Shown here: positions 1-64,000 of the stretch, one piece after another
How the letters are laid out: the number at the start of each line of letters is the position of its first letter
Numbering within the stretch: position 1 is the first letter of the stretch
NCBI RefSeq assembly: GCF_015694705.1
Contig: NZ_JADQDR010000007.1
Span: 62,001-126,000 of the forward strand
Reading direction: 5' to 3'
Source of the DNA: Pontibacter rufus
Lineage (GTDB): Bacteria; Bacteroidota; Bacteroidia; Cytophagales; Hymenobacteraceae
Length of the DNA: 64,000 nucleotides
Position numbers and translations under genes: made by a program
Notes under the pieces: model-generated
The model's input: only the letters and a program-made list of their open reading frames with translations
Databases searched by the model: none
What the model was told of the DNA's origin: nothing

Positions 1-83
1 GCAGCAGGTTGCACTGCAGCTTGTGTAAGTACCGGGGCCAGCAGCAAACCCAGTATAAAAGTTATTTTTTTTAAGTATTGCAT
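1..83 (-). CDS. Start of an exported protein (partial, runs off the window)
   Basis: The reverse complement of the first 83 bases opens with ATG at 83-81 and reads MQYLKKITFILGLLLAP followed by VLTQAAVQPA. That is a textbook Sec signal peptide: two lysines, a hydrophobic core and a small-residue stretch likely to hold the signal peptidase site. Only 27 residues lie inside the window, so the function of the mature protein cannot be told. The upstream sequence carries AAGGTAAT shortly before the ATG, a possible weak ribosome binding site. The direction is the same as the LEA-like lipoprotein gene at 313-900. Confidence 0.6.
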   Translation of the reverse strand, partial: MQYLKKITFILGLLLAPVLTQAAVQPA

Positions 84-312
84 ATATTACCTTGTGTTTA
101 AAGCGAAGATTCCGGTTGTATTACATGCAACGTGAAGAAAGCTTCAGCAAGTATACAGCAGGAAGGATAACTTATCTAAGCAAGTTTTCTGCCAAAGTTT
201 AGGTGAACAGCATATTTGATTTAGCAAAACGTACTAAAATCAAAGTTGCCGAAGTATAACAATGCTTTTAAGTGCCACAAAAGACTTAATTTCAGCTAAA
301 ATTCCTGTTGAT

Positions 313-900
313 TTAGCTTTGCGCAGGTTGGCCCACCGTAATATAGCCGGGCGCCTCCACATCCCCGACCGGCGTTTTTATAGTTGGTTTTATTTGCAGT
401 GTCAGGTTCCGGCGCAGGTTCTGCTTTTTGGCAAGCAGCGTCATCAGCTTTGAAAGGCCCTCATAGTTGCGAATGCCTTCCTGCTCTGCCATCAGCACAC
501 TGGTGTTTACCGGCAGTTTATTCAGACCTTCATGCAGGATCATTGGCTGGTTTATCGTACCTGTCAGCGTCTCTTCGCCATCCACCAGTAGCTGCCATTC
601 AAGTCTGGTAACAGTCATACTACTCGCCTCGTCCGGTGCGGGCAGCTGTACGTGTAGGTATAAAGTGGTTGAGGCTTTCAGCGTGTTATCAGAGATAGAG
701 GCAAGCAAGCTGTCGCCCTCCTGCGTCGTAAAATCATTGGGGCTGCGTTTCTGCATTACGTCTATCCCATCGAGCTTTACATCGTGCACCTCGCTTAAAC
801 TGTAAGTTGCCTCTGTAAAGGCTTTTAAATCGCTGACCTGGCGGCAACCCAAACTCAACACCAGCAGCAGTAAAGTATAAATTATTGTTTGCGTCTTCAT
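313..900 (-). CDS. LEA type 2-like lipoprotein
   Basis: A 195-residue lipoprotein. The N-terminus is a short signal peptide ending in the lipobox LSLGC, so the mature protein should start at Cys19 and be lipid-anchored, probably in the outer membrane facing the periplasm. The rest resembles the LEA14/WHy-type immunoglobulin-like fold (Pfam LEA_2): a conserved start about functions of a target, alternating beta strands (for example STTLYLHVQLPAP and MTVTRLEWQLLVDGEE), and a final strand pair near TPVGDVEAPGYI. Bacterial members of this family are linked to desiccation or other stress, but no precise role is known. No obvious operon partner; it is preceded by about 500 bp without a gene. The family call rests on pattern recognition only. 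Confidence 0.7.
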   Translation of the reverse strand: MKTQTIIYTLLLLVLSLGCRQVSDLKAFTEATYSLSEVHDVKLDGIDVMQKRSPNDFTTQEGDSLLASISDNTLKASTTLYLHVQLPAPDEASSMTVTRLEWQLLVDGEETLTGTINQPMILHEGLNKLPVNTSVLMAEQEGIRNYEGLSKLMTLLAKKQNLRRNLTLQIKPTIKTPVGDVEAPGYITVGQPAQS

Positions 901-1407
901 CCTGTCTCATCTGTCTACTCCGTCATCAGCAAATTATGCACCAGTTATACGTCTTTTACTGCACCCCTGGTGGTTAACAGTAATTATAGCGAAAAACCCG
1001 CCTCCACAAGATATGCTATAATGGCAAGAGCGACAGCAGCAGCAACGCAGCAAAGTTACGACTTCTGGCAGGTGGCTAAATATAGATAATACCGGAATGC
1101 AGCCCTCTCAGGCAGCTACGTTTATCATCAGTATAAGCGACTCTCCTATTCCATATCTGACAGCCGCCTTTGTTTATTCATACGCTCATATACATATTTT
1201 ACCATATTCATTGCCTATCTATTAACTGGTTACCACCCATAAAAAAGCAACTTACACCATTATTTATGACCTCATACCTTGGAAATAGTAAACATAATTG
1301 TACATAGTATCCTATAACGGCAGTTTTAATGCTACATCCCAGTACCGATGCTTTTGCATTTGGCGCTACCTGTTTTACTTATATAATTATACCCTTAAAT
1401 TTTTGTA
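901..1407. other. Intergenic region, no gene seen
   Basis: About 500 bp between divergently transcribed genes. It should hold the promoters for both. It is AT-richer than its surroundings and contains no ORF with credible codon use, no tRNA-like fold and no strong hairpin that I could see. Confidence 0.6.
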
Positions 1408-2757
1408 ATGAGAACAACTTTACGCTTCACGTTTCTTTTTGTATTATTTTATGGACGGATTTTCGCGCAAACCGGCTCCCAAGCCCTGAATTGTACTAGG
1501 ACCCCTAACCCGGCGCTGCAAAGCCTGCAGGTTTCGCGTATGCAATCGGTTGAAAGTGCACAAAGCCAGACGAATGCCAACCGTGTGGCAGTTATTTATG
1601 TGCTTCCGAAAGACGCCCCCTACAGTGATGCGGAGTACAAAGCAATTGTGAAAGTGATGCGTGAGATACAGGCCTGGTACCAGCTAAACACCGGCGGGGT
1701 TACATTTACTTTTTCTTACCCAGATACAGTGCAGGTGTACAGGTGCAAACAGGAAACCAGCTATTACCAGAGCGACTGGTGGGGCAAGCTGCTGCCCGAA
1801 ATGCAGGCACAGGGACAACCCATCTGGAAAAACGGCACGGTGGCCAGCCTCTGGGTTAAATCCGGTAACCGCTATGGTTTAGGGCTGGGCGCTCAGTGGT
1901 GCGACGGCTATTGCGGCGTAGCCATGGCCGCCATCGAAAATTTTCCGCAATTTAACAGCTACTACTCGGGAGGCGTTGGGGTAGATGCCTGGCCGGCGGT
2001 GCCACACGGTACGATGGCACACGAGCTGGGCCATGCTTTTGGCCTGGCGCATCCCTCAGAAGTACCGGCGCTGCAGGACGTGGCCAACCATAGCGTTATG
2101 CAGACACACTGGAACTACCCTTCTTATGCGCCGCCCGCTGAAAGCCCCTGGGGTTTCCTAACCCTGGAGCGACAGACGCTGCAGGCCAATCCCTTTATGC
2201 AGAAGTATATCAAACTGAAACAGATTTATGATGCTGTACCCGTAAACCTGCCGGTTACGGGCCCGCTGCCCAGGGTGAGGTTTGATGAAACGGAAGATGA
2301 TCTTACAGTGAAGCTCCAAAATAAAAGTTCAGGCGCCAGTTTGTATTACTGGACTTTCGGCGACGGCACAGTCAGTAACTATACTTCGCCGGCACATACT
2401 TATGGCAAAGCCGGCACGTATACCCTTACGCTGCGCGGCTCCGCCAAAAACGGGATGATGCAGCAGTACCGGCAAACTATACGGGTAGATAAAAAAAGCA
2501 AGCCTATCGCTTTCGGCAGGTTGCTGATATATCCGAACCCCAGCATTGACGGCCGCTACACTATTTTTTTCCCGCCCCTTAATATTCCGCTTACCATTAC
2601 AGTACTGGACGGCATGGGCAGAGTGGCCTTGGAAGAAAAAATGGCAGCAGCAGGTGGCATGATCAGGCTGGATCTGAATAATTTTAAGAGGGGCTTCTAT
2701 TACGTAAAATTCGAAGTAAAAGGCTTTGCACTTGTACAAAGGGTAGTAAAGCTATAG
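1408..2757 (+). CDS. Secreted zinc metalloprotease with PKD domain and T9SS sorting tail
   Basis: A 449-residue exported protein. Residues 1-20 form a signal peptide ending near FAQ. The catalytic module contains HELGHAFGLAH with zinc ligands His205, His209 and His215 and general base Glu206, the extended HExxHxxGxxH motif of metzincin-type proteases. A PKD domain follows at roughly residues 290-355 (YYWTFGDGTVSNYTSPAHTY is the hallmark segment). The last 75 or so residues, from IYPNP onward, look like a type A C-terminal sorting domain of the Bacteroidota type IX secretion system, so the enzyme is expected to be exported through the outer membrane and anchored or released. Substrate unknown. 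A strong hairpin follows the stop codon. Zinc motif and sorting tail are seen directly; the exact peptidase family is not settled. Confidence 0.85.
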   Translation: MRTTLRFTFLFVLFYGRIFAQTGSQALNCTRTPNPALQSLQVSRMQSVESAQSQTNANRVAVIYVLPKDAPYSDAEYKAIVKVMREIQAWYQLNTGGVTFTFSYPDTVQVYRCKQETSYYQSDWWGKLLPEMQAQGQPIWKNGTVASLWVKSGNRYGLGLGAQWCDGYCGVAMAAIENFPQFNSYYSGGVGVDAWPAVPHGTMAHELGHAFGLAHPSEVPALQDVANHSVMQTHWNYPSYAPPAESPWGFLTLERQTLQANPFMQKYIKLKQIYDAVPVNLPVTGPLPRVRFDETEDDLTVKLQNKSSGASLYYWTFGDGTVSNYTSPAHTYGKAGTYTLTLRGSAKNGMMQQYRQTIRVDKKSKPIAFGRLLIYPNPSIDGRYTIFFPPLNIPLTITVLDGMGRVALEEKMAAAGGMIRLDLNNFKRGFYYVKFEVKGFALVQRVVKL

Positions 2758-2778
2758 AAAAGGCTCTTCTCAAGACTT

Positions 2779-2823
2779 AATAGTACAAGGGCCCGGTAAT
2801 AATTACTGGGCCCTTGTACTATT
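2779..2823. terminator. Bidirectional hairpin terminator
   Basis: Two 16-base arms, 2779-2794 and 2808-2823, are perfectly complementary (outer sequence AATAGTACAAGGGCCC), and the 13-base loop can itself pair as GTAAT/ATTAC. It sits between the convergent protease and tex genes and probably ends both transcripts. Confidence 0.8.
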
Positions 2824-2956
2824 AAATACAGCATCCACTTTTGGCAACACGAGGTTTCAAAGCATCTAGCGGGCGCTTCATTACTTTTTACCAAGGCTCT
2901 TGCAGAAAGTAAAAAATTGAGCCTGATTTATTCCCGCCAGTTTACCTGCAAATTGT

Positions 2957-5218
2957 CTATTTAAACATGCCTTTCAGCTTGGCCAGCTTCGCCTGAAAAT
3001 CATCCATCGGCGCTTCTTCTTTCTCTTTGCGGCCATCGCCCTTCTTAGCACTACCACCGCCTGCAGGCCGCGCGGCGTTCGGGTCGCCTTTCATACTTAG
3101 CGAGATCCGCTTGCGGTTTACATCCACTTCCAACACGGTTACCTCTACTTTCTGACCTACTTTCACCGCCTCGTGCGGGTTGCTTACAAAACGATCAGAG
3201 AGATGACTTACGTGTACCAGGCCATCCTGATGCACACCCAAATCTACAAAGGCGCCGAAAGCCGTGATGTTGGTTACGATGCCGGGCAGTTTCATACCGG
3301 CACGCAGATCGTTTATTTCGTTCACACCTTCTGTAAAGCTGAAGGCTTCGAAAGTCTGGCGCGGGTCGCGGCCAGGCTTGGCCAGTTCGCTCACAATATC
3401 CTGCAAAGTCGGCAGACCCACCGTATCTGTCACATATTTTTTAAGGTTGATCTGCTTGCGCAACTCTTCTTTCTGCATTAAATCCAGAACCGTTACGCCC
3501 AGGTCTTTGGCCATCTGCTCCACAACCGGGTAGCTTTCGGGGTGTACGGCAGAAGCATCCAGCGGATTTACAGCATCGCGGATGCGCAGGAAACCGGCCG
3601 CCTGCTCAAAGGCTTTATCACCTAAGCGGGCTACTTTTTTCAGCTCGGTACGTGTGCGGAACGGGCCGTTCTGGTTGCGGTAATCCACAATGTTCTGCGC
3701 CAATGCAGGCCCCAGGCCCGATACATACGTTAGGAGTTGCTTGCTGGCGGTGTTCACTTCCACGCCCACCGCATTCACGCAACTCATCACCACATCATCC
3801 AGCGAGTGCTTCAAAGCCGACTGGTCTACGTCGTGCTGGTATTGGCCAACGCCAATGGATTTAGGATCGAGTTTCACCAGTTCTGCCAGCGGGTCCATCA
3901 GGCGGCGGCCAATAGAAACGGCACCACGCACGGTAACATCCTGATCCGGAAATTCCTCGCGGGCCACATCCGAAGCCGAATAAATGGAAGCGCCGCTTTC
4001 GTTCACCATTACCACCTGCACCGATGCGGGTAGCTTCAGACTTTTCACGAACGCTTCTGTTTCGCGGCTAGCAGTGCCGTTGCCAATAGCGATGGCCTCC
4101 ACCTCATACTTATCTACCAGGCTTTTAATACTTTGTCCGGCTTCCTGCGCCTTGTACTGCCCGGTGTGCGGGTACACGTTTTCGTTATGCAACAGCTTGC
4201 CCTGCTTATCCAGCACCACCAGTTTGCAGCCTGTCCGGAAGCCCGGATCTAATGCCAGCACGGTTTTCTGGCCCAGCGGCGAGGACAGCAGCAACTGGCG
4301 CAGGTTATCGGCAAACACGCGTATGGCTTCTTCGTCGGCGCGCTTTTTCGAACTCAAGCGTACTTCGGTTTCCATACTTAGCTTGAGCAAACGCTTGTAG
4401 CTTTCTTTTATCGCCAGCTTCACCTGCTCCGAAGCAGCGTTGTTGCCCTGCACAAATATATCCTCCAGTTTCGCCAGTGCGGCTTCCTCTTCGGGCTGCG
4501 CACTAAGCATCAGTATCATTTCGGCTTCACCGCGGCGCATGGCCAGTATGCGGTGCGACGGCGACTTCTCTATCGGCTCCTCCCACTCAAAGTAATCTTT
4601 ATACTTCTGGCCTTCTTCTTCCTTGCCCGCCATCACACGGCTTTTAAACACGCCTTTTTTCTCGAACAGCTGGCGCATGGCGGCGCGTGCTTCGGCGTTT
4701 TCGTTTATCCATTCGGCCATAATGTCGCGGGCGCCGGCCAGCGCTTCGGCAGTGTCTTTCACCTCTTTTTCTTCAGAGATAAAATTGGCAGCCTCAGCTT
4801 CCACATCAAAGTTCTCCTGCTGAAAAATATACTCCGCCAGCGGCTCCAGGCCTTTTTCACGGGCGATGGTGGCTTTGGTGCGGCGCTTCGGTTTGTAAGG
4901 CAGGTAAATATCTTCGAGGGCAGCCATGGTTTCGGCAGCCATAACCTGCGCTTCCAGTTCCGGCGTCAGCTTCTGCTGATCGCGAATGGATTTAAGGATG
5001 CTTTCGCGGCGCTTGTCCAGTTCGCGCAACTGCTCCAGCCTGTCGCGGACGGCGGCAATCTGCACTTCATCCAGCGAACCAGTGGCCTCTTTGCGGTAAC
5101 GGGAAATAAACGGCACGGTAGCCCCCTCATCCAACAGCGCAGCGGTGGCCTCTACCTGCTTAATAGTAATGGTAAGTTCGGTGGCAATCTTTAAAAGATG
5201 TTCTAAATTCAATTCCAT
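2957..5218 (-). CDS. tex: Tex family transcription accessory / RNA-binding protein
   Basis: About 753 residues of a Tex protein, a cytoplasmic nucleic-acid-binding factor linked to transcription. Order of domains: Tex N-terminal helical region (about 1-200) with the family segment PFISRYRKEATGSLDE; a YqgF/RNase H-like domain beginning at TVLALDPGFRTG; helix-hairpin-helix repeats (for example YVSGLGPALAQNIVDYRNQN); and a C-terminal S1 domain with GIVTNITAFGAFVDLG. A short charged tail follows. The frame is open 22 codons further upstream, but the family begins at MELNLEHLL, so the start chosen is the ATG at 5218-5216. Length matches the family (about 720-780). Confidence 0.95.
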   Translation of the reverse strand: MELNLEHLLKIATELTITIKQVEATAALLDEGATVPFISRYRKEATGSLDEVQIAAVRDRLEQLRELDKRRESILKSIRDQQKLTPELEAQVMAAETMAALEDIYLPYKPKRRTKATIAREKGLEPLAEYIFQQENFDVEAEAANFISEEKEVKDTAEALAGARDIMAEWINENAEARAAMRQLFEKKGVFKSRVMAGKEEEGQKYKDYFEWEEPIEKSPSHRILAMRRGEAEMILMLSAQPEEEAALAKLEDIFVQGNNAASEQVKLAIKESYKRLLKLSMETEVRLSSKKRADEEAIRVFADNLRQLLLSSPLGQKTVLALDPGFRTGCKLVVLDKQGKLLHNENVYPHTGQYKAQEAGQSIKSLVDKYEVEAIAIGNGTASRETEAFVKSLKLPASVQVVMVNESGASIYSASDVAREEFPDQDVTVRGAVSIGRRLMDPLAELVKLDPKSIGVGQYQHDVDQSALKHSLDDVVMSCVNAVGVEVNTASKQLLTYVSGLGPALAQNIVDYRNQNGPFRTRTELKKVARLGDKAFEQAAGFLRIRDAVNPLDASAVHPESYPVVEQMAKDLGVTVLDLMQKEELRKQINLKKYVTDTVGLPTLQDIVSELAKPGRDPRQTFEAFSFTEGVNEINDLRAGMKLPGIVTNITAFGAFVDLGVHQDGLVHVSHLSDRFVSNPHEAVKVGQKVEVTVLEVDVNRKRISLSMKGDPNAARPAGGGSAKKGDGRKEKEEAPMDDFQAKLAKLKGMFK

Positions 5219-5671
5219 TGTATAGTTTGGGAAATAAACAAAAGATGAAGGACAAAGCACCTGCCTTTGCCGCTCTCGTTCCAACGCTTTCAGTTTTGAT
5301 TCGGCTCGTTAGCAGCCGGCAAATTTAAAGCATATTGGCCGATTACAGAAACAAGTGCCCTGGTAAATACATCTTTTTACTTTTCCGCCGCCTCTACTCC
5401 ATCCAGGAGAATGACACAATATCTTCATGCTGATGTTGTTATGCTTGTTTGGCAGGGAAGTATGCCGGGAAAAGTATAAGCGAAGTATGGTTTGGAAACC
5501 GGAATGCCTGCCGCCAGTGTCTGGCAAAGTATAAAGTGGGTATAAGGGACAATACCGGAGAGAAAGCCGCTGTTATCTGTGGTGCATAAGCACAATGATC
5601 TCTCATGCTTCGGCAAGTATAAATGACTGCATTATACTTGCCGGAAGCATAAAAAGCCTGTACCGCAAATA
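5219..5671. other. Intergenic region with many AGTATA motifs
   Basis: About 450 bp upstream of tex with no credible gene. Open frames here are short and have no sensible composition. The stretch is unusually dense in the recurrent motif AAGTATA (for example near 5458, 5473, 5528, 5609 and, inverted, 5633). Confidence 0.55.
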
Positions 5672-5833
5672 CTAACGGGCGTTTGCAGAAGCCCTCCGCC
5701 GGTTGCGCTGGCGCCGCCAGTGACGTCGGTGCGCCTCCATATGCCTGAAGTAGTCTCTGAAGCTGTCGGGCTGGAAAAGCAACCAGAAAGCGCCTGCAGC
5801 AATAAAACCTAATATAATTAACCACCACATCAT
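5672..5833 (-). CDS. Small single-span membrane protein with Arg-rich tail (53 aa)
   Basis: On the minus strand an ATG ATG pair at 5833-5828 opens a 53-residue frame ending at TAG 5674-5672. It reads MMWWLIILGFIAAGAFWLLF, then QPDSFRDYFRHMEAHRRHW, then a strongly basic end (RRQRNRRRASANAR). One hydrophobic helix of about 18 residues followed by a cytoplasmic basic tail is the layout of many small bacterial membrane proteins, and the codon use is consistent with coding. Either of the two adjacent ATGs could be used. No family recognised. It stands alone between tex and the ceramidase-like gene. Confidence 0.6.
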   Translation of the reverse strand: MMWWLIILGFIAAGAFWLLFQPDSFRDYFRHMEAHRRHWRRQRNRRRASANAR

Positions 5834-5995
5834 ATTATACTTTACGAAGAAGCAGTCAAAACAGTTTATTCAAATTTATACATATAGAAGTATGTTGATA
5901 ATCAGCAAAAAGAGTCATCAGATTTATTTTTGTCAGGTGAATGATAAGCAGCCTTTATATTTTGTGCTGTAAGAGGCAGATGTATTATCTTCGCC

Positions 5996-7360
5996 ATGTT
6001 GAAACGCATCCATTGTTATACTTCCCTCTCCGGCTGCCTGTGCTGGTTGCTGCTGCTGTGCCAAAGCTGCGTGGTACCGCGACTGGACGAAAGGCCTTAC
6101 GCACAAACCGCCTATTACAAAAAAACAATTGACCAGTTGCAGCAAACAGTGCCAGAAGCCACTACAGGCGATACCCTGCAGGTGGGCTGGGCAAAAGTAA
6201 ACATTACGCCACCCGTGGGCACTCCGATGGCAGGTTATGGCAAGCGGCGCGGCATGCGGTACGAGCAGGTACACGACTCCGCCTGGGCACGCACTTTCGC
6301 CTTCAGCAACGGCAGCAGCCAGGCTTACCTTGTGTCGCTGGACATGCTGATTGCGCCCATGCGCGTAGCAGCGTTACTGGAGCAGGCATATCCGAAACTG
6401 GGCCTGCAACCCGGCCAGGTATACCTGACGGCCACCCATACTCACACCAGCTTTGGCGGTTGGCAGAGAAAGCTGGCCGGGCGCATCATGGCAGGTAAGT
6501 ATAACCCACAGGTAGTACAGCAAACAGTACAGGCCATTCTGCAAAGTATACAACTCGCGCAGCAAAACCGGCAGCCCGCCCGCATCGGCTACGGCCAGGT
6601 GAGCGCTGCAGCGCTGGTCCGCAACCGCCTTACCGGCGCTACCGCCAACCTCGATTCTACCCTTCGCTTTATCAAATTTGAACAAACAGACGGCAACACG
6701 GCTATACTCTGTACGTTTGCGGCCCACCCTACCATCCTGCCGTCTATGCAGCCTGTGCTTTCCAGGGATTATCCGGGCGAGCTGGTAGATGCGCTGGAAA
6801 AGGAAGTGACTTTTGCTGCCTTTGCAGCCGGAGCCGTGGGCAGCCACCAGGCCGTGTATACCGGCGAAACGTTTGAGAGTACGGCAGCAGTAGGACGCCA
6901 GCTGGCACAAGCCATACAGCGCAAGTTGCCGCAGGTTGCCATGGCTTATACTTTCAGGCTCGGTTCCGCCCAGAGGCCCCTCTACCTGCCGCAGCCGCAA
7001 TGGCGCATCGGCGAGCACCGGCGTTTTGCGCCGGGCTTGTTTTATACTTTCTTTGGTAAGTATACTGCATCTGTAAACCTTTTGCAGTTGGGCAACATCG
7101 TGCTGCTGGGCGTACCTGCCGATTATTCGGGGGAGTTTATGCCGTTGCTGGAGGCGCAGGCCGCACGGCAGAACCAGCATGTGCTGCTAACAGGCTTTAA
7201 CGGCGGCTACGTAGGCTACATTATTCCGGACGAGCACTACCAGCTGCACAAGTATGAGGCGCGGGCCATGAATTTCTTTGGTCCTCATGCCGGCAGTTAC
7301 CTTACCGACATCCTGCTGCAATTACTAAAACGCTCCGGTATACCTGCTACTGCTCCCTGA
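5996..7360 (+). CDS. Neutral/alkaline ceramidase-family lipoprotein
   Basis: A 454-residue lipoprotein with the lipobox LCQSC (Cys25). The body matches the N-terminal catalytic domain of the neutral/alkaline non-lysosomal ceramidase family: VGWAKVNITPPVGTPMAGYG at the front, the histidine-rich ATHTHTSFGGW segment expected to bind the catalytic zinc, LCTFAAHPTILP, and a late FNGGYVGYIIPDEHY block. True ceramidases are longer (about 650 residues or more) and carry an Ig-like C-terminal domain that is missing here, so this is a short family member, common in Bacteroidota, whose substrate may be another amide-linked lipid. Location would be the periplasm or outer membrane. A TTTG-N21-TATCTTCG sequence lies directly before the ATG but would leave almost no leader. 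Confidence 0.8.
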   Translation: MLKRIHCYTSLSGCLCWLLLLCQSCVVPRLDERPYAQTAYYKKTIDQLQQTVPEATTGDTLQVGWAKVNITPPVGTPMAGYGKRRGMRYEQVHDSAWARTFAFSNGSSQAYLVSLDMLIAPMRVAALLEQAYPKLGLQPGQVYLTATHTHTSFGGWQRKLAGRIMAGKYNPQVVQQTVQAILQSIQLAQQNRQPARIGYGQVSAAALVRNRLTGATANLDSTLRFIKFEQTDGNTAILCTFAAHPTILPSMQPVLSRDYPGELVDALEKEVTFAAFAAGAVGSHQAVYTGETFESTAAVGRQLAQAIQRKLPQVAMAYTFRLGSAQRPLYLPQPQWRIGEHRRFAPGLFYTFFGKYTASVNLLQLGNIVLLGVPADYSGEFMPLLEAQAARQNQHVLLTGFNGGYVGYIIPDEHYQLHKYEARAMNFFGPHAGSYLTDILLQLLKRSGIPATAP

Positions 7361-7727
7361 ACATACAGCAATACCCGGCCGGATTTCAGCTTACCAAGAC
7401 CAGGCGAACGGCACATCAGGCCATACCTGGCTCATCCACCTGGTTTCGCATTATCTGTATTTAATCGGCTATACTCAAGGCTTAATATCCCGGCCGGGAT
7501 TACAGTGCCACTGCTGCCCCTGGCCGCGCTGCCGGGAGGCTTTGTAGAACGCAGATCTGGCACAAAATTGGCAATGGGTTTAAAATACAATTAGATAATA
7601 AGCCTGTACTTATGAAAGTAAATGCTTATCTTCAAAAAGTTAAATAACATTTAACTGATATCAGAGTTTAACTAAGTATACCCAGAGGCAAAACTCTTTT
7701 GGGCTGAGATCTAAAAACAACGAAATA
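7361..7727. other. Intergenic region, no gene seen
   Basis: About 370 bp downstream of the ceramidase-like gene. It contains a perfect 14-bp palindrome at 7487-7500 (ATCCCGGCCGGGAT) that could act as a terminator stem, but no U tract follows. Nothing else recognised. Confidence 0.5.
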
Positions 7728-7946
7728 ATGGAGCTGATAGAAATGATTTCATCAAACATAATCTTATTGATAACCCGATTATTATATTTTATAAAGGTTC
7801 GGCTTAGTTCTATACTGCCACAGCATAGAATTACTAACCAGACTGTAGGAACAGGCATTCTTTTGTCAGGTATACTGGCAGATATATTGCGCTGGCTGGG
7901 CCTGGGGCCAAAACTGCAGCCACAACCTATTCCTGTAAAGAATTAA
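7728..7946 (+). CDS. Possible small hydrophobic protein (72 aa), unsupported
   Basis: An open frame beginning MELIEMISSNIILLITRLLY and ending PKLQPQPIPVKN. It has two hydrophobic or amphipathic stretches and an ATG, but no recognised homology, no clear ribosome binding site and an AT-rich composition unlike neighbouring genes. It may be a genuine small membrane-associated protein or a chance frame; included because the region is otherwise empty. Confidence 0.25.
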   Translation: MELIEMISSNIILLITRLLYFIKVRLSSILPQHRITNQTVGTGILLSGILADILRWLGLGPKLQPQPIPVKN

Positions 7947-8044
7947 GCGGGCAGACAGCTTTAAACAAGAGCCGATCAGCATTAAGTATTATCGCAGATT
8001 GATTATCTTTGAAAGTATACCAGCCTATTTTGGCAATGCTTCGG

Positions 8045-8221
8045 ATGATGAAAAACGTGATGTGTATACTTTTTGTGCTGGCCGGCTCTTTTGCTTTCGG
8101 GCAGCAGCCAGTCAGCTACCATAACCTGGCACTGGAAGGTTGCGACATCCGTGGCATTATTATAGTGGCGGCGCCTTCGAACGCCAGAACGGGTAATGCA
8201 TACTTCCAACGTTTCCTTTAA
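8045..8221 (+). CDS. Short exported protein (58 aa)
   Basis: Begins at the ATG ATG pair 8045-8050 with MMKNVMCILFVLAGSFAFG followed by QQP, a clean Sec signal peptide with a likely cleavage site at AFG/Q. The mature part is only about 38 residues (SYHNLALEGCDIRGIII and so on) and has one cysteine. It ends two bases before the next gene starts at 8224, so both are probably one transcript. An upstream TTG at 8009 in the same frame is possible but would place the signal peptide 12 residues inside the protein. No family recognised; the gene may itself be a truncated remnant. Confidence 0.5.
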   Translation: MMKNVMCILFVLAGSFAFGQQPVSYHNLALEGCDIRGIIIVAAPSNARTGNAYFQRFL

Positions 8222-8223
8222 AC

Positions 8224-8784
8224 ATGCAAAAGCTATTTCCCCTGGTTCCGGCTCTGCTTTTCAGCCTGATGCTTCTCGGCTCCTGCAGCAAATGCGATAA
8301 GCCCACTATTACGCAGCTGAAGTCTGAAGACCGGACGTGGCTGCCATACGAACAGGGCAGCAGCGTCCGGTTTGTAAATGAGTCTGGGACAACAGTGCTG
8401 TATACTTGTACAAGCGCCACAACAGCATACGTGCCTGCCGAAGGATACAGTACTGCCGACAAGTGCATCGATAAACAAAATGAGGAAGCATCCTGCATCA
8501 TTTAGGACACCAAACACCAGTATCCGCCTTTGGGCATGTTCATCCGCCGCAGTCCTGACAATTTTATAGTGCAGGTGGCAGCAGAAAACGAGGGTTCCTG
8601 GGAACTGGAGGAGAAAAATCCCCAATACCCTGTGCTACAGGTAAATGGGGCAAACTACACCAATGTATTTGAGGTGAAGCCGGACAGCACCAAACCCACC
8701 GACCTGAAACGTCTGCTGTATAACAAAGAAGCTGGCTTTATCAGCGCAGAATACTACGACGGCCGCTTGCTTCAACTGGAGTAA
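8224..8784 (+). pseudogene. Lipoprotein gene interrupted by an in-frame amber codon
   Basis: One continuous reading frame of 187 codons is broken only by TAG at 8503-8505. The first part has a signal peptide with lipobox LLGSC (Cys21). The second part, from DTKHQYPPLGMFIRRS to the final YYDGRLLQLE, continues in the same frame with the same composition and has no convincing start of its own (a TTG at 8530 is the only candidate). The simplest reading is a single extracytoplasmic lipoprotein of about 186 residues inactivated by a nonsense mutation, or a sequencing error at one base. Suppression at the TAG cannot be excluded. No family recognised. Confidence 0.65.
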
Positions 8785-8787
8785 CAA

Positions 8788-8859
8788 CGCCGGAAAAAAG
8801 TATAAAAGTAAGCACAGCAGTTGCCCTGTATACCTTTATACTTTCACAATAATCCGGCG
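8788..8859 (+). terminator. Two-part hairpin downstream of the broken lipoprotein gene
   Basis: CGCCGGA (8788-8794) pairs with TCCGGCG (8853-8859), and inside it AAAGTATAAA (8797-8806) pairs with TTTATACTTT (8835-8844). The inner stem is built from the recurrent AGTATA motif. Position and shape suit a transcription terminator. Confidence 0.5.
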
Positions 8860-8981
8860 TGCTTTACAAAGGGTCATACTTAAAAGAAGGGAGGCTAAAA
8901 CAAAGCAATATCTGCCATGTGCATTTTATGAGCCTTCACTGTTCGAGCGTTCAGCGAGTTTGGAGGGTCTTGATTCTTTTG

Positions 8982-9011
8982 CCTACTTTTCTCATCAAGG
9001 AGAAAAGTAGG
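8982..9011. repeat. 12-bp hairpin within a likely dispersed intergenic repeat
   Basis: CCTACTTTTCTC (8982-8993) and its exact complement (9000-9011) flank a 6-base loop. The surrounding stretch, about 8940-9040, has the look of a repeat found between genes of related bacteria rather than of a coding sequence. The 330 bp from 8785 to 9114 hold nothing else that I can support. Confidence 0.45.
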
Positions 9012-9114
9012 GCCCAGCCGGCGAGGCGAAAAGCTAACAATGAATTTTGTAACCTCAAATTTGTAAAGAATATTTTCTACGAAGCGAGATTATTATCTAC
9101 AAGCTTTATCTAAC

Positions 9115-9585
9115 CTATACTTCCTCTAAATCCTTCAATACCTCCAGTGCCGTGCTCACATGCTCCAGCGGCTTGGTCATGGAATTAAAGATATACCGCA
9201 CGATTCCTTTTTTATCGATGATGTAGGTAACGCGACCGGGCAGCAGACCTAATTTGCGCGGTACGCCATACAGGTCGCGAATGCGGCCACCTTTGTCGCT
9301 GAGCAGCAGGAAAGGCAAATGGAACTCCTGCTCGAACCGCTGGTGCGATGCCACGCTGTCGGAACTGATGCCCACGACCTCTGCCCCCTGCTCCTGAAAC
9401 ACCTCATACTGGTCCCGGAACTCACAGGCTTGTTTGGTACAGCCCGGCGTGTTGTCCTTCGGGTAGAAGTATAGCACCACGTTTTTCTCTTTCAGCAAAT
9501 CATAGAGGCTGAACATGCTGCCGTCCTGCCGCTGCAGTTCAAAATCCGGGGCCTTGTCGCCCACTTTCACAGGGTTCTCTTTCAT
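9115..9585 (-). CDS. bcp: Thioredoxin-dependent thiol peroxidase (Bcp/PrxQ)
   Basis: A 156-residue cytoplasmic peroxiredoxin that reduces hydrogen peroxide and organic hydroperoxides with electrons from thioredoxin. The active-site segment YPKDNTPGCTKQACEFRD holds the peroxidatic Cys49 and the resolving Cys54 five residues later, the arrangement of the PrxQ/Bcp subgroup with an intramolecular disulfide. The rest follows the family: VGDKAPDF at the front, VVGISSDS in the middle and a thioredoxin-fold C-terminus. Length is typical. It stands alone between a repeat-rich intergenic stretch and the divergent glycosyltransferase cassette. Confidence 0.95.
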   Translation of the reverse strand: MKENPVKVGDKAPDFELQRQDGSMFSLYDLLKEKNVVLYFYPKDNTPGCTKQACEFRDQYEVFQEQGAEVVGISSDSVASHQRFEQEFHLPFLLLSDKGGRIRDLYGVPRKLGLLPGRVTYIIDKKGIVRYIFNSMTKPLEHVSTALEVLKDLEEV

Positions 9586-9742
9586 TGTTGTTGCTTTATA
9601 TTGTTGATAACATATACCGCTGCATTATGTTATAGTTGTAAAGGTAAGCTTAGCTGGACGTGTTTATCAAAAGTCCGCAACAGCCATCGTTCTATAGTTT
9701 ACCACACATAAAATCAGCATCTTTGTGCCACGCACACCCGCT

Positions 9743-10435
9743 ATGCCCCGAATAAACGTCATTATACCTGCTTACAACGAAGAAAAATCCATTGCCAAAG
9801 TAATAGCAGCTATTCCCGACGGGCTGGCAGACGACATCGTGGTGGTCAACAACAATTCCTCCGACCAGACCGCCGCCTCCTCCCAGGCAGCGGGTGCTAC
9901 GGTGCTGCAACAACCTGTATCCGGCTACGGCAACGCCTGCCTGGCTGGTATTGCCTACGTTGCAGCCAAGCCTGCTGCTACCCGCCCGGACATCATCGTG
10001 TTTCTGGATGGCGATTATTCGGATTATCCCGAAGAGATGCCCCGGTTATTACATCCTATACTGGAAGGCGAGGCAGATTTTGTGATTGGCTCCCGCGCCC
10101 TGGGCAAGCGGCAGTACGGGGCCATGCTGCCGCAGCAGCTATTCGGCAACTGGCTGGCTACAACCCTGCTGCGCCTGTTTTATAATGCATCTTTTACCGA
10201 TTTGGGCCCTTTCCGGGCTATACGCCTGGATACGCTGCTGGCGCTGGATATGCGCGACCGCACCTATGGCTGGACGGTGGAGATGCAGGCCAAAGCAGCA
10301 AAGCACGGCATCCGCTACACCGAGGTGCCGGTAAACTACCGCAAACGCATCGGGTTCTCCAAAATTTCCGGCACCGTGAAAGGCACGCTTTCAGCAGGCT
10401 ATAAAATTATTTTTACTATCTTTAAATACATGTAG
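9743..10435 (+). CDS. Family 2 glycosyltransferase, polyprenyl-phosphate sugar synthase type
   Basis: A 230-residue soluble or peripheral GT-A enzyme. It opens with INVIIPAYNEEKSI, carries the nucleotide-sugar/metal motif FLDGDYSDYPEEM (DxD) and FVIGSRALGKRQYG, and resembles dolichol-phosphate-mannose synthase and similar enzymes that move a sugar from a nucleotide to a polyprenyl phosphate. The frame extends to a GTG at 9725, but the ATG at 9743 places the conserved first strand right at the N-terminus and is preferred. It is the first gene of a three-gene cassette (gap of 14 bp to the next). Sugar and lipid acceptor are not determined by the sequence. Confidence 0.85.
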   Translation: MPRINVIIPAYNEEKSIAKVIAAIPDGLADDIVVVNNNSSDQTAASSQAAGATVLQQPVSGYGNACLAGIAYVAAKPAATRPDIIVFLDGDYSDYPEEMPRLLHPILEGEADFVIGSRALGKRQYGAMLPQQLFGNWLATTLLRLFYNASFTDLGPFRAIRLDTLLALDMRDRTYGWTVEMQAKAAKHGIRYTEVPVNYRKRIGFSKISGTVKGTLSAGYKIIFTIFKYM

Positions 10436-10449
10436 CGGCAGCAGCAAAT

Positions 10450-11931
10450 ATGAGTATACTGGATGTGATGGTGATAACGGTTTATGGTTGCTGTCTTGCT
10501 TTTATTTTCTGCTATAGTATGATACAGCTGCACCTCACCATTATGTACTGGCGCCGGAAAAACCACCTGCCAGCAGCAGCTAGTACGACCCTGCCAAACC
10601 AGGATTTGCCCATGATTACGGTGCAGCTCCCCGTATACAACGAGCGCTATGTGATAGAACGCCTGCTGGACGCTGTGGTTGCTTTTGATTACCCGCACGA
10701 CCGCCTGCAAATACAAATCCTCGACGACTCCACCGACGAAACAACAGCCATTATCGCAGCAAAACTGCAGGAATATACCTTAAGCGGCATCTGCTTTGAG
10801 CACATCCGCCGCTCCAGCCGGACAGGCTACAAGGCTGGTGCCCTGCAGGATGCTTTAGCAACGGCTACCGGTGAGTTTATCGCCATTTTTGATGCCGATT
10901 TTGTACCTGCTCCCAATTTCCTGAAAACAACGCTCCGCTCCTTCACTTCCCCGGCCACCGGAATGGTGCAGACCCGCTGGGGCCACCTCAATGCCGGTTA
11001 TTCGCTGCTCACCAGGCTGCAGGCTTTCGGGTTGGATGCACATTTTACAGTGGAGCAGGTGGGGCGCAACAGCGGCGGGCACTTCATGAACTTTAACGGC
11101 ACTGCCGGCCTGTGGCGGCGCGCCTGCATTGAGGATGCAGGCGGCTGGCAGTCCGATACGCTTACCGAAGACCTCGACCTCAGCTACCGCGCCCAACTGA
11201 AAGGATGGCAATTTGTGTACCTGGAAGAAACAGAAACGCCGGCCGAGTTGCCTCCAGACATGGGTGCGTTAAAATCGCAGCAGTTCCGCTGGACGAAAGG
11301 AGCCGCCGAAACAGCCCGCAAACATTTGACCCGTGTGCTGCAAGCATCGCTGCCGGTTAGTACCAGGCTGCATGCGTTTTTTCACCTGCTCAACAGCGGC
11401 GTATTTATCTGCGTATTCCTCATGGCTATACTAAGCGTGCCGATGCTGTACATCAAAAATAATCTGCCGGAGCTGGATATCCTGTTTAACATGGGCGCTT
11501 TGCTGCTGCTGAGCCTGCTGGCACTTATCGGGTTTTACTGGACGGCGCTGTACCAGCAAACGCATTCTGCCCGGAAAACCGCACAATGCTTTATACCTGA
11601 CTTTTTCCTGTTCCTGGCTATCTCTATGGGCTTGTCGCTGCACAACAGCCTGGCAGTGCTGGAAGGTTACCTGGGCCGCAAAACACCCTTCATCCGGACG
11701 CCCAAGTATAACCTGGCCCAGCCAAAAGACTCATGGCGGCACCGTGCCTATACTATGGAAAGTATAAGCCTGCTGACGGGGCTGGAAGGATTATTAGCGT
11801 TATACTTTGTTTTCGGGATCTGGGCGGATTTCCGGCTGCACGATTTCGGGTTTCTGCCGTTCCACGTCCTGCTCACGCTGGGCTTCGGCATGGTGTTCTC
11901 GTACTCCGTTTTTCATAGCAGCCGCGCATGA
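10450..11931 (+). CDS. Membrane-bound processive-type GT2 glycosyltransferase
   Basis: A 493-residue cellulose synthase-like GT2 protein. One N-terminal membrane segment (about 5-28), a GT-A domain with VQLPVYNERYVIERLLDAV, the FDADFVPAP metal motif, TEDLDLSYR acceptor-binding Asp and QQFRWTKGA (QxxRW), then four hydrophobic segments after about residue 300. This layout belongs to inner-membrane enzymes that glycosylate lipids or build polysaccharides with the active site in the cytoplasm. Not a cellulose synthase in length or partners (no PilZ domain, no bcsB nearby). The stop overlaps the start of the next gene by 4 bp (ATGA), so they are translationally coupled. Confidence 0.85.
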   Translation: MSILDVMVITVYGCCLAFIFCYSMIQLHLTIMYWRRKNHLPAAASTTLPNQDLPMITVQLPVYNERYVIERLLDAVVAFDYPHDRLQIQILDDSTDETTAIIAAKLQEYTLSGICFEHIRRSSRTGYKAGALQDALATATGEFIAIFDADFVPAPNFLKTTLRSFTSPATGMVQTRWGHLNAGYSLLTRLQAFGLDAHFTVEQVGRNSGGHFMNFNGTAGLWRRACIEDAGGWQSDTLTEDLDLSYRAQLKGWQFVYLEETETPAELPPDMGALKSQQFRWTKGAAETARKHLTRVLQASLPVSTRLHAFFHLLNSGVFICVFLMAILSVPMLYIKNNLPELDILFNMGALLLLSLLALIGFYWTALYQQTHSARKTAQCFIPDFFLFLAISMGLSLHNSLAVLEGYLGRKTPFIRTPKYNLAQPKDSWRHRAYTMESISLLTGLEGLLALYFVFGIWADFRLHDFGFLPFHVLLTLGFGMVFSYSVFHSSRA

Positions 11932-13262
11932 ACATACCCCGGAGCAACACGGCCACCTATACTTTAATGGCTTTGTCGGCAGTGGCCTACCTTGCGCTGG
12001 GTTATGCCACGCAACGCACAGAATTTACGCAATTGCTGCTGCTCTTCACTTTTTGCTTCGGGGCTTACCTTTATCTCATCAACCACAAACTCAACCTCTG
12101 GTATGGCATGGCGGCGGCTATACTTTTCAGGCTGTTGCTGCTCTTTGCCGTGCCCGCCCTCTCCGATGATTATTTCCGGTTTGTGTGGGATGGCCGTTTG
12201 CTGGCTGCAGGCAGTAACCCATACTTATACCTGCCCAGTCAGTTGCTGGAGCCGCATATAATGCAGATTTCTGGTATAACGCAGGAATTATACCAGCACC
12301 TGAACTCGCAGGATTACTACAGTGTGTACCCGCCGGTAGCGCAGGCGGTGGGCTGGCTGGCTATAAAGTTGTTTCCTGGTAACCTGGTGGGCAATGTGGT
12401 TATTATCCGGCTGGTGCTGCTGCTGGCCGATGCGGGCAATATACTGTTGCTGCGCCTGCTGCTGCGCAAAATGGCCCTGCCCGAAAAACACGTGCTGCTC
12501 TATGCGCTTAACCCGCTCGTGATTATAGAACTCATCGGCAACCTGCACTTTGAGGCACTTATGATTTTTTTCCTGCTGCTGGCGCTGTTGCAGCTTTTCT
12601 ACCTGCGGCTGCTTCCTGCGGGCCTTGCTTTCGGGCTGGCCGTGGGCGTAAAGCTATTGCCCCTGTTGTTTCTGCCCCTGGTGCTCCGCCGCCTTGGCCT
12701 GCAAAGATTTATGATTTTCGGAACCATAATGCTGGCAACAGTAGTGGCCGTGTTTTACCCGCTAGTATCTACGGAGGTACTCAGGCACATTCTGAAAAGC
12801 GTGAACTTATACTTCCAGAAGTTCGAGTTTAATGCCAGCCTGTATTACGTGCTGCGCTGGCTCGGTTTCCGGCTGGCAGGCTTCAACCTGATTATGGTTA
12901 TTGGCCCTTTGCTGTCGGCGGTTACGCTGGGCGCTGTGCTGTCGATGGCCGCCGTTAAAAGGCTGGGCTCCACCCGCAGGCTGATGGGCTACATGGCAGC
13001 AGCCCTGGCCGTGTACCTGTTCCTGGCTACCACCGTGCATCCCTGGTATATCACCACGCTGCTGGCCCTTACAGTGGTCAGCCATTTCCGGTTTGCCGTG
13101 GTGTGGTCGGGCCTGGCTATACTTAGCTACGCTGCCTACCAAACACCAGCTTACCAGGAAAATCTCTTGCTGGTTGCTATCGAGTATAGCATCGTTTTCG
13201 TCTGGCTGCTCATAGAATTATACCTTTACCGGCAGCGCCGCCATGCTAATCTGACAGATTGA
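11928..13262 (+). CDS. GT-C type polytopic glycosyltransferase (mannosyltransferase-like)
   Basis: A 444-residue integral membrane protein with about ten hydrophobic segments. Between the second and fourth spans lies LSDDYFRFVWDGRLLAAGSNPY followed by YPPVAQAVGWLAIKLF, the layout of GT-C enzymes that take a sugar from a polyprenyl-phosphate donor on the outer face of the membrane; the two acidic residues in the first loop are the expected catalytic motif. With the upstream polyprenyl-phosphate sugar synthase-like gene this makes a sensible pathway: donor made inside, flipped, used outside. Family resemblance to bacterial mannosyltransferases is by motif only; the sugar is unknown. Confidence 0.75.
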   Translation: MNIPRSNTATYTLMALSAVAYLALGYATQRTEFTQLLLLFTFCFGAYLYLINHKLNLWYGMAAAILFRLLLLFAVPALSDDYFRFVWDGRLLAAGSNPYLYLPSQLLEPHIMQISGITQELYQHLNSQDYYSVYPPVAQAVGWLAIKLFPGNLVGNVVIIRLVLLLADAGNILLLRLLLRKMALPEKHVLLYALNPLVIIELIGNLHFEALMIFFLLLALLQLFYLRLLPAGLAFGLAVGVKLLPLLFLPLVLRRLGLQRFMIFGTIMLATVVAVFYPLVSTEVLRHILKSVNLYFQKFEFNASLYYVLRWLGFRLAGFNLIMVIGPLLSAVTLGAVLSMAAVKRLGSTRRLMGYMAAALAVYLFLATTVHPWYITTLLALTVVSHFRFAVVWSGLAILSYAAYQTPAYQENLLLVAIEYSIVFVWLLIELYLYRQRRHANLTD

Positions 13263-13444
13263 AGCAATAGGAAAGGATTAGAATAATTTAATGATGAATG
13301 ATTTTATAGCTGCTGATTTTATCTATATTTAGCATGAAGTTTATTCGGCTTATTTTTCAAAAAATACAAATATGCTGAATAGTTTTCCCTTTGACGGATA
13401 ATTAGGTAAAATAAAAGTCATAGAAAAAGGAGTAAAGTTGAAGA

Positions 13445-13723
13445 ATGGATGATGTACAGAAATCGGCTTCTCAGAAAGCTTTTTTTATCTCGCTTATATA
13501 TGTGGGTGTGGGTACGCTGTGCCTTTTGTCTATGTACGCAGATTCGCCTTTATATGGTGACTGGGCGTTTTTTGGTGCGCTTATAACTCTCCCTGTGACC
13601 TTCGCTAGCTTTGGTTTACTTTATATGGAGCCTGAAAGATTTGGCTTGGCTTTACTTATTCAAGCTATAATGTTCTTTGTTATGTGGTATTTGGTTTATA
13701 GGTCGCTGAACAAAACTAAATAG
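13445..13723 (+). CDS. Small polytopic membrane protein (92 aa), unknown
   Basis: Three hydrophobic segments: residues about 13-30 (FFISLIYVGVGTLCLLSM), 40-58 (WAFFGALITLPVTFASFGLL) and 67-85 (FGLALLIQAIMFFVMWYLV), with a short soluble N-terminus. No family recognised. The gene and its flanks are AT-richer than the glycosyltransferase cassette just upstream, which fits acquired or fast-changing DNA. Confidence 0.6.
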   Translation: MDDVQKSASQKAFFISLIYVGVGTLCLLSMYADSPLYGDWAFFGALITLPVTFASFGLLYMEPERFGLALLIQAIMFFVMWYLVYRSLNKTK

Positions 13724-13856
13724 TCGAATGAAATTGATTTACCTAACAAAGCACATGAGCAAAGCGTCGGCTACTCCTCACACATCGTCTACACAAGTCC
13801 GTTTTGGGCATATTTGAAAAACTTTAGATTCTGTTTACAATACTTAATCTGGTAAT

Positions 13857-14900
13857 ATGATTGAAGATAGCGAGCATATTATTGCGTATAGAACCTGGAT
13901 TAAAGCGCTAAAATCTAAAATTCAGTCAGCCAGAATCAAAGTTGCTTTATCAGTAAATGCGCAACTAATAGAGCTATACTGGGATTTAGGGAAAGATATT
14001 TCTGAGAAGCTGGGAAATTCAAATTGGGGTTCTAAGATTATAGAACAAATTTCTACAGACCTGAGGCATGAGTTTCCCGACCTCAAAGGTTTTTCCCGCA
14101 GAAACTTATACGCGATAAAGCAATGGTATCAATTCTATTCGCAGCAGTATGATTTTGTGCCACAAGCTGTGGCACAATTGCCATGGGGACATAACCGGCT
14201 TATCGTTTCCAAGATAAAGGATGTTGCAGATGCCATATTTTATTGTGAAGCGGCTATAAAGAACGGTTGGTCAAGAGATGTCCTTGAGATGCAATTGGAT
14301 AGCAGGCTGGTAGAGCGCACAGGAAATACTACACATAACTTTGATAGCACCTTGCCTGAGCAACAGTCCCGGATTGCTTCCCAAACCTTTAAAGACCCTT
14401 ACAACTTCGACTTCCTCGGCCTGCATGATGAGGCATTGGAAAGAGAAATAGAAAATGAGTTAACAGCCAACATAACAGAGTTCCTGCTGGAACTGGGCAA
14501 AGGCTTTGCGTTTGTGGGTAGGCAGTATAAAATCGAAATAAGTGAAACTGACTACTTCATAGATTTATTGTTCTATCACTTAGACCTGCGCAGTTACGTA
14601 GTCATCGAACTTAAAGCAGGGAAATTTAAACCAGAATATGCGGGTAAGCTTAACTTCTATCTTTCGGCAGTAGACAGCCAGATAAAAAAACCACATGACA
14701 ACTCTACTATTGGAATACTCCTGTGTAAGAAGAAAGATAAAATAGAAGCTGAATACGCCCTGAGAGACATTAATAAACCTATGGGCATAAGTGAATACAA
14801 GTTGACCCAGGCAATTCCTGAAAATATAAAAACGCAGCTCCCCTCTATTGAAGAGTTAGAGCATGACCTGAACGAAAAAATAGAAAAGAACAGGCGGTAG
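13857..14900 (+). CDS. DUF1016 (YhcG) family PDDEXK nuclease-like protein
   Basis: A 347-residue member of the DUF1016 family. The N-terminal domain (about 8-160) has the characteristic LIELYWDLGKDISEK and GFSRRNLYAIKQWYQFY helices; the C-terminal domain (about 190-330) is a PDDEXK fold with ETDYFIDLLFYH giving the metal-binding Asp and YVVIELKAGKF giving the ExK pair. YhcG-type proteins are associated with DNA processing and often sit in mobile or defence-rich DNA; the precise role is not established. Codon use and base composition are visibly AT-richer than the flanking genes, a sign of horizontal transfer. No restriction or toxin partner lies beside it. Confidence 0.9.
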   Translation: MIEDSEHIIAYRTWIKALKSKIQSARIKVALSVNAQLIELYWDLGKDISEKLGNSNWGSKIIEQISTDLRHEFPDLKGFSRRNLYAIKQWYQFYSQQYDFVPQAVAQLPWGHNRLIVSKIKDVADAIFYCEAAIKNGWSRDVLEMQLDSRLVERTGNTTHNFDSTLPEQQSRIASQTFKDPYNFDFLGLHDEALEREIENELTANITEFLLELGKGFAFVGRQYKIEISETDYFIDLLFYHLDLRSYVVIELKAGKFKPEYAGKLNFYLSAVDSQIKKPHDNSTIGILLCKKKDKIEAEYALRDINKPMGISEYKLTQAIPENIKTQLPSIEELEHDLNEKIEKNRR

Positions 14901-14938
14901 CCACATCAGGTATTATAACCAAGCACACCCACCCAACC

Positions 14939-15544
14939 ATGAGAAAGATCTACCTGCTAATCATACTTTCCATTTGCAGCATCAAAGCATTGGCGCAAAC
15001 AGAGGAAGCAACACAAACTGTAGCACTGGACAGGCTGCTTAAACTAGAGCTGGGACTGCATGGATTGGGGCTTGGGTATGAAGTGCCGTTTGCTGAGAAG
15101 TGGTCGCTGAATTTAAGCGGCGGACTGGGAGGCGGGTATTACCTGGAAAACAGCGGAAATGCGAATGACTTCAACAGTTCATTCATCATCAACCAGCCTG
15201 TGGCCTATTTCAGATCAGAATTTAAGTATACTTACAATCGTCGTAAAAGGCTGATCAAATCAAAATCAATCCTGCATAACACAGGCAATTACGTAGCTTT
15301 CCAGACGAAGTATACCACCAACCGGGTGTTCAGGAGCAATGCATGGGAGGAAATGATTAATCCCTTAAACAGAACGCTGCTCCACGAAATACACTGGGGC
15401 ATACAGCGGCCGCTCGGGCAAAAGTTTATTTTCAACATGCACTTGGGCCTGGGTTATGCCACCGATTTCGACTTCAACAACAGCCAGGTTTACCCGGCTG
15501 CAGGCGTTCAGTTTGCCTACATCCTGTCTAAAGGTATAAAGTAA
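14939..15544 (+). CDS. Exported beta-rich outer-membrane-type protein, unknown
   Basis: A 201-residue protein with signal peptide MRKIYLLIILSICSIKALAQ. The mature part shows alternating hydrophobic and polar residues with many Gly and aromatic ends (WSLNLSGGLGGGYYL, FIFNMHLGLGYATDF) and finishes in a hydrophobic strand, the pattern of a small outer-membrane beta-barrel. No specific family recognised. It follows the DUF1016 gene by about 40 bp, in the same direction. Confidence 0.65.
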   Translation: MRKIYLLIILSICSIKALAQTEEATQTVALDRLLKLELGLHGLGLGYEVPFAEKWSLNLSGGLGGGYYLENSGNANDFNSSFIINQPVAYFRSEFKYTYNRRKRLIKSKSILHNTGNYVAFQTKYTTNRVFRSNAWEEMINPLNRTLLHEIHWGIQRPLGQKFIFNMHLGLGYATDFDFNNSQVYPAAGVQFAYILSKGIK

Positions 15545-15684
15545 GAGGAAATTTGATATCTAACTGGAACCACCAGGAAGGCAAACCTGCAGCCACCTCT
15601 GACTTCTTATTTGCAACAATTCATCGCCAAACACGAACAAAGCAGCCGGCTTATACGTGATACCTTAAACCCAAACCAAAGGCA

Positions 15685-16305
15685 ATGGCTAACCGCGAAG
15701 AAGCAGTAAAGGTAGTTGTGATAGATCTGAATCTTACTTTTTATAACAAGAGCTCCAAGGACGAATTCTTTAAATTTATCTGCACCAAAAAGCCGCAGAA
15801 TGCCAGGTACTATTTTCAGATGCTTTATTATAAACTGCTGGTAAACCTGCACCGGATAAGGCAGACTGAATTTAAGGAAAACTTTTTTAACTACCTGGAT
15901 AACATTCCGCCGGCGCAAGTTGAGGCTTATGCTAAAGAGTTTTGGGAGAAAGAATATCCGGAGGAATTCAATCAGGAGCTCAAACAGCGCCTCGACAAAC
16001 TGAAAGCAGATGGCGTGGAAGTTTTTTGCGCCACCGGTGGCCTTGAACTCTATGTAAAGCCTCTGTTTGATCTATACCCGATTGACGGGCTGGCCGGGAC
16101 AATCGTTAAGTATGAAAACGACACTTACCTGGTACAGGGCAAAGCTTGCAAGCAGGAAGAAAAGCTACGCAGAATAAAGGAACACTATAAAGGCCGGCCT
16201 TTCAAAATTGTGGAAGCTTACTCCGACAGCAAGGAAGCCATACTTGACGCAGCAGAAAAAGCTTTTCTGGTAGAGGATGGAGAAATTTCTCCATACAATA
16301 GCTAA
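15685..16305 (+). CDS. HAD-superfamily phosphatase-like protein with altered motif I
   Basis: A 206-residue HAD-like protein of the phosphoserine-phosphatase-like group. Motif I is DLNLT (Asp14, Asn16), motif II is in EVFCATGG, the lysine motif is near VQGKACKQEEKL and the acidic motif is VEAYSDSKEA. The first Asp, the nucleophile, is present, but the second Asp of the usual DxD, which acts as general acid/base, is Asn. Such a change normally lowers or abolishes phosphatase activity or shifts it to phosphotransfer. An all-helical cap is expected between motifs I and II (residues about 20-85). Substrate unknown. Confidence 0.75.
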   Translation: MANREEAVKVVVIDLNLTFYNKSSKDEFFKFICTKKPQNARYYFQMLYYKLLVNLHRIRQTEFKENFFNYLDNIPPAQVEAYAKEFWEKEYPEEFNQELKQRLDKLKADGVEVFCATGGLELYVKPLFDLYPIDGLAGTIVKYENDTYLVQGKACKQEEKLRRIKEHYKGRPFKIVEAYSDSKEAILDAAEKAFLVEDGEISPYNS

Positions 16306-16635
16306 GATTAAAACATATATGAAGACCGCCTATATGGGTGCACTTAAGTATAAATTGCTGGTGACAACACCAACAGTGGCTGGAAGTAAAGTATTGCAGT
16401 TTGAAATATGCTACTTGGTTTTCTTTGTCATCCTGAATGAATCTTGGTTGAAAGGGATATTCCGGGAGGTTAAGCAGTAGCGGCTTGCCCACAAGATTCT
16501 TTCAGGATGCCAGATGCATAGAGCCAGTTCAATAGCTATACTTATATCCTGATTACAGCATTACAGCAACGATTTATACTTCCAGCAGCAAGCAATGCGC
16601 TGCTACTGAAACAAACCCGGAAGTGCAGATCACCA
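16306..16635. other. Intergenic region, no gene seen
   Basis: About 330 bp between two convergent genes. Short frames here have no credible composition and no clear terminator hairpin stands out. Two AGTATA-type motifs occur near 16348 and 16538. Confidence 0.5.
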
Positions 16636-17316
16636 CTAGCTTTCCGGCTCCCGCAGCGGGGCTGTGAGGAAATCATTCAGCGGCTTCAGGGCTTTAAATC
16701 CGGCAAGCACTACTTCCAGGAAATCATTGCGCAGCACCAGCTCATCCGGCAGGGGCATGATGCCGTTCCAGCTTTTGTGGCGCAGGTAATTGATGGCGGG
16801 GTTGTCTTTGTCGTAGCCTTTGGGCGTGGTTTTAAGCTGCTCGCCCTGCAGGGCGCCAAAGCGGCTCTTGAAACCCTCCGCCTCCACTATACCTGTAAAT
16901 CCATCCAGGTTATAATCAATCTCCTGCCGCACTGCTTTGAGCTGTTCCGCCGGGGGATACCATAGCCCACCCGCCAGGAACGAATTGTTGTTGCCCGCCA
17001 AATGGATATAATAGCCCGGCAGCACGGATTTGCGCCCGCCTTCGGCAATATAGGCGCCGAAATGATCTTTGTAAGGACGTTTGTCGTTGGAGAAACGCAC
17101 ATCGCGGTAAATCCGGAACACCAGGTCTTTGCCCTGCTGCCCGCGCGCCGCAGGCTCAAAATGCTGCATCTCCTGCAGGAGTTCATCGAGAAAATTAATA
17201 TACGCTTTGCGGGCGGCCTCATAACGGCCTTTGTGTTCGTTAAACCATTCGCGCGTGTTGTGCTCCGCTAAATCAGTCAGAAAGGTGAGGGTGCTTTTAG
17301 CTATAGTTGCAGGCAT
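16636..17316 (-). CDS. DUF2461 family protein
   Basis: A 226-residue cytoplasmic protein. It matches the DUF2461/TIGR02453 family: LTFLTDLAEHNTREWFNEHK at the start, VFRIYRDVRFSNDKRPYKDHFGAY in the middle, GYYIHLAGNNNSFLAGGLWYPP after it. The family is widespread in Bacteroidota and fungi; its molecular function is unknown. It lies 89 bp downstream of the arsenosugar-type operon and could be its last gene, though no link is known. Confidence 0.9.
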   Translation of the reverse strand: MPATIAKSTLTFLTDLAEHNTREWFNEHKGRYEAARKAYINFLDELLQEMQHFEPAARGQQGKDLVFRIYRDVRFSNDKRPYKDHFGAYIAEGGRKSVLPGYYIHLAGNNNSFLAGGLWYPPAEQLKAVRQEIDYNLDGFTGIVEAEGFKSRFGALQGEQLKTTPKGYDKDNPAINYLRHKSWNGIMPLPDELVLRNDFLEVVLAGFKALKPLNDFLTAPLREPES

Positions 17317-17404
17317 TTTTGTTCTTTGTTTATTTTATACTTTGCAGCTGGCTTTGGTAGACACATTCGTATTAGGGCATCAGATCCAGAGCTGTCTTGT
17401 TCTT

Positions 17405-18013
17405 TTATAAGGAGAAGTTCAAACCGAAATCTGTTCCTAAATCCTCCACATAATCTACATCCGAGAGGCACGGCAGCAAGGCGCAAGTTAAATGTAAATG
17501 TTCGATGTCCTGAAGCGTGGCCGGAAAGACTTCTGCTGTGCTCCATTGTTTGTTCCGGAAGAATGCAGGATATAGCTTTTTCATGCCCAGCAGGTAATAA
17601 CCGCCATCTTCTGCGGGGCCCATTACCACATCACGCGCCTGCAGCTTATCGAATGCCTGCTGCACTATTTCCTGCGTCAGTTGCAGGCAGTCGCTGCCGA
17701 TGATGACTACCGAAGTATAGCCTTCGGCAAAAGCGGCGGCAAAAGCAGCCTCCATCTTATGGCCTAAGTCGCCTTCCGCCTGTAACCGCTTCTGGTATTC
17801 CGCCTCAGGCCAGAGATCGTTTTCCGCTACTCTATCAGTATAGTATACCCGCTTATCTACCGGCAGGCACTGCGTTACATGCCGCGTATGTTGCAGCAGG
17901 TGCAGGTAAACTTCCAGCGCTTTTTCGGGGCCAATGGTGGTGGCCAGGCGCGTCTTCACTTTGCCCAGTTCGGGATTACGCACAAACAGCAACAGCAGCC
18001 TCCTGTCAGTCAT
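17405..18013 (-). CDS. DUF2064 glycosyltransferase, arsenosugar-cluster type (copy 1)
   Basis: A 202-residue GT-A-like protein of the TIGR04282/DUF2064 group. Key segments: LLLLFVRNPELGKVKTRLA (nucleotide-binding first loop), VVIIGSDCLQL (DxD-like metal site) and VMGPAEDGGYYLLGM. The group is found beside the radical SAM protein ArsS and is proposed to attach sugar during arsenosugar synthesis. The frame stays open to 18064, but the ATG at 18013-18011 (MTDRRLLLLF) fits the family and overlaps the end of the upstream rhodanese gene by 8 bp (ATGACTGA), evidence of translational coupling. A second member of the same family lies at 20129-20833. Confidence 0.85.
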   Translation of the reverse strand: MTDRRLLLLFVRNPELGKVKTRLATTIGPEKALEVYLHLLQHTRHVTQCLPVDKRVYYTDRVAENDLWPEAEYQKRLQAEGDLGHKMEAAFAAAFAEGYTSVVIIGSDCLQLTQEIVQQAFDKLQARDVVMGPAEDGGYYLLGMKKLYPAFFRNKQWSTAEVFPATLQDIEHLHLTCALLPCLSDVDYVEDLGTDFGLNFSL

Positions 18014-18527
18014 ACACCTTTTCTCCTTTTTGCAGCCACACGCCCCATGTTTTGGAATAAGCATGTACCCGGTTGGTCCTGCCCTGCCTGTTGTATACCG
18101 GATAACCCTCGTTTACCCATTCAAACAAGCCGCCATATAGGTTTTGTACCTGGTGATAACCAGCCTCTTTCAGCTCCTCCCCGATTTTCTGGCTACGCGC
18201 GCCAACGGAGCAATATACTACAATGGGCGTATCTTTCGGAATGTCCTGTACCTGCTTTAAATCAAATTTATCGGCGTTTACGAAGCGGGCACCTTTGATG
18301 TGGCTCACGCGGAACTCAGCGGGTGTGCGAATATCGAGCAGCAGAGGCTTTGGCCCACCGGATTGCTGCAACTGTGCTGCTAATTGTGCGGGTTTAATAA
18401 GTGGAAAATTATCTTTGTAAATACCCTTTAGCATGAGGTGATACGCACTGCCGGATGATTGCCCGCACGCCTGCATCAGCAACAGGCAGCAAAGGGCTGC
18501 CACCAGGTATAGTTTCTTTTGCATCAT
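18006..18527 (-). CDS. Rhodanese-domain lipoprotein
   Basis: A 173-residue lipoprotein with lipobox LMQAC (Cys21). The single rhodanese domain runs from about residue 43 to 150 and has the active-site loop CSVGARS with Cys106 as the sulfur-accepting residue, plus LLLDIRTPAEF and GARFVNADKFDL. Rhodanese domains move sulfane sulfur or bind oxyanions; the close relation to Cdc25-type arsenate reductases makes a role with arsenic plausible here, given the neighbours, but this is inference. It is placed between arsS and the DUF2064 gene and overlaps the latter by 8 bp. Confidence 0.85.
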   Translation of the reverse strand: MMQKKLYLVAALCCLLLMQACGQSSGSAYHLMLKGIYKDNFPLIKPAQLAAQLQQSGGPKPLLLDIRTPAEFRVSHIKGARFVNADKFDLKQVQDIPKDTPIVVYCSVGARSQKIGEELKEAGYHQVQNLYGGLFEWVNEGYPVYNRQGRTNRVHAYSKTWGVWLQKGEKVYD

Positions 18528-18548
18528 CCTCAGGTATAATATCGCGCC

Positions 18549-19616
18549 TTACTTCACCGTTTCGCCGCCGCAGCTGGAGCCGGCGCCAGCGGTGCAGCCG
18601 TAACAGTGCTGGTTCAACACAATGTGGCGCGCATCAAGGGCGGCAACATCAAAATCACGGAGATGCTGCATGGCTTTTGGGGCTACTTTTAGGTCGAGCA
18701 TCTGGTTAAAATCGCAGTCGTAGAGATAGCCATTCCACCCTACCGAAATGGTGTTGCGGCACATCACGCCGGCTGCGGCAGCCGGGTTGAAGGCGTCTAC
18801 CAACTTCTGCATATAGCTGTCGTAATTGCCGCTTTGCACCAGGTAATCTAAATAGCGGCTAATGGGCAGGTTGGTGATGCAGAACAGGTCGTTGAACACA
18901 ATGCCATAGCCACTACTGAGCCTGCGCTTAAATTCAGCTTTGAGTGACGCCTGGCTGCCCGGCAGAAATGCGCCAGAGGGATTGTATACCAAATCCAGCA
19001 ACAAACCTGTTTCTTCCTGCCCATACCCTACCTCATTCAGCAGTTGCAGGGCTTTGATGGATTTCTCGAACACACCCTCACCGCGCTGGGCATCGGTGCG
19101 TGACGCCTGAAAGTATGGCAGCGACGATATTACGTGCACACCATGTTGCTTAAAAAACGCCGGGAGATCATGATATTTTTTGTTGGCAAGTATAATGGTG
19201 AGGTTGCAACGCACGATTACGTGCCGCCCCATAGCTGATATTTCCTCTACAAACCATCGGAAATCAGGATTCATCTCAGGTGCGCCGCCGGTCAGATCTA
19301 CCGTGGTGATTTGTGGTGCCCGTTGCAGCGCCTGCAGGCACAGCGCCATCGTTTCGCGCGTCATAATCTCTTTGCGGTCGGGGCCGGCATCTACGTGGCA
19401 GTGCCTGCAGGTCTGGTTGCACATTTTGCCCACATTTACCTGCAGGATGGTAGTGCCCGTTGGTGTTAACGGATACAGCCCGTGTTCGCGCAGGCGCTCT
19501 GCGAAAGCAGGGAATTCATCCCCCTGCCGCCTGGATTGCTGGAGTACATTGAGTTGAAAGGCGGAATCGGCCAGCTGGTGATGCTGGCCTTTTAATGATT
19601 TTACAGTGGACCCCAT
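18549..19616 (-). CDS. arsS: Arsenosugar biosynthesis radical SAM protein ArsS
   Basis: A 355-residue radical SAM enzyme. The [4Fe-4S] cluster motif is CNQTCRHC (Cys66, Cys70, Cys73) followed by VDAGPDRKE, with the SAM-binding TVDLTGGAPEMNPDF strand. The C-terminus is cysteine-rich (LNQHCYGCTAGAGSSCGG), the mark of the ArsS/DUF3641 group, where it is thought to bind auxiliary clusters or the arsenical. ArsS is proposed to join a 5-deoxyadenosyl group to methylated arsenic on the way to arsenosugars. The start codon lies 2 bp after the stop of the peroxidase-like gene, so both are one operon. No arsM methyltransferase gene is in this window. Confidence 0.93.
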   Translation of the reverse strand: MGSTVKSLKGQHHQLADSAFQLNVLQQSRRQGDEFPAFAERLREHGLYPLTPTGTTILQVNVGKMCNQTCRHCHVDAGPDRKEIMTRETMALCLQALQRAPQITTVDLTGGAPEMNPDFRWFVEEISAMGRHVIVRCNLTIILANKKYHDLPAFFKQHGVHVISSLPYFQASRTDAQRGEGVFEKSIKALQLLNEVGYGQEETGLLLDLVYNPSGAFLPGSQASLKAEFKRRLSSGYGIVFNDLFCITNLPISRYLDYLVQSGNYDSYMQKLVDAFNPAAAAGVMCRNTISVGWNGYLYDCDFNQMLDLKVAPKAMQHLRDFDVAALDARHIVLNQHCYGCTAGAGSSCGGETVK

Positions 19617-19618
19617 TG

Positions 19619-19954
19619 TTACATGGTCAGTTCTTTGATTTTGTTCATCATCTGCACGCCATGCACCAGCGCCGAACCACCTTTGATGGCAGCAGCTACG
19701 TGTACGGCTTCCATCATCTGGTTCTCATCGGCTCCCTTTTGCAGGCAATCGGTACTATAAGCATCAATGCAGTAAGGGCATTGCACCGCATGCGCCACGG
19801 CCAGGGCAATTAATGATTTTTCGCGTTCCGTCAGTGCACCTTCTTTAAAAACTTCGCCATAATAGTCGAAGAATTTGCGGCCCATTTCAGGCTGCAGTTC
19901 AGATATATTGCCAAATTTAGCAAGATCAGCCGGGTTGTAATACGTATTTTCCAT
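19619..19954 (-). CDS. Arsenosugar-associated peroxidase-like (AhpD/CMD family) protein
   Basis: A 111-residue carboxymuconolactone-decarboxylase-fold protein. The redox motif is CPYC (Cys59, Cys62) within ALAVAHAVQCPYCIDAYS, as in AhpD-like thiol peroxidases. This version, with MENTYYNPADLAKFGNI at the start, is the one repeatedly found just upstream of arsS. It is first in the minus-strand run CMD, arsS, rhodanese, DUF2064 and likely supports redox chemistry of the arsenical; direct function is unproven. Confidence 0.88.
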   Translation of the reverse strand: MENTYYNPADLAKFGNISELQPEMGRKFFDYYGEVFKEGALTEREKSLIALAVAHAVQCPYCIDAYSTDCLQKGADENQMMEAVHVAAAIKGGSALVHGVQMMNKIKELTM

Positions 19955-20128
19955 GTGGTGCGGTAGTTTCAGTGATATGGCTCAATAGATACGCAGCTAT
20001 ACCCGCAAGCGGATTTAGCTGCTGTTTTATAGTTGCTATGCTAATAAAAAAGCCGGGCAAGCCTGTAATCCGGAGGCAGCCTTACTACAGCAACCGGAAA
20101 AGGCTACCAAAGTTCAGAAGAAGGTGAT

Positions 20129-20833
20129 TTAAAATGGAGGAGCGCGCAGCAGCAGCTTGCTCAGGTATAATTCAAGCGGCTTTAGTAACAGGTTACGGAG
20201 CAGCGGGAATCTCAGGAAATGTCCTTTGTAGATGATCAGCAGCTTTATCCGGAGCCTGAAAGGCAGGCGCTGCAGGACACGGGTAAAATCTTCGGCCGAG
20301 TCAATGTCTGCTTTCGGGGCAAGCAGGGCAAAACACCCGAGGGTGGAATGCTGGCGGAAGGAGTACAAGGTAAGCTCATCCAGTACCTTGCCGGTTTGCC
20401 AGTTCAGCATAGCAAACGCCTCAGGGTCGAAGCAGCTGATATGCATGCCTATCAGGTAGGCGCCGCCGTCAGCTGCGGGCCCTATTACCATGTCATGCTG
20501 CTGCAGCGATTCTCCGGCTGTTCGCAAGTCTGCTGCCGAAAGGGCCGGGCAGTCGCTGCCAATGCATATTACCCGCTGGTAACCTGCTTCAAAAGCATCC
20601 TGAAATGCATTGGCCAGGCGCTCGCCAAATGTTCTGCCGGACTGTTGTGCTGTTAGAACTGTAACGAGCGGCAATTTACTCTGCTTCACGACGCTGAAGG
20701 TGTGCTGCAACAATACTTCTGCCACTTCCTTGTTCCTGGCGACAGCATGTCCCGAGCAGAAAGATTTATACTTTGTCTCGTGGGCTGCATCGTGTGCAAA
20801 CAGCAAAATAGCGGTATCGGCAGTTTCGTTCAT
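20129..20833 (-). CDS. DUF2064 glycosyltransferase-like protein (copy 2)
   Basis: A 234-residue paralogue of the protein at 17405-18013. It keeps VICIGSDCPALSAADL and MVIGPAADGGAYLIGM but has lost the normal first loop: where copy 1 has FVRNPELGKVKTRLA, this one has LFAHDAAHETKYKSFC, so the nucleotide-binding part is altered. A C-terminal extension (about 195-234, LLIIYKGHFLRFPLLRNLLL) is amphipathic and basic and may bind the membrane. It lies 174 bp upstream of the arsS operon in the same direction and may start the transcript. Confidence 0.75.
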   Translation of the reverse strand: MNETADTAILLFAHDAAHETKYKSFCSGHAVARNKEVAEVLLQHTFSVVKQSKLPLVTVLTAQQSGRTFGERLANAFQDAFEAGYQRVICIGSDCPALSAADLRTAGESLQQHDMVIGPAADGGAYLIGMHISCFDPEAFAMLNWQTGKVLDELTLYSFRQHSTLGCFALLAPKADIDSAEDFTRVLQRLPFRLRIKLLIIYKGHFLRFPLLRNLLLKPLELYLSKLLLRAPPF

Positions 20834-21231
20834 CTAGGACGCATTATTTATATACCTCTCTACCTGCTACAGTATATTTTGTTACAGTAAAATGTAAAAG
20901 AAGCAGTGATATTTCTGCTATCCGGCTGCAAATTATTCCGGCCGGACAGCAGCATAATGCGGGATTTCAGATGCGGAAAGCAGCGCTATATTGTACCTAA
21001 AGCCGGGCATTACAGGTAAATTGTCAGGTATAATACAGCATCAGCCGCTGGTAGCCAAACAGCTTTCACTATTTTAACAAGCTGAATACTTGTAAGATAG
21101 ACACTTTTGTTTTGTTAAGTTACAGTGCACGCAGGTATAGCAAAGTTACGCAAGCCGGGTGCTGCGGTTTTCATACCTATACAACGCCCTAATACTGCCA
21201 TTTTACAAGTAACGGGCACCCGGAAAATTTA
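20834..21231. other. Intergenic region, no gene seen
   Basis: About 400 bp between the second DUF2064 gene and the end of the anti-sigma gene. No credible frame, RNA fold or strong terminator was seen. Confidence 0.5.
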
Positions 21232-22062
21232 TCAGGATTTTATCTCGCCCATCACGAACATCTGGTCAAGCGTGGGGTTTATACTCCCGCCAACCGGCTC
21301 AAGGGTAATGGCAAAAGCCTGTGCGGCTTCAATCTGCTTCATCTGCTGCATACCTGGCTGGCCATTTGCCTGCAGCATTCCGGCATCTATGGGTTTGCCG
21401 TCATAAAGCGCCCACAGCTGGTACTGCTTGCCCGCCGGCAGTGCCGGCAGTTGCACAGCATCAACGTATACTTTCTGTTGCTGCGGGCTCCAGTATACCA
21501 TCACGTTTGCGTTAGGATGCGCTTCCACACCCTTCAGTTTTACGGGCCTGTAATCTTCATCGCGCAGCATTCTCAGGAGCTGCTCCTGCTGGTTAAGCTG
21601 GTAAGAGGCCGTCTGATAATTTTGCGCCAGCGTTTGCTGTGAGGCTAGTGCCGTAGACAACTTTCCTTCCGCCTGCTGCCACTTCTGATAGAAATGATAA
21701 CTCAGGAAACCTGATAGCAGAAACAACACCACACTGGCAGCAAACATCCACCTGTAAGGCAACGCTTTCTTTTCCGCAGCAGGATACAGCGGACGCACAT
21801 TATCTGCTTCGTCCGCATAGCCGCCTGCCAAAGGCGATACTGCAGCAATGTGTTGCATAATGCTTGCCTTGAGTTCCGGCCTTGGTGGCACGGCATGCAG
21901 CCGGGCATAATTATCTATTGCCTCGCAAGCCTCCTGCAGGGCAGCTTGTATTTCTGCCGAGCTGGCGGCCATACGCTCCACCTCCTGCCGTTCGTGCTGG
22001 TTCAATGCACCCAGGGCGTACATTTCCAATATTCCGGACGCTATGTATTCTTCGCTATTCAC
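21232..22062 (-). CDS. Anti-sigma factor, RskA-type
   Basis: A membrane anti-sigma factor of about 276 residues. The cytoplasmic N-terminus (EYIASGILEMYALGALNQHERQEVERM) binds the partner sigma; a single membrane span follows at about residues 106-126 (WMFAASVVLFLLSGFLSYHF), then a periplasmic RskA domain with VMVYWSPQQQKVYVDAVQLP, YQLWALYDGKPIDAG and FAITLEPVGGS. The frame is open to 22098, but a GTG at 22062-22060 puts the conserved EYIASGILE at the N-terminus as in relatives and gives an 8-bp overlap with the sigma gene, so GTG is the preferred start. The pair should answer an envelope signal. Confidence 0.88.
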   Translation of the reverse strand: MNSEEYIASGILEMYALGALNQHERQEVERMAASSAEIQAALQEACEAIDNYARLHAVPPRPELKASIMQHIAAVSPLAGGYADEADNVRPLYPAAEKKALPYRWMFAASVVLFLLSGFLSYHFYQKWQQAEGKLSTALASQQTLAQNYQTASYQLNQQEQLLRMLRDEDYRPVKLKGVEAHPNANVMVYWSPQQQKVYVDAVQLPALPAGKQYQLWALYDGKPIDAGMLQANGQPGMQQMKQIEAAQAFAITLEPVGGSINPTLDQMFVMGEIKS

Positions 22063-22609
22063 GTCCTTTAAAAAACTTTCCCAATAATTTAATTGCACTG
22101 CGCGCTCTTGTCTTTACCGTTCCTAACGGAATATCAAACTCCTCCGCGATTTCACTTTGCGTCATGCCCTCAAAATACATCAGATCGATAATCTGCTTTT
22201 GATCGGGGCTTAATTTCTCCGTGATTTCGCGCACGCCAATGTGCTCTGGCCGAAAGGATTCGGTACCCAGGTTTGCCCGCGGCGATACAGGGATATCCTG
22301 CGTTTTCTGACTTACGCGGTGCTGCTTTGAGCGGATTTTGTCGATGGCTAAATTCCTGCAAATGTTTATCATCCAGGTAAACAGCCTGCCTTTTGCCTCA
22401 TCATAACTGTGGAATGAGTTCCATATTTTAACGAAACCCTCCTGCAGCACGTCTTCCGCTGTTTCCTCTACTTTTACAATCTGCAGCACCACGCCATAAA
22501 GCGCTGCGCTGTACATGTCGTAGAGCACGGAAAGCGCCTGTGCGTCGCGTGCGCGCAGCCGGGCTATCAGTTCCTCCTCGCTTAGTTTATATGTCGGTTG
22601 GTTTGGCAA
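22055..22609 (-). CDS. ECF-type RNA polymerase sigma factor
   Basis: A 184-residue sigma-70 family ECF factor. Region 2 covers about residues 24-95 (DMYSAALYGVVLQIVKVEETAEDVLQEGF, LFTWMINICRNLAIDKIRSK) and region 4 about 125-180 (LSPDQKQIIDLMYFEGMTQSEIAEEFDIP, then the helix-turn-helix GTVKTRARSAIKLL). Similar to the SigK-like group that pairs with RskA-type anti-sigma factors. It is first in a two-gene operon with the anti-sigma gene and is probably autoregulated. Confidence 0.95.
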   Translation of the reverse strand: MPNQPTYKLSEEELIARLRARDAQALSVLYDMYSAALYGVVLQIVKVEETAEDVLQEGFVKIWNSFHSYDEAKGRLFTWMINICRNLAIDKIRSKQHRVSQKTQDIPVSPRANLGTESFRPEHIGVREITEKLSPDQKQIIDLMYFEGMTQSEIAEEFDIPLGTVKTRARSAIKLLGKFFKGRE

Positions 22610-22652
22610 AGATGCTAACGCTTAAATCCTGGATGAATTTTGTCATCCACAG

Positions 22653-22660
22653 CAAATTTA
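22653..22660 (-). promoter_or_regulatory. Candidate -7 box of the sigma/anti-sigma operon
   Basis: On the minus strand TAAATTTG matches the Bacteroidota -7 consensus TAnnTTTG, 43 bases before the start codon. No good TTTG -33 element was found at the usual distance, so only half of the promoter is supported. Confidence 0.35.
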
Positions 22661-22809
22661 TGTTTTTATTTTGGGAAACTGCTTTACTAACTCTTTTGAG
22701 AGTAAATTGTTGCCTGTAACCTAAATATCTTTTCAACTACGAAACAACAACAACATCCCGGCTATACCCTGCCGTATACTTACAGAACAAATTAAGCAAC
22801 ATAAACAGC

Positions 22810-24174
22810 ATGGCCATAGAAACAAAAAACCCAGCCACCGGCGAGGTAGTGAAAACCTTTACGCCGCACACGCCTGAGGAAGTGAAGCAGAAAATAGAAG
22901 CGGCTGAGGCTGCTTTCAGAAGCTGGAAAAAGACTGGTTTCGGGGAGCGGGCGCAGTACATGCAGCAGCAGGCGGATATCCTGGAAAACGAAGCAGGAAC
23001 GTATGGCCGCATCATCAGCCTGGAGATGGGCAAGCCCCTGCAAGATGCCGTGGCCGAGGTAAAGAAATGCGCCACAGTTTGCCGCTATTACGCCGAAAAT
23101 GCCGAAAATTTTCTGAAAGATGAAGCGGTAGAAACCAAAGCCTCCCGCAGTCTGATTGCTTACGAGCCGCTGGGCGTGGTGCTGGCTGTAATGCCCTGGA
23201 ACTTCCCCTTCTGGCAGGTGTACCGTTTCCTGGCGCCGGCCCTGATGGCGGGTAACGTAGGCTTGCTGAAGCACTCCTCTAATGTGCCGCAATGTGCCTT
23301 GGCAATAGCGGAAATCTGCCGCAAGGCGGGCTTCCCGGATGATGTATTCCAGACGCTCCTGATCGGTTCAAAAGAAGTAGACGCTGTTATCGAGAACCCG
23401 CTGGTAAAAGCTGTAACCCTCACGGGCAGTGAAGCCGCTGGATCAATGGTGGCTGCCAAAGCCGGGGAGCAGATAAAAAAGACCGTGCTGGAACTGGGCG
23501 GCAGCGACCCTTTTATTGTACTGGATGATGCAGACCTTGAGCAAGCTGCTACATTTGCCGTAAAATCGCGCATGGTGAACACCGGACAAAGCTGTATTGC
23601 CGCCAAGCGTTTTATTGTAGTGCAAAGTATAGCCGATGACTTTCTGAAGCGTATGAAGGAAATGATGGGCGCCCTGAAAACTGGCAACCCGCTTACGGAT
23701 GACTGTGACTATGGACCTATGGCCCGCAAAGATCTGGCTGTAGAGCTGGAAGAACAGGTGCAGCAATCACTCAGAAAAGGAGCTCAGGTAGTGCTGGATG
23801 GTGGCCGCACCGACACCGAAAGCGCCTACTTTAAACCCATGATTCTCAAAAATGTAACCCCAGGCATGCCGGCTTACGACGAGGAGATGTTTGGCCCGGT
23901 AGCCGCCGTTATGATAGCCAAAGATGAGGAAGATGCCATCCGGATTGCCAACGACTCCCGTTTTGGGCTGGGTGGCGCCGTCTGGACACAGGACAGGGAA
24001 CGCGGACTGCGGGTAGCGCGGCAGGTAGAAACAGGCGCTATGTTTGTGAATGCGTTGGTTGCTTCTTCGCCGGAGATGCCCTTTGGCGGCATCAAGAAAT
24101 CAGGATACGGCCGCGAGCTTTCCTACCTCGGCATACGCGAGTTTGTAAACCAAAAGAGTATCTGGGTAGCATAA
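22810..24174 (+). CDS. NAD(P)-dependent succinate-semialdehyde dehydrogenase
   Basis: A 454-residue aldehyde dehydrogenase that should oxidise succinate semialdehyde to succinate, as in 4-aminobutyrate breakdown. Catalytic residues are in place: Glu228 in LELGGSDPF, Cys262 in NTGQSCIAAKR, the oxyanion Asn in PWNFPFWQ and Lys154 for the cofactor. The sequence type (start MAIETKNPATGEVV, early FGERAQYMQQQADILE) is that of the short YneI/Sad-like group rather than classical GabD (about 480 residues). No gabT neighbour, so the physiological substrate could differ. Confidence 0.9.
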   Translation: MAIETKNPATGEVVKTFTPHTPEEVKQKIEAAEAAFRSWKKTGFGERAQYMQQQADILENEAGTYGRIISLEMGKPLQDAVAEVKKCATVCRYYAENAENFLKDEAVETKASRSLIAYEPLGVVLAVMPWNFPFWQVYRFLAPALMAGNVGLLKHSSNVPQCALAIAEICRKAGFPDDVFQTLLIGSKEVDAVIENPLVKAVTLTGSEAAGSMVAAKAGEQIKKTVLELGGSDPFIVLDDADLEQAATFAVKSRMVNTGQSCIAAKRFIVVQSIADDFLKRMKEMMGALKTGNPLTDDCDYGPMARKDLAVELEEQVQQSLRKGAQVVLDGGRTDTESAYFKPMILKNVTPGMPAYDEEMFGPVAAVMIAKDEEDAIRIANDSRFGLGGAVWTQDRERGLRVARQVETGAMFVNALVASSPEMPFGGIKKSGYGRELSYLGIREFVNQKSIWVA

Positions 24175-24233
24175 TAATGTGCTGCTTTTTAATGTGCTGA
24201 TGTGCTAATTACAATCAGGAAATTTGAAGATGT

Positions 24234-24265
24234 AGTGATTTGAAGATGTTCGTTCTCAAATCACT
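24234..24265 (+). terminator. Hairpin downstream of the dehydrogenase gene
   Basis: AGTGATTTGA (24234-24243) pairs exactly with TCAAATCACT (24256-24265) around a 12-base loop. No clear U tract, so it may be a weak terminator or a simple repeat; the block ATTTGAAGATGT also occurs twice just here as a direct repeat. Confidence 0.4.
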
Positions 24266-24421
24266 GACTATCAAACTTCTGAACAATTAAGTAAGCAGAC
24301 AAAAAATAATAATGTGTTTTTCAGGATGAGATTTTGATATGAAACGCTTATCAATCAACTCGCTAACACAAACAAATCTTGTGTCAAATATCCTGATACT
24401 TATGTCCTTTTACTTAGCACC

Positions 24422-25186
24422 TCAACAATAACCCAGCAGCTTGTATACCGCATACCCGGCTATCTCGTGCAGCAGCAAGTGCCAGCGATCAAAGGCTTCT
24501 ATACTGGGGATGATGGTGTCGTCCAGGGCATAACTTTTTTCACCGGCATAAAAATCGGTACTGTAGGTATCGGTTTTTATGCCTGCTTTCCGGAAGCAGC
24601 CTGCAGCCCTGCGCATATGGAAAGCCGAGGTTACCAGCAGCGGCCGCTCCCATTCCGGATGCTTTGCCAGTACCTTCCCGGTATTTACTGCATTTTCGCG
24701 GGTATTGCGGCTGTTACTTTCTATGAAAATGTCTCCTTCGGGTACGCCTGCGATCAGCAGGATTTTCTTGATTTGAACTGCCTCAGGCACCTTGTCTTTT
24801 ATAATAAGCCCACTCCCGCCTGAAATCAGGAATTTATCGATTTTTCCCAGCCGGTATAACTGCAGGGCCTGCAGGAACCGGTCTGCACCTTTTGCAGTAT
24901 GAATGCGATCCGGAATATCGTTCCGGTAACTTGTAACACCCGTCAGGATAATGGCCACATCGTGGGACTTTACCTGGCTGACAGGAACAGCATCCACTTC
25001 CCACGCCCGCCAGGCTATGTTGGCCAGCCAAGGGTTGGATAGCACCAGCAAGATAGTAACTGCCGAAACCAGGCAAAACCGTTTCTTTGCGGCAGATTTA
25101 AGGAAGAGAGCAAGCAGCAGGAGCAAAAGCACCCACAGGAAAGGCATCAGCAGGAAATCAAGCGTTTTGGAAAGAATAAAATACAT
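24422..25186 (-). CDS. YdcF/ElyC family membrane protein (DUF218)
   Basis: A 254-residue inner-membrane protein. Two hydrophobic spans at the N-terminus (about 10-30 and 36-55) precede a DUF218 domain with VAIILTGVTSYRND, FLISGGSG, FIESNSRNTRENAVNT and LLVTSAFHMRRAAGCF. ElyC in E. coli supports cell-envelope synthesis through the lipid carrier; the role here is presumed similar. In most relatives the first motif is VVLGGG; here it is ILTGVTSY, a small difference. Confidence 0.88.
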   Translation of the reverse strand: MYFILSKTLDFLLMPFLWVLLLLLLALFLKSAAKKRFCLVSAVTILLVLSNPWLANIAWRAWEVDAVPVSQVKSHDVAIILTGVTSYRNDIPDRIHTAKGADRFLQALQLYRLGKIDKFLISGGSGLIIKDKVPEAVQIKKILLIAGVPEGDIFIESNSRNTRENAVNTGKVLAKHPEWERPLLVTSAFHMRRAAGCFRKAGIKTDTYSTDFYAGEKSYALDDTIIPSIEAFDRWHLLLHEIAGYAVYKLLGYC

Positions 25187-25467
25187 AGGGAATAGTTGGT
25201 ACAGCAGCCGGAGCAGCCGGGAAACCGGAGCTATACTTACACAGCAACACTGTTATACTTGTGCTATTAATTTTGAACAGACTACAGCACAAAGATACAA
25301 ATATACGGATATGAAAATTCTCACAATCCTCTATTTTGTGATGGGCATATTGAAAGGCGCTATTATATCTTAAAAGCCGGCTGCATAATCTCGCATATCC
25401 CAGCCAACTAATCTTTTTGCTTTGCCCCGGTAAGTCAGAAAAGTATAGCGAAAGCAGCGGCACAGAA

Positions 25468-25689
25468 TCAGAAAAAACGCCTGAACAGCCACAACAGCAG
25501 CGAAAACAGCAGGCTAAGCAGCAGCATACTCATAAAGGGCGCATAGAACCGCATGTTTTTCCGTTCGATGCGGATGTCGCCGGGCAGGTGGCCGAACCAG
25601 CTGAATTTGTCGCCGGCCAGCCATACCACCAGGCCAACCAGCACCAGTATAACCCCGAGTATTACCATCATTTTACCTATAGGCTGCAT
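25468..25689 (-). CDS. DUF2905 small membrane protein
   Basis: A 73-residue protein with two membrane spans (about 5-25 and 49-70) separated by the family hallmark WLAGDKFSWFGHLPGDIRIERKN. DUF2905 proteins are widespread and uncharacterised. Full length for the family. Confidence 0.9.
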   Translation of the reverse strand: MQPIGKMMVILGVILVLVGLVVWLAGDKFSWFGHLPGDIRIERKNMRFYAPFMSMLLLSLLFSLLLWLFRRFF

Positions 25690-25720
25690 GTGGTTTACGC
25701 CTCCGCCCTAAAGTTTATAC

Positions 25721-26332
25721 TTATTTAAAACTTGCCCGCAAACCAATTCCGAAACTAAGGATATCCCACTTGGTCAGGGTTTCGTCTTTGAAAGCTGAGG
25801 TTGCGATCAGGTCATACGTGCCTACCTCACCGTAGAGGCTCAGCTCTTTGAACGTGTTGCTGTTGGGCAAGGCATAGTTAACAGCCGGGCCTAAACCGCC
25901 CGTCAGGCGTAAGCTGCTCGTCCACCAGTAATAATCGCTGGCAGGGTACGCGTTAGACCAATTGGTAGAAAACTGGCTCCTGAAGTAATAGCTGAGCCCC
26001 ATACCTACCCGCAGCGGGGTTAGCGAGAAATCGTTATGCAAAGGCACTTTCCGGAAAGGCTTGTAGATTCCTTTCAGCGTGAGCAGGTGCAGGGCTTCGG
26101 CGGCATCAAACTTCGGCACGAAGCCATAAGATAGTTCGGCATTAATTTTATCATGGGCAAAACTATAGCCCGGTGCAATGGAAAACATGCCGATGTTGCC
26201 GGCAAACTGCAGCGTTACAGCATCCGGTGCATACCATTTGCGTGCAGCATTGCTGTCTCCGGCATCCTGGCTGTGGGCAAGAGAAGGAACCGCCAGCAAG
26301 CAGATCATTCCCCAAAACATCTTAATTCTCAT
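25721..26332 (-). CDS. Exported outer-membrane-type protein, unknown
   Basis: A 203-residue protein with a signal peptide ending near SLAHS. The mature part is rich in short beta strands with aromatic ends (VTLQFAGNIGMFSIAPGYSF, VGMGLSYYFRSQFS, LSFGIGLRASFK) and ends in a Phe-Lys hydrophobic strand, as outer-membrane barrels do. It starts 12 bp after the phosphoesterase gene stops and is likely co-transcribed with it. Confidence 0.7.
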   Translation of the reverse strand: MRIKMFWGMICLLAVPSLAHSQDAGDSNAARKWYAPDAVTLQFAGNIGMFSIAPGYSFAHDKINAELSYGFVPKFDAAEALHLLTLKGIYKPFRKVPLHNDFSLTPLRVGMGLSYYFRSQFSTNWSNAYPASDYYWWTSSLRLTGGLGPAVNYALPNSNTFKELSLYGEVGTYDLIATSAFKDETLTKWDILSFGIGLRASFK

Positions 26333-26344
26333 GAAATTCTGATC

Positions 26345-27163
26345 CTAAAAATGAACACGTTCAAAGCTCACATCATCCCCCATTACGGTAAACACCAGGT
26401 ATTCCCGGTCTTTAGAGGTTGTGGTTTGTACGTATGGCACAGTACCGTCGAAAGGAAAGCTATACTTAAAAGTATGGTTGTGGCCGTGTAGCGAAAAAGT
26501 AACATTATACTGGCTCAACAGCTGCCCGTAGCGTGCGGCATTTTCCTGCCCGAACTCATAGTTCTCCGGCGGTATGTGCGAAACTACAAATATATTCTCG
26601 TAGCCCGCAGAAGCTGCCAGCTCTTTCTCCAGCCAGTCCAGATCCGGAGCCTGCTTATCAAACTCAATATAATTGGTATTGAGTAGTATAAACTTGCTGT
26701 TGCCTACTGCAAAGCTGGTATTATAGTCGCCATACATGGCTTTAAATGCCAGCTGCCCGTTGTTTACAGCATCGTGGTTGCCTATTACCGCTACATACGG
26801 TATCTGAAGTGTTTTAAAATCTTCATGTATCAGCTTAAATTCCTGCGCCAGCCCAAAATCGGTCAGGTCGCCGCCCAGCAATAGGAAATCAATATCGTGG
26901 CGCTGGTTAATGTTGTGCACCATGGCTTCGTTCTCTTCATAAAACCCCTGCACATCAGCCGAAAGTATAAAGCGCAGGGTATCGCCGGGAGCAATATCCA
27001 GTGCTTCGATTCTGGCGATGTTGCGCGTGTTGATATCCTTTTCATCGTCATCCAGCCGCACCTCATAAGGGCTGTACTCAAACTCCTCGCAGGCCTGTAA
27101 GCCAAGGCTTAGCAGCAGGAAAAGCGCCCCTGCGGCGGAACGGCAGTTAAAAGCAAATCTCAT
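26345..27163 (-). CDS. Metallophosphoesterase lipoprotein
   Basis: A 272-residue calcineurin-like phosphoesterase with lipobox GLQAC (Cys25), so periplasmic and lipid-anchored. Metal motifs: ADVQ (Asp70, Gln72) in place of the usual DxH, GGDLTD (about 97-102), GNHD (128-131), SHIPP and GHNH. The change of the first His to Gln is seen in some subgroups of this superfamily and removes one metal ligand side chain; activity is still expected. Substrate unknown. It is followed closely by the exported protein gene 25721-26332. Confidence 0.85.
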   Translation of the reverse strand: MRFAFNCRSAAGALFLLLSLGLQACEEFEYSPYEVRLDDDEKDINTRNIARIEALDIAPGDTLRFILSADVQGFYEENEAMVHNINQRHDIDFLLLGGDLTDFGLAQEFKLIHEDFKTLQIPYVAVIGNHDAVNNGQLAFKAMYGDYNTSFAVGNSKFILLNTNYIEFDKQAPDLDWLEKELAASAGYENIFVVSHIPPENYEFGQENAARYGQLLSQYNVTFSLHGHNHTFKYSFPFDGTVPYVQTTTSKDREYLVFTVMGDDVSFERVHF

Positions 27164-27937
27164 GGTGTTTTTCTTTTATGCTGTAGTATACCAGGCCTAT
27201 AACAAGAGGTTGCGGCTAAAGTTCTGGCTTTGTTCCTGTATAATGCAAATCTCTCATAAATATTTTAATGTCAGCATGATATGGTATTAAACTATTTTAT
27301 AACTGCGATACTCCCGTGGTTGATTTAGGCTCAAAGCATCGCCTTCTAACTTACCCGTAGCTACTCCTTCAAGATGTTTATACTTTAATAATAAGCAGCT
27401 TTACCTCACCCCAACCTTCTCCTTTTTAGAGGACTCCTACCCCAAAGCAGGAGAGGGAACTCTGATGCTTACGCCAAAGCACAAGTTTTGTAGTGATAGC
27501 TTAAACTCCCTTCCACCATGATCCTTGCAGGATGACAAAGAAGAGGTAATAAATTAAGTGAGGTCTATACTTTACGAGAAGCAAAAGGCAGAGCTATTGA
27601 AATGTCTCCAGTCCGAGGGTTGAGCGCCTTGTAGCTGTTGCGGTGCCGAAGGCAGCATGAGCCCTGGCGAGGGCAGCTTCAGCTACACCGCGCGATGCCC
27701 AGGGACGAGGCCTCCCGGCCTTGAGGGCGCCAATGTAAAAATGAAACAGGACAAGTATAAAACTGAGGATGAACAACAGCTACCAAGTATAGCCACAAGT
27801 ATAACCTGCAACAAAGTATAACGCAAACCCTGGCATCCTTACACAGGAAACCCACTATTTATACTTCTTAAAATTCGCACATGCACCCTAAAAACCGTAA
27901 ATTTGGCTTCTGTAGAATCCTGTAATCCCTGAAGAGC
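27164..27937. other. Long repeat-rich intergenic region
   Basis: About 770 bp between divergent genes with no gene I can support. It holds a stretch near 27400-27545 that resembles degenerate dispersed elements of this bacterial group (one part reads GATCCTTGCAGGATGACAA), a GC-rich block at 27597-27732 listed separately, and several AGTATA motifs (27755, 27786, 27799, 27815). TAAATTTG at 27898-27905 is a possible -7 box for the topoisomerase gene. Confidence 0.5.
27597..27732. repeat. GC-rich structured block, probable dispersed intergenic repeat
   Basis: A block much richer in GC than its AT-rich flanks, with several small hairpins (TGCC-gaa-GGCA and GCCCT-ggcg-AGGGC among them). Its translations give repetitive Ala/Arg-rich peptides of the kind often miscalled as proteins in Hymenobacteraceae genomes. 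Only one copy is in this window, so the repeat nature is inferred. Confidence 0.4.
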
Positions 27938-30379
27938 TTGAAAGTTTGCATTGCTGAGAAACCTAGCGTCGCCCGCGAAATTGCCCTGGTGCTGGGCGCC
28001 AGGACAAAGAAAGACGGCTACTACGAAGGCAACGGCTACCAGGTAACCTGGACGTTCGGGCATTTCTGTACCCTGCGCGAGCCCGACGACTACCGCCCCG
28101 AATGGAAGCGCTGGAGCCTGTACGACCTGCCTATGCTGCCCGAACAATACGGCATTAAACTGATACAGAATAAAGGCGTGGAACAGCAGTTCAGGATCAT
28201 TAAAAAGTTGCTGGCTGAGGCTGATGAAGTGATTAACTGCGGCGATGCCGGGCAGGAAGGCGAAGTGATACAGCGCTGGGTGCTAACGGAAGCCAAATAC
28301 AGAAAGCCTTTTAAGCGCCTCTGGATTTCATCTCTCACCGAAGAGGCCATCCGGCAGGGTTTTGCCCAGCTGCGCGAGGGTTCCGAGTTCGACTCGCTGT
28401 ACCAGGCTGGCAAGAGCCGCGCTATCGGCGACTGGCTGCTGGGCCTGAACGCTACCCGCCTTTTTACGCTCAAGTATGGACAGGGCCGCCAGACACTTTC
28501 TATCGGGCGCGTGCAGACGCCCACGCTGGCCATGCTCGTAAACCGCCACCACGAAATTGCCAATTTCGTGCCGCAGCCTTATTGGGAACTCAAAACCATT
28601 TACCGCGACACCACTTTTGCCAGCACCAACGGCCGCTTTCAGAAAGAGGAAGAGGCACAACAGATACTCGGGGCCATACAGCAGGCAGAGCTGACCATAA
28701 CGGACGTAGAAACGAAGAAAGGAACCGAGTCGCCGCCCAGGCTTTTCGACCTGACATCGCTGCAGATTGAGTGCAACAACAAACTGGGCCTGTCGGCAGA
28801 CGAAACCCTCAAAACAGTGCAGAGCCTGTACGAGAAAAAAGTTGTTTCATACCCGCGCGTTGATACCGTGTTTCTGCCAGATGATATTTATCCGAAGATT
28901 CCGGGTATACTACAGGGCCTCAGCAACTACAGGCAAGAAGTAGCGCCGCTGCTGGAAGGCAAAATCCGCAAGAGCAGAAAAGTATTCAACAACAACAAAG
29001 TAACTGACCACCACGCCATCATACCCACCGGAGCCAGCGCCGGCAGCTTGTATGGGCGCGAGGCCGATGTATACGACATCATCACGCGCCGTTTTCTGGC
29101 TGCTTTTTACCCGGATTGTATCGTAAGCAACACCACGGTGCTGGCCGAGTCGGCGGGTTATGCGTTCCGGGTACGGGGCAAACAGATTCTGGAGCCGGGC
29201 TGGCGTGTGCTGTACGGCGCCGAAGACATAAAACCGGAACCATCCGGCGGTAAGGAAGGCGAGAACAAAGAAGAAGAGGAAACGGCTGGTGTATTGCCGC
29301 ACTTCGATAAAGGAGAGCACGGGCCACATGCGCCGCTCCTGGAAAAGAAGATGACGAACCCGCCCAAAGAGTATACCGAAGCCACGCTGCTGCGCGCCAT
29401 GGAAACAGCGGGCCGCCAGATAGACGACCAGGAACTGAAGGAAGCGTTGAAAGAAAATGGCATCGGCCGCCCTTCCACGCGTGCCGCCATCATCGAAACA
29501 CTGTACAAACGGCAGTACATCCGCAAAGAGAAAAAGAAAATTGTGCCTACCCAGATGGGCATTGATTTGATTGGCGTGGTACGGAACCAGACGCTGAAAT
29601 CGGCGGAGATGACGGGCCAGTGGGAACGCAAACTGCGCCAGATTGAAGGAGGTGAGTTTAAAGCCGATGCCTTTCTGCAGGAGTTGCAGGACTTTGTAGT
29701 GAGCCTGGTACAGGAAGTAAAGTATGACAAAGCAACTGTTACGCTGGAGCCGCAGACAGAGGAGCAAAAGCCCGCAGACAAAAGCAAAAAGAAGAAAGAC
29801 ACTGCCACACCTAAAACTGCTACCACGCCCGGCCTCGGTACATGCCCGTCCTGTAAGCAGGGCCACATCCTGAAAGGCTCCAAAGCCTATGGCTGCAGCC
29901 GCTACAACGATGGCTGCCGTTTCCTGATTCCGATAGCGCAGCAGGGCAAGCAACTAACGGAAAAGCAGGTGCAGGTGCTGTTGAGCAAAGGCAAAACGCC
30001 CGTTATCAAAGGTTTTACGGATGCGCAGGGCCAGAATTTCGATGCCATACTTACTTTGGATGCGGCACATCAGTTGGTTGCGGAAAAGGTGGAGAAAGCC
30101 GCTGCAGCCGATCCATTTGCAACTTGCCCGCGCTGCAAACAGGGCAAACTGCTCAAGGGCAAAGCTGCTTATGGTTGCAGCCGGTTCCGGGAGGGCTGCC
30201 AGTTTATCGTTCCGTTTGAGAAAGGCGGCAGGCAGCTGACAGAGAAACAACTGTCTGCGCTGCTGCTAAAAGGTAAAACACCAAAGATAAAAGGCTTCGT
30301 TTCCGAAAAAACAGGCCAGCCGTTTGATGCGGCACTTGCCCTGAATGAGCAGTGGCAGGTCGTTTACCAGTTCGATTAA
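27938..30379 (+). CDS. topB: DNA topoisomerase III (type IA)
   Basis: An 813-residue type IA topoisomerase. The Toprim domain starts at once (KVCIAEKPSVAREIALVLG) and has the acidic motif GDAGQEGE (Asp103, Glu107; the second Asp of the usual DxDxE is Gly, as in many Bacteroidota enzymes). SIGRVQTPTL and the catalytic Tyr305 in VSYPRVDT follow. The C-terminus has two tandem zinc-ribbon-like units, CPSC...CSRYNDGC at about 632-656 and CPRC...CSRFREGC at about 729-753, each followed by a KGKTP(V/K)IKGF segment. The start codon is TTG; every feature of the family begins there and no ATG is nearby. The enzyme decatenates and relaxes DNA using single-stranded regions. Confidence 0.93.
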   Translation: MKVCIAEKPSVAREIALVLGARTKKDGYYEGNGYQVTWTFGHFCTLREPDDYRPEWKRWSLYDLPMLPEQYGIKLIQNKGVEQQFRIIKKLLAEADEVINCGDAGQEGEVIQRWVLTEAKYRKPFKRLWISSLTEEAIRQGFAQLREGSEFDSLYQAGKSRAIGDWLLGLNATRLFTLKYGQGRQTLSIGRVQTPTLAMLVNRHHEIANFVPQPYWELKTIYRDTTFASTNGRFQKEEEAQQILGAIQQAELTITDVETKKGTESPPRLFDLTSLQIECNNKLGLSADETLKTVQSLYEKKVVSYPRVDTVFLPDDIYPKIPGILQGLSNYRQEVAPLLEGKIRKSRKVFNNNKVTDHHAIIPTGASAGSLYGREADVYDIITRRFLAAFYPDCIVSNTTVLAESAGYAFRVRGKQILEPGWRVLYGAEDIKPEPSGGKEGENKEEEETAGVLPHFDKGEHGPHAPLLEKKMTNPPKEYTEATLLRAMETAGRQIDDQELKEALKENGIGRPSTRAAIIETLYKRQYIRKEKKKIVPTQMGIDLIGVVRNQTLKSAEMTGQWERKLRQIEGGEFKADAFLQELQDFVVSLVQEVKYDKATVTLEPQTEEQKPADKSKKKKDTATPKTATTPGLGTCPSCKQGHILKGSKAYGCSRYNDGCRFLIPIAQQGKQLTEKQVQVLLSKGKTPVIKGFTDAQGQNFDAILTLDAAHQLVAEKVEKAAAADPFATCPRCKQGKLLKGKAAYGCSRFREGCQFIVPFEKGGRQLTEKQLSALLLKGKTPKIKGFVSEKTGQPFDAALALNEQWQVVYQFD

Positions 30380-30382
30380 AAA

Positions 30383-30418
30383 AGTGCGGGCAAGTATAAA
30401 ATTATACTTGCCCGCACT
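30383..30418. terminator. Bidirectional terminator built on the AGTATA motif
   Basis: Arms of 17 bases, 30383-30399 and 30402-30418, are perfectly complementary (AGTGCGGGCAAGTATAA). The top of the stem must open into the loop. It lies between the convergent topB and lipoprotein genes, with A and T runs at the edges. Confidence 0.85.
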
Positions 30419-30443
30419 GCTAAGGTATAAAGACGCCGGCACC

Positions 30444-30851
30444 TTACCTCACAGAAAACTTCACGTCCTGCACCATTACGTTGGTACGCTTGTCTGTCGC
30501 TGAGATAGACAAAGTATAATCGCCCGGCATAAAGTTGCCGATGGGTAGCAGCGTATCAAGTTCCAGTACATTTTTATCTGCCACCTTGCTAAAGTCAAGG
30601 AGGGATTTCTCGCCGGAACTGCCTTTTACCACAAAAGTAATATCACTGAATTCATCTTTGTCAACAGCCGTAACGCTGACGCGCAGCCCTTTGGTGGCTG
30701 TTACAGACTGGTTATTGACCGGGTTGTTTACTGTTATACTTGGTTTGGACCCGTCCGGCTGCAGGGTACCGTCCTCCAACAGATCCTCACATGCTGTAAA
30801 CATCATTATACTTGCAGCAGCTAAAGCGGCCAGCTTTGCTTTCATGCTCAT
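30444..30851 (-). CDS. Lipoprotein with Ig-like domain, unknown
   Basis: A 135-residue lipoprotein with lipobox MFTAC (Cys21). The rest is one beta-sandwich-like domain (SITVNNPVNNQSVTATKGL, LRVSVTAVDKDEF, PGDYTLSISATDK) of the type that occurs in cell-surface adhesion or accessory proteins. No specific family. Expected on the outer membrane or in the periplasm. Confidence 0.75.
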   Translation of the reverse strand: MSMKAKLAALAAASIMMFTACEDLLEDGTLQPDGSKPSITVNNPVNNQSVTATKGLRVSVTAVDKDEFSDITFVVKGSSGEKSLLDFSKVADKNVLELDTLLPIGNFMPGDYTLSISATDKRTNVMVQDVKFSVR

Positions 30852-31312
30852 ACTATTATGGCTAATGTTTGTATTTGCGGCTGCCAGCGTTTACCAGCTG
30901 CTGCAGAGGTATTTATACTTCCCTACAAAGTTACAAAGCAAGTTGATTGCGCAAAACAATATTATGAATATAATTACAATTAAGCAATTTTGTTCCTGCA
31001 ACATCTATCCAATAAAACAAGCCTCCTTATACTACTTTACAGCTCATGACTTTTAAAAGTATAAATCGTATCAGATATCATACTTTCAACTTTATACCTC
31101 ATAATACAATTATTTTATACCGTTGCCGCACAGTATGCGATTACCGCCGGAAATCTATAGGTTTTGCTGTCCCAAAGAAGCGCATCAGGTAGCGCCGGAT
31201 ACAATGGCGCATATAACATTATAGACTTTTTAGCCGTAAAAAATATAAACTGCGGCGAACGACTGCAGCATACATTCTTTGAAATTATTTTAAATACATA
31301 AAAACGACAACT
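30852..31312. other. Divergent intergenic region, no gene seen
   Basis: About 460 bp, AT-rich, between the lipoprotein gene and the disordered-protein gene. It must contain the promoters of both. AGTATA motifs cluster at 30914-31150. No credible frame or RNA fold. Confidence 0.5.
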
Positions 31313-32227
31313 ATGAGAAGCTATGAAAATTCAGGGTATAACCCTTATAACGACAACCAGCGCTCTGAAACAAGGAGCGCAGGACGAAATTATTATTCCA
31401 ATGACTTTGAACTGGGTAATGGCAACCACAGCAACAGTTTTGTAAGTAACCGCCGGGACGGTATGGGCTCGGGCCGCGATACGTTTGCAAACTCCGGCTA
31501 TGCCAGCTCAAGCTATAACAACAATTTAGGCTACGGCTCCGGCGCAACCTATGGCAGCAGCGGTTCAGGCTCCCGCTACGGATCAGGCTCAAACGACTAC
31601 AGCAGCAATTATGGTTCTTCCGGCGCTAACTATGGCTCCGGCAACAGCGACTACTATGGCTCGTCGAACTATGGCAACTATGGTAACAGCGACCGATACG
31701 GCTCTTCCGGATACTATGGTTCTTCCAGTAACCGCTACAACGATTATGATTCAGATAACAATGGCCGCAGCAGCTGGGATCGTGCCGGTAACAAAATAGA
31801 AAATGCCTGGGACCGCACCAAAGACCGTGTATCCAATGCCTGGGACAGGGTGACAAACGATAACGATAACGACAGTTACAGGAACTCGTCTTACAACCGC
31901 AGCAACAACTATAACAGCTACGGTTCAGGTTATGGCACAAACTATGGCTCATCTGATTACAACGACTATGACAGAGGTCGCTACAGTTCGTCGAACCGCT
32001 ACTCGTCTTATGACAACGATCGCAACAGCGATCATGACCGTGGATTCCTCGACAAAGCAGGCGATGAAATAAAATCATGGTTTGGTGACGACGATGCCGA
32101 ACGCAGAAGAAGAATGGACGACGCCCGCGACTATGACAGCGACAACCGTTATGGAAGCAGCAGAAACAACTACACCGGGCCTCCATACTCTTATGGCTCC
32201 TCTTCACGCAGAGATTACGAGTGGTAA
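31313..32227 (+). CDS. Highly disordered Tyr/Ser/Asn/Gly/Asp-rich protein
   Basis: A 304-residue protein with no signal peptide. Residues about 1-150 and 185-245 are low complexity: Gly, Ser, Tyr, Asn and Asp dominate, with repeats such as YGSSG, YGSGNSDYYGSSNYGNYG and SSNRYSSYDNDRN. Two short conserved-looking helices interrupt this: AGNKIENAWDRTKDRVSNAWD (about 158-178, two WDR repeats 15 residues apart) and LDKAGDEIKSWFGDDDAERR (about 246-265). The composition resembles prion-like phase-separating or surface-coat proteins of eukaryotes and some desiccation-tolerant bacteria. Function unknown. Its own terminator follows. Codon use is balanced and translation in the other frames gives nonsense, so coding is likely. 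Confidence 0.8.
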   Translation: MRSYENSGYNPYNDNQRSETRSAGRNYYSNDFELGNGNHSNSFVSNRRDGMGSGRDTFANSGYASSSYNNNLGYGSGATYGSSGSGSRYGSGSNDYSSNYGSSGANYGSGNSDYYGSSNYGNYGNSDRYGSSGYYGSSSNRYNDYDSDNNGRSSWDRAGNKIENAWDRTKDRVSNAWDRVTNDNDNDSYRNSSYNRSNNYNSYGSGYGTNYGSSDYNDYDRGRYSSSNRYSSYDNDRNSDHDRGFLDKAGDEIKSWFGDDDAERRRRMDDARDYDSDNRYGSSRNNYTGPPYSYGSSSRRDYEW

Positions 32228-32300
32228 GTAATAACCGGCATCCGTTTTTATACGGTAAACGGTTGTTCTTAACCTGAGAATAGTGGATGTATCTCCACAT

Positions 32301-32334
32301 AAAAAGCCCCGCTACGAATATAGCGGGGCTTTTT
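32301..32334. terminator. Intrinsic terminator
   Basis: AAAAAGCCCCGCTA (32301-32314) pairs exactly with TAGCGGGGCTTTTT (32321-32334) around a 6-base loop; a U tract on both strands makes it bidirectional between the disordered-protein gene and the carbonic anhydrase gene. Confidence 0.9.
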
Positions 32335-32360
32335 GCGTCTTTATCAGTTGGATTTATACT

Positions 32361-33029
32361 TTACTCCGCCGCAACATCATCCGGCGTATTTTCTTCATCC
32401 AGCGGCGCTGCCTGCATGCCATAGATATGCTCGTAGCGCTTAAAGGAATTTATATCGATGTTGAGGTTATGGAGCAAGCCTTCGCGGATATCATACACCA
32501 GGCCATGCAGTTTCGGGGGAGTTTCTGTCCGAAGGGCATTCTGGATAATGGAGGTCTGATAAAGGTTGTGTACCTGCTCTATTACGTTTAGTTCTACCAG
32601 CCGGCGCAGCCGCTTTTCCTCGTCGTAAATGCTCATCACCTCACGCTCATGCAGGCGAATCACGTCTTTGATGTTGCGCAGCCAGTTGTCAATCAAACCA
32701 AACTGGCGGTGGCTGGCCGCCGCCGCTACGCCGCCACAACCGTAATGCCCGCACACGATAATATCACGCACCTTCAGTACTTCCACCGCATACTGCAGCA
32801 CCGACAGCAGGTTCATATCGGTGTGTACCACCATGTTGGCAATGTTGCGGTGCACAAACATTTCGCCCGGCCCGGTACCCGTAATCTCACCGGCCGGCAC
32901 CCGGCTGTCGGCGCAACCTATAAACAGGTAACGGGGTTCCTGGCCCTGCGACAGCTTTGTAAAATAATCTTTGTCCTCGGTGAGCCGCTGCTCTACCCAT
33001 TTTTTATTGTTCTCAAAAATCTTTTCCAT
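32361..33029 (-). CDS. can: Beta-class carbonic anhydrase
   Basis: A 222-residue zinc enzyme converting CO2 and water to bicarbonate and a proton. Zinc ligands are Cys39 (CADSR, with Asp41 and Arg43), His95 and Cys98 in CGHYGCGGV. FVHRNIANMV is the other family signature. The gene lies 181 bp downstream of a SulP transporter in the same direction, a common pairing in Bacteroidota that suggests joint handling of bicarbonate. Confidence 0.95.
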   Translation of the reverse strand: MEKIFENNKKWVEQRLTEDKDYFTKLSQGQEPRYLFIGCADSRVPAGEITGTGPGEMFVHRNIANMVVHTDMNLLSVLQYAVEVLKVRDIIVCGHYGCGGVAAAASHRQFGLIDNWLRNIKDVIRLHEREVMSIYDEEKRLRRLVELNVIEQVHNLYQTSIIQNALRTETPPKLHGLVYDIREGLLHNLNIDINSFKRYEHIYGMQAAPLDEENTPDDVAAE

Positions 33030-33210
33030 TTAGTCTTTAGTTACAGGCTTGTTGCTATACCAGACACTTCTTCTTTTTACTTAAACTGTAAAGTTCCTGC
33101 GGTTGTTTACATAAATTTCCGGAAGGCAAGTTTAAGGAATCAGCAGCAAAGTATAGGCAGTTTTTTTCATTTTATCGTTTTAAGCTCCTTTTATTACTCT
33201 GCGCAATGCA

Positions 33211-34782
33211 TTAATGCAGCTCCATTACCTGCACCTCCGGCACATTACGCAGCTCTACTTCAATGTGCCGCTCGTGGGCTGTTTTCTTAAATTCTTGGAT
33301 GGCTTCCACCACATCATAATCAATATAGGCGGAGTTCTCGCCGTCTATCACCACATGGCTGTGAGGCGGCAGATGGTCCAGGGTGAGGATGATGCTGGCT
33401 TTGTTGAGGAACGAGACATGCTCGCTCAGCCGGATGCGAATTTCTTCGCGGTCTTTGTGCTCCTCTTTGTGGAAGAAATAAGGTGATTTGTAGTTAGCTT
33501 TCAGGATGTACAGCACGCCAACGGCCAACCCGATGCTAATACCTACCAGCAGATCAGTAAACAGAATAGCTAATACGGTTACAATAAAAGGGATAAATTG
33601 CTCCCACCCCAGCTTAAACTGGCTTTTGTAAAGACTTGGTTTGGTAAGCTTAAAACCTACTACCAGGAGCACCGCCGCCAGTGCAGACAGCGGAATCTGG
33701 TTCATGAAACCTGCCAGAAACAAGACCGACAGCAGCAGGAAAAGACCGTGCACAAAACTGGCTACCCGCGTCTGGCCACCTGCCGCCACATTGGTGGAGC
33801 TACGCACAATCACGGCCGTCATCGGCAGGCCACCAACCAGCCCGCTCACCATGTTGCCGATGCCCTGCGCTTTCAGCTCGCGGTTGGTATTGCTGCGGCG
33901 CTTGTGCGGGTCCAGTTTGTCGACGGCTTCCACACTCAGCAGCGTTTCGAGGCTGGCCACAATCGCTATGGTAAACGCCACCACGTAAAGGGAAGGACTG
34001 GCAAGCTGGTCGAAACTCAGAAAACGCAGCTCACTGCCCAGGTCACTAATACCATTTATAATGGGGAGGCTTACCAGATGACTTTGCGCAACCGCCAGCT
34101 CCGGCATGAAAGAAACGAACAGCGCATTGAGGACAATAGCGAGCAGCACAGCAACCAGTGCGCCCGGAATCAGCTTAAAGAACTTAAACCGCTTGAATGC
34201 CGGCCGGTCCCACCCGATAAGTATAGCCAGCGAGATGACGCCAATCAGCAGCGCGCCCAACTCTATACTTGCAAAAGCGTGGCCTATTTCAGAAAAAGTG
34301 GTGCGGCCGTCCGGCTGAAAAAACTGCATCTCGCCAAAGAAATCTTCGTCAGCACCCAGAAAGTGCGGAATCTGTTTCAGGATAAGGATTAGACCAATGG
34401 CCGCCAGCATCCCCTTGATAACGGATGAGGGGAAGTATAAACCGATGATGCCCGCCTTAAAAAAACCCAACCCCAACTGGATGACACCTGCCAGCACCAC
34501 GGCCAGCAGAAAAGCATCAAAAGAGCCCAGCGTTTCGATGCCGTTGAGCACAATAACAGTGAGGCCCGCAGCCGGGCCGCTCACGCTGAGTTGCGAGCCA
34601 CTAAGCCAGGACACTAGCAGTCCGCCCACAATGCCCGTCACGACGCCGGAGAAAAGCGGTGCACCCGAAGCGAGCGAAATGCCGAGGCAAAGCGGCAGGG
34701 CCACAAAAAAGACGACCAAACCGGCGGGTATGTCCTTGCCAAGGCTGTTCAGGTACCCCGGTGAATTTGTAATTTCTTTCAT
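33211..34782 (-). CDS. SulP family anion transporter, likely bicarbonate
   Basis: A 523-residue inner-membrane transporter with 10 to 12 hydrophobic segments followed by a C-terminal cytoplasmic STAS domain (about 425-523, with HVVIDGENSAYIDYDVVEAI). Signature segments include SLGKDIPAGLVVFFVALPLC, SGPAAGLTVIVLN and LKAQGIGNMVSGLVGGLPMTAVIVRSSTNV. SulP proteins carry sulfate or bicarbonate. The carbonic anhydrase gene next door favours bicarbonate, though the sulfate island 10 kb away leaves sulfate open. Confidence 0.9.
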   Translation of the reverse strand: MKEITNSPGYLNSLGKDIPAGLVVFFVALPLCLGISLASGAPLFSGVVTGIVGGLLVSWLSGSQLSVSGPAAGLTVIVLNGIETLGSFDAFLLAVVLAGVIQLGLGFFKAGIIGLYFPSSVIKGMLAAIGLILILKQIPHFLGADEDFFGEMQFFQPDGRTTFSEIGHAFASIELGALLIGVISLAILIGWDRPAFKRFKFFKLIPGALVAVLLAIVLNALFVSFMPELAVAQSHLVSLPIINGISDLGSELRFLSFDQLASPSLYVVAFTIAIVASLETLLSVEAVDKLDPHKRRSNTNRELKAQGIGNMVSGLVGGLPMTAVIVRSSTNVAAGGQTRVASFVHGLFLLLSVLFLAGFMNQIPLSALAAVLLVVGFKLTKPSLYKSQFKLGWEQFIPFIVTVLAILFTDLLVGISIGLAVGVLYILKANYKSPYFFHKEEHKDREEIRIRLSEHVSFLNKASIILTLDHLPPHSHVVIDGENSAYIDYDVVEAIQEFKKTAHERHIEVELRNVPEVQVMELH

Positions 34783-34908
34783 TTTATTCCGACTGTTAAT
34801 AACGTTTGTAAGTATAGCCCGGAGCGGTGTGCTCCTCAGCCTTTGTGCTACAAACTTATCGCGGCCACATTAAGCCGGAATTAAAACAATATTAAAATCC
34901 GATTAAAA

Positions 34909-36299
34909 TCAGCGCTCGGACGGAATAAAGCCATAAGCCTGCGGCAAGGTGATGGTTACTTCGGTGCCTTCGCTTATTTTAGAGTTAACGGAAATGGTGC
35001 CGCGGTGCAGTTTCAGGATACGCTCGGCCAGGGGCAGGCCGATGCCGTGGCCGGTAATGTTGCGCACGTTTTCAGCCCTGAAAAAAGGCACGAACACATG
35101 TTTTAAGTCTTCCGGCATGATGCCCAGCCCTCTGTCCCGCACCCGCAGCGCTACCTCGTGGCGCAGTACTTCCAGCTGGCAGCTGATGCTGCGGCGCTCC
35201 TGCGGAGAGAATTTAAGGGCATTTTCCAACACGTTCACCACGGCAATCAGCAGCAGCGCTTCGTTGCCTTTTACCACCAGGCGGTCTTCCTCTTCGGGCA
35301 CGTTGGCAAAATCAATATCGATGTGGGCGTTGGGCTGGCGTTTCAGTGCTTGTTCGCGGGCCATCCACACCAGTTCGTCGAACCGCAGGTAGGTTTTCTT
35401 TATTTTGGAGGCATCTATACTTGCCTGTGCAATCTGTAGCAAGCCATTAGACAGTTCGGTGAGCAGGCGGGCATCTTCCAGGATGGATTGCAGCACGCGC
35501 TGGTATTCCTGCGGCTCACGCGGTTTCATCAGGGCTACCTCCAGCTCGCCCATCATGGCGGTGAGCGGCGTACGCAGCTCGTGCGAGGCATTGGACACAA
35601 AGGTGCTCTGCATCTCAAAAGCCAGTTCCAGCCGGTCGAGCATCTTGTTAAAGGTTTGGGCCAGGTGCGATACTTCATCGGCACCATCCGCATTGCTCAG
35701 GCGCCTGTGCAGGTCCGACGCACTGATTTTTTCTACCTCGCTTACCACTTTAATAATGGGCCGCATCGCCTGCTTCGAAAACACCCAGCCGGCCAGCAGT
35801 ACCACCACCATCGAGCCCAGGAAACCTACCACCAGGATTACTTCCAGGTGCTGTAGTTTCTGCAGACTATACTCGTCTACGGACGAAGAAAGCACGACAA
35901 AATTGCCCTGGTTATCGGGGTAATAAATACCCACCACCTGCCGTACACCTTCCGAAAAGCGTACTTCTTTTTTCTGCACAACCTCTGCCAGTTGCTTCTT
36001 ATCCACGCCCAGGTTGCCCTCTCCTTCCGCTAAGTATAAACGACCATCAGTACGGTAAATGCGCACGGCCTCATGCGGCAGCACCTGGTAAGACAGCACC
36101 TCGTTGTGGTGCCGCGTGGTGGCATCCACCTCATCGGCCTCTAAAAAATGATGCGCCATAATGGATGCGCGCCGCCCGATGCGCTTGTAGAAATCGTCCT
36201 GTCGGTAGAGGGACGTGAAATAGTATATCACCAGCGAAAACAGCACAAGTATAAGGGCGAAAATGCTGGCAAACTGCAGGGTTAGTTTTGTGCGGATGG

Positions 36300-36303
<4 letters not shown>
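34909..36303 (-). CDS. Two-component sensor histidine kinase
   Basis: A 464-residue membrane histidine kinase. Two spans (about 10-32 and 153-175) enclose a periplasmic sensor region; a HAMP domain follows (about 180-232), then HisKA with SHELRTPLTAMMGELEVAL (phosphorylated His about 242) and an HATPase domain with NVLENALKFSP, DRGLGIMPEDLKHVF and GHGIGLPLAERI. Its start overlaps the stop of the response regulator gene by 4 bp (ATGA), so the two are one operon. Signal unknown; similar CusS-like systems sense metals, and a metal exporter gene is divergent beside the operon. Confidence 0.95.
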
Positions 36304-36983
<680 letters not shown>

Positions 36984-36989
36984 GCGCGT

Positions 36990-37024
36990 TTTGGCTATAC
37001 TTTAAGGCAGTTGCTGTAAATTTG
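36990..37024 (+). promoter_or_regulatory. Bacteroidota promoter for the CDF exporter gene
   Basis: TTTG at 36990-36993, a 23-base spacer, then TAAATTTG at 37017-37024 match the TTTG/TAnnTTTG consensus with the same spacing as the two sulfur-operon promoters. The start codon lies 113 bases further on. Confidence 0.6.
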
Positions 37025-37137
37025 TGCGCCGCCCGGGTTGTAAAGTTACAGCATCGCTTTAAAACAACTAACATGCTTCTTTGTTGCCGGGGCAGCGCCT
37101 GGCTAATCCTATTGCACAAGAAATCGTTTTACAATGT

Positions 37138-38055
37138 ATGGCACACGCACACCACGACCATTCTGCCCCCGGACACCATCACCATCATGCCGGGGATAAC
37201 ATCAAGGTAGCTTTTTTTCTAAACCTGAGCTTCACGGTGCTGGAGTTGTTTGGCGGCCTCTGGATAAACAGTATGGCCATTCTGTCGGATGCGCTGCATG
37301 ACCTGGGTGATTCGCTCTCGCTGGGGCTGGCCTGGTATTTTGAGAAAGTGGCCAAGCGTGGCCGCGACCAGCATTATACTTTCGGCTACAAGCGTTTTTC
37401 GCTGCTGGGGGCTGTTATCAATTCGGTGGTATTGCTGGTAGGTTCTATTGTGGTACTGTACGAATCTATTCCGCGCATCTTTCATCCGGAGCCGGTTAAT
37501 GCCGCCGGCATGATGGGCTTTGCCGTACTGGGTATTGTGGTAAACGGAGCGGCAGTGCTGCGGTTAAAAAGCGGCAGTTCCTTAAACGAGCGTGTGGTGC
37601 GGCTGCATTTGCTGGAAGATGTACTGGGCTGGGTGGCGGTGCTGGTGGGCGGTATTATACTTTACTTCTTCAATTTTCCCGTTATTGATCCGCTGCTGTC
37701 GCTGGGCATCACCTGTTATGTACTGTATAATGTGGTGCGCAACCTGCGCCAGAGCATGAAGATATTGCTGCAGGGCACGCCTGCCAACCTGAACCCCAGA
37801 GATGTACAGACCCGGTTGGAGCAACTGCCGGACATAAATTCAGTGCACGACCTGCATATCTGGACGCTGGACGGCACTTACAACATCCTCACCATGCATG
37901 CTGTGGTAAAAGCTGATTTACGGCTACAGGACGCAGAAGCCGTAAAGCAACGGGTACGCGCCGCCATGGCGGGCATGGACATCAGCCATGTAACCGTAGA
38001 ACTGGAGGTGCCGGGCCAGGAATGCAGCCGGCACAACTGCGACGAAATTATTTAG
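37138..38055 (+). CDS. CDF cation efflux transporter (CzcD/ZitB-like)
   Basis: A 305-residue inner-membrane exporter of divalent metals, typically zinc. A histidine-rich start (HAHHDHSAPGHHHHHAG) is followed by six spans. Metal-site motifs: DALHDLGDSLSLGLAWY in span 2 (HxxxD) and HLLEDVLGWVAVLVGGII in span 5. A cytoplasmic C-terminal domain with HDLHIWTLDGTYNILTMH follows. The frame reaches a TTG at 37081, but the ATG at 37138 begins directly with the His-rich head and is chosen. The stop codon overlaps the stop of the convergent DUF1801 gene. Confidence 0.92.
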   Translation: MAHAHHDHSAPGHHHHHAGDNIKVAFFLNLSFTVLELFGGLWINSMAILSDALHDLGDSLSLGLAWYFEKVAKRGRDQHYTFGYKRFSLLGAVINSVVLLVGSIVVLYESIPRIFHPEPVNAAGMMGFAVLGIVVNGAAVLRLKSGSSLNERVVRLHLLEDVLGWVAVLVGGIILYFFNFPVIDPLLSLGITCYVLYNVVRNLRQSMKILLQGTPANLNPRDVQTRLEQLPDINSVHDLHIWTLDGTYNILTMHAVVKADLRLQDAEAVKQRVRAAMAGMDISHVTVELEVPGQECSRHNCDEII

Positions 38056-38411
38056 TTCTGATTCAGCAGCACCGCTTCGCGAACCATGTCAGCAAAGTAG
38101 TTTTCATCGATATCTTCCATAGAACGGATTTTGATATGCGGCAGCTGCCCATTGCGGCTAACCAGGCGTTTTGCCGGATCAGCAAGCTCTTTGCCCCGGA
38201 AAAATCCGAAATGGATGCCACTGCGCGATGAGGCGAAATAACACACGGGACCATAAAAAAAATAGCAGGCGCAATCCCAACGCACGCATTCTTCCAGGTG
38301 AGCTACGGAGGCATGAACGATTCGTCGTACTTCCTGTGCCAGTTGTTGTTTTTCGGGTGCCAGTTTCTCGAGATACTCGTCTACCTGGTTTGTTGTTGCT
38401 TTGCTTCTCAT
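38052..38411 (-). CDS. DUF1801 (YdhG/CyaY-like fold) protein
   Basis: A 119-residue small cytoplasmic protein. It fits DUF1801: EYLEKLAPEKQQLAQEVRRIVHAS, then ECVRWDCACYFFYGPVCYFA and a basic GFFRGKELADPAKRL. Function of the family is unknown. It is convergent with the CDF gene and the two stop codons share bases (TTAG at 38052-38055). Confidence 0.88.
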   Translation of the reverse strand: MRSKATTNQVDEYLEKLAPEKQQLAQEVRRIVHASVAHLEECVRWDCACYFFYGPVCYFASSRSGIHFGFFRGKELADPAKRLVSRNGQLPHIKIRSMEDIDENYFADMVREAVLLNQN

Positions 38412-38851
38412 AAAATTTAAAAAATCCTCATCTAAGAGGAAGTATTTCCCAGCTCAAATATACTATTTTCTAAATATTAAATCAAAGCAATTTTCTTATT
38501 ATTTTTAAAAAAAATCTTAAGGTATTTATACAAATTCCCTCAATTGATTAACACTCTGTATCTGAGCCAGATACGACACATATACCTGCAGGCAGTATCA
38601 AAAGCATCTTCCTATAGCTCTTTTAACAGTTAAGTCACAGCGCAGCGAACTGCCTTGCTTATTGCGGGTTGCGCTATACTTAAGCGCTTTATCTGCCATG
38701 CTGGATTTATACTTATATCCCGCAGAACTATACAGTCTCCTTCCTGCACTGTTCTTTGGTGAAGGCCGGCAAATTAGCTGTTGCAGGATAATTCCGCTGT
38801 TAAGCTTCCCCTCGTTGTAATGCGCAGAAAGCATCAGAACCTCCCATAAAA
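38412..38851. other. Intergenic region, no gene seen
   Basis: About 440 bp, AT-rich at the left. A possible minus-strand frame over 38598-38885 has poor composition and overlaps a terminator stem, so it is not called. No RNA fold was recognised. Confidence 0.5.
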
Positions 38852-38907
38852 AAGCGGGCCGGTTTCCAGCATTATACTTCTGCATAACACTGAAAACCGG
38901 CCCGCTT
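38852..38907 (-). terminator. Intrinsic terminator of the giant lipoprotein gene
   Basis: An 18-base stem with one mismatch (38852-38869 with 38890-38907, AAGCGGGCCGGTTT and its complement) is followed on the minus strand by a run of T. It lies about 115 bp beyond the stop of the gene at 39023-42427. Confidence 0.75.
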
Positions 38908-39022
38908 GTAATCTGTTTACCGTTACTTTAACTGTATTAGTACAAAGCACCAGCCGAGTACCTTATTTATACCGGCTGCGCTTTGCGTCTTTTACGCTGC
39001 TATAATGGCTATACTTCGCAAA

Positions 39023-42000
39023 TCAGGAGTTAGCCTGCGGCATAAACTGCACTGTTTCGAGCAGCGGTTTGTTGCCTTCTCCGGCACCCATTGGGCGCAC
39101 TACTAGGTATACATCCTGCAGGTTTCCGGCCGCCACCTGTTGCAGCGGAATCGTAGTGGTTACTTTTCCTTCCTTGTTGAAAGTCATTTCTCCTTCACCG
39201 ATCTTTTTGCCGTTAGGTTTGCCCAACCGCACTTCTACCTGGTAACGGCTCTTGCTTCCGTCGCTCAGCGCATTAAGTTGAATACCACTGATACCGGACA
39301 GATCAATCTGGTTTACCAGCAGCCATCCTTCCTCAGCCGGGAAAATAGAGTAATGGCCTCCGTCTACCTCTTTACCCGCAAAGCCCTTGGCGTCGTTGAA
39401 GTCTCCCGGCTGCAGCACGCTTTTTCGCAGGTAAAGTACTTCTGAATCCGACAGCGGGCGAACACCGTCTCCTCCCTGGTCGGTGTAAGTAGCAGCCAGC
39501 TTTATCACAGAGTTTTGCCGCTGCTTCGGATCAACTTTGGGTGTTATCGCTCCTGTAGCCGGCAATGATTTTCTGGCCTCTTCGCTATTATTCAGCGACA
39601 TTACCCATTGCACAATCTGGCGGGCATCGGCTGGGCTCAGGTTGGGGTGCGCCGGCATATTTGCTTCCCCCCAAACGCCGCTTCCGCCTTTTATAATCTT
39701 GTTTGTCAGGTGCTCATATGCCTGCGGATTGCCCTGGTAGCGTTGCGCTACCTGTGTATAAGCTGGTCCGATAGACTTTTCAGTTATCGAGTGACAGGCT
39801 TTGCAGTCCAGGCTCAGCATCAGGTTTTTGCCCAGAATTTCCGCCGAAACCACCTGGTGCCCCATAGATGCACCGGCCAGATCTCTGCCACTAATATAAT
39901 CCGTAGACACATACAGGTTGCTTTGATCCACATTACCATCTGCATCCGACACGTTTACACTGTATTTTACCGGATTGCTGCCAAAGTAAAAGCTGTGGTT
40001 GCCTTGCAGGACGATGTCTACCTTGGGTTGCTCGTTGCCGGCATACACTGTTGCCACGCTGCTTTCAGCCGCTGCTTTCTCTTCGTCAAGTACTTTTACA
40101 CTGATTTGGTGATCGCCTTTATCTTTAAAAGTATAAGTAAGCGTTGGTTCCGAGGTTTCTTTGGTGGTTTTATCTATCTGCCAGATGTAGTGCAGCTTGT
40201 CCTTTTCAGGATCACTCACATTCACTTTTGCTGTAACTATTAATGGTAATTTGCCACTGGTTTTGTTCACTGTCAGTTCGGCAATCTTGGGCGGACGATT
40301 GCCCGGCAGGTAATCTATGCGGGAAAGGCCGGAGTCATCGTTTTGAGAAAACCAGCCAGAGCCATACTCCAGCAGGTAAAGCTTGCCATTCGGTCCTACT
40401 TCCATGTCTATCAGGCCGGTTAACTTCGTTCCGGGCATAAAGGGCTCTATCTTATCCAGTTTGCCGTCCGGTGTCATGGTTACCACCTTCATCCAGTTCC
40501 TGATCCAGTCGTAGATAAACAGCTTCCCATTGTAATAGTCGGCATAGCGGGTTTCTTCCGGAAACATATCGGTATAGTATACCGGGCCGGCCATGGCATT
40601 GCGGCCACCCGTACCTACCTGCGGAAAGTCAGGAGAATCGTCATAAGGGTACCAGATAAAGGCAGGCTGCGACGGTGGAAGCTGCTTTATGCCTGTGTTG
40701 TTGGCAGAATTGTTAACAGGGTGGGCTGGATCAAAAGCCGGTCCCGGGGTGCCCGTGGCGTAGTTATACTCATGATAGGCATAGTTGTTACCTATCAGCA
40801 GAGGCCAGCCGAAATAGCCGGCTTTGCTGGCCCGGTTCACTTCGTCATACCCTTTAGGCCCGCGGGTTTCCAGGCTGTCGGCAGCGGCATCCGGTCCTAC
40901 TTCGCCCCAGTACAGCACACCGTTCTTCTGATCTACAGAAATGCGGTACGGGTTGCGGTGGCCCATAGTATAGATTTCGGGGCGCGTCTTTGGCGTATTT
41001 GGCGCAAACAGGTTGCCTTCCGGTATAGAATAAGTGCCATCCTCATTAACTTTTATGCGAAGGATCTTGCCCCGCAGGTCGTTGGAATTAGAGGCTGAGC
41101 GCCGGGCATCATACTGCTCGTGTCCCGGGCGGTCGTCCAGGGGGGCGTAGCCATGGCTGGCATAAGCCTGGTTCTTTTCATCAAAGGGCGTTGAGTTATC
41201 GCCGGTAGACAAGTATAGAAGGTTGCCGGGACCAAAGGCAATAGAGCCACCGGTGTGGCAGCAGATCTGGCGCTGCGAGTAAAACTGCAGCATTACTTTT
41301 TCAGAACTATTATCGAGCTTGCCGTTTTTGTACACAAAGCGCGAGAGGCGGTTTACGGACGTATCGGCCGGGCTGTAGAACAGGTAAATATAGTTGTTCT
41401 CTTTATAGTTTGGGTCAGCGGCAAGGCCCAGTACCCCTTCCTCTGCATTTACGCCGTCAACGCCGGTTTTATAGTATACGTTCAGAGCGCCGACCTGCTT
41501 TATGTCCTTTGCCTTTGGATCATACAGCATCAGTTCGCCCCGGCGTTGCGCCACCAGAATGTTTTCATCCGGCAGGATAGCCATCTCAGTTGGCTCAAAG
41601 AATTTGCCAGTGCTAAGGGGTGTCTTCACAAAACGGTTCTCTTCGGGTACCCGCTGCGTCTTTACCTTGCCATATTCCCCTGCCAGGTTATGGCCGATGG
41701 CGTACTGAATGCCGCCTAAAATATGCTTCAGGTACAACGGGTCCTGGTAAGACTCGTCCGTATGGCCCAGCTCTGTATAAAAAGAGCGGCCACCGTCATA
41801 ATCTTTGTACCAGGCCATCGGGTGGGTTTCGCCGTTGGTGCCACCCTCGTAGCTGCTTTCATCAATGGTCAGCAGCACCTTGTTTTCCGGGTTCAGTTGC
41901 TTAAAGTTATACCACTCATCTGTGCGCTTCCACGGGTCGGGCAGGTGCTTGGTGGCAGGATTTTCTTTGTCTACCACATGCAGCACAGCTTCCTGTATCT

Positions 42001-42427
42001 TCGGGTGGCCGTTAAAGTAAGCGCCCACCAGCCTGCCGTACCAGCCCCAGTCATATTCAGTATCGGTGGCCGCATGGATGCCCACAAAGCCGCCCCCCGC
42101 CTGTATATAGCGCTCAAAGTCAGCTTCCTGGTAATTGTTGAGCACATCGCCGGTCGTACTCAGGAAAATAACCGCGCTGTACTGCTTTAGGGTGTCTTCG
42201 TTAAAAAAAGCGGCGTTGGTGGTGGTGTCCACATTAAAACCGTTCTCGCTGCCAAGCTTTTGTATGGCCGCAATACCAGCCGGGATAGAAGCATGGTGGA
42301 AGCCGGCTGTTTTGCTAAAGACCAGCACCTTCGGCTTGTCGGAGCGCTCTTTACTGCACGAGCAGAGGAATAACAAACAGGCTGCCATCAGGTAGAGCGC
42401 CTTGTTTAATGGGTTCTTTTTTAACAT
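39023..42427 (-). CDS. ThuA / sugar dehydrogenase / cytochrome c multidomain lipoprotein
   Basis: A 1134-residue lipoprotein (lipobox FLCSC, Cys24). Domains in order: ThuA-like (about 33-250; VLVFSKTAGFHHASIPAG, FVGIHAATDTEYDWGWYGRLVG); a PQQ-type glucose/sorbosone dehydrogenase propeller (about 270-700; EGVLGLAADPNYKENNYIYLF, CCHTGGSIAFGPGNLLYLSTGDN, GHRNPYRISVD); a PKD-type domain (about 705-795); a class I cytochrome c with CKACH (Cys875, Cys878, His879) and a likely axial Met924 in ANMPAHP; and a C-terminal carbohydrate-binding-like domain (about 975-1134). The parts together suggest oxidation of a sugar with electrons passed to the haem. Fusions of this sort are known in Bacteroidota and Planctomycetes; the substrate is unknown. 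Confidence 0.9.
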   Translation of the reverse strand: MLKKNPLNKALYLMAACLLFLCSCSKERSDKPKVLVFSKTAGFHHASIPAGIAAIQKLGSENGFNVDTTTNAAFFNEDTLKQYSAVIFLSTTGDVLNNYQEADFERYIQAGGGFVGIHAATDTEYDWGWYGRLVGAYFNGHPKIQEAVLHVVDKENPATKHLPDPWKRTDEWYNFKQLNPENKVLLTIDESSYEGGTNGETHPMAWYKDYDGGRSFYTELGHTDESYQDPLYLKHILGGIQYAIGHNLAGEYGKVKTQRVPEENRFVKTPLSTGKFFEPTEMAILPDENILVAQRRGELMLYDPKAKDIKQVGALNVYYKTGVDGVNAEEGVLGLAADPNYKENNYIYLFYSPADTSVNRLSRFVYKNGKLDNSSEKVMLQFYSQRQICCHTGGSIAFGPGNLLYLSTGDNSTPFDEKNQAYASHGYAPLDDRPGHEQYDARRSASNSNDLRGKILRIKVNEDGTYSIPEGNLFAPNTPKTRPEIYTMGHRNPYRISVDQKNGVLYWGEVGPDAAADSLETRGPKGYDEVNRASKAGYFGWPLLIGNNYAYHEYNYATGTPGPAFDPAHPVNNSANNTGIKQLPPSQPAFIWYPYDDSPDFPQVGTGGRNAMAGPVYYTDMFPEETRYADYYNGKLFIYDWIRNWMKVVTMTPDGKLDKIEPFMPGTKLTGLIDMEVGPNGKLYLLEYGSGWFSQNDDSGLSRIDYLPGNRPPKIAELTVNKTSGKLPLIVTAKVNVSDPEKDKLHYIWQIDKTTKETSEPTLTYTFKDKGDHQISVKVLDEEKAAAESSVATVYAGNEQPKVDIVLQGNHSFYFGSNPVKYSVNVSDADGNVDQSNLYVSTDYISGRDLAGASMGHQVVSAEILGKNLMLSLDCKACHSITEKSIGPAYTQVAQRYQGNPQAYEHLTNKIIKGGSGVWGEANMPAHPNLSPADARQIVQWVMSLNNSEEARKSLPATGAITPKVDPKQRQNSVIKLAATYTDQGGDGVRPLSDSEVLYLRKSVLQPGDFNDAKGFAGKEVDGGHYSIFPAEEGWLLVNQIDLSGISGIQLNALSDGSKSRYQVEVRLGKPNGKKIGEGEMTFNKEGKVTTTIPLQQVAAGNLQDVYLVVRPMGAGEGNKPLLETVQFMPQANS

Positions 42428-42823
42428 GCTGAGTTGTGTATATGCTTAATGGTTAAGGGTATAAATTTAATAGGATGCGGTTGATAAATAACTATAAAGC
42501 AACAGAAAAGTATCACACGCGGGCAAAGCGCCACAATCCTGAAGCAATCAATGTGCTACCGTTGCCAGAAACATACATGTGCCTGTTCTCCAGGTTAATG
42601 ATGTTCAAACGCTAACAGCCGATAAGTATAAGGAAAATAGTTTAAACAGACAACTATTATACCATTTGCTGGCGGCATTACACCTATGGTTATGACATAA
42701 TCTGTGAGCGCCCGGTTTCTGGTGCAGACACGCACGGGAGTTACGCACACCGCGAGATCTTGAGATAACCAAGCCTTATTGATATCTTTCCCGTATTTCT
42801 GCATAAGCCAACCAAAACAACAG
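42428..42823. other. Divergent intergenic region, no gene seen
   Basis: About 400 bp between the giant lipoprotein gene and a plus-strand gene of unknown function. No supportable gene or RNA. The stretch carries the promoters of both. Confidence 0.5.
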
Positions 42824-43375
42824 ATGCAGTTCACCACCGAGTTTAAAACCGCCATCAGCCGGCTGCCTGGTGCTGAAAAAGACAAGCTGCTCTTCCGCCT
42901 CCTGAAAAAGGACCCGGACCTGTGTAACCGCCTGCAGTTTGAATTAGTGGAGCAGGGCGATACGCTGCAGCAAAGGCGTGAGGCGGTAGAACAGGAAATC
43001 AACAAACTGGCATCGTATGACCTCTACTCGCCCGGCTACCTGATGATGGACATGCGCAGCCTGAACAGCCTGATTACACGCCACGTAAAGTATACCAAAG
43101 ACAAGGAAGGCGAAATACAACTCACCCTGCTCCTGTTGCGGCTTACGCTGCAAACACACCTGGATTTTATAGTAGCGCACCTTTACCGCGCCGATACGCT
43201 GCAGGATTACCTGGTGAAACGGATGCAGTTTGTGCTGCACAAACTGGCTAAGCTGCACGAGGATTTGTATGTGGAGTATGAGGCGGATGCAAACTATGTA
43301 TTACAGCAATTGCACAGCAAAGTCGCCCCGCTACAGGCGCAAAAAGCAAAATTACCCCGAAACTGGCCGCTGTAG
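42824..43375 (+). CDS. Conserved-looking helical protein, unknown (183 aa)
   Basis: Starts at ATG 42824 (MQFTTEFKTAISRLPGAEKDK); the open frame extends 15 codons upstream but with poor composition. The protein is almost all helical and rich in Leu, Gln, Glu and Lys (LLFRLLKKDPDLCNRLQFEL, LTLLLLRLTLQTHLDFIVAHL), without signal peptide or membrane span. No family recognised. It is followed by another unknown gene in the same direction, 110 bp away. Confidence 0.7.
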   Translation: MQFTTEFKTAISRLPGAEKDKLLFRLLKKDPDLCNRLQFELVEQGDTLQQRREAVEQEINKLASYDLYSPGYLMMDMRSLNSLITRHVKYTKDKEGEIQLTLLLLRLTLQTHLDFIVAHLYRADTLQDYLVKRMQFVLHKLAKLHEDLYVEYEADANYVLQQLHSKVAPLQAQKAKLPRNWPL

Positions 43376-43485
43376 CGCTGCCGAAAACCCTCTTAATAAT
43401 TTTGTTGGTTTTGCCCGGCAGGCAGACCAAAGCACGCACCTTCTTCGTTTAAGCATCAGGTATACACCCTTAAAGTTGAAGGCTT

Positions 43486-44205
43486 ATGAACACCCTACCC
43501 GTCAACTGGCTAACCGAAGGACTCATCGACTTCGAGTATAAAAAATACGTGCTGCTGGCTTACCTGCAAGCCGTAAAAGCTGAGTTCGGCAAGCAGCACC
43601 TCTACCCTGTTTTTTCTGACTTGCTCATGCACTACCGCCACCTCCTGCAGGTAAAAGCGCACAAGCAACTGGTATACGAGCAGTTTCCGCAGCGCATCAG
43701 CCGCGCCGACTTTGAGAAGTTGGAGCTGGTGTATGAGAAAATTGTGGAGGATGATGAAACCATGCAGCAGCTCGCCGAAATTATTCAGTTTGCCGCCCCG
43801 CTTTTTAATGAGATGGTTGCGGAAGGCAAAGAACTATACGACTTTGTGGAGCGCCAGCTCGAATTAAGGCCCGTTGGTATTACACCTATATATTATAACG
43901 AAGGATACTTGTTCCTGGAAATGCTGCCGGGCAAAGAAACACAGGTATACGTGTACCGGATTACGGTTTTTGAAAACGCGTACGAGAAGTACCGCGGCAT
44001 TAACACCCGCCACCTGTTAACCGTGCGCCGCGGCCTGGTGCAAACCCACGAAAACCTGAAAGTGCAGCTGCTGCGCGAGCGGCAGGAGCTGCCAAATCCA
44101 GCTACCTTTGTGGCTATATCTAAAATTCCGGTACCCCTGGAGCAGGCGCTGCTTCCTATTGCCAAGCGTTCGCTGGTAAAATATGTAACCAGGCTGGCTG
44201 CGTAA
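43486..44205 (+). CDS. Conserved-looking cytoplasmic protein, unknown (239 aa)
   Basis: A 239-residue soluble protein: helical first half (LIDFEYKKYVLLAYLQAVKAEF, YPVFSDLLMHYRHLLQVKAHK), then a mixed part (ITPIYYNEGYLFLEMLPGKET, VYVYRITVFENAYEKYRGIN) and a final PATFVAISKIPVPLEQALLPI. The composition and steady codon use leave little doubt that it is coding. I do not recognise a family; with the gene at 42824-43375 it may form a two-gene unit. Confidence 0.75.
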   Translation: MNTLPVNWLTEGLIDFEYKKYVLLAYLQAVKAEFGKQHLYPVFSDLLMHYRHLLQVKAHKQLVYEQFPQRISRADFEKLELVYEKIVEDDETMQQLAEIIQFAAPLFNEMVAEGKELYDFVERQLELRPVGITPIYYNEGYLFLEMLPGKETQVYVYRITVFENAYEKYRGINTRHLLTVRRGLVQTHENLKVQLLRERQELPNPATFVAISKIPVPLEQALLPIAKRSLVKYVTRLAA

Positions 44206-44439
44206 GCACCTGTGCCCTGCCGGGCAGCACCGCCTGGCTAGGAACAGGAATTACGCTAGCTGTACGAAAGCCGGTTGAGTGCCTTAAACTAAAGCAGCGC
44301 CTGCTCCGGATGTGCCGGCATTATGCTTAAAATAATTTTAGCTGATAAAACAGCGGAATGCCCGCCAGTGCTCCCCTGAAACGTTTACTGTTTTTTTAAA
44401 TCTCTACCAAACACATAGATTTTATATATTTATTGCATA

Positions 44440-44474
44440 TTTGTATACAGGTAAAATAAAAATTCGTATCTTTG
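44440..44474 (+). promoter_or_regulatory. Promoter of the cysH-cysD-cysN operon
   Basis: TTTG at 44440-44443, a 23-base spacer and TATCTTTG at 44467-44474 match the Bacteroidota -33/-7 consensus TTTG/TAnnTTTG. Transcription should begin near 44480, about 35 bases before the SAM riboswitch. The minus-strand sulfur operon has a promoter with the same spacing. Confidence 0.75.
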
Positions 44475-44513
44475 TAGGGCAGAACACATTCATACATGTA
44501 TCAGGTTCTGCAG

Positions 44514-44617
44514 AAATTTATAAAGAAGAGGCGAGAGACTAGGCTCCCGGACCCTCTGGCAACCACCGCATGGAAGGTGCCAAATCCTATCCCGAACGAA
44601 CGGGAACATATAAATTT
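44514..44617 (+). promoter_or_regulatory. SAM-I (S-box) riboswitch, plus-strand sulfur operon
   Basis: All helices of the S-box can be placed. P1 is AAATTTATA (44514-44522) with TATAAATTT (44609-44617), nine perfect pairs. P2 uses AGAGG (44527-44531) with CCTCT (44553-44557). P3 is GGCAACC (44558-44564) with GGTGCC (44576-44581), and P4 is TCCCG (44590-44594) with CGGGA (44601-44605). Conserved single-strand parts such as AAGAGGCGAGAGA and CTCTGGCAACC match the S-box pattern. The same motif occurs on the minus strand at 55362-55468. SAM binding should lock P1; the leader ATG begins 7 bases after P1. Confidence 0.87.
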
Positions 44618-44624
44618 AATAGCA

Positions 44625-44771
44625 ATGCAAACGAAAGTACACGCATCATCAACCATTACAGACCGCCGGCTTCACACGCCGGGCATCTCCTCCTCTCTTA
44701 TTGTTGCCGGATCAAGTATGCCAATTCAGCAAACACCTTTTTATAGCTGTTGTTGCTGTTGCATGTGCTAG
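44625..44771 (+). CDS. Polycysteine leader peptide of the cysH operon (48 aa)
   Basis: A 48-residue frame from ATG 44625 to TAG 44769-44771. It begins MQTKVHASSTITDRRLH and ends PFYSCCCCCMC: cysteines at 42-46 and 48, encoded by TGT TGT TGC TGT TGC ATG TGC. Apart from the tail the peptide is plain and has no domain. Its place, between the SAM riboswitch and cysH, and the terminal cysteine run point to a regulatory leader: ribosomes should stall on the Cys codons when Cys-tRNA is short and so change the fold of the RNA downstream. Its counterpart lies on the minus strand at 55236-55355. A longer frame from 44496 runs through the riboswitch and is not meaningful. Confidence 0.85.
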   Translation: MQTKVHASSTITDRRLHTPGISSSLIVAGSSMPIQQTPFYSCCCCCMC

Positions 44772-44837
44772 TTACTGGTACTAACCCCGTCAGTTAAGCC
44801 CTGTACCGTTTCACTACGGCAGGCCGTGTTTTATTTT
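44771..44837 (+). promoter_or_regulatory. Candidate attenuator with alternative hairpins and terminator
   Basis: Directly after the leader stop, short complementary segments alternate: GTTA 44771-44774 or GTTA 44793-44796 can each pair with TAAC 44782-44785, and GGTAC 44777-44781 pairs with GTACC 44803-44807. Then ACGG 44816-44819 can pair with CCGT upstream (44806-44809) or downstream (44824-44827). The downstream choice is followed by a T-rich run (44829-44837), so it may be a terminator. A ribosome stalled on the Cys codons would cover the first segments. The stems are short, so support is moderate. Confidence 0.5.
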
Positions 44838-44983
44838 GTCCATGCCCTGTTTTTATAAATTTATTTTTAGCCGTTTTGCAGCCGCCACGGCCGTCAAACG
44901 TCTGGAATAGCATACCTGCAGGCATCAGGCAATTACTGAGCAGCACGTCATTAAATCACACCAGGAATTTATCCTATTTATAC

Positions 44984-45703
44984 ATGAGTCATTTACTTGC
45001 TTTAGAAACCAGTATCCCTGCCCTGCTTGCCGATTTGCAAGGCTTGCCGGCAGCAGCAGGCCTGCGTTATCTGGCTGATAAATTCAGCGGCACGATTGCC
45101 TTCTCTTCCAGCCTCGGCATCGAAGACCAGTTGGTAACGCATTACATTTTCGACAACAAACTGCCCATACGGGTGTTTACACTGGACACGGGCCGCCTTT
45201 TCAACGAAACGTATACTTTGCTGCACAGAACCAACCAGCGCTACGACCAGAAAATAGAAGTATACTTTCCGAAGCATGAGGCTGTGGAGCAGCTGCTGCA
45301 CAACAAGGGCCCGCAGAGCTTCTATGAGTCCCTGGAAAACCGCAAAGAGTGTTGCTTTATCCGTAAAGTGGAGCCGCTAAAGCGGGCGCTGCAGGGCGTA
45401 CAGGTATGGGTAACGGGCCTCCGTGCCGATCAGTCGGATAATCGCCAGAGCATGCAGCTGCTGGAGTGGGATGATAATTTTAAAGTCATCAAGTATAACC
45501 CGCTGCTGGATTATACTTTAGACGATGTGCGCGCAGCCATAAAGGAACACAACATACCCTATAACACCTTGCACGACAAAGGCTTTGTGAGCATCGGCTG
45601 CGCCCCCTGTACCCGCGCCATCCGGGAAGGCGAGAATTTCAGGGCCGGCCGCTGGTGGTGGGAAGACAACTCCAAAAAAGAATGCGGCCTGCACGCCCGG
45701 TAA
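44984..45703 (+). CDS. cysH: Assimilatory adenylyl-sulfate (APS) reductase
   Basis: A 239-residue CysH-family reductase turning APS into sulfite and AMP. It has both cysteine pairs that hold the [4Fe-4S] cluster of the APS-using type, Cys123-Cys124 (KECCFIRKVEP) and Cys206-x-x-Cys209 (GCAPCTR), and the catalytic Cys234 in KKECGLH. PAPS-specific enzymes lack the cluster pairs, and no cysC APS kinase is present in the operon, so APS is the expected substrate. The frame is open to 44876, but the family begins near the ATG at 44984. First structural gene after the riboswitch and leader peptide. Confidence 0.93.
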   Translation: MSHLLALETSIPALLADLQGLPAAAGLRYLADKFSGTIAFSSSLGIEDQLVTHYIFDNKLPIRVFTLDTGRLFNETYTLLHRTNQRYDQKIEVYFPKHEAVEQLLHNKGPQSFYESLENRKECCFIRKVEPLKRALQGVQVWVTGLRADQSDNRQSMQLLEWDDNFKVIKYNPLLDYTLDDVRAAIKEHNIPYNTLHDKGFVSIGCAPCTRAIREGENFRAGRWWWEDNSKKECGLHAR

Positions 45704-45706
45704 ATC

Positions 45707-45779
45707 AGACAAAGGACTGATTGACAAAAGACAAAGGAGTTCTTTACTAAGCCGTCTTTTGTCAATCAGTCCTTTGTCT
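45707..45779. repeat. Perfect 26-bp inverted repeat between cysH and cysD
   Basis: Arms 45707-45732 and 45754-45779 are exactly complementary over 26 bases, with a 21-base loop. It begins 3 bases after the cysH stop codon and ends 51 bases before the cysD start. As RNA it would be a very stable hairpin inside an operon. Confidence 0.85.
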
Positions 45780-45830
45780 AGCAGTCACTTGTCAAAAGAA
45801 GAATACGAGAATCAATATAAGAATAAAGAA

Positions 45831-46739
45831 ATGAGCACAAGACATCTTGATTACCTTGATCAGCTGGAGGCAGAAGCTATCCATATTATGCGCGAGGTAG
45901 CGGGGCAGTTCCAGAAACCGGCGCTGCTGTTTTCGGGTGGTAAAGATTCTATTACGCTGGTGCGCCTGGCTGAAAAGGCATTTCGCCCGGGCAAGTTTCC
46001 GTTTCCGCTGGTGCATATCGATACTGGCCATAATTTCCCGGAAGCCATCCAGTACCGCGACGAGCTGGCCGAACGCTTGGGCGAAAAGCTGATTGTGCGC
46101 CACGTAGAAGATACCATCAAAAAGCAAAGCCTGTCGGAGCCGACCGGCCGCTATGCCAGCCGCAACGGACTGCAGACCTATACTTTGCTGGAAACGATTG
46201 AGGAATTTGGCTTTGATGCCTGCATTGGCGGCGCCCGCCGCGACGAGGAAAAAGCCCGTGCCAAGGAACGCATCTTTTCAGTGCGTGACGAGTTTGGCCA
46301 GTGGGACCCTAAACGCCAGCGTCCCGAACTGTGGAATATTTACAACGGCCGTGTCCGCAAAGGGGAGAATGTGCGCGCTTTCCCTATCTCTAACTGGACG
46401 GAGCTGGACGTATGGAACTACATCAAGCGGGAGAATATTGCCCTGCCTAACATATACTATACCCACGAGCGCGAGTGCCTGGTACGCGACGGCAAACTGA
46501 TGGCTTCGTCTGACTTTATTTTCCGGGAGCCGGAAGATGTAGTGGTAAAAAAGCAGGTACGTTTCCGCACCGTAGGCGACATGACCTGTACCGCTGCCGT
46601 AGAATCGGTGGCTTTTGACGTGGACAGCGTAATTGCTGAAATTCTGGAATCAAAATTGAGCGAGCGCGGCGCCACCCGTATCGACGACAAACTATCGGAA
46701 ACCGCTATGGAAGACCGTAAAAAAGGAGGCTATTTTTAA
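45831..46739 (+). CDS. cysD: Sulfate adenylyltransferase subunit 2
   Basis: A 302-residue ATP sulfurylase catalytic subunit; with CysN it makes APS from ATP and sulfate. The PP-loop is ALLFSGGKDSITLVRLAEKA; LVHIDTGHNFPEAIQYRD and IGGARRDEEKARAKERIFS are family blocks, and the C-terminus ends in KKGGYF. The frame reaches upstream to 45759, but that part runs into the inverted repeat, and MSTRHLDYLDQLEAEAI at 45831 fits the family start. cysN follows 1 bp after the stop. Confidence 0.96.
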   Translation: MSTRHLDYLDQLEAEAIHIMREVAGQFQKPALLFSGGKDSITLVRLAEKAFRPGKFPFPLVHIDTGHNFPEAIQYRDELAERLGEKLIVRHVEDTIKKQSLSEPTGRYASRNGLQTYTLLETIEEFGFDACIGGARRDEEKARAKERIFSVRDEFGQWDPKRQRPELWNIYNGRVRKGENVRAFPISNWTELDVWNYIKRENIALPNIYYTHERECLVRDGKLMASSDFIFREPEDVVVKKQVRFRTVGDMTCTAAVESVAFDVDSVIAEILESKLSERGATRIDDKLSETAMEDRKKGGYF

Positions 46740-46740
46740 C

Positions 46741-47994
46741 ATGGATATACTACGATTTATTACCGCTGGCAATGTAGACGACGGCAAAAGCACCCTCATC
46801 GGCAGATTGCTGTACGATACCAAACAGATATACCTCGACCAGCTCGAAGCCATGGAAAGCTCCGGCCGCGTAAATGAAGATGGCGACGTAGACTTGTCGC
46901 TGCTGACAGATGGATTAAAAGCAGAGCGCGAGCAGGGCATTACCATCGATGTGGCTTATAAGTATTTCAACACCGATAAGCGCAAGTTTATTATTGCGGA
47001 TGCACCGGGCCACATACAGTATACCCGCAACATGGTAACGGGCGCTTCCAACTCTAACCTATCTATTATTCTGGTAGATGCGCGCAAAGGCGTGCAGGAG
47101 CAAACGCGCCGCCACTCCATTATCTCATCGCTGCTGGGCATTCCGCACCTGGTTATTTGCGTCAACAAAATGGATCTGGTGGGCTACGACGAAGCTGTTT
47201 TCAACCAGATTGTAGCAGACTATACCCGCTTCTCCAAGAAGCTGCACACCCGCGACATCACGTTTATACCTGTCAGCGCGTTGCGAGGCGACAACATTGC
47301 GGCCGCGTCTACGGGCATGCCGTGGTACAAAGGACCCAGCCTGCTACAGCACCTGGAGGAGGTTCCGGTTGCTTCAGATGTAAACCTGGACGATGCCCGT
47401 TTCCCGGTGCAATACGTTATCCGTCCGCTTACAGCCAGCCACCACGACTACCGCGGCTATGCCGGCAAAGTTATCAGCGGCACTTACCGCAAAGGCGACA
47501 AAGTAAGCATTATGCCATCCGGCCAAATTTCTACAGTTAAATCCGTAGAGATAGGCGGCTCAGTACTGGAAGAAGCTTTTGCTCCCATGTCGGTGGTATT
47601 ACAGCTGGAAGATGAAGTAGACATCAGCCGCGGCGATGTGATAGTGAAGCAGGCAGATAACCTGGAAGTAGCGCAGGAATTTGAAGCACTGGTATGCTGG
47701 ATGCACAACAAACCCCTAAAGTCCGGCGCCAAATTGCTGCTGCGCCACAATGCTTCGGAAACGCGCTGCGTGGTAAGGGAGATACAGTATAAAGTAGATG
47801 TAAATACCCTCGACCACGAGGAAGATATAGAAGAGGTACAGCTCAACGACATCTGCCGTGTGCTGGTAAAAACCGCTGCGCCATTACTGCTCGACAAGTA
47901 TGAAGACAATCGCTCCAACGGCGGGTTTATACTTGTAGATGAAACCTCCTTCGCCACTGTTGGCGCAGGTATGGTGGCGGAAGTTGTGTATTAA
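46741..47994 (+). CDS. cysN: Sulfate adenylyltransferase subunit 1 (GTPase)
   Basis: A 417-residue EF-Tu-like GTPase subunit that drives APS formation by CysD. G motifs: GNVDDGKST (P-loop), ADAPGH (G3) and VNKMD (G4), then two beta-barrel domains. The length is that of CysN alone; there is no fused CysC kinase domain, in line with an APS-using CysH. Third structural gene of the plus-strand operon. Confidence 0.96.
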   Translation: MDILRFITAGNVDDGKSTLIGRLLYDTKQIYLDQLEAMESSGRVNEDGDVDLSLLTDGLKAEREQGITIDVAYKYFNTDKRKFIIADAPGHIQYTRNMVTGASNSNLSIILVDARKGVQEQTRRHSIISSLLGIPHLVICVNKMDLVGYDEAVFNQIVADYTRFSKKLHTRDITFIPVSALRGDNIAAASTGMPWYKGPSLLQHLEEVPVASDVNLDDARFPVQYVIRPLTASHHDYRGYAGKVISGTYRKGDKVSIMPSGQISTVKSVEIGGSVLEEAFAPMSVVLQLEDEVDISRGDVIVKQADNLEVAQEFEALVCWMHNKPLKSGAKLLLRHNASETRCVVREIQYKVDVNTLDHEEDIEEVQLNDICRVLVKTAAPLLLDKYEDNRSNGGFILVDETSFATVGAGMVAEVVY

Positions 47995-48015
47995 ACGTTA
48001 CTTTGTACCTGGATG

Positions 48016-48154
48016 CCGCAAGTTTAGCGACAGCGTAACTTGTGGCTTTTCATGTGGCAAGTTTTTAACTTGCGAGCATATATAGTATAACCTGCGCAAG
48101 TTGAAAACTTGCTGCCATTTACTACCACAAGTTACGTTATCGCTAAACTTGCGG
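48016..48154. repeat. Nested inverted repeat after cysN
   Basis: Outer arms of 30 bases (48016-48045 and 48125-48154, beginning CCGCAAGTTTAGCGA) match with two or three mismatches. Inside lies a second pair made of GGCAAGTTTTTAACTTGCG and its near complement. The whole element is about 139 bp and lies between cysN and osmC. It looks like a compound palindromic repeat and would form a long cruciform or RNA stem. Confidence 0.8.
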
Positions 48155-48178
48155 GATGAGCCTTTTATAGCAGTCTTT

Positions 48179-48186
48179 TATCTTTG
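48179..48186 (+). promoter_or_regulatory. Candidate -7 box for osmC
   Basis: TATCTTTG matches TAnnTTTG and lies 9 bases before the ATG. No TTTG at the expected -33 distance, so the promoter is only half supported; it may give osmC expression independent of the riboswitch. Confidence 0.4.
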
Positions 48187-48195
48187 TCAAAAAAT

Positions 48196-48621
48196 ATGCA
48201 GGTAAATTTAAAACGTATAGATCAGGATTTCCATTTTGAGGCGACGGGCACTTCAGGCATCGCCGTCAACATCGACGGCTCCCCGGAGATTGGCGGCCAC
48301 AATGCGGGCGCGCGGCCGATGGAACTGTTGCTGATGGGCCTGGGTGGCTGCAGCGCTATCGACGTTATCCAGATTTTAAAAAAGCAGCGCCAGCAGATTG
48401 ATTCTTTTGATATCAAAGTAGATGCGGAACGCGAAAGCGGCCAGGTACCCTCCGTATTCAAAAGCATCCATGTGCATTTTATACTTGGCGGCCCGCTCGA
48501 AGCAGAAAAAGTACGCAAGGCCATTGACCTGTCGCTGGAAAAATACTGCTCGGTAGCAGCCATACTTTACAAAACCGCCACGATCACGCATTCTTTTGAA
48601 GTAAATCCGACAGCAAGTTGA
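48196..48621 (+). CDS. OsmC family protein
   Basis: A 141-residue OsmC/Ohr-fold protein. The family cysteines are present: GGCSAIDVIQILKKQRQ (first Cys) and the second in EKYCSVAAILYKTA. Such proteins reduce organic hydroperoxides or act on sulfur compounds; the place at the end of the cysteine operon fits a redox or sulfur role. The start is taken at ATG 48196 rather than the TTG at 48184, which lies inside the -7 box. Followed by a strong terminator. Confidence 0.9.
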   Translation: MQVNLKRIDQDFHFEATGTSGIAVNIDGSPEIGGHNAGARPMELLLMGLGGCSAIDVIQILKKQRQQIDSFDIKVDAERESGQVPSVFKSIHVHFILGGPLEAEKVRKAIDLSLEKYCSVAAILYKTATITHSFEVNPTAS

Positions 48622-48671
48622 TTTGGAAATTTGGAGAGGTGCTATACGTCACCGCTCCCGCTATCAAGTAT

Positions 48672-48706
48672 AAAAGCCGTTCGTCAGAGTTTGACGAACG
48701 GCTTTT
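48672..48706. terminator. Intrinsic terminator after osmC
   Basis: AAAAGCCGTTCGTCA (48672-48686) pairs exactly with 48692-48706 around a 5-base loop, with T and A runs at the ends. It closes the plus-strand sulfur operon and may also serve the convergent metZ operon. Confidence 0.9.
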
Positions 48707-48741
48707 GCCTTCCTGACTATACTATACTTATACTTTCCAAA

Positions 48742-48822
48742 GACCTCGCGGTGTGCGCAGCTCCTGCGAGCATCTGAGTACTGGCATCAGACGCTCGCAG
48801 GAGCTGCGCACGCTGCGAGGTC
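48742..48822. repeat. 36-bp near-perfect inverted repeat between the convergent operons
   Basis: Arms 48742-48777 and 48787-48822 pair over 36 bases with one A-C mismatch and two G-T wobbles; the loop is 9 bases. Lying 16 bp past the metZ stop, it probably terminates the minus-strand operon, but it is far longer than a terminator needs to be. Core sequence GCGCAGCTCCTGCGAGC. Confidence 0.8.
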
Positions 48823-48838
48823 AGGTTATACTTTATTT

Positions 48839-50011
48839 CTAAACCGTTACTTTCTCCAGCGCCTGCTCGATGTCTTCGATGATGTCGTTTATACTTTCCA
48901 GTCCAACCGAAATACGGATCAGGCCGGGCGTGATGCCGGTTGCCTGTCTTTCTTCTTCTGTCAGTTTGGAATGTGTGGTAGAGGCCGGATGCGTTACGAT
49001 GGTACGGGTATCGCCCAGGTTAGAAGTAATGCTGATCATCTTCAGGTTATCAATGAACTGCTGCGCTCCTTTATAGCCGCCTTTCACCGAAAAAGTAACA
49101 ATGCCACCGCCCTGCTTCATCTGCTTTTTAGCCAGTTCATACTGCGGAAACGAAGGCAGAAACGGATAGCGCACTTCTTCCAGGGCATCATTCTTCTCGA
49201 GCACCTGCGCCAGTTGCAGCGCGTTTTCACAATGCCGCTCTATGCGCAGCGACAATGTTTCGAGGCTTTTTGAAATCACCCAAGCATTAAACGGCGACAT
49301 GGCAGGCCCGGTATGGCGCGCAAAGAAACGTATCTCCGCTATCAGATCTTTGCGGCCTACAACCAAGCCACCCATTACGCGACCCTGGCCATCCATGTAT
49401 TTGGTAGCCGAATGCACTACCAGGTCGGTTCCATAATCGGTAGGCGTCTGCAGTATGGGTGTGGCGAAGCAGTTATCCACCACCAGAATCAGGTTATACT
49501 TGCGTTTGAGCTCTCCCAGCCATTCCAGGTCAATCAGCTCGAGGCCCGGGTTAGAGGGGCTTTCCACCACAATCATTTTGGTAGCCGGCGTAATCAGGCT
49601 TTCCCAGGTTTCGGGCGCACTGGCATCGGCGTACGAATGCGTGATTCCCCACTTCGCAAATACACTTGTAAGCAGCTGGTGTGTAGAACCGAACACCGCA
49701 CGGGCAGCCAGCACATGGTCGCCGGACTGCAGCAGCGCCGCCATACTCGAAAATACGGCAGCCATTCCGGATGCAAAGGCAAAGCCATCTTCCGCCTTTT
49801 CCAGGTAACACATTTTATCCAGCAACTCATCCACATTCGGGTTGGAGAAGCGCGAGTAAATATTACCTTCTTCCTCATTGGCAAACACCGCCCGGGCCTG
49901 TTCCGCATCTTCAAACATGAAACTGGAGGTCAGGTATAAGGGCACCGAGTGCTCGCGGTTCTGTGAGCGTTTTGCCTGTATGCGGATGGCTTTTGTTTCT
50001 TTATCAGACAT
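48839..50011 (-). CDS. metZ: O-succinylhomoserine/O-acetylhomoserine sulfhydrylase
   Basis: A 390-residue PLP enzyme of the Cys/Met metabolism family that adds sulfide to an activated homoserine to give homocysteine. Pyridoxal lysine is Lys204 in HSATKYMDGQGRV; other blocks are IYSRFSNPNVDELLDKM, FASGMAAVFSSMAALL, and SNLGDTRTIVTHPASTTHSKL. The pattern is of MetZ. It lies last in the minus-strand operon and uses the sulfide made by the upstream reductase, which explains why SAM controls the operon. Confidence 0.9.
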   Translation of the reverse strand: MSDKETKAIRIQAKRSQNREHSVPLYLTSSFMFEDAEQARAVFANEEEGNIYSRFSNPNVDELLDKMCYLEKAEDGFAFASGMAAVFSSMAALLQSGDHVLAARAVFGSTHQLLTSVFAKWGITHSYADASAPETWESLITPATKMIVVESPSNPGLELIDLEWLGELKRKYNLILVVDNCFATPILQTPTDYGTDLVVHSATKYMDGQGRVMGGLVVGRKDLIAEIRFFARHTGPAMSPFNAWVISKSLETLSLRIERHCENALQLAQVLEKNDALEEVRYPFLPSFPQYELAKKQMKQGGGIVTFSVKGGYKGAQQFIDNLKMISITSNLGDTRTIVTHPASTTHSKLTEEERQATGITPGLIRISVGLESINDIIEDIEQALEKVTV

Positions 50012-50094
50012 GAATCAGATTGTTGATAGTTGAATGCTTGGTTGTTAAATTGTTAAATGGGTTTGCTGGTGCGGGCTTGCAGTTGGTATTTATT

Positions 50095-50139
50095 CTGCAG
50101 GTGCTGGTGCGAGCTGCAAGCTCGCACCAGCACCTGCAG
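50095..50139. repeat. Perfect 21-bp palindromic repeat
   Basis: Arms 50095-50115 and 50119-50139 (core GGTGCGAGCT/AGCTCGCACC) are exact complements with a 3-base loop. Related cores occur at 60008-60030, 60220-60242 and 60267-60289, so this is a dispersed palindromic element. It lies between the fusion gene and metZ inside the minus-strand operon. Confidence 0.8.
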
Positions 50140-50222
50140 AGGAGCCATAGGCGCGCATCTGCAGATGCAAATTATTGAATGGAGGCAGTATGAACGGTTT
50201 AACCATTCAACAATCTACACCA

Positions 50223-51746
50223 TCACCCCATAAACGCCATAAAGATAAGGCGCAAACTAACAACTATCACCACAATGCCCACCGTAATCATCATTGTTTT
50301 AACCGGAAGCCTGCGGGCAAGTATAGCGCCAAGGGGCGCTGAAATCATGCCGCCAATAATGAGTCCGACTATAACCTGCCAATGCGAGATACCGGCGAGT
50401 GAGATAAAGGTAGCCGCGCTGGCAAACGAAACGAAGAATTCAGCCAGATTTACGGAGCCGATTGTGTACATCGGGTGCCTGCCTTTGGCTATCAGCGTGG
50501 AAGACACAATCGGACCCCAGCCGCCGCCGCCAATCGCATCCAGAAAACCGCCCGCAGTGGCCAGAAATCCCAGACGCTTGACAGGGCTCTTCCGGTTGCG
50601 CTTGCGCAGGGTTTTGCGGATAATCAGCACGCCCAGAACTAAAGTATAGCAGGCCACCACAGGCTTGATGAGGTAGAGGTATGCTTCCATACTATAAAGC
50701 AGGTAGGCACCGCAAATGGCACCCAGCACCCCCGGCAGCACCAGCGATTTGAACAGCTTGCTGTTTACGTTGCCAAACTTTAGGTGCATCAGTCCGGAAA
50801 CGCCCGAAGTAAAAATTTCGGAGGCGTGTACGCTCGCGCTGGCCGCCACAGGCGTTACGCCGAAACTGAGCAGGAAAGTGGTTGCGCTGACGCCATAGGC
50901 CATCCCCAGCGCACCGTCAATCAGTTCGGCTACAAAGCCGGCCAGTATGTATACCAGTATGTCTGAATCTACCTGCGACACCGCCTGCATCGCGAAATGG
51001 GCAATGCTGCGCATGGGGATGTAACTGAACAGCAGGTGCCCTGTTACCATCAGGGAAATAGCCGCCAGCACCAGCAACAAAATATACTTTGTACTGTATC
51101 TGCTCTGCTTCTTTGTGGCCGGGCTTACCAGCACATCCGTAATTTCGTTCAGGCGCTTTACTTTTTCTGAGAAATCGCCCGAAAGCTTTGCGCGGATCTG
51201 CGTGAGTTTGTCCAGCACCTGTTCCATCTCGTCTGGCAAGGCTTCGTTCAGTACTTCTTTTATCCGCTTCGCCACCGTTGGTGACTTGCCATTGGTGGAA
51301 ATGGCCAGCTTCAGACTTCCCTTCTGCACAATGGAGCCCAGATAGAAATCGCATTGCTCCGGTGTATCGGCTACATTGGCCAGTATTTTTCGCGACTTAG
51401 CCAGATCCCGGATAGCGCGGTTCAGCACCGCATCGTCGGTTGCAACCAGCACAATATCTTTGCCCGTCAGATCTTCGTCTGCAAAATCACGCTGCTGCAG
51501 CGCCAGGTTCGGATGCAGCGCGGCCAACGTATAAATCTCAGGGTGAATGTCGGGCGCTACCAGCGTTACAGCTGCTTGCGGGCTGTTTTTAAGTATGGCA
51601 TTCAGCTTTTCCAGGCCCACGGCGCCGCCACCAACTACCAGCGTCTGCAGTTCCTCGAGCTTTAAAAAAACCGGGAAAAGCGGATTGGCCGGCGGCGCGA
51701 CACTGGCGGGCAGTGTTGTTTCAGCTGCTTGAGAGTGGGTGCTCAT
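50223..51746 (-). CDS. Fused siroheme-type dehydrogenase (CysG N-terminal) and TSUP/TauE permease
   Basis: A 507-residue fusion. Residues about 20-210 match the precorrin-2 dehydrogenase/ferrochelatase half of CysG: PVFLKLEELQTLVVGGGAVG (NAD-binding), VLVATDDAVLNRAIRDLAKS, NVADTPEQCDFYLGSIVQKG and LAISTNGKSPTVAKRIKEVL. Residues about 222-507 form eight or so membrane spans of a TSUP/TauE permease (FVAELIDGALGMAYGVSATT, FLDAIGGGGWGPIVSSTLIA). The first half should finish siroheme for sulfite reductase next door; the second is probably a sulfate importer or a sulfite exporter. It follows the uroporphyrinogen methyltransferase gene (21 bp apart). The frame is continuous with no sign of a join error. 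Confidence 0.9.
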   Translation of the reverse strand: MSTHSQAAETTLPASVAPPANPLFPVFLKLEELQTLVVGGGAVGLEKLNAILKNSPQAAVTLVAPDIHPEIYTLAALHPNLALQQRDFADEDLTGKDIVLVATDDAVLNRAIRDLAKSRKILANVADTPEQCDFYLGSIVQKGSLKLAISTNGKSPTVAKRIKEVLNEALPDEMEQVLDKLTQIRAKLSGDFSEKVKRLNEITDVLVSPATKKQSRYSTKYILLLVLAAISLMVTGHLLFSYIPMRSIAHFAMQAVSQVDSDILVYILAGFVAELIDGALGMAYGVSATTFLLSFGVTPVAASASVHASEIFTSGVSGLMHLKFGNVNSKLFKSLVLPGVLGAICGAYLLYSMEAYLYLIKPVVACYTLVLGVLIIRKTLRKRNRKSPVKRLGFLATAGGFLDAIGGGGWGPIVSSTLIAKGRHPMYTIGSVNLAEFFVSFASAATFISLAGISHWQVIVGLIIGGMISAPLGAILARRLPVKTMMITVGIVVIVVSLRLIFMAFMG

Positions 51747-51767
51747 CGTGTTGTTTATACTTTAGGT

Positions 51768-52601
51768 TCAGGCTGCAACAAATCCTTGCTGCTGCAGGCC
51801 GAATTCCAGGGTATAGCGCAGCGATGGATGATAGGCCACCACCTCTCCGATAACGATGATGGCTGGCGCACCCACGGCATTCGCCTGCACGCGTTCCACA
51901 ATGTTATGGATGTTGCCGATGGCGATTTTCTCATCCGGCATTGATCCGTTCTGGATAACGGCAACAGGCAAATCGGCCCTGCCCGCCAAAGTATAAATTT
52001 CGGCAATCTGCGCCAGTTTGCCCAGCCCCATCAGGATAATAACGCTCGCGCTGGATTGTGCAGCGAGCGGAATGTCCTTTGAGATTTCGCCGGAACTGGT
52101 GGTGCCCGTAATCACCCAGAAGCTCTCGTTCACGCCACGGATGGTGAGCGGAATCTGCTGCAATTCCGGCACGGCAATGCTGCTGGAAATACCCGGCACA
52201 ACCGCCGTTGCGATGTTAAACTTATCCGCATGTGCAAGTTCCTCATAGCCGCGGCCAAACACGAAAGAGTCGCCGCCCTTCAGGCGCACCACATGGCCGT
52301 GCGACAAGGCAAACTTTACGATGAGTTCGTTGATCTCGCCCTGCTTGTAGCTGTGCTGCCCGGCACGCTTGCCCACGTATACTTTAAGCGCCGCTGCGGG
52401 TGCATACTGCAACAACTCCGGGCTTATGAGTGCATCATACAGCACCACATCGGCCTGCTGCAGGGCTTTTATGCCTTTCATGGTGATAAGGTCCGGATCG
52501 CCGGGACCGGCACCTACCAGCGTTAGCTTTGGCTGTTTATCTGAAGCAGGCTGCGCCGGTCCTTGCCGGCTGCCTGTTATATCTTTTCTTGTTAATGCCA
52601 T
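51768..52601 (-). CDS. cobA: Uroporphyrinogen-III C-methyltransferase
   Basis: A 277-residue SAM-dependent methyltransferase making precorrin-2 for siroheme. Family blocks: LTLVGAGPGDPDLITMKG at the start, VVLYDALISPELL, VRLKGGDSFVFGRGYEE and VVPGISSSIAVPELQQIPLTIRG. It supplies the neighbouring CysG-like dehydrogenase and finally sulfite reductase. Separated from the reductase gene by 80 bp in the same operon. A short N-terminal extension of about 22 residues (TGSRQGPAQPASDKQ) precedes the domain. Confidence 0.95.
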   Translation of the reverse strand: MALTRKDITGSRQGPAQPASDKQPKLTLVGAGPGDPDLITMKGIKALQQADVVLYDALISPELLQYAPAAALKVYVGKRAGQHSYKQGEINELIVKFALSHGHVVRLKGGDSFVFGRGYEELAHADKFNIATAVVPGISSSIAVPELQQIPLTIRGVNESFWVITGTTSSGEISKDIPLAAQSSASVIILMGLGKLAQIAEIYTLAGRADLPVAVIQNGSMPDEKIAIGNIHNIVERVQANAVGAPAIIVIGEVVAYHPSLRYTLEFGLQQQGFVAA

Positions 52602-52681
52602 CTTCTTACTAGAGTTTTGAATGACTGAATTTTGAATGAGTGAATAATGAAATCTAATTAGTCATTCATTCTAAATTTAAA

Positions 52682-54799
52682 CTATTGCGCTACTGCGGTC
52701 AGTTCGTGTTGCCGCTTGCGGTAGCTGGTAGCTTGCTGCAGGAACAGCAGCGCTCCTTCTAAATAGGCCCGTGCAAATTCCTCGTCCGGCTCGTGCTGGT
52801 TTAGCTGCGTTACCGTGCTTTTAAAGTCCGGCTCAAACGTGAATTCGCCTGTCGCCACAAAGTGCGTATCGAAGTCCTGCATAATGCCAATCTGCGTATT
52901 ACACTTTACATCTTTACCCAGCAGCAATGCCTTGGCTGTACTAATGTAGGAACCATAACCATAGTAGATGGCATCAGCAAAACGTTTGTCTTCCAGTGCT
53001 TCCGCCGCCCACTCCAGTTTCTCATCAGATTCATACAGCAGCGTCGCTACCAGGTCAATTATCACACCCGCGCATTCTCCCACGCCTATGGCAGGCGCAT
53101 AGGCATCCTGGTGCCCCCAGTCCACAAAGTCATCTGCAGTCAGGTTGCTGATATCGGCCAGCGGCTTCAGCATCTGGTAAAAATAATCCTTGCCCTGCCG
53201 GTCGTAGTAATCATTGAAGCGCTCGTTGTCCTGTTTGTTTGCTTTATAGTCGTTGATAACGTAGCGCAGCACATCCGTTGCTTTCTTGGCAGGCACTTTG
53301 AGGATTTTTTGCGCGGCGCGGCCTTCGCCGTTGCCCACGGTACCGCCACCCAGCAACACCTGCAGGGCCGGCAGCACGCTCTTTCCGCTCTTCAGCGATG
53401 AGCCATGAAAGCCGATGTTGCTGATGCCATGCTGCCCGCAGGAGTTCATGCAGCCGCTTATCTTTATTTTAATGTCGGTGTTAAAGATCAGCTCAGGGTA
53501 CTCGCTGATGATTACGTCTTCCAGCACCTTCGCAAACGTGGTACTGTTGGAGATGCCCAGGTTACAGGTATCCGTGCCGGGGCAGGTAGTTACGTCGGCC
53601 ACACTGTTAAAGCCGGGTGCTGCCAGACCCAGTGCATCCAGCTGCGAGAAGAAGTATGGCAGGGCTTCCTGCTTCACATACTTCAGTAACAGGCCCTGGT
53701 TTTGGGTTACCCTTATCTCGTCGGCGGCAAAATCATGCACCAGCGGCGCCAGTTGCCGGGCGGTAGCGGTACTGACATCGCCTGTCGGCACTTTTACATA
53801 GATACCGTAGTATCCCTCCTGCTTCTGGGCAAACACGTTGGTTTTCAGCCAGCTGCCATACTTTTCTGTGTTGTCAATCACGAAATCAGGAATCGGCTTC
53901 GGTGCAGGCAGGGCAGGCGTAAAGTCCGCTGTTTTATCTACTTCAAAGCTATGTACTTTCAGCGCCGCGGCTTCTTCTTTCACCAGGCGCATCACCTCTT
54001 CCAGCCCAAGCTTGTTCAGCACATACTTAAATCTGGCCTTGTTGCGGTTAGTCCTTTCGCCGTAGCGGTCAAACACGCGGATAATATTTTCAATCAGCGG
54101 AATTGCCTGATCCTCCGGCAGGAAATCATAGAGCGGCTGCGCCAGCATCGGCTGCGCGCCCAGGCCACCGCCGATTACCACCTTAAAGCCACGCACGGTT
54201 TCGCCGTTTACCTCCTGCAGCTTAGGTATAAAACCAACATCGTGGATGTAGGTCATGGCTGTATCGCTGTCGCTGGAGGAGAACGTTATCTTAAACTTGC
54301 GGCCCATTTCCTGGCAAACAGGGTTGCGCAGGAAATAACGGAAAGTCGCATCGGCATAAGGCGTCACATCAAAAGGCTCATTTGGATCTATGCCTGCTTC
54401 GGGCGAGGCCGTAACGTTACGCACCGTGTTGCCACAGGCCTCCCGAATGGTAATGTCTTCCCGGTCGAGTTTTGCCCATAGTTCCGGCGTTCTGTCCAGG
54501 CTTACGAAGTGCAGCTGAATGTCCTGGCGCGTGGTCAGGTGCAGGTTGCCGGTTGCATACTCGTCTGATATGTCCGAGATGTGGAGCAGTTGCTTTGTCG
54601 TCAGCCTGCCGAACGGCAGTTTGATGCGAACCATCTGCACACCCAGCTGGCGCTGCCCATAGATGCCGCGCGCCAGGCGCAGGCTTTTAAACTTATCTTC
54701 CTGGAGCTTGCCCTCGCGGTATTGCCGGATTTTTTTCTCCAGTTCAATGATGTCTCTTTCTACAATTGGGTTATCTATTTCTGATGTGAAACTTTGCAT
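52682..54799 (-). CDS. Assimilatory sulfite reductase with C-terminal HEPN-like domain
   Basis: A 705-residue siroheme/[4Fe-4S] reductase. Two ferredoxin-like and two nitrite/sulfite reductase repeats come first (LPFGRLTTKQLLHISDISDEY, LHLTTRQDIQLHF, REACGNTVRNVTASPEAGID). Cluster cysteines are Cys406 and Cys412 (TTCPGTDTCNLG) and Cys450 and Cys454 (GCMNSCGQHG), the correct spacing. After about residue 560 a helical HEPN-like tail follows (GECAGVIIDLVATLLYESDEKL to ALLFLQQATSYRKR). The surrounding cysH, cysDN, siroheme and metZ genes make sulfite the expected substrate rather than nitrite. No cysJ flavoprotein gene is nearby, so ferredoxin may be the donor. First structural gene of the minus-strand operon. 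Confidence 0.92.
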   Translation of the reverse strand: MQSFTSEIDNPIVERDIIELEKKIRQYREGKLQEDKFKSLRLARGIYGQRQLGVQMVRIKLPFGRLTTKQLLHISDISDEYATGNLHLTTRQDIQLHFVSLDRTPELWAKLDREDITIREACGNTVRNVTASPEAGIDPNEPFDVTPYADATFRYFLRNPVCQEMGRKFKITFSSSDSDTAMTYIHDVGFIPKLQEVNGETVRGFKVVIGGGLGAQPMLAQPLYDFLPEDQAIPLIENIIRVFDRYGERTNRNKARFKYVLNKLGLEEVMRLVKEEAAALKVHSFEVDKTADFTPALPAPKPIPDFVIDNTEKYGSWLKTNVFAQKQEGYYGIYVKVPTGDVSTATARQLAPLVHDFAADEIRVTQNQGLLLKYVKQEALPYFFSQLDALGLAAPGFNSVADVTTCPGTDTCNLGISNSTTFAKVLEDVIISEYPELIFNTDIKIKISGCMNSCGQHGISNIGFHGSSLKSGKSVLPALQVLLGGGTVGNGEGRAAQKILKVPAKKATDVLRYVINDYKANKQDNERFNDYYDRQGKDYFYQMLKPLADISNLTADDFVDWGHQDAYAPAIGVGECAGVIIDLVATLLYESDEKLEWAAEALEDKRFADAIYYGYGSYISTAKALLLGKDVKCNTQIGIMQDFDTHFVATGEFTFEPDFKSTVTQLNQHEPDEEFARAYLEGALLFLQQATSYRKRQHELTAVAQ

Positions 54800-55235
54800 G
54801 TTCTGAGTTCTTGTATGATGTATAATTTGCCCTGATGCCCTTCAATTCATATTTGCTGCCAGGCGTACAGAAGTTTACAGTAAAAAGCAATATATAATAA
54901 GATGACCGGGAATCAGCGGGAGCTATGACAACAGCGCCCCTGGCGCATGGTAGCTGAAAACTTTATCCCGGAAGTTTGAACAGCCATGCCGGCTGCGGAA
55001 AGTATAGGAAACTGCGCCGCAGAAGATACAAAGCGGTGCTGTTTTGATGTGTTTATGCTGGTTGTTGCTGCAATCATGGCAATAAGGCTGCGCACCCGAT
55101 GCCCGCATACAAAGTATAACCCGGCCAGCTAAAGGTGCAAAAACAAAATTATAAATGATGATAAGCCTGGTGAGACGAAAAGGCGGCCGTGTATAACTTA
55201 CTGTACGCGCATACTACCAGGAAAAGAGAGGTTCC
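54800..55235 (-). other. Long 5' leader between polycysteine peptide and sulfite reductase gene
   Basis: About 435 bp transcribed but non-coding. The hairpin GTTCC/GGAAC at 55231-55246 overlaps the end of the leader peptide and its stop codon. CCTGGT/ACCAGG (55166-55171 with 55216-55221, minus strand) could close a larger stem followed by a T-rich run (55138-55165), a possible terminator. Short frames in the rest have poor composition. Confidence 0.55.
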
Positions 55236-55355
55236 TTAGCAGGAACAGCAGCTACAGCAACAACAATGCATTTGCCAGGATGTGGCAGCAACAGGAGAAA
55301 AGTTATCAGAAACTTTAAGCTGACAGGTAAGAGCGGTACTAACTGATTTGTTCAT
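55236..55355 (-). CDS. Polycysteine leader peptide of the sulfite reductase operon (39 aa)
   Basis: On the minus strand ATG 55355-55353 opens a 39-residue frame ending at TAA 55238-55236. It begins MNKSVSTALTCQLKVSDNF and ends QMHCCCCSCCSC, seven of its last nine residues being cysteine. The start codon lies 6 bases after the P1 helix of the minus-strand SAM riboswitch. The plus-strand leader (44625-44771) has the same place and the same kind of tail but otherwise different sequence. Likely a cysteine-sensing leader peptide controlling the downstream siroheme-reductase operon. Confidence 0.83.
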   Translation of the reverse strand: MNKSVSTALTCQLKVSDNFSPVAATSWQMHCCCCSCCSC

Positions 55356-55361
55356 GTTTTT

Positions 55362-55468
55362 AATTTATATTTTCCCTTTTGTTTGTTGGGCAGGACTTGG
55401 CACCTTTCCATGCGGATGGTTGCCAGAGGGTCACAGAGCCTGTTCTCTCGCCTCTTCGTCTATAAATT
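55362..55468 (-). promoter_or_regulatory. SAM-I (S-box) riboswitch, minus-strand sulfur operon
   Basis: The minus strand repeats the layout of 44514-44617: P1 from AATTTATA (55468-55461) with TATAAATT (55369-55362), the shared block AAGAGGCGAGAGA, the P2/P3 junction CCCTCTGGCAACC, CCGCATGGAA and GGTGCCAAGTCC, and a short P4 (CCC/GGG). Core sequences are identical or nearly so to the plus-strand copy, while loops and flanks differ, as expected for two functional copies. Confidence 0.87.
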
Positions 55469-55495
55469 TCTTGCGGGTAGCAATACTATTCGTTA

Positions 55496-55530
55496 CAAAA
55501 CTAGCAAATAAAATTGAGAAGTTTGTCAAA
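55496..55530 (-). promoter_or_regulatory. Promoter of the sulfite reductase operon
   Basis: On the minus strand TTTG (55530-55527), a 23-base spacer and TAGTTTTG (55503-55496) match TTTG/TAnnTTTG. Spacing is identical to that of the promoter at 44440-44474. Transcription should begin about 20 bases before the riboswitch. Confidence 0.7.
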
Positions 55531-55915
55531 ATTATTCATTTTATGTGCTTTTTTTCTCCACTTTAAAATTTGGGTTGTTTATCCCCGGATTAATGCAACA
55601 CCGCCGGGGGCTAATTGGTGCCTTAATCCTGATAAAATAATCAGGAGAATTGCTAAACAGCCTTTTCTACAAGTATGGACAACGCCAGGTATAAACCGAT
55701 ACAATAAAGCACCTCCTGCTTTTAACACTTACAAATTCCTATGCAGGGGGCATATTTCTTTTAACTTCATCAATTTAAATATTAATTTTAGGACGATGAA
55801 TGACAAATTGCGCCAGGTTATAAACAACAGCATAACTTTACATCTTTAACCCCCTGACCCCGACTACCATAACTTCTTAAAGCATACTACCTCTACCTAA
55901 AGCACCCTAAAACAT
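55531..55915. other. Divergent intergenic region, no gene seen
   Basis: About 385 bp upstream of the GH125 gene. One plus-strand frame over 55514-55849 is open from a TTG, but it covers the divergent promoter and has unlikely composition, so it is not called. The GH125 promoter must lie here. Confidence 0.5.
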
Positions 55916-57340
55916 ATGGTTACCAGAAGAGACTTTCTTAAAACCGGCGGTATTGCTGCCGCAGGCGTTGCCTCCGGCTTTTCGCTGACATCTTTCACGC
56001 TGCAGGACGCGCTGGTGAACCGGCGGCCGCCCCTGAACGAGCGGAATTTTACCAGCAAAGTGGTGGAGCAGAAAATAAAGGAGGTAAAGAAAGCCATTGG
56101 CGACAAGGAACTGGCCCAGCTCTTCGAAAACTGCTTCCCGAATACGCTCGACACCACGGTGAAGTACCAGGAAATGAATGGCAAACCAGATACCTTCGTT
56201 ATTACGGGCGACATCAACGCCATGTGGCTTCGCGACTCAAGTGCACAAGTATGGCCCTATCTGCCCTTTGCCAAAGAAGACAAGAAACTCCGTAAGATGC
56301 TGGCCGGCGTGATTAACCGTCAGGCAAAATGCATCCTGATTGATCCCTATGCCAATGCCTTCAACTTCGGACCAACCGGCAGTGAATGGGAAACCGACCT
56401 GACCGACATGAAGCCTGAACTGCATGAGCGCAAATGGGAAGTAGATTCGCTCTGCTACCCGATTCGCTTGGCACACGGCTACTGGAAAGCCACTGGCGAC
56501 ACCTCCTGCTTCGACGAGAACTGGGCAAAAGCCATGCAGTTGGTAGTTGATACTTTCCGGACGCAGCAGCGCAAAGAAGGCCATGGGCCTTACAAGTTTC
56601 AGCGCGTAACAGGCTGGCAAACCGATACGGTAGCCGGCGCGGGTTATGGCAACCCTATCCAGCCGATTGGCCTTATCTGCTCCACCTTCCGCCCTTCCGA
56701 CGATGCCACCACTTTCCTGTTCCTAGTGCCGTCTAACTTCTTTGCCGTGGTATCGCTAAGGCAGCTGGCAGAGATGAGTGAAAAAGTGCTGCACAACACC
56801 GCCCTGGCCGCTGACAGCACCAAACTGGCTGACGAAGTTGAGCAGGCGCTGCAAAAGTATGCCGTAGCGCCGCACCTCGATTTTGGTAAAATACACCCCT
56901 ACGAAGTAGACGGCTTCGGCAACAAACTGTTTATGGATGATGCCAACATCCCGAGCCTGCTGTCGCTGCCTTACCTGGGCTGCTGTCCTATTAACGATCC
57001 TATTTACCAGAATACCCGCAATTTCGTGCTCAGCCCCAGCAACCCCTACTTTTTCAAAGGCAAGGCAGCCGAAGGCATCGGTGGTCCGCACATAGGCCTG
57101 GAGATGATCTGGCCGATGAGCATTACCATGCGGGCACTTACCACCACCTCGGACGAAGAAATAAAGCATTGCCTCCAGATGCTGAAAACCACGCACGGCG
57201 GTACCGGCTTTATGCACGAGTCCTTCCACCAGGACAATCCCGAGAAATTTACGCGCAAGTGGTTTGCCTGGGCCAACACCCTGTTCGGCGAACTTATCCT
57301 AAAGCTCTACAACGAAAAGCCATACCTGCTGAAAGCATAA
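55916..57340 (+). CDS. GH125 exo-alpha-1,6-mannosidase, Tat-exported
   Basis: A 474-residue glycoside hydrolase of family 125, which removes alpha-1,6-linked mannose without a metal. Signature blocks: [65 protein letters not shown], and [21 protein letters not shown]. The N-terminus has a Tat-type signal ([21 protein letters not shown]) with twin arginines at 4-5, so the enzyme is expected in the periplasm. It stands 253 bp before a GH92 alpha-mannosidase gene, a natural partner for trimming mannans or N-glycans. Confidence 0.93.
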
Positions 57341-57421
57341 ATTGAAGATTACGAAGCAATAATGCACTGAAGCGCCGCTTCTAGCTCCTCCTGACAGTCA
57401 GGGCTGATTCATTCTTCGTTT

Positions 57422-57498
57422 TGTCATCCTGTAAGGATCTTATTGGCAAGTTGCAAAGGCTTAACCTCCCTTCAACCAGGTTTCTTAACAGAATGACA
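57422..57498. repeat. Short element with terminal inverted repeats
   Basis: TGTCATCCTG (57422-57431) and CAGAATGACA (57489-57498) form imperfect inverted ends of a 77-bp stretch between the two mannosidase genes. A related piece (GATCCTTGCAGGATGACAA) occurs near 27522. Elements of this look are common between genes in the group; mobility is not shown. Confidence 0.45.
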
Positions 57499-57593
57499 TG
57501 AAATTTTAGTGTCTGATTTCAGAATAAAACAGCCCTGCTCCTGAAAGGTCTTAGAAGTAGGTTTTCAGCAGCAAGTAAAGACGCAAATTGTAA

Positions 57594-59927
57594 ATGGCAT
57601 CATCCGACATCCATAAACCCAAGGCAGTGAAAGCATTGTATAAGTATACCCTTGCATCATTGCTGGCTACCGGCCTTTTGCAGGCATGCACCACCGGAAA
57701 AGAACAAAGTATAAAGCAGGATACCGCAGAGCTCACCGCCTACGTAGATCCTTTTATCGGCACAGGCGCCCACGGCCATACATATCCCGGCGCCACTGTA
57801 CCGTTCGGGGCCGTACAGCTGAGTCCCGATAACGGACAACAGGGCTGGGACTGGTGCTCGGGCTACCATTATTCCAGTGACTATATTTCAGGCTTCAGCC
57901 ATACGCACCTGAGCGGCACCGGCATCGGCGATTTATGCGATATCTCGGTAATGCCCGTAACCGGCAAGGCAAACTGGCTCCGCCCGCCCGTGCAGGATGC
58001 CGGCCATACTGCCTACGCTTCGTCGTTTTCGCATGCCGATGAAACAGCTGCGCCTGGTTACTATGCCGTGCTACTGAAAGATTACAACATCTGGGCAGAA
58101 CTGACAGCCACCACCAGAACCGGTTTTCATAAGTATACTTTCCCAGCCACCGATAGTGCTGCCATCATCTTTAACCTGGGCTTTGCCATCAACTGGGACT
58201 CCCCGACTGATGCCTACCTCCACATCGAAAACGACTCCACTATCTCTGGCTACCGCTTGTCTAAAGGATGGGCCGAGGATCAGCGCGTATACTTTGTAGC
58301 TACTTTCTCCAAACCTTTCACCAACTACACCACGGTGGTAGACAGGCAGGCACCGGGCAAAGCTGCCGAAGCAAAAGGGCGCTTTGTTAAGGCTAAGTTC
58401 GATTTTAATACTTCGCCCGGAGAAGCCGTTTACCTCAAAGTCAGTATTTCCCCGGCAAGTATAGCTGGCGCCAAAGCAGGCCTGGCACAGGAGCTGCCCG
58501 GCTGGGATTTTGAACAGACCAGGGCCGCAGCAAACGCTTCCTGGAACGAAACCCTGGGGCAGATACAGGTTAAAAGCCCGAATGACTCGCTGAAAAGGAT
58601 TTTCTACACGGCGCTTTACCACACCAAGTTGGCTCCCGTTGTTTTCAGCGATGTGCAGGGCATGTATAAAGGAGCCGACAGCCTGGTGCATGAGGCAGAA
58701 GGCTACACCAGGTACAGCATCTTTTCGCTGTGGGATACTTTCCGGGCGGCCAATCCGCTGTTTACGGTGGTAGAGGGCGACCGCGTAAATGCGATGGTGC
58801 GCTCGTTGCTGAGCCACTACCGCCAATATGGGCTGCTACCCGTGTGGGAACTGGTGGGCAACGAAACCAACACCATGACCGGCTACCACGCCGTTCCCGT
58901 TATTGCCGATGCTTACCTGAAGGGCTATCGTGATTATGACGTGGAGGAGGCTTATGCGGCCATGAAGAAAAGTGCCATGCAGGATATCCGTGGTGTAAAA
59001 TTCTACAAACAGTATGGCTTTATACCTGCTGATCTGGAAAACGAATCTGTTACTAAAAACCTGGAGTATGCCTACGACGACTGGTGCATTGCGCAGGTAG
59101 CCAAAGATTTGGGCAAAACAGAAGATTACGACTACTTCATGAAACGTGCCCACAGCTACCGGTTTCTGTTCGACCCTGCTACCGGCTTTATGCGTGGCAT
59201 AAAAACAGATGGCACCCGCAACGCCGCCTTCGACCCCAAATACTCGTCGCACCGCCAGGACACGGATTACACTGAAGGAAACGCCTGGCAGCACAGCTGG
59301 TTTGTGCCGCAAGATGTGCAGGGACTGATTAACCTGCATGGCGGCCAGGCAGCTTTCATCCAGAAACTGGATGCTTTGTTTAATGAAACCTCAGAGATAA
59401 ACGGCGCCAATGCTTCCCCGGATATTTCGGGCCTGATTGGGCAGTACGCGCATGGCAACGAGCCCAGCCACCACATCGCTTACCTCTACAACTATGCCGG
59501 CGCGCCCTGGAAAACCCAGCAGATGGTGCACCAAATCCTGAAAACCATGTACAAAGCTACTCCCGATGGTATCAGCGGCAACGAAGACTGCGGACAGATG
59601 TCGGCCTGGTATGTTTTCAGCGCAATGGGTTTATACCCCGTTAACCCGGCATCAGGAGTATACATTATCGGCAGCCCGCTTTTTGAGGAGGTAAGTATAA
59701 AAGTACCAGATGGCAAACACTTCCGTGTAACGGCGGCAGGCGTATCGGACCAGAACATATACATTCAGTCGGCCACCCTGAACGGCAAACCGCTGAACAG
59801 AAGTTATATTACGCATGCAGAAGTAATGGCTGGCAGCGATTTGAAACTCGTCATGGGTCCGACACCCAACAAAGCCTGGGCCAGCACACCCGGCAGCTAT
59901 CCGCCATCAATGAGCAGGGCTGAGTAA
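57594..59927 (+). CDS. GH92 alpha-mannosidase lipoprotein
   Basis: A 777-residue family 92 glycoside hydrolase, calcium-dependent exo-alpha-mannosidase. The N-terminus has lipobox LLQAC (about Cys32) after a hydrophobic run. Family blocks: YVDPFIGTGAHGHTYPGATVPFGAVQLSP (N-terminal domain), GFSHTHLSGTGIGDLCDISV, YTRYSIFSLWDTFRAANPLFT, LIGQYAHGNEPSHHIAYLYNY, and GNEDCGQMSAWYVFSAMGLYP, which includes the catalytic glutamate. Expected on the cell surface or in the periplasm, working with the GH125 enzyme. No SusC/SusD genes in the window, so this is not a complete utilisation locus. Confidence 0.94.
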   Translation: MASSDIHKPKAVKALYKYTLASLLATGLLQACTTGKEQSIKQDTAELTAYVDPFIGTGAHGHTYPGATVPFGAVQLSPDNGQQGWDWCSGYHYSSDYISGFSHTHLSGTGIGDLCDISVMPVTGKANWLRPPVQDAGHTAYASSFSHADETAAPGYYAVLLKDYNIWAELTATTRTGFHKYTFPATDSAAIIFNLGFAINWDSPTDAYLHIENDSTISGYRLSKGWAEDQRVYFVATFSKPFTNYTTVVDRQAPGKAAEAKGRFVKAKFDFNTSPGEAVYLKVSISPASIAGAKAGLAQELPGWDFEQTRAAANASWNETLGQIQVKSPNDSLKRIFYTALYHTKLAPVVFSDVQGMYKGADSLVHEAEGYTRYSIFSLWDTFRAANPLFTVVEGDRVNAMVRSLLSHYRQYGLLPVWELVGNETNTMTGYHAVPVIADAYLKGYRDYDVEEAYAAMKKSAMQDIRGVKFYKQYGFIPADLENESVTKNLEYAYDDWCIAQVAKDLGKTEDYDYFMKRAHSYRFLFDPATGFMRGIKTDGTRNAAFDPKYSSHRQDTDYTEGNAWQHSWFVPQDVQGLINLHGGQAAFIQKLDALFNETSEINGANASPDISGLIGQYAHGNEPSHHIAYLYNYAGAPWKTQQMVHQILKTMYKATPDGISGNEDCGQMSAWYVFSAMGLYPVNPASGVYIIGSPLFEEVSIKVPDGKHFRVTAAGVSDQNIYIQSATLNGKPLNRSYITHAEVMAGSDLKLVMGPTPNKAWASTPGSYPPSMSRAE

Positions 59928-59939
59928 GAATCAATGCAG

Positions 59940-59974
59940 GAGTGCTATACTTCATCTGCGGAAGTATAGCACTC
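59940..59974 (+). terminator. Hairpin terminator after the GH92 gene
   Basis: GAGTGCTATACTTC (59940-59953) pairs exactly with GAAGTATAGCACTC (59961-59974) around 7 bases. The stem again includes the AGTATA/TATACT motif. It lies 13 bp after the stop codon. Confidence 0.75.
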
Positions 59975-60007
59975 CCTAACCTTTGTAAAGCTAACCATTA
60001 ACGCGCT

Positions 60008-60030
60008 GGTGCGAGCTTGCAGCTCGTACC
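60008..60030. repeat. Copy of the GGTGCGAGCT palindromic repeat
   Basis: GGTGCGAGCT (60008-60017) and AGCTCGTACC (60021-60030) form a 10-bp stem with one G-T pair and a 3-base loop, the same core as at 50095-50139. Confidence 0.65.
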
Positions 60031-60081
60031 TCAACTTTTAAAATCGTACTAAATTAAAATAAAGAAGACGTAAATATTTCC

Positions 60082-60113
60082 AAACCCGGTAGGTTTTAAA
60101 ACCTACCGGGTTT
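60082..60113. terminator. Perfect 32-base palindrome
   Basis: AAACCCGGTAGGTTTT (60082-60097) followed by its exact complement. It lies between the convergent GH92 and histidine kinase genes and probably serves as a bidirectional terminator or is a palindromic repeat. Confidence 0.6.
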
Positions 60114-60219
60114 GCTTTGCTAATCCTTCCTGCCATAAACAAGTATGTTTTTTAAAATCTAACGGATATCAGAAGGCAGCAAAGTATGCGGAGCAGGAGA
60201 CTGAAAGAGACAGCAAAGG

Positions 60220-60289
60220 GGTACGAGCTACAAGCTCGCACTAGCGACAGATAGAGCAACCTCGCTGGTGCGAGCTTGTAGCTCGTACC
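60220..60289. repeat. 28-bp inverted repeat made of two palindromic cores
   Basis: Arms 60220-60247 and 60262-60289 pair over 28 bases with one wobble; each arm is itself a copy of the GGTGCGAGCT palindrome. Lies just beyond the stop of the TPR kinase gene. Confidence 0.8.
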
Positions 60290-60324
60290 TTACACTCTAA
60301 AGATTAAACCCACGAAAACACTCC

Positions 60325-62256
60325 CTAAGCCAGAGGCAGCTGTATCGTAAACTCGGTGTATTCCCCTTCCTTCGAGTCAACGCGTATCTCGCCGCTGTGG
60401 CCGTTGGTAATAATATCATAGCTGATGGAAAGGCCGAGGCCGGTGCCCTGCCCGGTGGGTTTGGTGGTGAAAAAAGGCTGAAAGATCTTATCCTTTACGG
60501 CTTTGGGAATACCGGTACCGTTGTCGCGTATCTTGATTTCCACTTTGTCGTCCAGGAGGTCCGTGCTTACGCGCAGTTCGGGCTGGTAGCTGCTATCTGC
60601 CTGATCGAGCTTTTTCTGGATGGCATAAAAGGCGTTGTTATACAGGTTCAGCAACACACGTCCTATTTCCTGGGGAACCATGTTTACTTTACCGACGTGC
60701 TCATCAAAGTGGGTAGTGAGGGCCGCTGAGAAGCTTTTGTCTTTGGCCCGGAAACCATGAAACGAAAGGCGCAGGTATTCATCGGCCAAAGCATTTAAAG
60801 CAACAGGCTGTTTGTCTCCGCCGGATGCCCGCGAATGCTCCAGCATGTCTTTTACAATGCTGTCGGCTCTTTTTCCGTGATGGTGTATCTTCGTTAGGTT
60901 CTGCTCCAGCACCGTAACCAGTTCCGCTTCCAGAGCGGCATCTCTGTCTTCTTTCTGGCTTTCTTCCCGCAGTTCCGCTATCAGCTCCAGGCTCACCTCC
61001 GAAAAGTTGTTTACAAAGTTCAAGGGGTTCTGTATCTCATGCGCCACGCCGGCGGTAAGTTCGCCCAATGAGGCCATTTTCTCAGCCTGTATGAGTTGCT
61101 GCTGTGTTTTCTGCAGCTGGTCGTAGGTCTTCTTGAGTTCGATGTGGCGCAGCCGGTGTATTTCGGCTGTTCTCTTTTCCGCTTCTATCTGGTTGGTGAG
61201 CTCCAGGTTTTTGAGCTTGGCGCTCGCCGACAGGTTGATGACTTCTTCTTTGTGGAGGTGGAACTGCTCGTAACTGCGCAGCGCCTGTTCATAATCTCCG
61301 GTCTTCCGGTATACTTCCGACAGCGCCAGATAAATTTCAAACATCAGGTACTTCAGGTTTGCGCCTTTGGCTGTTGTCAGGGCCTGCTCCAGGTAACTGA
61401 TGGCTTCGCCGTAGCTGGCTTGGGCCATGTATACTTTAGCGATGCCGGTGCACAGGCGGCAATAGTTAGCCGGAAACGGATTGGCGTGTTGCTTTGCCTG
61501 CGCCAGTGCCTCCGCATACAACTTCTCCGCTTCGCTGAGCCTGTCCATCTCCAGATACAAGTCGCCCAGGTAGTTCATCGACACCAGCCAGCCATGTATT
61601 TCCCCAATCTCCTTCCGGATAGCCAGGCTTTCGAGCAGGTGTGCTTCAGCCTGCTGGTATTGCTTCCGTTTCTGCTCCACAATAGCGATGCCTACCAGCA
61701 CAGCCGCAATGCCGGCGCGGTCGTTTAGCCTCCGTCTGATTTCTATACTGCTGTCGTAGTGTTTATAGGCTTCGTCGAGGTTGCCGAACTGAAAGTTGAT
61801 ATAGCCCAGTTGCATCTGGCAGGCCGCCTCTCCATCTTCGTCGCCAAGCGCCTGCCGTAAAGCAATGCTTTGCTGGCAGAACACCAGCGCCTGGTTGTAA
61901 TCGCCGATGCTCCTGTAAACCAGGGCCAGGTTGTACTGCGCATGCCCCTGTCCCTGCTTGTCTTTGAGCTTGTTAAAAATACGGGCTGCTTTGCCGTTTA
62001 GCTGCAGGGCCACGCCATAGTTGGCCAGCACCATTTCCGCAAAGCCCTGGTTCAGGTAAGCTTCGGCCAGCCCTTTCTGGTAAGCTGCTTCTTCGGCAAG
62101 CGCAACAGCCTCCCGGCTTCTTTGCAACGACAAAGAAGTGTCGGTGTGCCGGAGTGCATAGGCAAGGCGGTTCAGCAGATCAACGCGGCAAATTGTTTCC
62201 CTGCACTCCTGCAGTTGCGCTTCCAGGAGCCGGGTACTTTCGTTGATAGCGCTCAC
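60325..62256 (-). CDS. TPR-repeat sensor histidine kinase
   Basis: A 643-residue cytoplasmic kinase without membrane spans. About nine TPR repeats fill residues 20-345 (for example AYLNQGFAEMVLANYGVALQ, AQYNLALVYRSIGDYNQALV, QMQLGYINFQFGNLDEAYKH). A coiled coil (about 345-390) leads into HisKA with LTAGVAHEIQNPLNFVNNFS and an HATPase domain with NLYNNAFYAIQKK, DNGTGIP and GTGLGLSISYDII. The response regulator is not next door, so it is an orphan. The start overlaps the stop of the DUF1569 gene by 4 bp (ATGA). Confidence 0.92.
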   Translation of the reverse strand: MSAINESTRLLEAQLQECRETICRVDLLNRLAYALRHTDTSLSLQRSREAVALAEEAAYQKGLAEAYLNQGFAEMVLANYGVALQLNGKAARIFNKLKDKQGQGHAQYNLALVYRSIGDYNQALVFCQQSIALRQALGDEDGEAACQMQLGYINFQFGNLDEAYKHYDSSIEIRRRLNDRAGIAAVLVGIAIVEQKRKQYQQAEAHLLESLAIRKEIGEIHGWLVSMNYLGDLYLEMDRLSEAEKLYAEALAQAKQHANPFPANYCRLCTGIAKVYMAQASYGEAISYLEQALTTAKGANLKYLMFEIYLALSEVYRKTGDYEQALRSYEQFHLHKEEVINLSASAKLKNLELTNQIEAEKRTAEIHRLRHIELKKTYDQLQKTQQQLIQAEKMASLGELTAGVAHEIQNPLNFVNNFSEVSLELIAELREESQKEDRDAALEAELVTVLEQNLTKIHHHGKRADSIVKDMLEHSRASGGDKQPVALNALADEYLRLSFHGFRAKDKSFSAALTTHFDEHVGKVNMVPQEIGRVLLNLYNNAFYAIQKKLDQADSSYQPELRVSTDLLDDKVEIKIRDNGTGIPKAVKDKIFQPFFTTKPTGQGTGLGLSISYDIITNGHSGEIRVDSKEGEYTEFTIQLPLA

Positions 62257-62717
62257 ATGCCAAACTGTGTAAGGTGATAATCCGCATGGGCATAAGCCAG
62301 GTAGCCCCAGTCGTCTCTGGACATTTTTCCGAAGGCTGTATGAAATTTGCTGAGTTCAGTGCTGTCAATCAGCCGGTCTACAGTGGCTTTGTACCGCTGC
62401 TTTTCTGATTCTATATCCTCCACAGCCGTACCCAGGCCTACCACATCTACTTCCGGAAAAGTCTGGATATTGCCTTTCTCCCGGCCCGGCGGCTTGATGT
62501 TGTTCAGGAACATCCATTTAATTAAAGTGCGGGTCAGCAAAGTGCTTCTGTCCGGCATCGGTATTTCGTCAAAGGCCATGCGGTTTGCCTCCGAGAGGTG
62601 GCGTAGCATTTGCGTGGCTGTCAGCTTGCCCCACATACCCTTGGTATCGGCATTGAGCTTATCCACCCGCTCAAAAAGGAGCGGTTTTATCCCAGGTTCA
62701 AAAATGCTGTGCTTCAT
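62253..62717 (-). CDS. DUF1569 protein
   Basis: A 154-residue protein of the DUF1569 family, related to the DinB/YfiT helical fold. Family features: MWGKLTATQMLRHLSEANRMA with the histidine of the metal site and a C-terminal AYAHADYHLTQFG with two more. Metal-dependent activity is presumed from the fold. Cotranscribed with the TPR kinase. Confidence 0.85.
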   Translation of the reverse strand: MKHSIFEPGIKPLLFERVDKLNADTKGMWGKLTATQMLRHLSEANRMAFDEIPMPDRSTLLTRTLIKWMFLNNIKPPGREKGNIQTFPEVDVVGLGTAVEDIESEKQRYKATVDRLIDSTELSKFHTAFGKMSRDDWGYLAYAHADYHLTQFGM

Positions 62718-63198
62718 CTGAAAAGATATTTATGGATTGTAGACCTTTGTTAACCGGAACTATGCCTTCCAAAATCACCGGCTATCAGCACTCCTAAAAT
62801 ACAATATATTTCTCAGATTATACCATACTTTTCATAGTATTTATCAGTGCGTTTTTACCTTTAAATACCGGCTTCCCCGTTTCGTCCTGGCGCTTCCGGC
62901 AACTCCCCTAGAAGCTCGGTATTATTCCCTCATTTTAAGAACAGGCATACCCATCCGGAAAGATTTACGCGCGCTATTATAAGACTAAAGCGCTGTTCGA
63001 ATACTGAAAAATCAGTATTGTTTGCCTCGCCGGAGAAGTATACTTTACCAGCCAGTAATTTAGCGACAGGCAGTGCCGTTAGCGCTGCCTACGCCGGTTA
63101 ATCAGCCAGTACAACAAACAGCAAAAAAGGGCTTTGCAGCAGATGCCTTGTCAATAGCTGCCTTTTAGAACAAATCCTTTGCACTTAATCTTACAGCT
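62718..63198. other. Divergent intergenic region, no gene seen
   Basis: About 480 bp between the DUF1569 gene and the ScyD-like gene. No supportable frame, RNA or strong hairpin; promoters of both flanking genes must be here. Confidence 0.5.
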
Positions 63199-64000
63199 AT
63201 GCGACAACACCTTGCCTTTTCTCTTTTGCTGCTTGTGCTTGCCGGCGCCACCGGCTGCGAGTACCTGCCCGATTTTGTAGAAAAACCGGAACCTCATGAG
63301 CCACAGGTAAACGAGTATGCCTCCGGCCTGACGGCACCACTGGGTATTGAATCAGATGCAAAAGGCCAGTTATGGATTACGGAGGCCGGTACCGGCCTTG
63401 CCGATGACGGGCAGCTGTCCATCATTACACCGCAAGGGAATGTGTTTCCGGTGGTAACGGGCTTCCCTTCTGTTGTCAGCCCCGAGGGGGCTGTATTTGG
63501 GCTCAACCACCTTCTCCTCGCAAATGATACGCTGTGGATGCTGCACGGTGTGGAGGGAAAACTTTACAAGCTGGCTACAGCCTCGATCAGGCCCGGTGAA
63601 GCTCCCTTACAGGCAAGTGCATTGGCCTATGAGGATATCGGCGCCTTTGTAAGAGGGTATGACTTTGAGGACGACACGGATGAGACCGATCTTTTTAACC
63701 TTACGACCGGACCTGAGGGAGATTTATACATGGTAGATGCGGCTGCCAATGCCATTATCCGCCGGAAGGCCTCCACGGGAGCGTTGAGCGTTTTCGCGCT
63801 CCTGCCCCCTATCGGCAACCCCTCGGGAGAACCGGCTCAGGTAGAGGCGGTTCCCACCGGTATCGTTTTCGATGGGCACAAATTCCTGGTCTGCACGTTT
63901 ACCGGATATCCTTACCCAGCTGAGAAAGCTGCCATCTACCAGGTCGATCTTCAGGGGAATGTCTCCCTTTACCAGTCAGGCTTATCGACTTTAACCGATA
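63199..64000 (+). CDS. ScyD/ScyE-like lipoprotein, partial (runs off the window)
   Basis: Begins at ATG 63199 with MRQHLAFSLLLLVLAGATGC (lipobox, Cys20) and stays open for 267 codons to the window end. The body resembles the ScyD/ScyE family of beta-propeller-like exported proteins: VNEYASGLTAPLGIESDAKG, WITEAGTG, VSPEGAVFGLNHLLLAND, NLTTGPEGDLYMVDAAANAI, VEAVPTGIVFDG and TFTGYPYPAEKAAIYQVD. Family members were first noted in scytonemin clusters of cyanobacteria; in Bacteroidota their function is unknown. Confidence 0.82.
   Translation, partial: MRQHLAFSLLLLVLAGATGCEYLPDFVEKPEPHEPQVNEYASGLTAPLGIESDAKGQLWITEAGTGLADDGQLSIITPQGNVFPVVTGFPSVVSPEGAVFGLNHLLLANDTLWMLHGVEGKLYKLATASIRPGEAPLQASALAYEDIGAFVRGYDFEDDTDETDLFNLTTGPEGDLYMVDAAANAIIRRKASTGALSVFALLPPIGNPSGEPAQVEAVPTGIVFDGHKFLVCTFTGYPYPAEKAAIYQVDLQGNVSLYQSGLSTLTD

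Follow-up and report, generated by a model that had tools for sequence, protein, structure and literature searches.

We consider it likely that the leader RNAs of two sulfur operons in Pontibacter rufus act as two-stage sensors, in which SAM gates the translation of a short leader ORF, a shortage of charged tRNA-Cys stalls the ribosome within that ORF, and low levels of both are needed to turn the operon on. With slightly less confidence, we favour a general reading in which what the riboswitch regulates is a leader peptide that senses an amino acid: a SAM-I aptamer joined to a cysteine leader would form a serial SAM-then-Cys-tRNA gate, used throughout the Bacteroidia for general control of sulfur genes, as a module gained or lost within one family. 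Serial control of expression by SAM and Cys-tRNA is what we infer from the sequence of the leaders and their relatives.

The window (the whole 64,000-nt stretch of DNA that was analysed) contains a sulfur island of two convergent operons, each with a SAM-I riboswitch at its outer end followed by a leader ORF with a cysteine tail. Domain matches bore out the first-pass annotation of this DNA, both in its sulfur gene calls and in the convergent arrangement. The left operon (forward strand) starts with a cysH-like PAPS/APS reductase gene (44984..45703; PF01507, E 4.3e-47) and continues with a cysD-like gene that shares the PAPS_reduct domain (PF01507; 45759..46739, coordinates of the ORF from its first TTG, so that the true start may be internal), a cysN-like GTPase gene (46741..47994; PF00009, PF22594) and a gene for an OsmC-like protein (48184..48621; PF02566). 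The right operon (reverse strand) starts with a sulfite/nitrite reductase-type gene (52682..54799; PF01077, PF03460), followed by genes for a cobA/SUMT-like tetrapyrrole methylase (51768..52601; PF00590), a CysG N-terminal/TauE-SafE fusion (50223..51746; PF13241, PF14824, PF01925) and a metZ-like PLP enzyme of Cys/Met metabolism (48839..50011; PF01053). The Bacteroidota-type promoter sequence previously read at both outer ends, TTTG-N23-TAnnTTTG, is present at 44440..44474 on the forward strand and, as TTTG-N23-TAGTTTTG, at 55496..55530 on the reverse strand. With a spacer of N21-25 and within 110 nt upstream, the motif preceded 23/93 riboswitches with Cys leaders (0.10 in shuffles) and 9/131 other SAM-I loci (0.40 in shuffles).

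Both leaders had been called SAM-I riboswitches, with a covariance-model search suggested as a check. That search returned full-length RF00162 matches at 44515..44616 on the forward strand (71.2 bits, E 1.2e-14; P1 AAUUUAUA/UAUAAAUU) and at 55362..55468 on the reverse strand (64.9 bits, E 8e-13; P1 of the same type), against a gathering score of 44.4. These two aptamers were the only Rfam matches in the window at gathering thresholds. A second aptamer, as in a tandem-riboswitch logic gate, was not found among those matches, each window leader having one; the putative second sensor on these RNAs is an ORF. The left leader ORF (44625..44771, forward strand) has 48 codons, ends in ...FYSCCCCCMC and carries the tail CCCCCMC at 44748..44768; the right (55236..55355, reverse strand) has 39 codons, ends in ...MHCCCCSCCSC and carries the tail CCCCSCCSC at 55239..55265. 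The cysteine runs behind both riboswitches were thus as first described. The closeness of the ORF starts to P1 also held up, although the exact spacing of 6-7 bases did not, with the ATG 8 nt past P1 on the left and 6 nt on the right. Cysteine accounts for six and seven of the last 12 residues, respectively; when the other ATG-initiated ORFs of the fetched loci with lengths of 15-60 aa served as background, at least three such residues occurred in 66/3973 (1.7%) and at least four in 11/3973 (0.28%).

The cysteine tail was claimed to be the conserved feature of the leaders, and in the SAM-I loci of relatives it was kept while the N-terminal parts were not. Two outcomes named in advance as refuting the circuit, a lack of covariance-model matches and a tail not shared by relatives, were therefore not observed. 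In a hand-picked sample of 224 SAM-I loci, a Cys-tailed leader followed 93 of the 110 riboswitches with a UUUAUA-type P1; the other 17 lacked the tail, and by elimination five of these precede metY. Where a UUUAUA-class locus had an ATG at +3 to +20, the ORF opened by the first one had at least three Cys among the final 12 residues in 78/88 cases, compared with 0/15 outside the class. A start codon together with a run of three or more TGY codons 40-190 nt past P1 was present in 87 UUUAUA-class loci, and in 86 of them the run was in frame 0 and open; no such run was seen in the 114 SAM-I loci outside the class. The 93 Cys leaders mostly start 6-12 nt past P1 (85/93; median 9 nt), have three to nine Cys within the final 12 residues and end on Cys itself (76/93). 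Their Cys codons are mixed (TGT 333, TGC 225), so that it is the amino acid that is kept rather than one RNA sequence. Riboswitches of this kind were seen under at least 13 Bacteroidia family codes and before four operons of the window genome, where a Cys-tailed ORF lies behind 4/5 SAM-I matches, the metH riboswitch being without one. The leaders have the sequence features of a ribosome-mediated cysteine attenuator, with predicted regulation by Cys-tRNA charging: a short ORF with a Cys-codon run near its stop, in frame, conserved and placed before cysteine genes. Coding constraint on the N-terminal part was also considered as a line of evidence and set aside. In 76 related, non-independent pairs under a crude alignment, 67/210 leader indels were multiples of three (143/210 were not), compared with 102/456 past the leader stop (354/456 not), which does not show that the N-terminal part keeps its frame. 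Substitution rates were 0.081/0.104/0.134 by codon position, and the combined signal was too weak to use.

Among the first 137 oriented loci, a Cys leader was present before cysH (15/15), an ATP-grasp gene (13/13), metY (35/40) and the sulfite reductase gene (1/1, the window's own locus), and before none of the metH (0/31) or metZ-like (0/12) genes. Genes for transporters are also among the targets of stacked leaders, beside cysH, metY and sulfite reductase. Where Rfam gave no SAM match, Cys leaders still precede cysH (L296, L340, L366, L367) in Hydrotalea, in a sister genus belonging to the window's family and in a further family, and also precede cysS, the cysteinyl-tRNA synthetase gene (L323, L324), in Bacteroidota, with 6-7 Cys at the stop codon. 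Since such leaders exist without a riboswitch, the leader appears to be a separable sensor onto which the riboswitch has been stacked. We argue from the riboswitch-free examples before cysH and cysS that the Cys tail would sense cysteine on its own.

The two stages can be read from the order of elements: first comes a SAM-I aptamer with an AU-rich P1 (UUUAUA/UAUAAA) that stops just short of the start of a short ORF, and then this ORF, which closes with a Cys cluster at its stop codon. With SAM bound, P1 would be closed and would keep the 30S subunit out of the leader start, so that the riboswitch would control the short ORF and not the operon gene itself. At low SAM the short ORF would be translated, and where charged tRNA-Cys is scarce the ribosome would stall in the Cys tail. 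A ribosome stalled at the 3' end of the leader would be the sole state that keeps the downstream RNA "on"; a leader that is untranslated or translated in full would give "off". Expression of the operon would then require low SAM together with low Cys-tRNA.

The off step is the least certain part of this mechanism. We prefer Rho-dependent termination, acting on a leader RNA that is rich in C and poor in G, with alternative RNA pairings as the main rivals. Rho is encoded in the genome, and outside the Cys tail the C/G ratio was 1.94 at -120 to -60 from the leader stop and 1.4-1.7 past it, values that describe the leaders alone. The RNA from -60 to +120 around the leader stop was more stable than shuffles (mean z -1.39 ± 0.18, n = 93), which counts against a pure Rho model, as that needs no fold.

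This stability is consistent with a classical attenuator, where SAM gates translation as in the two-stage model and the stalled ribosome selects an antiterminator over an intrinsic terminator; we regard this as a possible, if less probable, form of the off step. The window leaders each have a weak terminator-like hairpin. On the left, one followed by TTTTATTTTG lies 43 nt past the leader stop (44815..44828, forward strand); on the right, the hairpin GTTCCTGCTAAGGAAC contains the final Cys codon as well as the stop codon and is followed by CTCTCTTTTC (55231..55246, reverse strand). These hairpins were the weakest detail of the first-pass annotation: terminator-like sites do exist in both leaders but scarcely exceed shuffles (left, two, one of them on the other strand, vs 0.5 ± 0.8; right, one vs 0.7 ± 1.1). 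Across the class, such sites followed 4/83 Cys leaders, which is the shuffle level (5.2%), and 12/44 class B SAM-I loci (0.7% in shuffles). Intrinsic terminators were thus not enriched as a general platform of Cys leaders, by a scan that allows loops of 8 or less and is insensitive, finding 12/44 in its own positive class. Folding comparisons were similarly divided. In 11 metY leaders, consensus stems formed within the leader, at its stop codon and further downstream, with two-sided change in 4/32 pairs, but a second metY set had two-sided change in 0/36 pairs. Folding of wider sets gave no consensus for metY (26 loci) or cysH (9 loci) and next to none for the ATP-grasp genes (10 loci).

Somewhat less plausible is translational attenuation, where the Cys-codon run would pair near the first start codon of the operon and hide it until a stalled ribosome frees it. 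In some leaders whose gene starts about 42-60 nt past the stop (L296, L323, L331), the run can be paired by eye with CAACA-type elements. The L331 fold is better than shuffles (z -2.38), but those of L296 and L323 are not (z 0.24 and 0.65), and in many loci the gene lies more than 100 nt from the leader. The longest complement of the Cys run within 200 nt downstream averaged 6.14, compared with 5.98 in shuffles, and reached p ≤ 0.05 in 4/93 leaders where 4.65 were expected. By eye, L001 and L005 also showed the run paired to RNA further downstream, but this likewise failed as a class property (duplex z -0.33 ± 0.10). L005, the right leader of the window, is one of the four with p ≤ 0.05. In favour of this reading, a partial text of one report places the cysteine genes of Mycobacterium smegmatis under translation attenuation (PMC13236596).

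That the two elements are independent, with SAM acting through its own expression platform and the leader simply coming after, seems to us improbable. In these genomes, SAM-I riboswitches of class B often do have their own intrinsic terminators, but UUUAUA-class aptamers adjoin the leader start with the tight spacing given above, and their leaders are followed by terminator-like sites no more often than shuffles are. Cysteine clusters can bind metals and the ORFs are open and plausibly translated, so the peptide might be a functional metal- or thiol-binding product with incidental SAM control; this we judge very unlikely, as the N-terminal parts differ among gene groups, the tail varies in length and the targets are mostly cysteine and sulfur genes, cysS included. 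Chance or simple-sequence artefact, suggested by a class survey (49 matches to TGY5-TAA vs 14 to the reversed pattern, many opened loci being out of frame or within longer ORFs), is refuted for the riboswitch-linked set, where 86/87 runs are in frame, TGT and TGC are mixed and an order survey gave 61 matches vs 3 reversed.

If the two-stage model is right, two great classes of bacterial RNA sensor, the riboswitch and the ribosome-mediated attenuator, work in series on one RNA, and Bacteroidota have a testable two-input sulfur regulon. Natural single-input controls are at hand in the metH leaders, which would read SAM only, and in the leaders of cysS and of the sister genus's cysH, which would read Cys only. 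The model would also suggest sulfur roles for little-known targets: the ATP-grasp/luciferase-like pair, SusC-type receptors and permeases.

In the literature searched, we found no description of a SAM-I riboswitch stacked on a Cys-tailed leader. Polycysteine leader ORFs of Actinobacteria were reportedly treated by Canestrari in 2020. From the excerpted text of one study, these resemble the leaders here in being short, in having runs of Cys codons close to the stop codon and in lying before cys genes with no obvious terminator, and Rho-dependent termination was proposed for them; they belong to another phylum and the excerpt mentions no riboswitch (PMC1262725). The mycobacterial examples are called leaderless in the text available, whereas here the ORF starts behind an aptamer of ~100 nt. 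The uORFC-8-2 attenuator of Rhodobacterales likewise places Cys codons in a uORF ahead of cysS but, as excerpted, combines two tandem Cys codons with an intrinsic terminator, compared with the 6-7 Cys at the stop of the Bacteroidota cysS leaders (PMC8632094). In Mycobacterium tuberculosis, B12 riboswitches share a leader with a uORF whose translation alters gene output; in the portion of that paper available, termination-reinitiation is the main mode of action of the ppe2 uORF, which ends in a polyproline stretch with no amino-acid sensing described, and the aptamer itself contains the metE uORF (PMC11260477). The M. tuberculosis Mbox also directly controls a small ORF and is associated with Rho-dependent termination, but its ligand is Mg2+ and its conserved peptide has an unclear role, with no codon-run sensor described in the excerpt (PMC12810186). 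Sinorhizobium SAM-II is likewise a SAM riboswitch that couples translation control to premature termination, but it is, in the excerpted account, of another aptamer class and acts at an in-frame second start of the gene without an amino-acid leader (PMC9373788). With SAM-I (S-box) itself, the RF00162 family is shared with high scores and SAM binding is predicted here; SAM-I otherwise adjoins a terminator or the gene's own start, whereas the window aptamers adjoin the start of a leader peptide.

At the gathering thresholds, the only Rfam matches in the window were two SAM-I riboswitches, both full length, at 44515-44616 (+ strand, left operon) and 55362-55468 (- strand, right operon). The first-pass annotation had read the same order at each outer end of the island, and the motif, the Rfam matches, the translations and the gene calls all agree with it: TTTG-N23-TAnnTTTG, the riboswitch, an ORF ending in cysteines, then sulfur genes. 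The left leader ORF reads MQTKV...YSCCCCCMC and stop and is followed on the + strand by cysH, cysD, cysN and osmC; the right one reads MNKSV...MHCCCCSCCSC and stop and precedes, on the - strand, genes for a sulfite reductase, a tetrapyrrole methylase, a CysG-N/TauE protein and a Cys/Met PLP enzyme. The suggested gap of 6-7 nt between P1 and the ORF holds on the right, where the ATG lies 6 nt past P1, but not on the left, where it lies 8 nt past. Divergent from the right-hand leader is a GH125 alpha-mannosidase gene (55916-57340, + strand) with a borderline TAT-signal match.

SAM-I matches were present in 119 of 120 genomes of the family, 186 of 241 of the order and 218 of 296 of the class (overlapping samples). 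We analysed 224 of 229 loci (L001-L229), comprising the best-scoring matches and 140 stretches chosen by hand, with others passed over, from lists of capped length, and including the window's own two; the locus counts thus serve to compare classes and not to estimate prevalence. Five loci that the regular expression could not orient (L039, L165, L199, L200, L220) were left out of all counts, at a cost of at least one positive, since the place of L200, met again as L325, has both riboswitch and Cys leader. P1 was of the UUUAUA/UAUAAA type in 110 loci, including three AAAUUAUA variants, and a Cys-tailed leader followed in 93 of these. Most of the remaining 114 had a P1 of the YUUAUC/GAUAAG type. 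A single one of them, L160, passed a loose leader test, but its start codon is a GTG, 26 nt on, and its cysteines are scattered; it was treated as spurious.

Where an ATG lay at +3 to +20, the first one opened an ORF with at least three cysteines among its final 12 residues in 78 of 88 loci of the UUUAUA class and in 0 of 15 of the others; among the remaining ATG-ORFs of 15-60 aa in these loci, the background was 66/3973. The strongest single test of the leader class is the frame of TGY(3+) runs 40-190 nt past P1. Both a start codon and a run were found in 87 of the 110 UUUAUA-class loci (20 lacked the run and 3 the start), and the run was open and in frame 0 in 86 of these; such runs were absent from all 114 other SAM-I loci. 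Four UUUAUA-class riboswitches with P1 TTTTTATAA (L100, L111, L129, L134) lack a Cys leader, precede a metZ-like gene by elimination, and may regulate a start codon directly. Counted by hand, the Cys leaders linked to a riboswitch come from at least 13 family codes: f1, f2, f4, f5, f9, f14, f15, f18 and f22 in the order, and f23, f39, f59 and f81 elsewhere in the class, f39 depending on L331.

Among the 93 leaders, the start codon (ATG in 81, GTG in 12) lies 6-12 nt past P1 in 85 and cysteine is the last residue in 76. Cysteine frequency is 0.66-0.88 across the last five positions vs 0.015 before the last 12 residues, with mixed codons (TGT 333, TGC 225). The N-terminal parts are unlike each other between gene groups. 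What is conserved, as surmised from the window's two peptides, is the Cys tail, together with its position by the stop codon and the close spacing of the leader to P1. The two-box promoter motif lies upstream of 23/93 Cys-leader riboswitches vs 9/131 other SAM-I loci, and the -7 box alone upstream of 60/93 and 81/131. Because it also occurs before other SAM-I loci, TTTG/TAnnTTTG marks a promoter and is not specific to the Cys-leader class; in a Flavobacterium, the sigma-A consensus is reported to have TAnnTTTG at -12 to -5 (PMC9723704).

Genes were assigned for the first 137 oriented loci, 25 of which remained unassigned. Within these, a Cys leader preceded cysH in 15/15, an ATP-grasp gene in 13/13, metY in 35/40 and SIR in 1/1 (the window's own), and preceded metH in 0/31 and metZ-like genes in 0/12. 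The window's own assembly has five SAM-I matches, four with a Cys-tailed ORF; the fifth, before metH, has none behind it. Its metY leader ends ...MAMCCCCC and stop, with an alpha/beta hydrolase (metX-like) and homoserine dehydrogenase downstream of metY, and the leader of its RimK-like ATP-grasp gene ends ...AHCCFC and stop, with a luciferase-like monooxygenase downstream (the pair at L230:507-2533, contig C2). A SAM riboswitch and Cys leader on this pair suggests an undescribed sulfur role.

Pfam searches of ten loci gave cysH (1), Cys/Met PLP enzymes (3), amino-acid permeases (2), Na/H-antiporter-family proteins (2), an alpha/beta hydrolase and an M14 peptidase. In ten more, with 9/10 NCBIfam matches from partial ORFs or under curated cut-offs, O-acetylhomoserine/O-acetylserine sulfhydrylase was the best match in six (L059 and L216 of these without a Cys tail), and the others were SusC-type receptors (2), a permease and a RimK-type ligase. 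The antiporter-family proteins, amino-acid permeases and SusC/RagA-type receptors behind SAM-plus-Cys leaders (L032, L092, L066, L097, L126, L120, L135) are candidate uptake proteins for cysteine, methionine or organosulfur compounds.

We also started from the gene, using the best 80 named relatives of the window's CysH. By regular expression, all 11 Pontibacter-titled relatives had a SAM-I core and Cys leader upstream (L232 and L248 also match in Rfam), and 67 of the 69 others had neither element within at most 900 nt, a span that control farther up an operon would escape. In Larkinella knui L274 the SAM expression gave a match that Rfam did not confirm; Hydrotalea sp. L296 has MKNLAHIKYICCCCC and stop directly upstream of cysH, with no riboswitch.

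A gap-free search for TGY5-TAA, counted by eye in overlapping samples, gave 49 places in 38/296 genomes of the class (reversed control 14) and 61 in 45/222 of the order (reversed control 3), seven of the latter being one tandem repeat at multiples of 234 bases (G133:C5:11211-14270, where L351 has no in-frame ATG). A second match in the window's own genome (G000:C20:35642-35659) lies outside the SAM-linked set. Many of the 59 loci examined (30 from the class, 29 new from the order) were out of frame, lacked an ATG or lay within long ORFs. An Rfam SAM match accompanied the in-frame short leaders L325, L331 (45.6 bits, barely above the cut-off), L335, L348, L349, L356, L360, L364, L369 and L370, plus L363, whose start codon is ambiguous; L335 and L360 repeat earlier loci, and L327 duplicates the metY leader of the window's genome. 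With no Rfam SAM match, such leaders precede cysteinyl-tRNA synthetase (L323, L324), cysH (L340, L366, L367), a PhyH gene (L328) and a TonB receptor (L342). Since L366 and L367 belong to g6, another genus of the window's family, cysH has both elements in one genus and only the Cys leader in its sister genus. The best evidence for cysteine sensing by the tail, and for the aptamer as a module that can be separated from it, is this contrast together with the tRNA synthetase, which has only a Cys leader.

Because the leader start adjoins P1, SAM would most simply control translation of the leader, and since these genes yield SAM as an end product, 'off' would be the expected state when the leader is not translated. 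The gate would then be on only when both SAM and Cys-tRNA are low. In a scan that misses loops >8, terminator-like hairpins lay behind 4/83 Cys leaders, which is the shuffle rate (5.2%), and in 12/44 class B SAM-I loci, vs 0.7% in shuffles. Seven class B riboswitches of the family (L006, L015, L016, L018, L024, L029, L031) have such a hairpin right behind P1, and by eye its loop side (CTTATC/CTTGTC) looks able to pair again with P1, a second kind of SAM-I platform in the same genomes. Around the leader stop codon the RNA folds more stably than shuffled sequence (z -1.39 +- 0.18); the Cys run pairs only slightly with RNA downstream (z -0.33 +- 0.10), and outside the Cys tail there is more C than G. 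Shared stems were seen in eleven metY leaders, where 4/32 pairs change on both sides; in five others the figure is 0/36. Rho is encoded in the genome.

In the open-licence literature, as far as its accessible text extends, we found no description of a SAM riboswitch with a cysteine leader; an earlier account may exist elsewhere. The term 'leader peptide' is absent from PMC2211319 (S-boxes in Bacteroidetes/Chlorobi) and PMC3766115 (S-boxes in several phyla). Excerpts of other papers describe a cysS attenuator (PMC8632094), riboswitch-uORF pairs in M. tuberculosis (PMC11260477, PMC12810186) and, in general terms, attenuation by leader peptides ahead of amino-acid operons in a Flavobacterium (PMC9723704). 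Behind the polycysteine leaders of Actinobacteria a similar lack of terminators was noted, and Rho was suggested for them (PMC1262725).
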